Below, piece by piece: positions 1 through 64,000 of a DNA stretch of 64,000 nucleotides. The notes below the pieces were generated by a model. That model worked only from the letters and a program-made list of their open reading frames with translations, was not told the DNA's origin and did no database searches. Position numbers and translations under genes: made by a program. Location: positions 25,616,733 through 25,680,732 of the forward strand of contig OX439044.1 of assembly GCA_949317995.1 (NCBI GenBank), written 5' to 3'. Source of the DNA: Acholoe squamosa. Its lineage: Eukaryota; Annelida; Polychaeta; Phyllodocida; Polynoidae. Each line of letters begins with the position of its first letter. Position 1 is the first letter of the stretch.

Positions 1-2388
1 CAAAATAAAAGAGGAAACCCCATGTGTAGTCTATCCATGTCACGAGGAGGAGTTTCTTTGCTATTGTGATGTAAAGTTGCCATTTGTCGGTTTGCCCCAT
101 GAGTGAGTTTATTGTTGTTTCTTGTGGACGTCCTGGGGACAACTGCTGGGTGGGCGGGCCTCCCTCCGGCGGCCCAGAGATCAGCCTTTGTTGAATTGTG
201 GAGGGAGAGGCAACTGACTGTGATATGTAGGTGTAAGCAGTGATAAGTGTGTCTGGAGTTACCACCTTGGGAACTTAGTGACTCACTGCATCCCAGTGGA
301 TAGAAGGGGGGGGGGGAGGTATGTCAAGTGGAATGGAGAAGACAAAACGGATCCCAATAAGCTGTCTAGGATTCAGGGGTCAATTTGTACATTCGGTATG
401 CACATCTGTTCAGCTGACAAGAAATGTAATATTGCAAGTTTTTAAATAGTTGGCCCTTAAACTTGCAGTTGTTTGTTTGTTTGTTTGTTTGTTTGTTTTT
501 TATATTTCGAGAGAAGTTTGCTAACCTTTCAAAAAAAAGATAATACTGGGTATAAAAAGTACAATTAAGAAAAAAAAAACAAAAAAAAACCTCAACACAA
601 CATCGGAAAAGATACCTGGCACATCTAATAGTAAAGTCACACAAGAACGTAGATCATATTAGTCGTCTATCTGACCAGTTGCCCTCCTGTTAGTAAACCC
701 AAGAACAAAAAGATGATAATTGGGCCCATGCACCATAACTACCAGTACAATTCATAGATAAAAGGTGTCGTGAGTGTGGTCCGCTGGTTATTGTCAGTCA
801 CGACTACTTGTAGTGAGTACCGTCCAGGTACCAGTCACGTACCTCAAACATAGACCAAAACCTTAAACCTGAGAGGGATCCAGGTTTGGGGTATACCTGG
901 ATGTAGGTCAACATGTCGTAGGGATCCACTAACTTGCTATGCCCTAACGCAAATAGAGAAGGAAATGTCCCAAATTTCGTTTAGACGACAACGGTTACAA
1001 AGCAGTAGGTAAATGGGACATTGTTCCTATTGACAGGAAATGAAATTTAATAATACAATATGTGCCAGTATCGAGTGGTTCCTTGGGGTAGATGGTACAT
1101 GTATGGCGATATCTGCATATCCGAAAATGACTTGCAATTTTTTTTTTCAATGCTAAGGAAATTACCATATCTGAACAAGCCCTTGAGCAAAGCTAACCAT
1201 AAAAGGATAAACAAAAAAAAAAAGAGGGATAAACAAGAAAGAGTGAAAACTAGTAGCTTATAGTAATCCATTGTAGGTTTTAGTGCCCATAGCGTAATAC
1301 AAACCATATGTAACATAGTCGTGCCAGTATGCTTGGTAATTGTTGCTCTGTAGTTGTTGCCACACTAGCTAAAGATATGGGACGTACAACCACTTAAAAA
1401 CAAATACTGCCCTTATTTTTCTTATACTGTTATCTTAGATACCCGGTGTACTTAATACACTATAGTAACATTAGACACATGATGTTTTTGACAAGTGTGT
1501 TTACCAAAATTTTGTAAGGCAGAGTTTGAAGAACAGCAGAGGAGGCTAGGTGTAACCTTTATTGTTACCAGTCACTATAGGCTCTGTTAGTGTCATGGTG
1601 GGCTTATGTAGTCTGTATAATATGTACATTGGGTTGTAATACTGTATACCTGAGTTGCGCCCCTGAGTGCCAGGTCTTAACTCTACACACATACGCACAT
1701 GTATATAGACGTAGACACACTGTTGGTCTCTTTCACCCCCAACTCAACTGCTGTGCCGGTATCTGGTACAAGAGTAATCAGACTTGGAATTATTAGCTTT
1801 TTTTCCCTTATCGTCATGGTAAATCTTGTATATAAGGCGCATTTTGCACGTGCTGCTCACCCTGAGTTAAAGGAAATACTATGAAGTCCCTGCCTTTAAG
1901 TCAGACCATAACTTTTAAGAGCATCCTAAAGGCACAGTAGGGCTTCTCTGCGCGTGTTAGTTGTGACCTATGTACACAAGCTTTTACAGTAGATCTGTGG
2001 TATGTTTCATACAGTGGGGCATGTGTGCTAGATTAGAGTTAGGATCTGGGAGAGATTTAACGTGTTTTATACCATGGACAGAAGGCTGGATCAGGGGAGC
2101 CACAGGGGTGTGTATTTTTAGTCTTGACACACATAGGTGTCCCCATCTCCTTCTCCTGTCACCTTTGGCTCCAGTGGTGGAGTAGATCTAGAGTCAAGCA
2201 CTCAGTGGTTGCTGATGCACATAGATAATCCCCCCCCCCCCCGTGTGTGACACTGGTTAACCCAAGTGGTTGATTCACCTTGGAGATAGCTGGGTGGTGT
2301 TCTTTGTTGTTGTTATTTTTTACAGTGGTAATGGTTGGTGATAGGAATCAAAGAAATACACCATCAACTACATTGGTAGTGGTTTGTG

Positions 2389-2463
<75 letters not shown>

Positions 2464-4928
2464 TTATTTATTTATTTATTTATTACTTTTGCTGTATGTA
2501 AACAGAACTTCACAGATAATAGAGGAGGCCAATAGCAAGATTGTCACCCCACCTTGCTAATTCTGCAGAGAACATCTTATACCTCATACACCCAAATAAC
2601 ACCATGTTATTTAATGCACTTTGTTGAGTTGTAATGTTATGGCAGGCCGTTTTGACATATCGCATATTGGCAAATGCAGCTCTTGAAGACCAGCTACACT
2701 TCGTCGTGAATTTTACCGTGTCCTCTAGGGATCATAGCACAGCGTTATTTTATTCCCAGCGGAAGAGGAGACCATTCAACCACGTTAACATGCAGTGATC
2801 CTAAAGTACTTCACTTGACATTAACCTAGATTCCCACTCAAGGGTAGAGACTTGAATTAGTCCAGGCTGCTACGTGTAATGAGGGATGTATGTTAGGTGT
2901 CTGTAACAATCTGAACTTACCCTATCCCCCAGTTGGCGGCAGTAGATGTAGGTGGGGGGGGGGGGGGCGCCCCAAACCTTATTTTGGGAAATCGGAGTTC
3001 GCAGTTTTAGCTTTTGTTTGCTCAGGAAAAAAAGAAGAAAGAAAGTTAAAAAAAAAAAAAAAAAAGTGATGCAGAGGTCTTTTTTTTGGGGGGGGGGGAT
3101 GGCCCCCATTGTATTTTAGTCAAATTATCTGGATCACCACCTGGTGCTGCTGCTAATCCCATCTGTGACTGTAGACGGCAATTAGTGTCATATCTACATT
3201 ACCATCCACACCTCACAGTTCTAACACCCTGGAGGGGTGGTTATCACTGCACCTGTTACATCCAGTCTCACCTTGCCATTACTGGTCGGCATTAGTGGTT
3301 GGTTGATCACATATTAACAAATAGGAAGCCAATTGGATTTGTCACATAATTCCTGGGGCCTACCTAAACTGGGTATGCTAACTGGCATGTCACATATGAA
3401 TTTTTTAGCAAGTAGCCTTATGTTCCTATCTTTCATGGGGCATCCTTTGACCTGTATAGACTCGAAAGGTAATGATTATGGAATAATCAGGATACCGTAA
3501 ATTTATATTTGTTCGATGTACTTTGTTGATAGCAATGCTTCTTGAGAAAGGCAAGGGTATACCTATATTCCTATGCAGTACAATAGACAACCCTGCATGC
3601 CATGTACTCAAGACCCACTAATAAGAATTTCCTTATGACTTTCAATGAAACGTGTCCAACTTTCACATTGGAGAAAAGAGACACTCAAATCGATTAATAA
3701 ATGTTTTCTTTTCACTGCCTGGACCATGAGAGAATGTCCCGTAAAGTAATGTGAATGTTCTAGGGTACAGGTCCTGCTCTACAAATATCTTCATAGTGAT
3801 CGAGTCGGTGCCACCTCGTCTAATGTAGCCATATCCCGCCCACTAGTTTTCTGCCTTGTAACTGCTTGATAACTTTATTGCCAAAGACTGACTCACCTTT
3901 GTTCTAGCTGTATTATAAACAGTCCATAGGGACAATTCCTATACAACAGGTCACTGACACATATGCAAATATGGTCCATATAATATGGATATTGTAGAGT
4001 GCTATATGTCGATACCTATATATAGCAGTTTATTCATACTGCAGGGGATTGCCAATAAAGCTTGAATACATGTTCCCATATGCACTGCTCTCTGACTGAG
4101 TAGCAGGACCTTATATGATATATACCGATAATCAGTGTGTACTCTTAGATGTGTCAAGGTACCCCTCTAGGTGATCTCACAAAATTTAATGCTAATCATC
4201 TTAACCTTATTTATCCCAAAGGGAATACCAGAGGCAGGTCACCTTGTTTGAAAGGGTGTCCAAATGCTAGCACGCTTTATTGGCTGGAGGGATTTGAATT
4301 ACAAGTCGACTAAGGGTATCAGAGCGTGAATACAGTGTATATACATTGTAGTACCATTTGAGAATTCTATTGGAAAGTTATCAATGTTGACATGAGTGCA
4401 GTAGCCTTTATGTCCTCAATAGTGTAACAAATAAAGAAAGATACTTTATAACCTGTTTCTTCCTATGTTAAGGCACACTTGTCCCCCGCACCGTCACCAT
4501 CAAAATATACACACACCAGACTGGAGCATGACCTACAGTTGGGGCACTGCCAATTTCCATATATGGATAGCTTTGCTGTATACATATATACATGTGCATT
4601 AAGAATAGGATTTTCCCAGTGTGTTGCAAGTAGACTATATGCTGCTTTCTTAACTTGAGCAGCAAGTGCTTACCTAAAAGTTCGACCTGCTGACTCATTC
4701 TGAGACCACATATTTTCCCTGAGACACCACATCCAGTCCCAGTTCAGTTAGAAGAGCCTCAACAAACAGAAATCCTCAGTCTACTTTATAGGTATGCCTT
4801 AGATAAAATGGTCGTTTTACAATCAGTTCGCAATAAAACATTTTGAAGTGGTATAAACTATTTAGGCATTGGTTACCTGAAGTTTGAAGATTCGATGACT
4901 GAAATGATGAATATGAACTGTCGTGTGA
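1..4928. other. Upstream region without a supported gene
   Basis: No open frame here has a recognisable domain. It holds a GTTT run (about 471-497), poly-G/C tracts (about 307-317, 2230-2241, 2946-2957, 3089-3098), A-rich runs (about 569-590, 3047-3065) and a TA/TTTA microsatellite at 2391-2486. The kinase promoter and non-coding first exon may lie here or upstream of the window; I see no clear core promoter. Confidence 0.6.
2391..2486. repeat. (TA)n followed by (TTTA)n microsatellite
   Basis: About 34 TA dinucleotides, then about six TTTA/ATTT units. A TYR/ILE-repeat open frame across it is an artefact. Confidence 0.97.
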
Positions 4929-5213
4929 CTGGACATATAGTGGGTAGGGAAGAAGTTTAATAGGTATACCACATATTGTTGTAGCTATACAATGTGCTTG
5001 CTTGTGTTCCAGGGTCTGAGATCCTGGACATATAGTGGGTAGGGAAGAAGTTTAATAGGTATACCACATATTGTTGTAGCTATACAATCTGCTTGCTTGT
5101 GTTCCAGCGTCTGAGATCCTGGACATATAGTGGGTAGGGAAGAAGTTTAATAGGTATACCACATATTGTTGTAGCTATACAATTTGCTTGCTTGTGTTCC
5201 AGGGTCTGAGATC
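4929..5213 (+). repeat. Three 95-bp tandem copies, each with a splice acceptor, abutting coding exon 1
   Basis: Copies at 4929-5023, 5024-5118 and 5119-5213 are nearly identical; the differences I see are single bases, such as aatgtgc/aatctgc/aatttgc. Each unit runs from ctggacatatag to ggtctgagatc and carries the acceptor tgtgttccag, with AGs at 5011-5012, 5106-5107 and 5201-5202. The last is the presumed acceptor for the exon carrying the start codon, so the repeat duplicates the intron end and the first bases of the exon. Confidence 0.93.
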
Positions 5214-5217
5214 CAAG
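5203..5217 (+). other. Probable 5' UTR part of coding exon 1
   Basis: Fifteen bases between the acceptor AG at 5201-5202 and the ATG at 5218. NDR genes commonly have a separate upstream non-coding first exon; I cannot locate it. If the upstream acceptors at 5011 or 5106 are used, the UTR is longer by 190 or 95 bases. Confidence 0.6.
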
Positions 5218-48805
<43,588 letters not shown>

Positions 48806-48896
48806 TGATGTCAGACACGGTGACGTCACACCTACCTCTGTGACGTCGCCAGTGGAAGTGATGTCACACTTACATGATGAGCTATGACGTCTGGCA
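48806..48896 (+). promoter_or_regulatory. Cluster of five TGAYGTCN repeats right after the stop codon
   Basis: tgatgtca, tgacgtca, tgacgtcg, tgatgtca and tgacgtct occur within 91 bases beginning at the base after TAG. They sit in the presumed 3' UTR. They could be a degenerate short repeat rather than CRE sites. Confidence 0.45.
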
Positions 48897-51800
48897 CCCG
48901 GCGCCTACCACAAGCTTCACCTTGTGTCCTCACGCACACACTCCATGGTCACTCGGCCCTTCAAGGTCATCACATGATTTCTCAAGGTTATCTGGTGATC
49001 TGGAAAGTTGCAAACCAATGGATTTCCTCAGGGTCATACATGTGACCTTCCCTTCTTAAATAAGAAACGTGTCCAAGAAATTTCATTATCCTTGTGAATA
49101 TTGCTTATACCCATATATCGCTTTGTGACTACTATATTGAAGGAAAGATACACTCGTCACAAAGTATAGTTGTCGAACTGTTACCGGTAGTGGTGATTGA
49201 AAATATGCACACTATGGATTACAAATACAATATTTCAACTGGATGAAGTTACTAAACTTGAAAAGTGACTTGATTTAAATATGTCCAACAAGACTATTTT
49301 GAAATTATGAAAGTGGAATTCAGAATCCAGTGACCAGGTATAAAGGACCTTTCCTATCTGCCTTTCAACAAATAGGATCCCAACCAGGACATGGCACAGG
49401 ACATCGGAAAACTGAACTATATTCTGTCAGAAGTCAGCGTCTATCTGGATCATCTTAAACAGTTGTTTTGACATAGGCCTTTATGGCCATGTTCCACTGT
49501 AAGCCGAACATGTTACATGCCTCTACTATAAAAAGTAGGAATTTGATTAGAGAAGAGGTAAGCCTGTGCAAATAGAGCTTTAGGTAGACGTGTGATTTGA
49601 CGACAAGGACAGTCTAATGGGTATTCATATTTGTAAGGCCTTAAGAGATAAAGCATTCCATGAAAGTGTAATGTTTCATAGTGGCAACTTCCTCAACCTT
49701 ATGGTCAGGCAGGTTTATTGTAAATATCGGTGCACATAAAGGAAAATCCTCTAAACAAAGAAGACGGTTGTTTTTGCAATTCACAGTTAGTGGCTTACTT
49801 GAAGTGCAGGAATAGCTTGTTCATAGTTAGAATTCAGAAAACAGTTCCTCAAGTTGAAGACGATATTATTCACGATAGAGTAATGATTCTGTGTAACCAG
49901 TAGTCAGAAGTGAAATACCATTGTGAGACCTTAAATTGTTTCTGCTAAGTGTCTGTGCCATGGTATTTAGATCCTTTAATGCGTTCCCCTCGTTCCCCAC
50001 TAGACCCAGTAATCCCATACCAGAGTGAGTTTATTAAACCCATGTCAGCTTTGGACTCAAACCCCTCTCCCCTAGAACCTGTACATTGCATCAATGAAGT
50101 GCACTTGACCTGACCTTGACCCTATAAATGTGATTGGGGCATCCCCTTTTAGGTAGAAGACATTGAAACCGACCAATGGTGGCGGATGCTCCGCCTGGAA
50201 CCGTACATATCCGTGACACATGGCCAGCTATGAACCGCAGTCTCTAGTTGTGCCTTGGTGGTTGAAAATGTGGCAGTTGTCGCTGTGGTCTCCTTCGGGC
50301 ATAAGACCTGCTTCAGCGAAGGCTAGGCTAGAGACGGGTGAGCAGTGCTGTGTGGCCACCATCGTAGTCTGGGGAAGTAGAATATCATGGAAACTCCTCC
50401 TGTGATTTAGTTCTCACAAGCCTACTCTTGTTGTTTAAGTCATGTTTTGCTGACACATGGTCAGATGTTGTGCTTCACCTATCTTTAAAATGATAACCAA
50501 CCTGTACTGCGAAATCAAATGGCTCAGAGTGTCCAGCTTCACTTTGCCTACTTCCCATGTGGTGGTTGATGTAAAGACACTAGATTGGTCCTATGTGACT
50601 CCTTTATTAGTCTCCCCCCTTGTGCACTGGTCCAAGTGTAAAATCTGCATCTATCTTCCTCTCTTTAAACCTCCTTACTGTACTTGTAGTAGACATGTGC
50701 TATTTAGAATATGTCACAGTTCTTGACATCATGTTCTCTACGTCATAGGTCACAGTCGTGGCCATTCCTTGTGTGTGTGTGATCCTGTATTGACGTTGGA
50801 GTGACCTCTATACTTATTTACAGTCTGTTAGTTATTTGTATAGCCGGTAGGTGGCCTTGGTGGGCAGGTAGTTCTTACTAACCTGTGTACCATATTTCCC
50901 TGTGTACAGTCTCACCGACCACTTCCCTTACACTTATCTCGTTTTGCCATATAACAATGTGATAAATATGTCCAAGGGCTTTGTCAAAATCCCATTGTTG
51001 CACCTTAAATAGGCCTATAGGAGAACCTACTTAACACACTAGCCTAGGGGCGGTTTTAGTTTCGAGAGTAGTGATTGATTAAGTGAGGGCATGGGGAGAA
51101 GATAGTCTCTGATTAAATTGATAACAAATGAATTAACCCTCATTTGGTTGAGAGCCCGGTATAAGTCGATGCAGATCATATTGAACGCATAAAAGAATGC
51201 ATGTCAAAACAAAGACTGTTGTTTCAGAGTAAATAGATAGAAAGGCTGATCAAAATATTGCTGAGTATCACTTTAATCTTGAAGAAGGTCATTTTGACGG
51301 GCTAAGGAGTGCATACATTAGAATAAGGGGATTTCTTTGGTTTTATATTCCTTGTTCTAAGTTGAGCAGTCACACTGATTTAGATTGTATCATCATCATA
51401 CACAAAATGTCAAGCCCACACAGGAAGATCCATGATTACCAAAGCAAACTCACAAATTTCTATTTATTTGACACACAAAATGAGGGAAGACTTTGTTCTA
51501 CCCGAAAAGAAATGCCTTTGTGATCATATTCTCCCCGTGTGGTTTTGATATCAAATTCATTTGTACATTATATCATTAAGTATATAGCATATTGATCTCA
51601 TTGATTAAGGGGTATATAGATAGGATGATGCTTGGTTTGTCCCTCCATTATCATTTCTGTATAACAGGTACATGTAGATATAGGTACAAGTACTAGCATC
51701 ACCCCTATGGGGAACATACTAAAACTATACTACTCCTGATTTTAATCTATACACCCATCACCTTTCTCATGATGAAACTGTAGAATCCACATCACCTTTG

Positions 51801-53285
51801 ATTCAGAGACTATCTTGTCAATCTTTTAGCTGAAGATGTCTTGTAATGGTAGCAATATTGAAAGGGGGAAACAAATGCAATATGAAAAGGTCGCTTAATC
51901 AAATTATTGGCATTCTCTGAAATGATACGATGTGACTTATTGAAAATGGTGTGTGAGTAAGATTAAAGTGAGTACATAAGTGTCAGTACTATTCCCATCC
52001 CCTTGGCATTTTAAACACGTTACGCGTGTTATCAAGGGTACAACATTCATGTTAGAATTGTTGTGATCGTTGTGTTTGGTTGTTTTGCATTTAGTCCAAC
52101 CGTCTCTGTAAATGTATATATGTGTAAAATGAAAATGAAGGGAATGAGTGATTGCAGGTGTTCATATATGTTATAATACTATAGCGTCATATTGGTGCAC
52201 TACTACCCAGCTAGACTTCTGTTAGTAGTTTTCACAAAACAAACTTGAAATTGATAAAAGGCTCTTAGAGACACATTTCAGTATGTACCAAATACCATAC
52301 AGAGTAGTCTTATCGGTTTGTCCAATCAAATTCTTGTCTTTTCTGCATGGCCGACTAATAAATAGCATCGTAAGGAAATCAATGATATCCGGTAGCAAAC
52401 ACTATGTTCTACAGTTTCACGGCATATTAGATTTTTATGCATACTTTCAAATGTGATTAACCTCTTAAGTAGTTTTCTCTTTAAATGACCAGTGGTGTAC
52501 GAGTACCGTAGTTAAGTGTCACCCCAATAGGTGGTGCTATATTAATGATTTGACTGAAGGTGGGGTGGCAGTTGTCTATGTGTGTCATTAGGTGATACAA
52601 GAGGTACATCCAACAGGATAGACAACTTCTTATGCACTCGATATGGAAGGCTGAGCTATGGAAAGAAGTGCTAAATCTTAGTTTCACTGAATAGGATTCC
52701 AAGAAACAAATTAAGATTTTTTTGTGTGTGTTTCTGTGAACACTATATATGATTATTTAATAGCAGCTAGTTATTGTCATTGTTACTAACTAAGTGAATA
52801 CCGTACTATAGATCTATAATGATGTTAACTACGGTAGGTTATACAAATTTAGTCGTTTACCGATTTGTAACGACAGAGAGTAAGGTTTACTCTGTTCATA
52901 GTTATTCTAACTAAAAGATTAGACAGAATTCTTGATATACCTAAGTTCAAAAGATGCAGATCTAGACAATGACAAAAGTATCCGTCATTAACATACCCAA
53001 TGTAGCTGTATTAGTAAATCACAGCTATGTTGGTCAGTCCAAGGTGTTTTACACCTTGAACTGACCATGCGAGGCACTGGTTATAGACCATAACGCCACA
53101 TAACTATGGTTAGCTGATTTAACACACGGTCATCTGAAATAACCACAGCTTATTTCTTTTGTTCTTAGGTGTCACTGTGTGTTGGTGCGTTGTATAATCT
53201 AGGCACACAATATGTGCTATTTGTAATGATTATATTTTCCCTATGATTCGGTTCTGTGTAAAAGATATAATTTGAATATAATGAC
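48897..53285 (+). other. Presumed 3' UTR and downstream flank, mostly unique sequence
   Basis: No repeats of the families seen elsewhere and no coding frame with a domain. A canonical aataaa lies at 52357-52362, a candidate poly(A) signal that would give a 3' UTR of about 3.5 kb; attaaa near 51113 is an alternative. A 35-nt hairpin lies at 53032-53066. The true 3' end needs transcript data. Confidence 0.4.
53032..53066. other. Short hairpin (16-bp arms)
   Basis: ggtcagtccaaggtgt, ttt, acaccttgaactgacc: one mismatch and a 3-nt loop. Could be a transcript stem-loop or a small palindrome relic. Confidence 0.6.
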
Positions 53286-53522
53286 TACCGTAATCTCCCG
53301 CGTAGAAGACGCGCTGCGCATAGAAGACGCACCCCAAACTTAGCAAATGCATTTTCGCGTATAAGACGCAAATTTTAAGGCTCAATTTTGTAAATTCAGT
53401 ACATTTCTATAGTAAAATTACCCCTCGTATAAGACGCACCCCCAATTTCAGTACATCTTATAAGACTCCCCAGCATTTTGTTTGGTGTAGAGGACGCGTC
53501 TTATACGCGGGAGATTACGGTA
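53286..53522. mobile_element. MITE, TACCGTAATCTCCC family
   Basis: Ends taccgtaatctcccgcgtag and atacgcgggagattacggta; 237 bp. Inner block with ttttgtttggtg and multiple ataagacgca motifs. It uses aagacgc rather than aaggcgc, like the copy at 59259. Confidence 0.9.
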
Positions 53523-55306
53523 TTTTCTGTTGTGAGTAAGTTGTCTCACCTTAATGGTAGGCCCCTATACTTAAATACATCAAATAATTGTTAAGAAACG
53601 TAGGAGGTCCATAGCACTGTTTAGAAGAGAAAGGCGTATGTGTGTGTTGTCTGTGTCTTGTGTGTTCGATATGTATGTGTCTAGAGTATGGAAATACAGT
53701 GAAACATAGAGATCTTTTTAGTTCACAATGTTTAAAATATGCGTTTCCACACCAGAATCAGCGAAATCTGTCCTCCACATATTAAATACAGCTAAGAGTT
53801 ATACTACTTTTACTCTGGAAATGTATAAATATAACACAAGATGAGAATGAAACATAAATTGTTGACCTTTAATATGATAATGATATATATTATGTAGGTT
53901 GATTTGCAAAAGATTGTTATTTCATACATTATGTAGCTCGCTACGTCCACCTGTACATGCAACTTATTGTAAATTATATATATATATATGCTATGTGACA
54001 AAGATCACTCCTCCGCAATGTACTGATGATAATTATTTACTATATCCGAGAGTGTTGCTAGTTGGTCCCACAGGGCTATTTGGTGGTCATTAGATTTAGG
54101 ATTGGGGGGGGGGGGTATGTATGTAAAAAGGACTCCAAGCCTATCGCCTGTCCAGAGTAAAGGTCTAACTGAGTAGGAACAGCTTCTAATGATGTACAGA
54201 GTCTATGAATGATAAAAGATGGCATGTACAGTTAAAAATAATAAACAGATTATGAATCTACTTGAAAGTAGCACGAAATGTCTTCATTGTTATCTTTTAA
54301 CACACACAACAAAACTTCCTGGATATCCCAACAGAATAGCAAGGATGGTACAGTATAGGATAGGTTACTCCACACAGTCCTATAGTGAAGGCCAACCCCC
54401 CTCTACCTCCCATGAAACTATTTATGTCTTAACTATTGGGCCCTATGTAGGATAAGGGGGTTTATGGAGCTATCATGTATCTTTATGGAAGGGATATCAA
54501 ATGAAGCGAAGGGACCACCTAAACCAAAAAATCATGCTAAATCCAAAAATGATAGTCTTTATTCTCAGACTTTGACTGAAAGTACCTAAAATTGAGGTTT
54601 GATGGAAATATTTTAAAAATGTACTAAAGTGATATTGAAAATAATTGGAAATCTTTAAAGATACATCTCAATCAATGTTAGTACCTCAACCCACATACAC
54701 AAATGATGCCTATCTCTCAATCTGACAAATACTGTGTCTGTGCATTGCTCTGCCTATCCCACATACACCATATCAATTAGTGTACCTATCACTCATCCTG
54801 CCTATCTCTTCAATCTAAAACATCAAGAGTTAAATCTAATTATCTCTTAAAATGCTTGGATTCTCATGCTTACCTCTAACCTTACCTTAGCTTATCTGTT
54901 CCTTCTTACCATTAGTCTACCTATCCTCAATCTGCCTATCATTCATTTTACCTATCCCTCATGGTGACTATCCCTCAGGCCCTATGTTAAAACTGCATTG
55001 TTCATCTAAGCCTCAATGATTAACAGTACATTGCTTATAATGTCTACTATTTTGATCTTACCTATCCTTCATAATTCCTATAATAAAATCTACCTATCCC
55101 TCATTGGGCCTATCCCCCAACTGTGCACATCCCTCATATTTGACTTGCATATAGGTCCCTAGCACCATGCTTTCTTTCTTTTATGTTTGCTCATCTTACA
55201 AGGTACTGTCTGTGCCTATCCTTTAAACTGCTTATTGTTCATACTACCTATCCCTCTTGCTACCCATCCATTTGAATACCTATCCCTCATGTTCTCTATA
55301 TAGCTG

Positions 55307-55415
55307 ACATATGAGTGGGCACTGACACATTCCCCTGTGAAATTGTGTAATGTAGTTCTCGCCATGAATATGACCTTAGCTGTCGAAATGGCGTTAAACA
55401 TCTATTACTCACTCA
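55307..55415 (+). mobile_element. SINE-like insertion in the left arm with 13-bp target duplication
   Basis: Flanked by ctctatatagctg at 55294-55306 and 55416-55428. The body acatatgagtgggcactgac ... actcactca matches the copy at 22363-22471. The other arm (about 56893-56910, inverse) has one uninterrupted copy of this site. Confidence 0.88.
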
Positions 55416-55716
55416 CTCTATATAGCTGGCTTACCCATCTCATTTCTCTTAACCTACTATGTCCCAAACAAACTTTATTATTATGACCATTCCATAGTCA
55501 ACCTATCACCCAAGGGACTGGCTCCACAGTCTACCTTAATCATACATCTACCTATCATTCATGCTGCATATCATTCAGTTTACCTATCCCCCAGTCTGTC
55601 TGTTCTTCATAGTGTACATATCCCCTGGTCTGCCTAAACAACTCTCTTTATACCACTCACATTGTGTTCTTTCTAACTAACTTTTAGTAGATGTTTAATA
55701 AGCTAATAGATCATGG

Positions 55717-55814
55717 ATGTTGGAGCCCTAGGGGAGTCTATGCTGGATATACCCGAGCCGCGGAGCGGCGAGGGTATATCCAGCATAGACTCCCTGTGGG
55801 CTCCAACATCCACG
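55717..55814. mobile_element. Foldback hairpin with C-GGA-G tip
   Basis: Arm ggatgttggagccctagggg then agtctatgctggatatacc is mirrored by ggtatatccagcatagactc then cctgtgggctccaacatcc. The tip is cgagccgcggagcggcgag: stem gccgc/gcggc with triloop gga, then a GA/GA mismatch, then the long arms of about 38 bp. Confidence 0.9.
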
Positions 55815-55889
55815 ATTTCCTCCATTTTGTATTAATTTCTTACCTGATATCCAAAGATTATAGCCAGGAGAATACATTTTGTAAAAGCA

Positions 55890-56375
55890 AGCGACACGGC
55901 CCGTGTCCGCTCTGCGTGAAGCCATTGTTTTTGTTCCTTGCCGCTGTGTATACAGTCACTTTTCGTATCGAATCCAACCATGACACGTTTTCAAATTAAA
56001 ACATACATATCCTTAGACAGTCTAGATGATCCCTCCATACGTATTATGTCCAATATATTCAAAATAAAGGAGAATCCATTGATTTTTCCATCGTAAGCGA
56101 GTCGCGGTCCGGCCATTCCCACCCGCCTCCTTGTTCGGCGAAAGTGTGTCAGTGGCCCGGATGTAGATATAGGTCAACTGCTCGTCGTACAAGAAAGACG
56201 CCGAAACAATGGCTTCGCGCAGAGTGGCCACGGGAAAATCAATGGATTCTTATTTATATCAAACAAAATGGAGAAAATTAGCACGCATTCCTCGTCTATG
56301 GATCGAATACTTCTTGGGATTTTAATATTATAGCATGTCATGGTTGGATTCCATACGAAAACTGACTGGAAACAT
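55890..56375. repeat. Nested inverted and repeated segments at the core of the 3.3 kb inverted repeat
   Basis: ttttcgtatcgaatccaacc (about 55962) against ggttggattccatacgaaaa (about 56342); gagaatccattgattttt (about 56071) against aaaatcaatggattctta (about 56235); ctctgcgtgaagccattgtt (about 55909) against acaatggcttcgcgcagag (about 56206). The last pair has a different centre, so the core was rearranged. It includes aatggcttc and GC-rich blocks. Confidence 0.65.
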
Positions 56376-56423
56376 AGCAGGTTAGAACTTATTTACCTTC
56401 GCATTGGATTTCATCACCGTTCA

Positions 56424-56500
56424 GTGTGGCGCTATGGCTAAGGCCTTTGCCTACCACCACTGCAGTCGGGGTTCAATCCTCATACGAGTTTGGACGATTT
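56424..56500 (+). mobile_element. tRNA-derived SINE head
   Basis: gtggcgctatggctaaggcc resembles an A box and ggggttcaatcctc contains a B box (ggttcaatcc), spaced as in a tRNA. The element probably runs on to about 56650. It lies where the two arms of the inverted repeat stop matching, so it probably inserted into the right side only. Confidence 0.6.
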
Positions 56501-58413
56501 TTCACCTTGAAACAATGGCGAGGCTAAGTTTCTATGTCCGCCAACGTCTCCAAAAATATTCTAAGTCCAACTTGACCTCGAAAAAGTATATACCAAAAAT
56601 TCTAAAAACGCACAAGGGTGGTATATGCAGAATATACCACGTATATATCGCATATAAAACCACCGGAAGTGCCAGAATAGTGGTATAATGAAACATACAC
56701 CCCATTGTATTTCAGGGATATGCAGAGGGATATGCATAGCAAACATGAATGATATGTAGAATGGAGGATAGGCACAATGGCGGATAGGCATATATCACAA
56801 GGCTAGACCTGGAGATAGGTGGAAGGAATTGAACACAATTTTAGATCTTTATAGAGAGAGAGCTGGCTAGATTGACTGAGCTGAGATAGGTAAGAAAGCC
56901 ATATGGAGAGCATGAGGGGTAGGTACTGGTTATCAAAAGGATGGGTAGCAAGGGGGATATGTAGTATGAGCAATAAGCAGTTTGAGGGATAGGTACAGAC
57001 AGAACCTAGTAAGATGAGCAAATGTAAAAGAAAGAAAACATGGGTGATAGGGACCGATATGCAAGTCAAATATGAGGGATGTGCACAGTTGGGGGATAGG
57101 CTCAATGAGGGATAGGTAGACTTTATGATAGGAATTATGAAGGATAGGTAAGATCAAAATAGTAGACACTATAAGCAATGTACTGTTAACCATTGAGGCT
57201 GAAATAAACAGATGAACAATGCAGTTTAAACATGAGGGTCTGATGGATAGTCACCATGAGGGATAGGTAAAATGAACGATAGGCAGATTGAGGATAGGTA
57301 CACTATGGGAAAGTGATTACAGAGGAGAATAGGTAAGGTAATGAGTAAGCTTTAGTATTTAGGCCTTTTGGGAGATAGTCTTACATTGCTCAGGATGCTT
57401 TGGATTTAAGAGATAGGCAGTATGGGTGATAGGTAGACTAAGAGTTGGGCAGTATATGGGATAGGCAGAGCAATGCACAGTTAGAGTACTTGTCAGATTG
57501 GGAGATAGGTAGACATTTAGACATGTACACCGAGGTGCAAACTCTGGATTACATTTATCTATCTAAAAAGACTTCTAATCATTTCAATATTACTTTTGTA
57601 CATTTTGAAATATTTTCATCATCAAACCTCATTTTTGGGTACTTTTGGTCAATTTCTGAGAATCATGGTCACGCATTCTTCCCCTTTGGTATCACCCTGA
57701 TAAAGGAATACCACAGTTCCATAACCACCAAATCCTCTATAGAAATATACACTGAAGCCACAAGGTAGCTTAGTTTCACGGGGGGGGGGGTGTAGAGGGG
57801 GGTGGCCTGTCACAGTCTACCCATAGACTATACTCTCAGTGACCCCTCCTATTGTGTCTAAGCTCCTTGAGAATAGTGTATAGGGGTTTGCCAAACGTTC
57901 CCCTCAAGAGTCGATGAATTATATTTAAAAAGAAAAATATGGGATCAGGATATAGAGTAGCCGTGGGTATTACTGGCACCTTAAGGACAATTCCCCCTGG
58001 TGGCTTCCGTATGAACTTATTCGCCCAATTTCTACCATTATTGATGATCATGTGATTGTAAATATTGTGGGTATTACTGGCATGGATGGGATATTATTGG
58101 CATGGGTGAATGTATTACTGGCACCCACATTTTCACCTGCTATAAATTCATTTTCTCACAACCAATATCATTTATACCTATGAGAGGACCTGTCAATGCT
58201 TCTCGTTTTTTTATTTGGCATCAAGGTGCATCCTGCTACCTGGAACTGATCACTAGTCTGATCTAACAATATTAAAGTTGTTGAACGATGTGCAACGGGC
58301 CACAAGCTGTTGTGTTGAACATGATGCTTGCAAGTTTTAACATCCGGTTAAAAAACTAATTTCCTGGTCCAACACTTAAATCAATATATACAGGGATACT
58401 TATTTTATACCAG

Positions 58414-58643
58414 TTAACCCTTTATGAGCTACTTTTATATCAATGATCCATGGTCATTGGTCATCATAATGCATGAATGCAGGCCTGACGGGTCTATGCA
58501 CCAGGACTGCATTCATGCATCATACCAACCCTTGGGAAGTATCTATATCATATAGGGTCAGTACGATTCATTGATGCACTCACACATCAGAGCAAAGCAT
58601 AGGCATTTATGCATTTATTCACTAGCAGCCTGTAAAGGGTTAA
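58414..58643. mobile_element. piggyBac-like MITE with TTAA duplication
   Basis: TTAA at 58414-58417 followed by ccctttatgagct; agcctgtaaaggg followed by TTAA at 58640-58643. CCC-start ends plus a TTAA target fit the piggyBac superfamily. An internal hairpin atgcatgaatgcag / ctgcattcatgcat spans 58472-58521. Confidence 0.82.
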
Positions 58644-59258
58644 CAAAGAACTATTATACAGTTTAGTTCTCATTTTTAATACCTCCCCCGTTAATACCTC
58701 TCACATTTTTATCTATTCTGGTAATAGGGGAACTCTCTGAAGATGGTATTTGACCAATCATAGATCTAGTTGAGGTGGTACTCTTCAAAGTTGATTACTC
58801 AACCTACACACAATGAGAGGCTGATATCTTTATATTCTCTATATCTAGAGAATACAACATACACATATATGACAATCTTGTTAATGAATTATGTATTTAA
58901 AGCTTAATGATTTCTGAAGGGAAAATACACCATATGCCCTGAAAAAAAAATCTCCACAAGTCAGAATGATTGGGTGCCAGTAATACCAACAACTGCACAG
59001 ATACGATATTACTGGCACCCCCTATGAAGTCAGCCATTTTTAAAATCCTATTCAAAATTATTAGCGTGGTGACTCAAGGTAATACTAGTGAGACTAGTTG
59101 ACTTGTGTATGGTTCAGTTGCCACGGTGTAAAGGATAGGGAGGCCCTGCAATCTATTTTTAGCATGGTGACTCTAGGTACTACTCGTAATTCTAATGTAA
59201 TAACAACAGTGTGCGTGTACTTTACTTATCAGTGAAGTAGTTTTCAGATTATATATCA

Positions 59259-59489
59259 TACCGTAATCTCCCGCGTATAAGACACGTCCTCTATGCCAAA
59301 CAAAATGCTGGGGAGTCTTATAGCTTTCTCTCAAGTTTGGGGTGCGTCTTATACGAGGGGTACTTTTACTATAGAAATGTACTTATCTTACAAGCATTAA
59401 AATGTGCGTCTTATACGCAAAAATGCATGTGCTGAGTTTGGGGTGCGTCTTATACGTGCAAGGCGTCTTCTACGCGGGAGATTACGGTA
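59259..59489. mobile_element. MITE, TACCGTAATCTCCC family
   Basis: Ends taccgtaatctcccgcgtat and ctacgcgggagattacggta; 231 bp. Same internal blocks as the copy at 53286 but inverted. Confidence 0.9.
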
Positions 59490-59812
59490 CTTTTGATTTT
59501 ATTCACAGATTAGATATTTCATCATTTGGAGCCCTATGGTCGATTAGCATTATGTAGTACAGGTTTGAAATTAGGGGGTTATGGTATATTGGGGTCATAT
59601 TGTCTGTATTTGGAGAGGACGTTTACTGTTTAAAATTGGGGAGGGGGTGACCAGTTTATGGGGGGAGCGGTTGTAACCACTTTGCCTGAAGGCTGAAGGC
59701 CCTTTATTTCATGTTGAGAACGATAGACTCTATAGTTAAGCACAGGGAAGGCCATTCTCCATCAGGGCGTGAGGAAACTAAATCTCATTCTCCACGGCTC
59801 CATTCTCCACTA

Positions 59813-59885
59813 TGACGTCATCAAAATAGCCTCAACCCCTTTATCAAAAAGTGATTTTTAAACTGCTGTCTCCAGACAGCAGTTT
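59813..59885. promoter_or_regulatory. CRE-like site and 26-bp palindrome
   Basis: TGACGTCA at 59813-59820. At 59860-59885 aaactgctgtct, cc, agacagcagttt forms a perfect 12-bp-arm palindrome. No gene is nearby in this window, so a role is unproven. Confidence 0.35.
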
Positions 59886-60338
59886 ATTTATATCCATACT
59901 GGAAAGCACCATTTACCTGGAATCCGGATCGTCAGAAATCGAGTATAGAATCTGACTGGTCTCTCCCTCCCCTCCCACCCTTCTTGCCCGCCCAGACAGT
60001 TATAGTTGGGTCCTGACTGCTCATTTTGACCGGTGACCAGGATTTAGACTATAAATGTATGGGAGGGTTATACTCCCTTTGTCCGGTCTGCCCTAGAATG
60101 CTGCAGAATGCTCCCGCGGTCCCCGTCTCTGATTGGCTGTGATTGCACAGTTAGGCGGACACATATGGATGCATTGACCCCATCACTGGCGCCAAACACA
60201 CAGTTAGGCACCTGAAAATCGCTCTCCACATCATAAATTTATATGGTATGATTTATTGAACATTGTGGACAGCAGTTTACAAGAGCTATGCTCTCACTAT
60301 CTTTAGACAGATTTACTCTGCAAGAACGTAAAATAAAT

Positions 60339-60451
60339 ACAGAGTTCAACTCAGATTTGTCTTTTCAGGTTGTTTCTTCACGAGTTGGAGACAGCCTGAC
60401 ACCCATGCATGAAGAAACAACCTGAAAAGACAAATCATCGTTGAACTCTGT
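60339..60451. other. Hairpin with 42-bp arms and 29-nt loop
   Basis: 60339-60380 and 60410-60451 are inverted copies; they differ only near the middle (ctcag against cgatg). This could be a small foldback element or a hairpin transcript source. Confidence 0.8.
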
Positions 60452-60834
60452 CTATTCACTTATCTTAGTAGGCTATAGTCAGTCCTTACTTCCTCGACCC
60501 TTTAATTCCTCCGATCCCTCATTACCTCAGACAAAGGATTTGTAACATTCTACATGTTTTCTATAGTATTTGGACTTAAATCCGTGAATATTTTGCTTCC
60601 TCAGACAATTTTCCTAGCATTTGCCAAATTCGAGGAAGTAAGGGCTGACTGTATGTGGAACTGGTCACGCCTGAGCAGTCCCAGGCACACGGTGTTATTC
60701 AATGCCATTACAACACCTGCTGTACCCTCACTGAGGATAAGTGCAGTTCTTGAGGGACACCTACATATGCACATTCTATGGAATAAATGCCATCAGTAGT
60801 ACACCCCAATGCCTCTATTAAGGGCATATATAAC

Positions 60835-60946
60835 AAATAGAGGTGCACTAGGTGATTCTAGGGGCAGATAAGAAGCACGAGGCCGTAGGCCGAGTGCCTT
60901 CTTATCTAGCCCATAGAATCACCGTGTGCACCTCTATTTGTTATCT
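60835..60946. mobile_element. Foldback hairpin with C-GTA-G tip
   Basis: aacaaatagaggtgcac and gtgattctaggggcagataa in the left arm pair with ttatctagcccatagaatca and gtgcacctctatttgtt in the right. The tip is gcacgaggccgtaggccgagtgc (22-23 nt region): stem ggcc/ggcc with triloop gta, a GA/GA mismatch, then gcac/gtgc. Confidence 0.9.
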
Positions 60947-62173
60947 ATGGCGTTTATACCATGGTTTCCACCATTAAATTAAATGTATTCACCTTAAAAA
61001 GCCATGAAAATCAATGTTATTTGTTGCGAGTCGACATAATCCGTCCTCCACCATCTTGGTTTGTCGGCGAGACGACAAGATTGCCTGGACGCAAAGTGTT
61101 ACGTTGATGTGTGTCCTAGGGGCATTTTCATAGAAGAACCGCTGCTAAGTAGCGCATACACCGTGCGGAATGGCTTCAGACCATAGGCCAACGTGACAAC
61201 GTGTGTCTTGCCTCGGTAAACAATCCGTCCGCTACGCAGTCAACACGACGGCGAAAATTTAGCTCGATTCGATTTTTATATCATCAATCATGTTACATAT
61301 ACATGTCAAATCATGGCAAATTAAAGGTAGGTGATAGAATATAATGTCAAGATTCATCATGTGTAGCTATTAAGCTTCTAATGCTATGGGTTTTTTTAAT
61401 ATCAAATTAAATTCTTTGATGTCAATTTGCTGTCACATCGTCTCGTCTCAAGTGTCAACATGGGTTCATTTAGCGCATACTATTCAAACTTCAATATCCG
61501 CTCCAGGCACCGTAAAATCATTCAAGAACGTGATAACCATGGTATAAGATTACATGTACATAGCCAACATTGGTAGGTACCCTGTTTGGGTTGGTATGAT
61601 CTCTGTCAGTCAGTCAGACTGTCAGTCAATATGCAGATGTGACACAGTATTTTCGGTTATATATAGTACAGTAAAAAGAATATTTACATATTTTCACACA
61701 TTTTCTATTATTCTATCACCAACCTAAACTAGACACAAGATTACAAGTCGCCGTGCCATATCTCACAGGACTTTTCTCTACTATTCTATCAAAATCTACA
61801 ACTTTATGATTTCATTGTCCTGGTAGACAGATGACATCATTAGGAAAAGGAAATATCACAGAAGTTTACAAAAAAAACTCAACTTGAATTAGGGAGAAAA
61901 TGGTCTCAAGTTGATCACCCACTTAGCAAAAGTCCTAAGAACACTTTTTTGTCAGTTGGTGAATCATGGACTAAACTTTCAAAGGGAAGTATCATACCTT
62001 ATAAACCTGATTTACTTATCATTTTGCACATGGGGTAAGAGATGAAGGTCCCAAGAATAGGCTAAAAAAAGTGGAAAAAAATACCTGCAACCTCATTTAC
62101 ATATTGCTAAATCTGCAGCACTATGATAGGGTGCCAGTAATCCCCCCATGCCAGTTATACCCACGGCTACTCT

Positions 62174-64000
62174 ACATGTAATAGGTACCTCGCCCCTCAT
62201 CCTCTCTTCGTGAGATTGGGTGCATCCTATTACGCCAGGGATGTAATTTGTACATCTGATGAGTTTCCTACACTTTTGGTCCATTAAAGCTGACATTCTA
62301 TTCATGAATTCCCCAAATTTATTGAGAGAGATTCAAGAGATTCAAGATGGCTTTATTGACTATTTGAGATATCTTTTGAATATCTAATGGGGGATATCTT
62401 AGAATGACGAATTAACATATGAGCTGTCGTCATCTAGTCAGATGCAATCGCTTACTCAATGGGCAAAATGAATTACATCCCTTTAGGCCCACCTAGGGTT
62501 TGTTTAACGCAAGCTTCAACGTCAACCCCCACATAAAAGCTACAGCTCGGAGGCTGGGGTGCGACTTAAAGCTCTAGTCTTCCTTCCTTAAGGAGTTGGC
62601 TAATAGGCAAGGTTTTCACCGTATAGAACACTAAAACCAGCAATGTCAAGTTGGAGATGTGGCTTATACACAGCCAAAAGTCATCTAATGGGGAATAGCT
62701 GAACTACAATGGACAGGCCTTAACATCCAGGTCTCAGCCATGGAAATACTTTTTTAATGTGGCATGGCAGGCCATAACTATGTAGTATTCAGTGCAGAGG
62801 TCTTCTGTCAGTAAGGATGCACTGAGTGACCCCAGGATTTCCCTACATGAGACCTGAAGGGACAGGTGTGCTTTTGAGGTTTTCTAGAAATCACTTTTTT
62901 ATATCCTTGAGTGTGTTTCACATCTGAATATTGACTTTCATTGCCTTGGAGAAGCTCTTTCTTCTAATAAATTGGCTTCTATAGGTCAGACACCCATCTG
63001 AGCAAGTGGCATTTTCAGGCCTCGGTCCAAGGACCTGATACCTATGTACTTAAACATTGATTTATGCAGGAAGAAATGCTAATAGAGCCATCAAATTATA
63101 CAGGGGTGTTCCCAAGAGATCCCTGACAATGTCACAAGTGTGAAATAAATTCTCATGATAGCGCTTATGTTGATATTGTGCTGATATTGTGTGAAACATG
63201 GCAAAAAATTGCGATAAATTTCCATACCATTTGGTAAAATTAGTGATTTTTACCATAATGGCCTACCATACAAAGGGGTTCTGACCTGATTCTTATTGAT
63301 ACATATTTATATCCTATTCTATAAAAGAATTATGCATGTCATTGTGATGTGTGTTAAGCTATGAACTGCCAATGGCCACCCAATGGGCCTCAGACTGAGG
63401 CTTGCGGGGCTGTCCGCAGCCCAGAAAGTCATACCGAGAAGTTTTTTACAAGCCCCAACCCTGCCAATGAAATATGTGGTCTGAAAATTCCAGAGGCTTT
63501 ATTCTAGAGTAGACACCCTACTTTCTATAAACCTACTTCCATTGGTATAGGTTATTTGGGTCTAATATAGAAATTAGGTAAATTTGGCATTAAAGATTGC
63601 TACTCGAAAGTAGGATTTTAACAATTTTTAAGTGATATTACACACCTCAAATGTCTGAATCATGCTAAATATTACATAACTAATGTAAACCAATAAAAAA
63701 AGTGCCTTTACAACAATCTCCCAGGCTTTTTCTCTCAAAAAACCCTTTCCACTGCAGGTCTCAGCCATGGAAATACTTTTTCACTATATTCTAATGTAGC
63801 ATGGCAGGCCATAACTAGTGTGCCCAGGAGGTATTGAGCAAAAAATCCCAGTATATCTTTAGGGGCAACCTTGATTTACGACATATAAAAAATATACCTG
63901 CGCATCGATCACAAAAATCTGGAATGCTGGCCATAAATGTACAGACACTTGCTTAATTAGCATTTTTTGCAGTGAATAAATTCAGTTCAGACCCAATCCA
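62174..64000. other. Distal region without a supported gene
   Basis: The notable structure is a direct repeat: caggtctcagccatggaaat ... ggcaggccataacta at 62728-62780 and 63755-63817. A degraded MITE-like stretch with gcgacttaaag and ggcttatacac lies near 62540-62670. Open frames are short and lack motifs. Confidence 0.5.

Follow-up and report, generated by a model that had tools for sequence, protein, structure and literature searches.

The two long hairpins in the analysed window (64,000 nucleotides of Acholoe squamosa DNA) are the left termini of separate non-autonomous transposons, A and B. Each hairpin module is kept as one structure by compensatory change, with its tip on one particular strand. 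A and B are small mobile elements of two related families, whose copies number in the hundreds or more; with two further families, C and D, found among copies retrieved via the tail shared by A and B, they form one superfamily of related non-autonomous DNA transposons. The shape is kept while the sequence changes, which suggests that these elements move as a folded single DNA strand.

Architecture of the hairpins

The DNA folds of hairpin 1 and hairpin 2 (plus strand, Table 1) reach -54 kcal/mol (z -13.0) and -55 kcal/mol (z -16.2), respectively, and in neither case was any of 200 shuffles as good. Each comprises a TA/GT 2x2 loop, an inner arm (24 bp in hairpin 1, bulged in hairpin 2), GA opposite GA, and a tip, GCCGC(GGA)GCGGC or GGCC(GTA)GGCC. 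The C-GNA-G tip and the GA/GA mismatch are as the original prediction had described them, in both sequence and fold. Among DNA structures, GNA triloops are stable, as are tandem sheared G.A pairs. Further common features, absent from the earlier description, are the outer TA/GT loop, which occupies the same place in both hairpins (after nucleotide 30 of the element), the 5' end TAAG of both elements, and the sequence TTTATACCAYGRTTTCCNCCAT just inside the hairpin. In the window's A copy a deletion of 21 bp, from one CCA copy to another, has removed the start of TTTATACCAYGRTTTCCNCCAT.

Table 1. Positions of the elements, their parts and the host sequences around them, counted from the first letter of the window
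Feature	Position	Strand	Basis or remark
Host repeat: long inverted repeat with TACCTATCC-type subrepeats	54561..57663	.	
Family A non-autonomous transposon, 990 bp	55699..56688	+	Boundaries from copies; paralogous empty site
TAAG, first part of proposed 6-nt core of A	55699..55702	+	
Hairpin 1, terminal hairpin of A	55710..55816	+	Fold; covariation in other copies
Hairpin 1, TA/GT internal loop	55729-55730 / 55796-55797	+	
Hairpin 1, GA/GA	55755-55756 / 55770-55771	+	
Hairpin 1, tip stem; GGA loop	55757-55761 / 55765-55769; 55762-55764	+	
Right terminal half-site GTGGTATAA of A	56680..56688	+	Inverted copy of TTATACCAC beside hairpin in full copies
Right half of host target, N6 (TGAAAC) then ATA	56689..56697	+	
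Family B non-autonomous transposon, 729 bp	60819..61547	+	Comparison of copies
TAAG, first four nt of proposed 6-nt core of B	60819..60822	+	
Hairpin 2, terminal hairpin of B	60825..60955	+	Fold (limits approximate); covariation
Hairpin 2, TA/GT loop	60849-60850 / 60924-60925	+	
Hairpin 2, GA/GA	60879-60880 / 60892-60893	+	
Hairpin 2, tip stem; GTA loop	60881-60884 / 60888-60891; 60885-60887	+	
GT, last two nt of proposed B core	60952..60953	+	Other side of hairpin
Left (subterminal) half-site TTATACCATGG of B	60954..60964	+	
Right terminal half-site CCATGGTATAA of B	61537..61547	+	

Families and their kinship

The tail common to A and B has 932 exact matches in the 1.48-Gb genome, and the reversed control has none. 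Family A elements measure 990-1244 bp (29 distinct copies). The copy in the window is inserted in the left arm of a host inverted repeat, which supplies the empty sites. A search for coding remnants inside A and B yielded no Pfam match at 0.05 in five of five translated stretches.

The arms of the two hairpins had been described as entirely different and unrelated, which is too strong. Their identity (0.604) was reached by none of 300 pair-preserving shuffles of the B hairpin, and by 3 of 300 plain shuffles of the left arm alone; judged by sequence, the A and B hairpins look like distant relatives, that is, diverged homologues. Likeness above pair-preserving shuffles was found for the A-B, B-C and B-D hairpins, and B and C share 98% identity over the adjoining 62 nt, but only 66% over the hairpin. 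A single parvovirus-like genome bounded by the two hairpins (5.2 kb apart) was rejected: they belong to distinct repeat families that end separately on the right, and no stop-to-stop frame in the region exceeds 116 aa.

Conservation of the hairpin shape

Compensatory changes were scored in 15 of 23 distinct A hairpins (three further loci lack the tail) and in every one of the 29 distinct B rows. Left out were eight A hairpins that are partial, rearranged or deleted at the tip (L021, L030, L031, L034, L035, the first copy of L036, L037 and L038). In A, 12 pairs have changed on both sides (41 cells versus 11.4 in shuffles) and in B 10 pairs (33 versus 12.4), with shuffles uncorrected for relatedness among the copies. 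A C-closed GNA loop tops all six representatives (A, A2, B, B2, C and D), whose stems are 52-56 bp long. All six also have an internal loop after nucleotide 29-32 (2x2 in five, a bulge in A2), and GA/GA lies below the tip in five, with AA/GA in C. Tips were counted in those 47 hairpins whose tail is exact. The expectation of a frequent tip on a covarying stem, with arms that differ between copies, was borne out by the number of tail matches and by the covariation of the A and B stems.

The module is also strand-specific: the top-strand hairpin is more stable than the bottom one in 35 of 38 cases, and the A tip is standard in 94 and inverted in 6 of the first 100 of 295 matches listed. In the copies viewed, the distance between the hairpin and the end of the transposon is constant, which is better explained by a transposition signal than by a function at the RNA level, as a microRNA or long hairpin RNA precursor. 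Such a function, which would suit the long imperfect covarying stem, is very improbable; no Rfam family scored above its gathering score at either hairpin, the sole match in the window being a tRNA.

Alternatively, A-D might be alike simply by descent, as inherited palindromes whose arms are made complementary again by gene conversion or template switching, with structure and tip devoid of function. The kinship of the A-B, B-C and B-D hairpins and the uncorrected covariation shuffles are in line with this, and conversion does seem to occur: in L019 the sequence of one arm reads as an exact complement of its partner, and the tip is inverted in L020, as in the six A tips counted above. Several copies moreover carry tip deletions (L030, L031, L034, L038, L061, L089 and L091). 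Conversion alone would, however, erase the mismatches, yet the outer-loop positions are unpaired in 13-14 of the 15 A rows and 22-25 of the 29 B rows (in the register given); the four A2-type rows, however, can pair across the loop, with one bulged base or none left. The recurrence of the internal loop, GA/GA and C-GNA-G among the representatives likewise argues against purely passive inheritance, which we consider unlikely. That the tip or hairpin serves as a recognition or replication/recombination structure is plausible.

Target site and mode of insertion

The 57 distinct joined targets (29 of A, 28 of B) revealed a palindrome, TATAT-N6-ATATA, visible in A alone and in B alone. ATA begins at right offset 6 in 25 targets, and in 0-13 at each of 12 other offsets tested. 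The pairing of the target arms peaks at spacer 6 (0.51, other spacers 0.18-0.44); high scores were also obtained with spacers 4 and 8 (0.44 and 0.38) because many targets are TA-rich.

All seven fetched loci (L069-L075) contain the paralogous empty site TTTAA-TGAAAC, and at least four A insertions with paralogous empty sites show neither target-site duplication (TSD) nor loss. Empty sites for B insertions were not found, so the absence of a TSD refers to family A. N6 equals the six bases left of the insertion in just 1 of the 57 targets. This single agreement and the intact empty sites do not fit a MITE of a DDE transposon, for which a TSD is expected.

Nothing was seen in favour of a tip that spreads by turning its flanks into palindromes. 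Each hairpin is a terminal module of a transposon whose insertion is precise and, in family A, leaves no TSD. The view that would refute the original proposal, with both arms coming from one ordinary transposon family, is half right: they share a superfamily, but the geometry of hairpin and target is not ordinary.

A possible folded-DNA recombination site

Both ends bear matching half-sites (GGTATAA and TTATACC), and once the hairpin is folded out six nucleotides, TAAG..GT, are left between them. These half-sites belong to asymmetric terminal inverted repeats, TTATACCACG / CGTGGTATAA in A and TTATACCATGG / CCATGGTATAA in B, within the 8-15 bp typical of HINEs. GT precedes TTATACC in 41 of 48 matches (not de-duplicated); in the window's A copy this part of the core and the left half-site are deleted. 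The count of six hinges on the pairing at the hairpin base, where the folding program adds one A-T pair. At folded circle junctions, the GGTATAA end pairs fully with its inverted copy in six of seven cases, and only in part in L049. In favour of the mechanism proposed below, locus L036 also holds two A copies that meet in the exact junction GTGGTATAA-TAAG. Where the copies viewed have an intact right end, the core belongs to the element at the hairpin end and to the host at the other, which indicates that one strand is kept.

By analogy with integron attC sites, the hairpin module may be a folded-DNA recombination site. The ends are laid out as TATAT-TAAG-(hairpin)-GT-TTATACC and GGTATAA-N6-ATATA, and folding out the hairpin would place a 6-nt core between inverted half-sites, the geometry of the target. 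A tyrosine-recombinase-type enzyme would then act on a circle, single-stranded or cruciform, and cut only its top strand, after TATAW. The cut strand would be joined to the target and the junction left for replication to resolve, as with attC cassettes, while the tip and mismatches, being strand-specific, would show which strand is the right one. The enzyme is one that we infer, since no autonomous partner was found. We give nearly even chances to a one-strand recombination site of this kind, which would carry a giant hairpin and serve a tyrosine-recombinase-like enzyme. The broader proposal is possible but doubtful: a eukaryotic transposon superfamily moving by integron-like chemistry, in which a tyrosine recombinase would exchange a single strand, with a palindromic double-stranded target on one side and a folded attC-like hairpin on the other. 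The shape of this hairpin, not its sequence, would be the recombination site, and the GNA tip and tandem G.A mismatches would indicate to the enzyme the strand to be used. If this reading of the geometry is true, the elements would be a eukaryotic counterpart of the structure-directed one-strand recombination of bacterial integrons. With its natural variants, hundreds in number, their one folded site would offer a ready covariation data set on which DNA shapes a recombinase reads.

Tyrosine-recombinase sites are expected to be inverted repeats with a 6-8 bp spacer (available portion of PMC3212892). Inverted half-sites, such a spacer and a matching target are all present here, the element core only with the hairpin folded out. 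Against the mechanism, it may be observed that the extra target half-site could reflect another enzyme binding as a dimer.

Comparison with Helitron2 elements

The main rival to a folded recombination site is that a RepHel HUH transposase mobilizes A-D as HINE-like Helitron2/Helentron elements, which would end in an unusually long terminator hairpin; this serious candidate falls somewhat short of an even chance. Read on the bottom strand, 5'-TTATACC would form the 5' end, with its inverted copy near the 3' end followed by the terminator hairpin. The layout published for Helitron2, HINE and DINE-1 elements agrees in its asymmetric inverted repeats (one terminal, one subterminal with the hairpin outside it), 5' T, lack of a TSD and many non-autonomous copies devoid of coding capacity (available portions of PMC3627910, PMC5148889 and PMC4067079). 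An asymmetric inverted repeat with an outer hairpin and no TSD is, in itself, also an observation against the recombination mechanism. Moreover, RepHel genes are present in the genome (87 PF14214 matches, of which 31 lie in open frames of at least 2000 aa).

A-D nevertheless differ from the elements described in those portions. The A-D stem is several times longer (52-56 bp versus a palindrome of 5-10 bp in HINEs) and has a fixed internal architecture. About 125-135 nt separate the inverted repeat from the end, rather than 20-60, and the A/B target is palindromic with a 6-nt spacer, instead of the T-rich TT, TTTT-T or TNAT-T. In addition, 3' stretches (5-6 kb) of five RepHel genes, whose true ends are unmapped, contained no such hairpin; no RepHel partner with these ends was found, and no RepHel gene was seen by eye next to the A/B copies listed. 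If A-D are indeed Helitron2 elements, their strongly oversized covarying terminator hairpin and palindromic target would put rolling-circle end recognition to the test.

Comparison with other systems

With integron cassettes the likeness concerns the putative mechanism, not membership. The available portion of PMC8946536 describes attC sites with limited sequence conservation, a kept hairpin shape and strand-specific unpaired features, which are inserted as one strand into a double-stranded site. In contrast, A-D are eukaryotic interspersed repeats in which no cassette gene or IntI was seen; the A/B half-sites flank the hairpin besides pairing, and the targets are dispersed palindromes instead of one attI.

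Cryptons resemble A and B in the expected inverted-repeat sites with a 6-8 bp spacer, and their genes are abundant in this genome. Animal Cryptons are, however, reported to lack terminal repeats (available portion of PMC3212892), the word hairpin is absent from the main text of that paper, and no Crypton copy with A/B-type ends was found in the genome. The strand-biased circularizing integrative elements (SE) of Vibrio carry tyrosine-recombinase genes, have a 6-bp crossover and use only one strand for circularization; they are bacterial and use few targets, in which inverted repeats were not detected, and the available portion of PMC9345347 mentions no hairpin. No eukaryotic element with the same hairpin-and-target geometry is described in the portions consulted of the open-access literature searched, subscription papers being outside its scope.

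Candidate partners

Genome searches found no autonomous element with A/B-type ends. Recombinase genes are abundant, which favours the recombination mechanism, with 151 matches of the Crypton type (PF12012) and 147 scored of the Phage_integrase type (PF00589). Their coordinates, and those of PF14214, were compared by eye with the A/B copies listed, among which one recombinase lay near a copy (1.66 kb apart). Two 0.8-kb flanks of one Crypton gene, inspected by eye, contained no such end. Recombinase-like frames were found outside the A/B ends in L032, L038 and L046, and none between the ends. The recombinase of the one near pair was rejected as partner: this 320-aa recombinase of L097 adjoins an RNase H-like frame and is therefore read as part of a DIRS-like retroelement, the A copy having merely inserted nearby, in a TA repeat.

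Hairpins as element termini

We confirmed that the two predicted hairpins are both present and lie far beyond chance (fold z -13.0 and -16.2). Each is the start of a repeat family, designated A and B (see table). In most of the fetched copies, all of which were chosen as best-scoring matches (38 A loci, including the window copy twice, as L001 and L009, and 30 B loci, including it once, as L039), the boundaries are sharp, and it is near certain that the hairpins are transposon termini. The A elements are 990-1244 bp long (n=29) and the B elements 666-736 bp (n=28); the standard right end is absent from some A copies (e.g. L006 and L017). The element region of the window contains no long open frame (maximum stop-to-stop frame 116 aa) and no Pfam domain was found in five translated stretches, on which basis we take both elements to be non-autonomous.

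The 22-mer TTTATACCAYGRTTTCCNCCAT, whose first part is the right end in inverted form, lies directly inside the hairpin in both families. It has 932 exact matches in the genome (1.48 Gb in 63 contigs), compared with 0 for the reversed control. Fifteen small loci on contig 1, chosen mainly from its rarer variants, yielded two further families, C (L087) and D (L092), and seven members of a B subfamily, B2, the remainder being A, B or C copies; L086, L088, L089 and L091 are tip-deleted or truncated, and L080 is rearranged. A pattern spanning the D tail gave 23 exact matches (control 0). A first look gave 1470 and 3880 candidates for the two A queries (the second also picks up the host repeat); the B query gave 2163 and the D query 1637. 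Families are mixed in these figures, which are not copy counts.

Architecture and covariation of the hairpins

One representative each of A, A2 (a type within A), B, B2, C and D folds with 52-56 pairs, the first base of the D representative being uncertain by one. All six carry a C-closed GNA triloop (GGA in A, A2 and D, GTA in B and B2, GAA in C), with GA opposite GA 3-5 bp beneath the loop in five of them and AA/GA in C. A 2x2 outer loop (TA/GT, GA/GA or AG/AG) follows nt 29-31 in five of the six; in A2 a single bulge, after nt 32, is all that is left of it. Of 47 distinct hairpins with the exact tail, 40 form 35 pairs or more; the loops of these are GNA (30), ATA (2), AGA (1), TCC (1) and others (6), and C-G closes 39 of them. 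Two A-type hairpins (C3:36769731-36769799 and C2:63307786-63307854 of the whole genome) carry TAGGGGAG on both arms (pattern matched on both strands, 37 bp apart), and their outer loop seems to have turned symmetric.

Maintenance of the hairpin structure is well supported. Against shuffles that ignore relatedness, the A alignment (15 rows, 95.7% of cells paired) has 12 pairs with changes on both sides (shuffles 7.2, 0/500 as high) and 41 covarying cells (11.4 +/- 2.4, 0/500), while the B alignment (29 rows, 94.8% paired) has 10 such pairs (2/500 as high) and 33 covarying cells (12.4 +/- 2.3, 0/500). Pairing in slid structures is just 34-44%. The count of further pair types is unexceptional, being reached in 76/500 (A) and 67/500 (B) shuffles. 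In the register given, two outer-loop positions are unpaired in 13-14 of 15 A rows and 22-25 of 29 B rows.

The observation of the hairpins in the original prediction is confirmed and extended, and its interpretation was half right. The arms are not all unrelated. With one copy per family, whole-hairpin identity is 0.604 for A-B, 0.657 for B-C and 0.701 for B-D, each reached in 0/300 pair-preserving shuffles, whereas A-C (0.537) and A-D (0.541) are reached in 29/300 and 33/300, respectively; C-D identity is reached in 1/300. For left arms alone the corresponding counts (of 300) are 3 (A-B), 0 (B-C), 0 (B-D), 50 (A-C), 102 (A-D) and 143 (C-D). Moreover, B and C share 98% identity over the 62 nt adjoining the hairpin and 66% within it, in contrast to B and B2, which share 73% and 89%, respectively. 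This suggests that hairpin modules are swapped or rewritten on their own schedule, with their form retained.

Target sites and the proposed use of one strand

The host of the window A copy is a long inverted repeat whose subrepeats resemble TACCTATCC. All 7/7 fetched paralogues of this host repeat have an unfilled site that reads TTTAA|TGAAAC or differs slightly from it, and empty paralogues were also found for three further A insertions (L013, L033 and L034); none was seen for B among the fetched loci. The junctions of these four A insertions show neither duplication nor loss of bases.

The consensus of 57 distinct joined targets is T A T A T | N6 | A T A W A, and the motif is present in A and B each taken alone. 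An ATA begins at right offset 6 in 25/57 targets (0-13 at each of 12 other offsets), and the last left base follows a TA in 42/57. Pairing of the 5-bp arms is maximal at spacer 6 (0.51); the values at spacers 4 (0.44) and 8 (0.38) are due to TA-rich targets. The same half-site is found in the right end (GGTATAA) and its inner copy (TTATACC), which is directly preceded by GT in 41/48 matches. The integrated element reads TATAT|TAAG-hairpin-GT|TTATACC on the left and GGTATAA|N6|ATATA on the right, and with the hairpin folded out the element core is 6 nt, as in the host target.

Tyrosine recombinase sites are expected to consist of two inverted half-sites with a 6-8 bp spacer (PMC3212892). The layout seen here is of this form, the oddity being a hairpin of roughly 120-130 nt within the core. 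Where a viewed copy has an intact right end (queries included the hairpin side), the core next to the hairpin belongs to the element and the one at the opposite end to the host; had both strands been exchanged, either core could be present. The GNA loop and the G.A mismatches lie on one and the same strand in representatives of A-D, and this strand folds better in 35/38 hairpins, by a small mean margin of 1.5 kcal/mol. Of 295 A matches listed, the first 100 comprise 94 with the tip in standard orientation and 6 with it inverted (two hairpins counted twice). The GNA loop and G.A mismatches resemble the strand-selecting unpaired features of integron attC sites, for which replicative resolution is also described (PMC8946536). 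We favour a reading in which the folded DNA would serve as a site for one-strand recombination, with a tyrosine recombinase as the most likely, though inferred, enzyme; we give this reading about an even chance. Two A copies in L036 are joined as GTGGTATAA|TAAG, which is the predicted circle or end-to-end junction. Same-strand A copies 0.7-2 kb apart (C3:30026575/30027738, C2:31243340/31244056 and C4:1362690/1364656) are perhaps tandem insertions of the same kind.

The alternative is a Helitron2-type terminator, which we regard as a serious possibility falling somewhat short of even. Helitron2 elements share the gross layout of asymmetric inverted repeats, an outer hairpin and no TSD (PMC3627910, PMC5148889 and PMC4067079), and RepHel genes (PF14214) are abundant in the genome, which is taken to be eukaryotic from its size and its DIRS-like, Crypton-like and Helitron-like genes. 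Comparison by eye of the coordinates of RepHel, integrase-type (PF00589) and Crypton-type (PF12012) genes with the copies listed revealed no partner with these ends for either model. The nearest recombinase gene/copy pair among these involves a DIRS-like retroelement adjoining an A insertion, and was rejected.

Other observations

Recombinase-like frames lie beyond the ends of some copies, within a distance of about 300-1200 bp: one flanks a B copy (L046:2182-3102, minus strand, with a weak match to Pfam) and two flank A copies (L032:2748-3317 and L038:2911-3285, both minus strand, recognized by motif and eye). Intact tyrosine-recombinase frames (PF00589 and PF12012 matches) are very numerous in the genome, comprising a DIRS-like class of 320 aa and several classes of Crypton type (352-438 aa), one with at least 17 frames of 437-438 aa. 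The 5' side of a gene of the 438 class (L098) holds TTTTATGCCATGG, one letter from the hairpin-element tail TTTATACCATGG; no hairpin was seen adjoining it, and chance is possible. The start of a RepHel element frame (L076:2602-5001) matches Pfam Herpes_teg_N, with DUF6570 further along.

CpG is reduced in the 64-kb window. The palindrome to the left of B is of another kind, with the GNA tip absent. The TGCGCCTTATACGCGGGC motif recurs across the window, at times in tandem, and the frames of the 69-bp minisatellite stay open on both strands.

Features of the window
Feature	Position	Strand	Remarks
Minisatellite	13033-13726		69-bp unit x 10
Short motif TGCGCCTTATACGCGGGC or variants	14543-14577, 18391-18425, 30466-30504, 59334-59456	both orientations	
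Minisatellite	37672-38926		47-bp unit x 26
Tandem repeat	41784-41873		33-bp unit, includes palindrome TCGACTATAGTCGA
tRNA gene	44510-44581	-	Rfam RF00005, 54.8 bits
Host repeat of A insertion	54561-57663		3.1-kb inverted repeat; ~16-bp TACCTATCC subrepeats; paralogues elsewhere in genome
Family A copy	55699-56688		from TAAGCTAATAG to GTGGTATAA
Palindrome	60339-60451		113 nt, 84% complementary, 1-nt centre; about 370 bp left of B
Family B copy	60819-61547		from TAAGGGCATA to CCATGGTATAA
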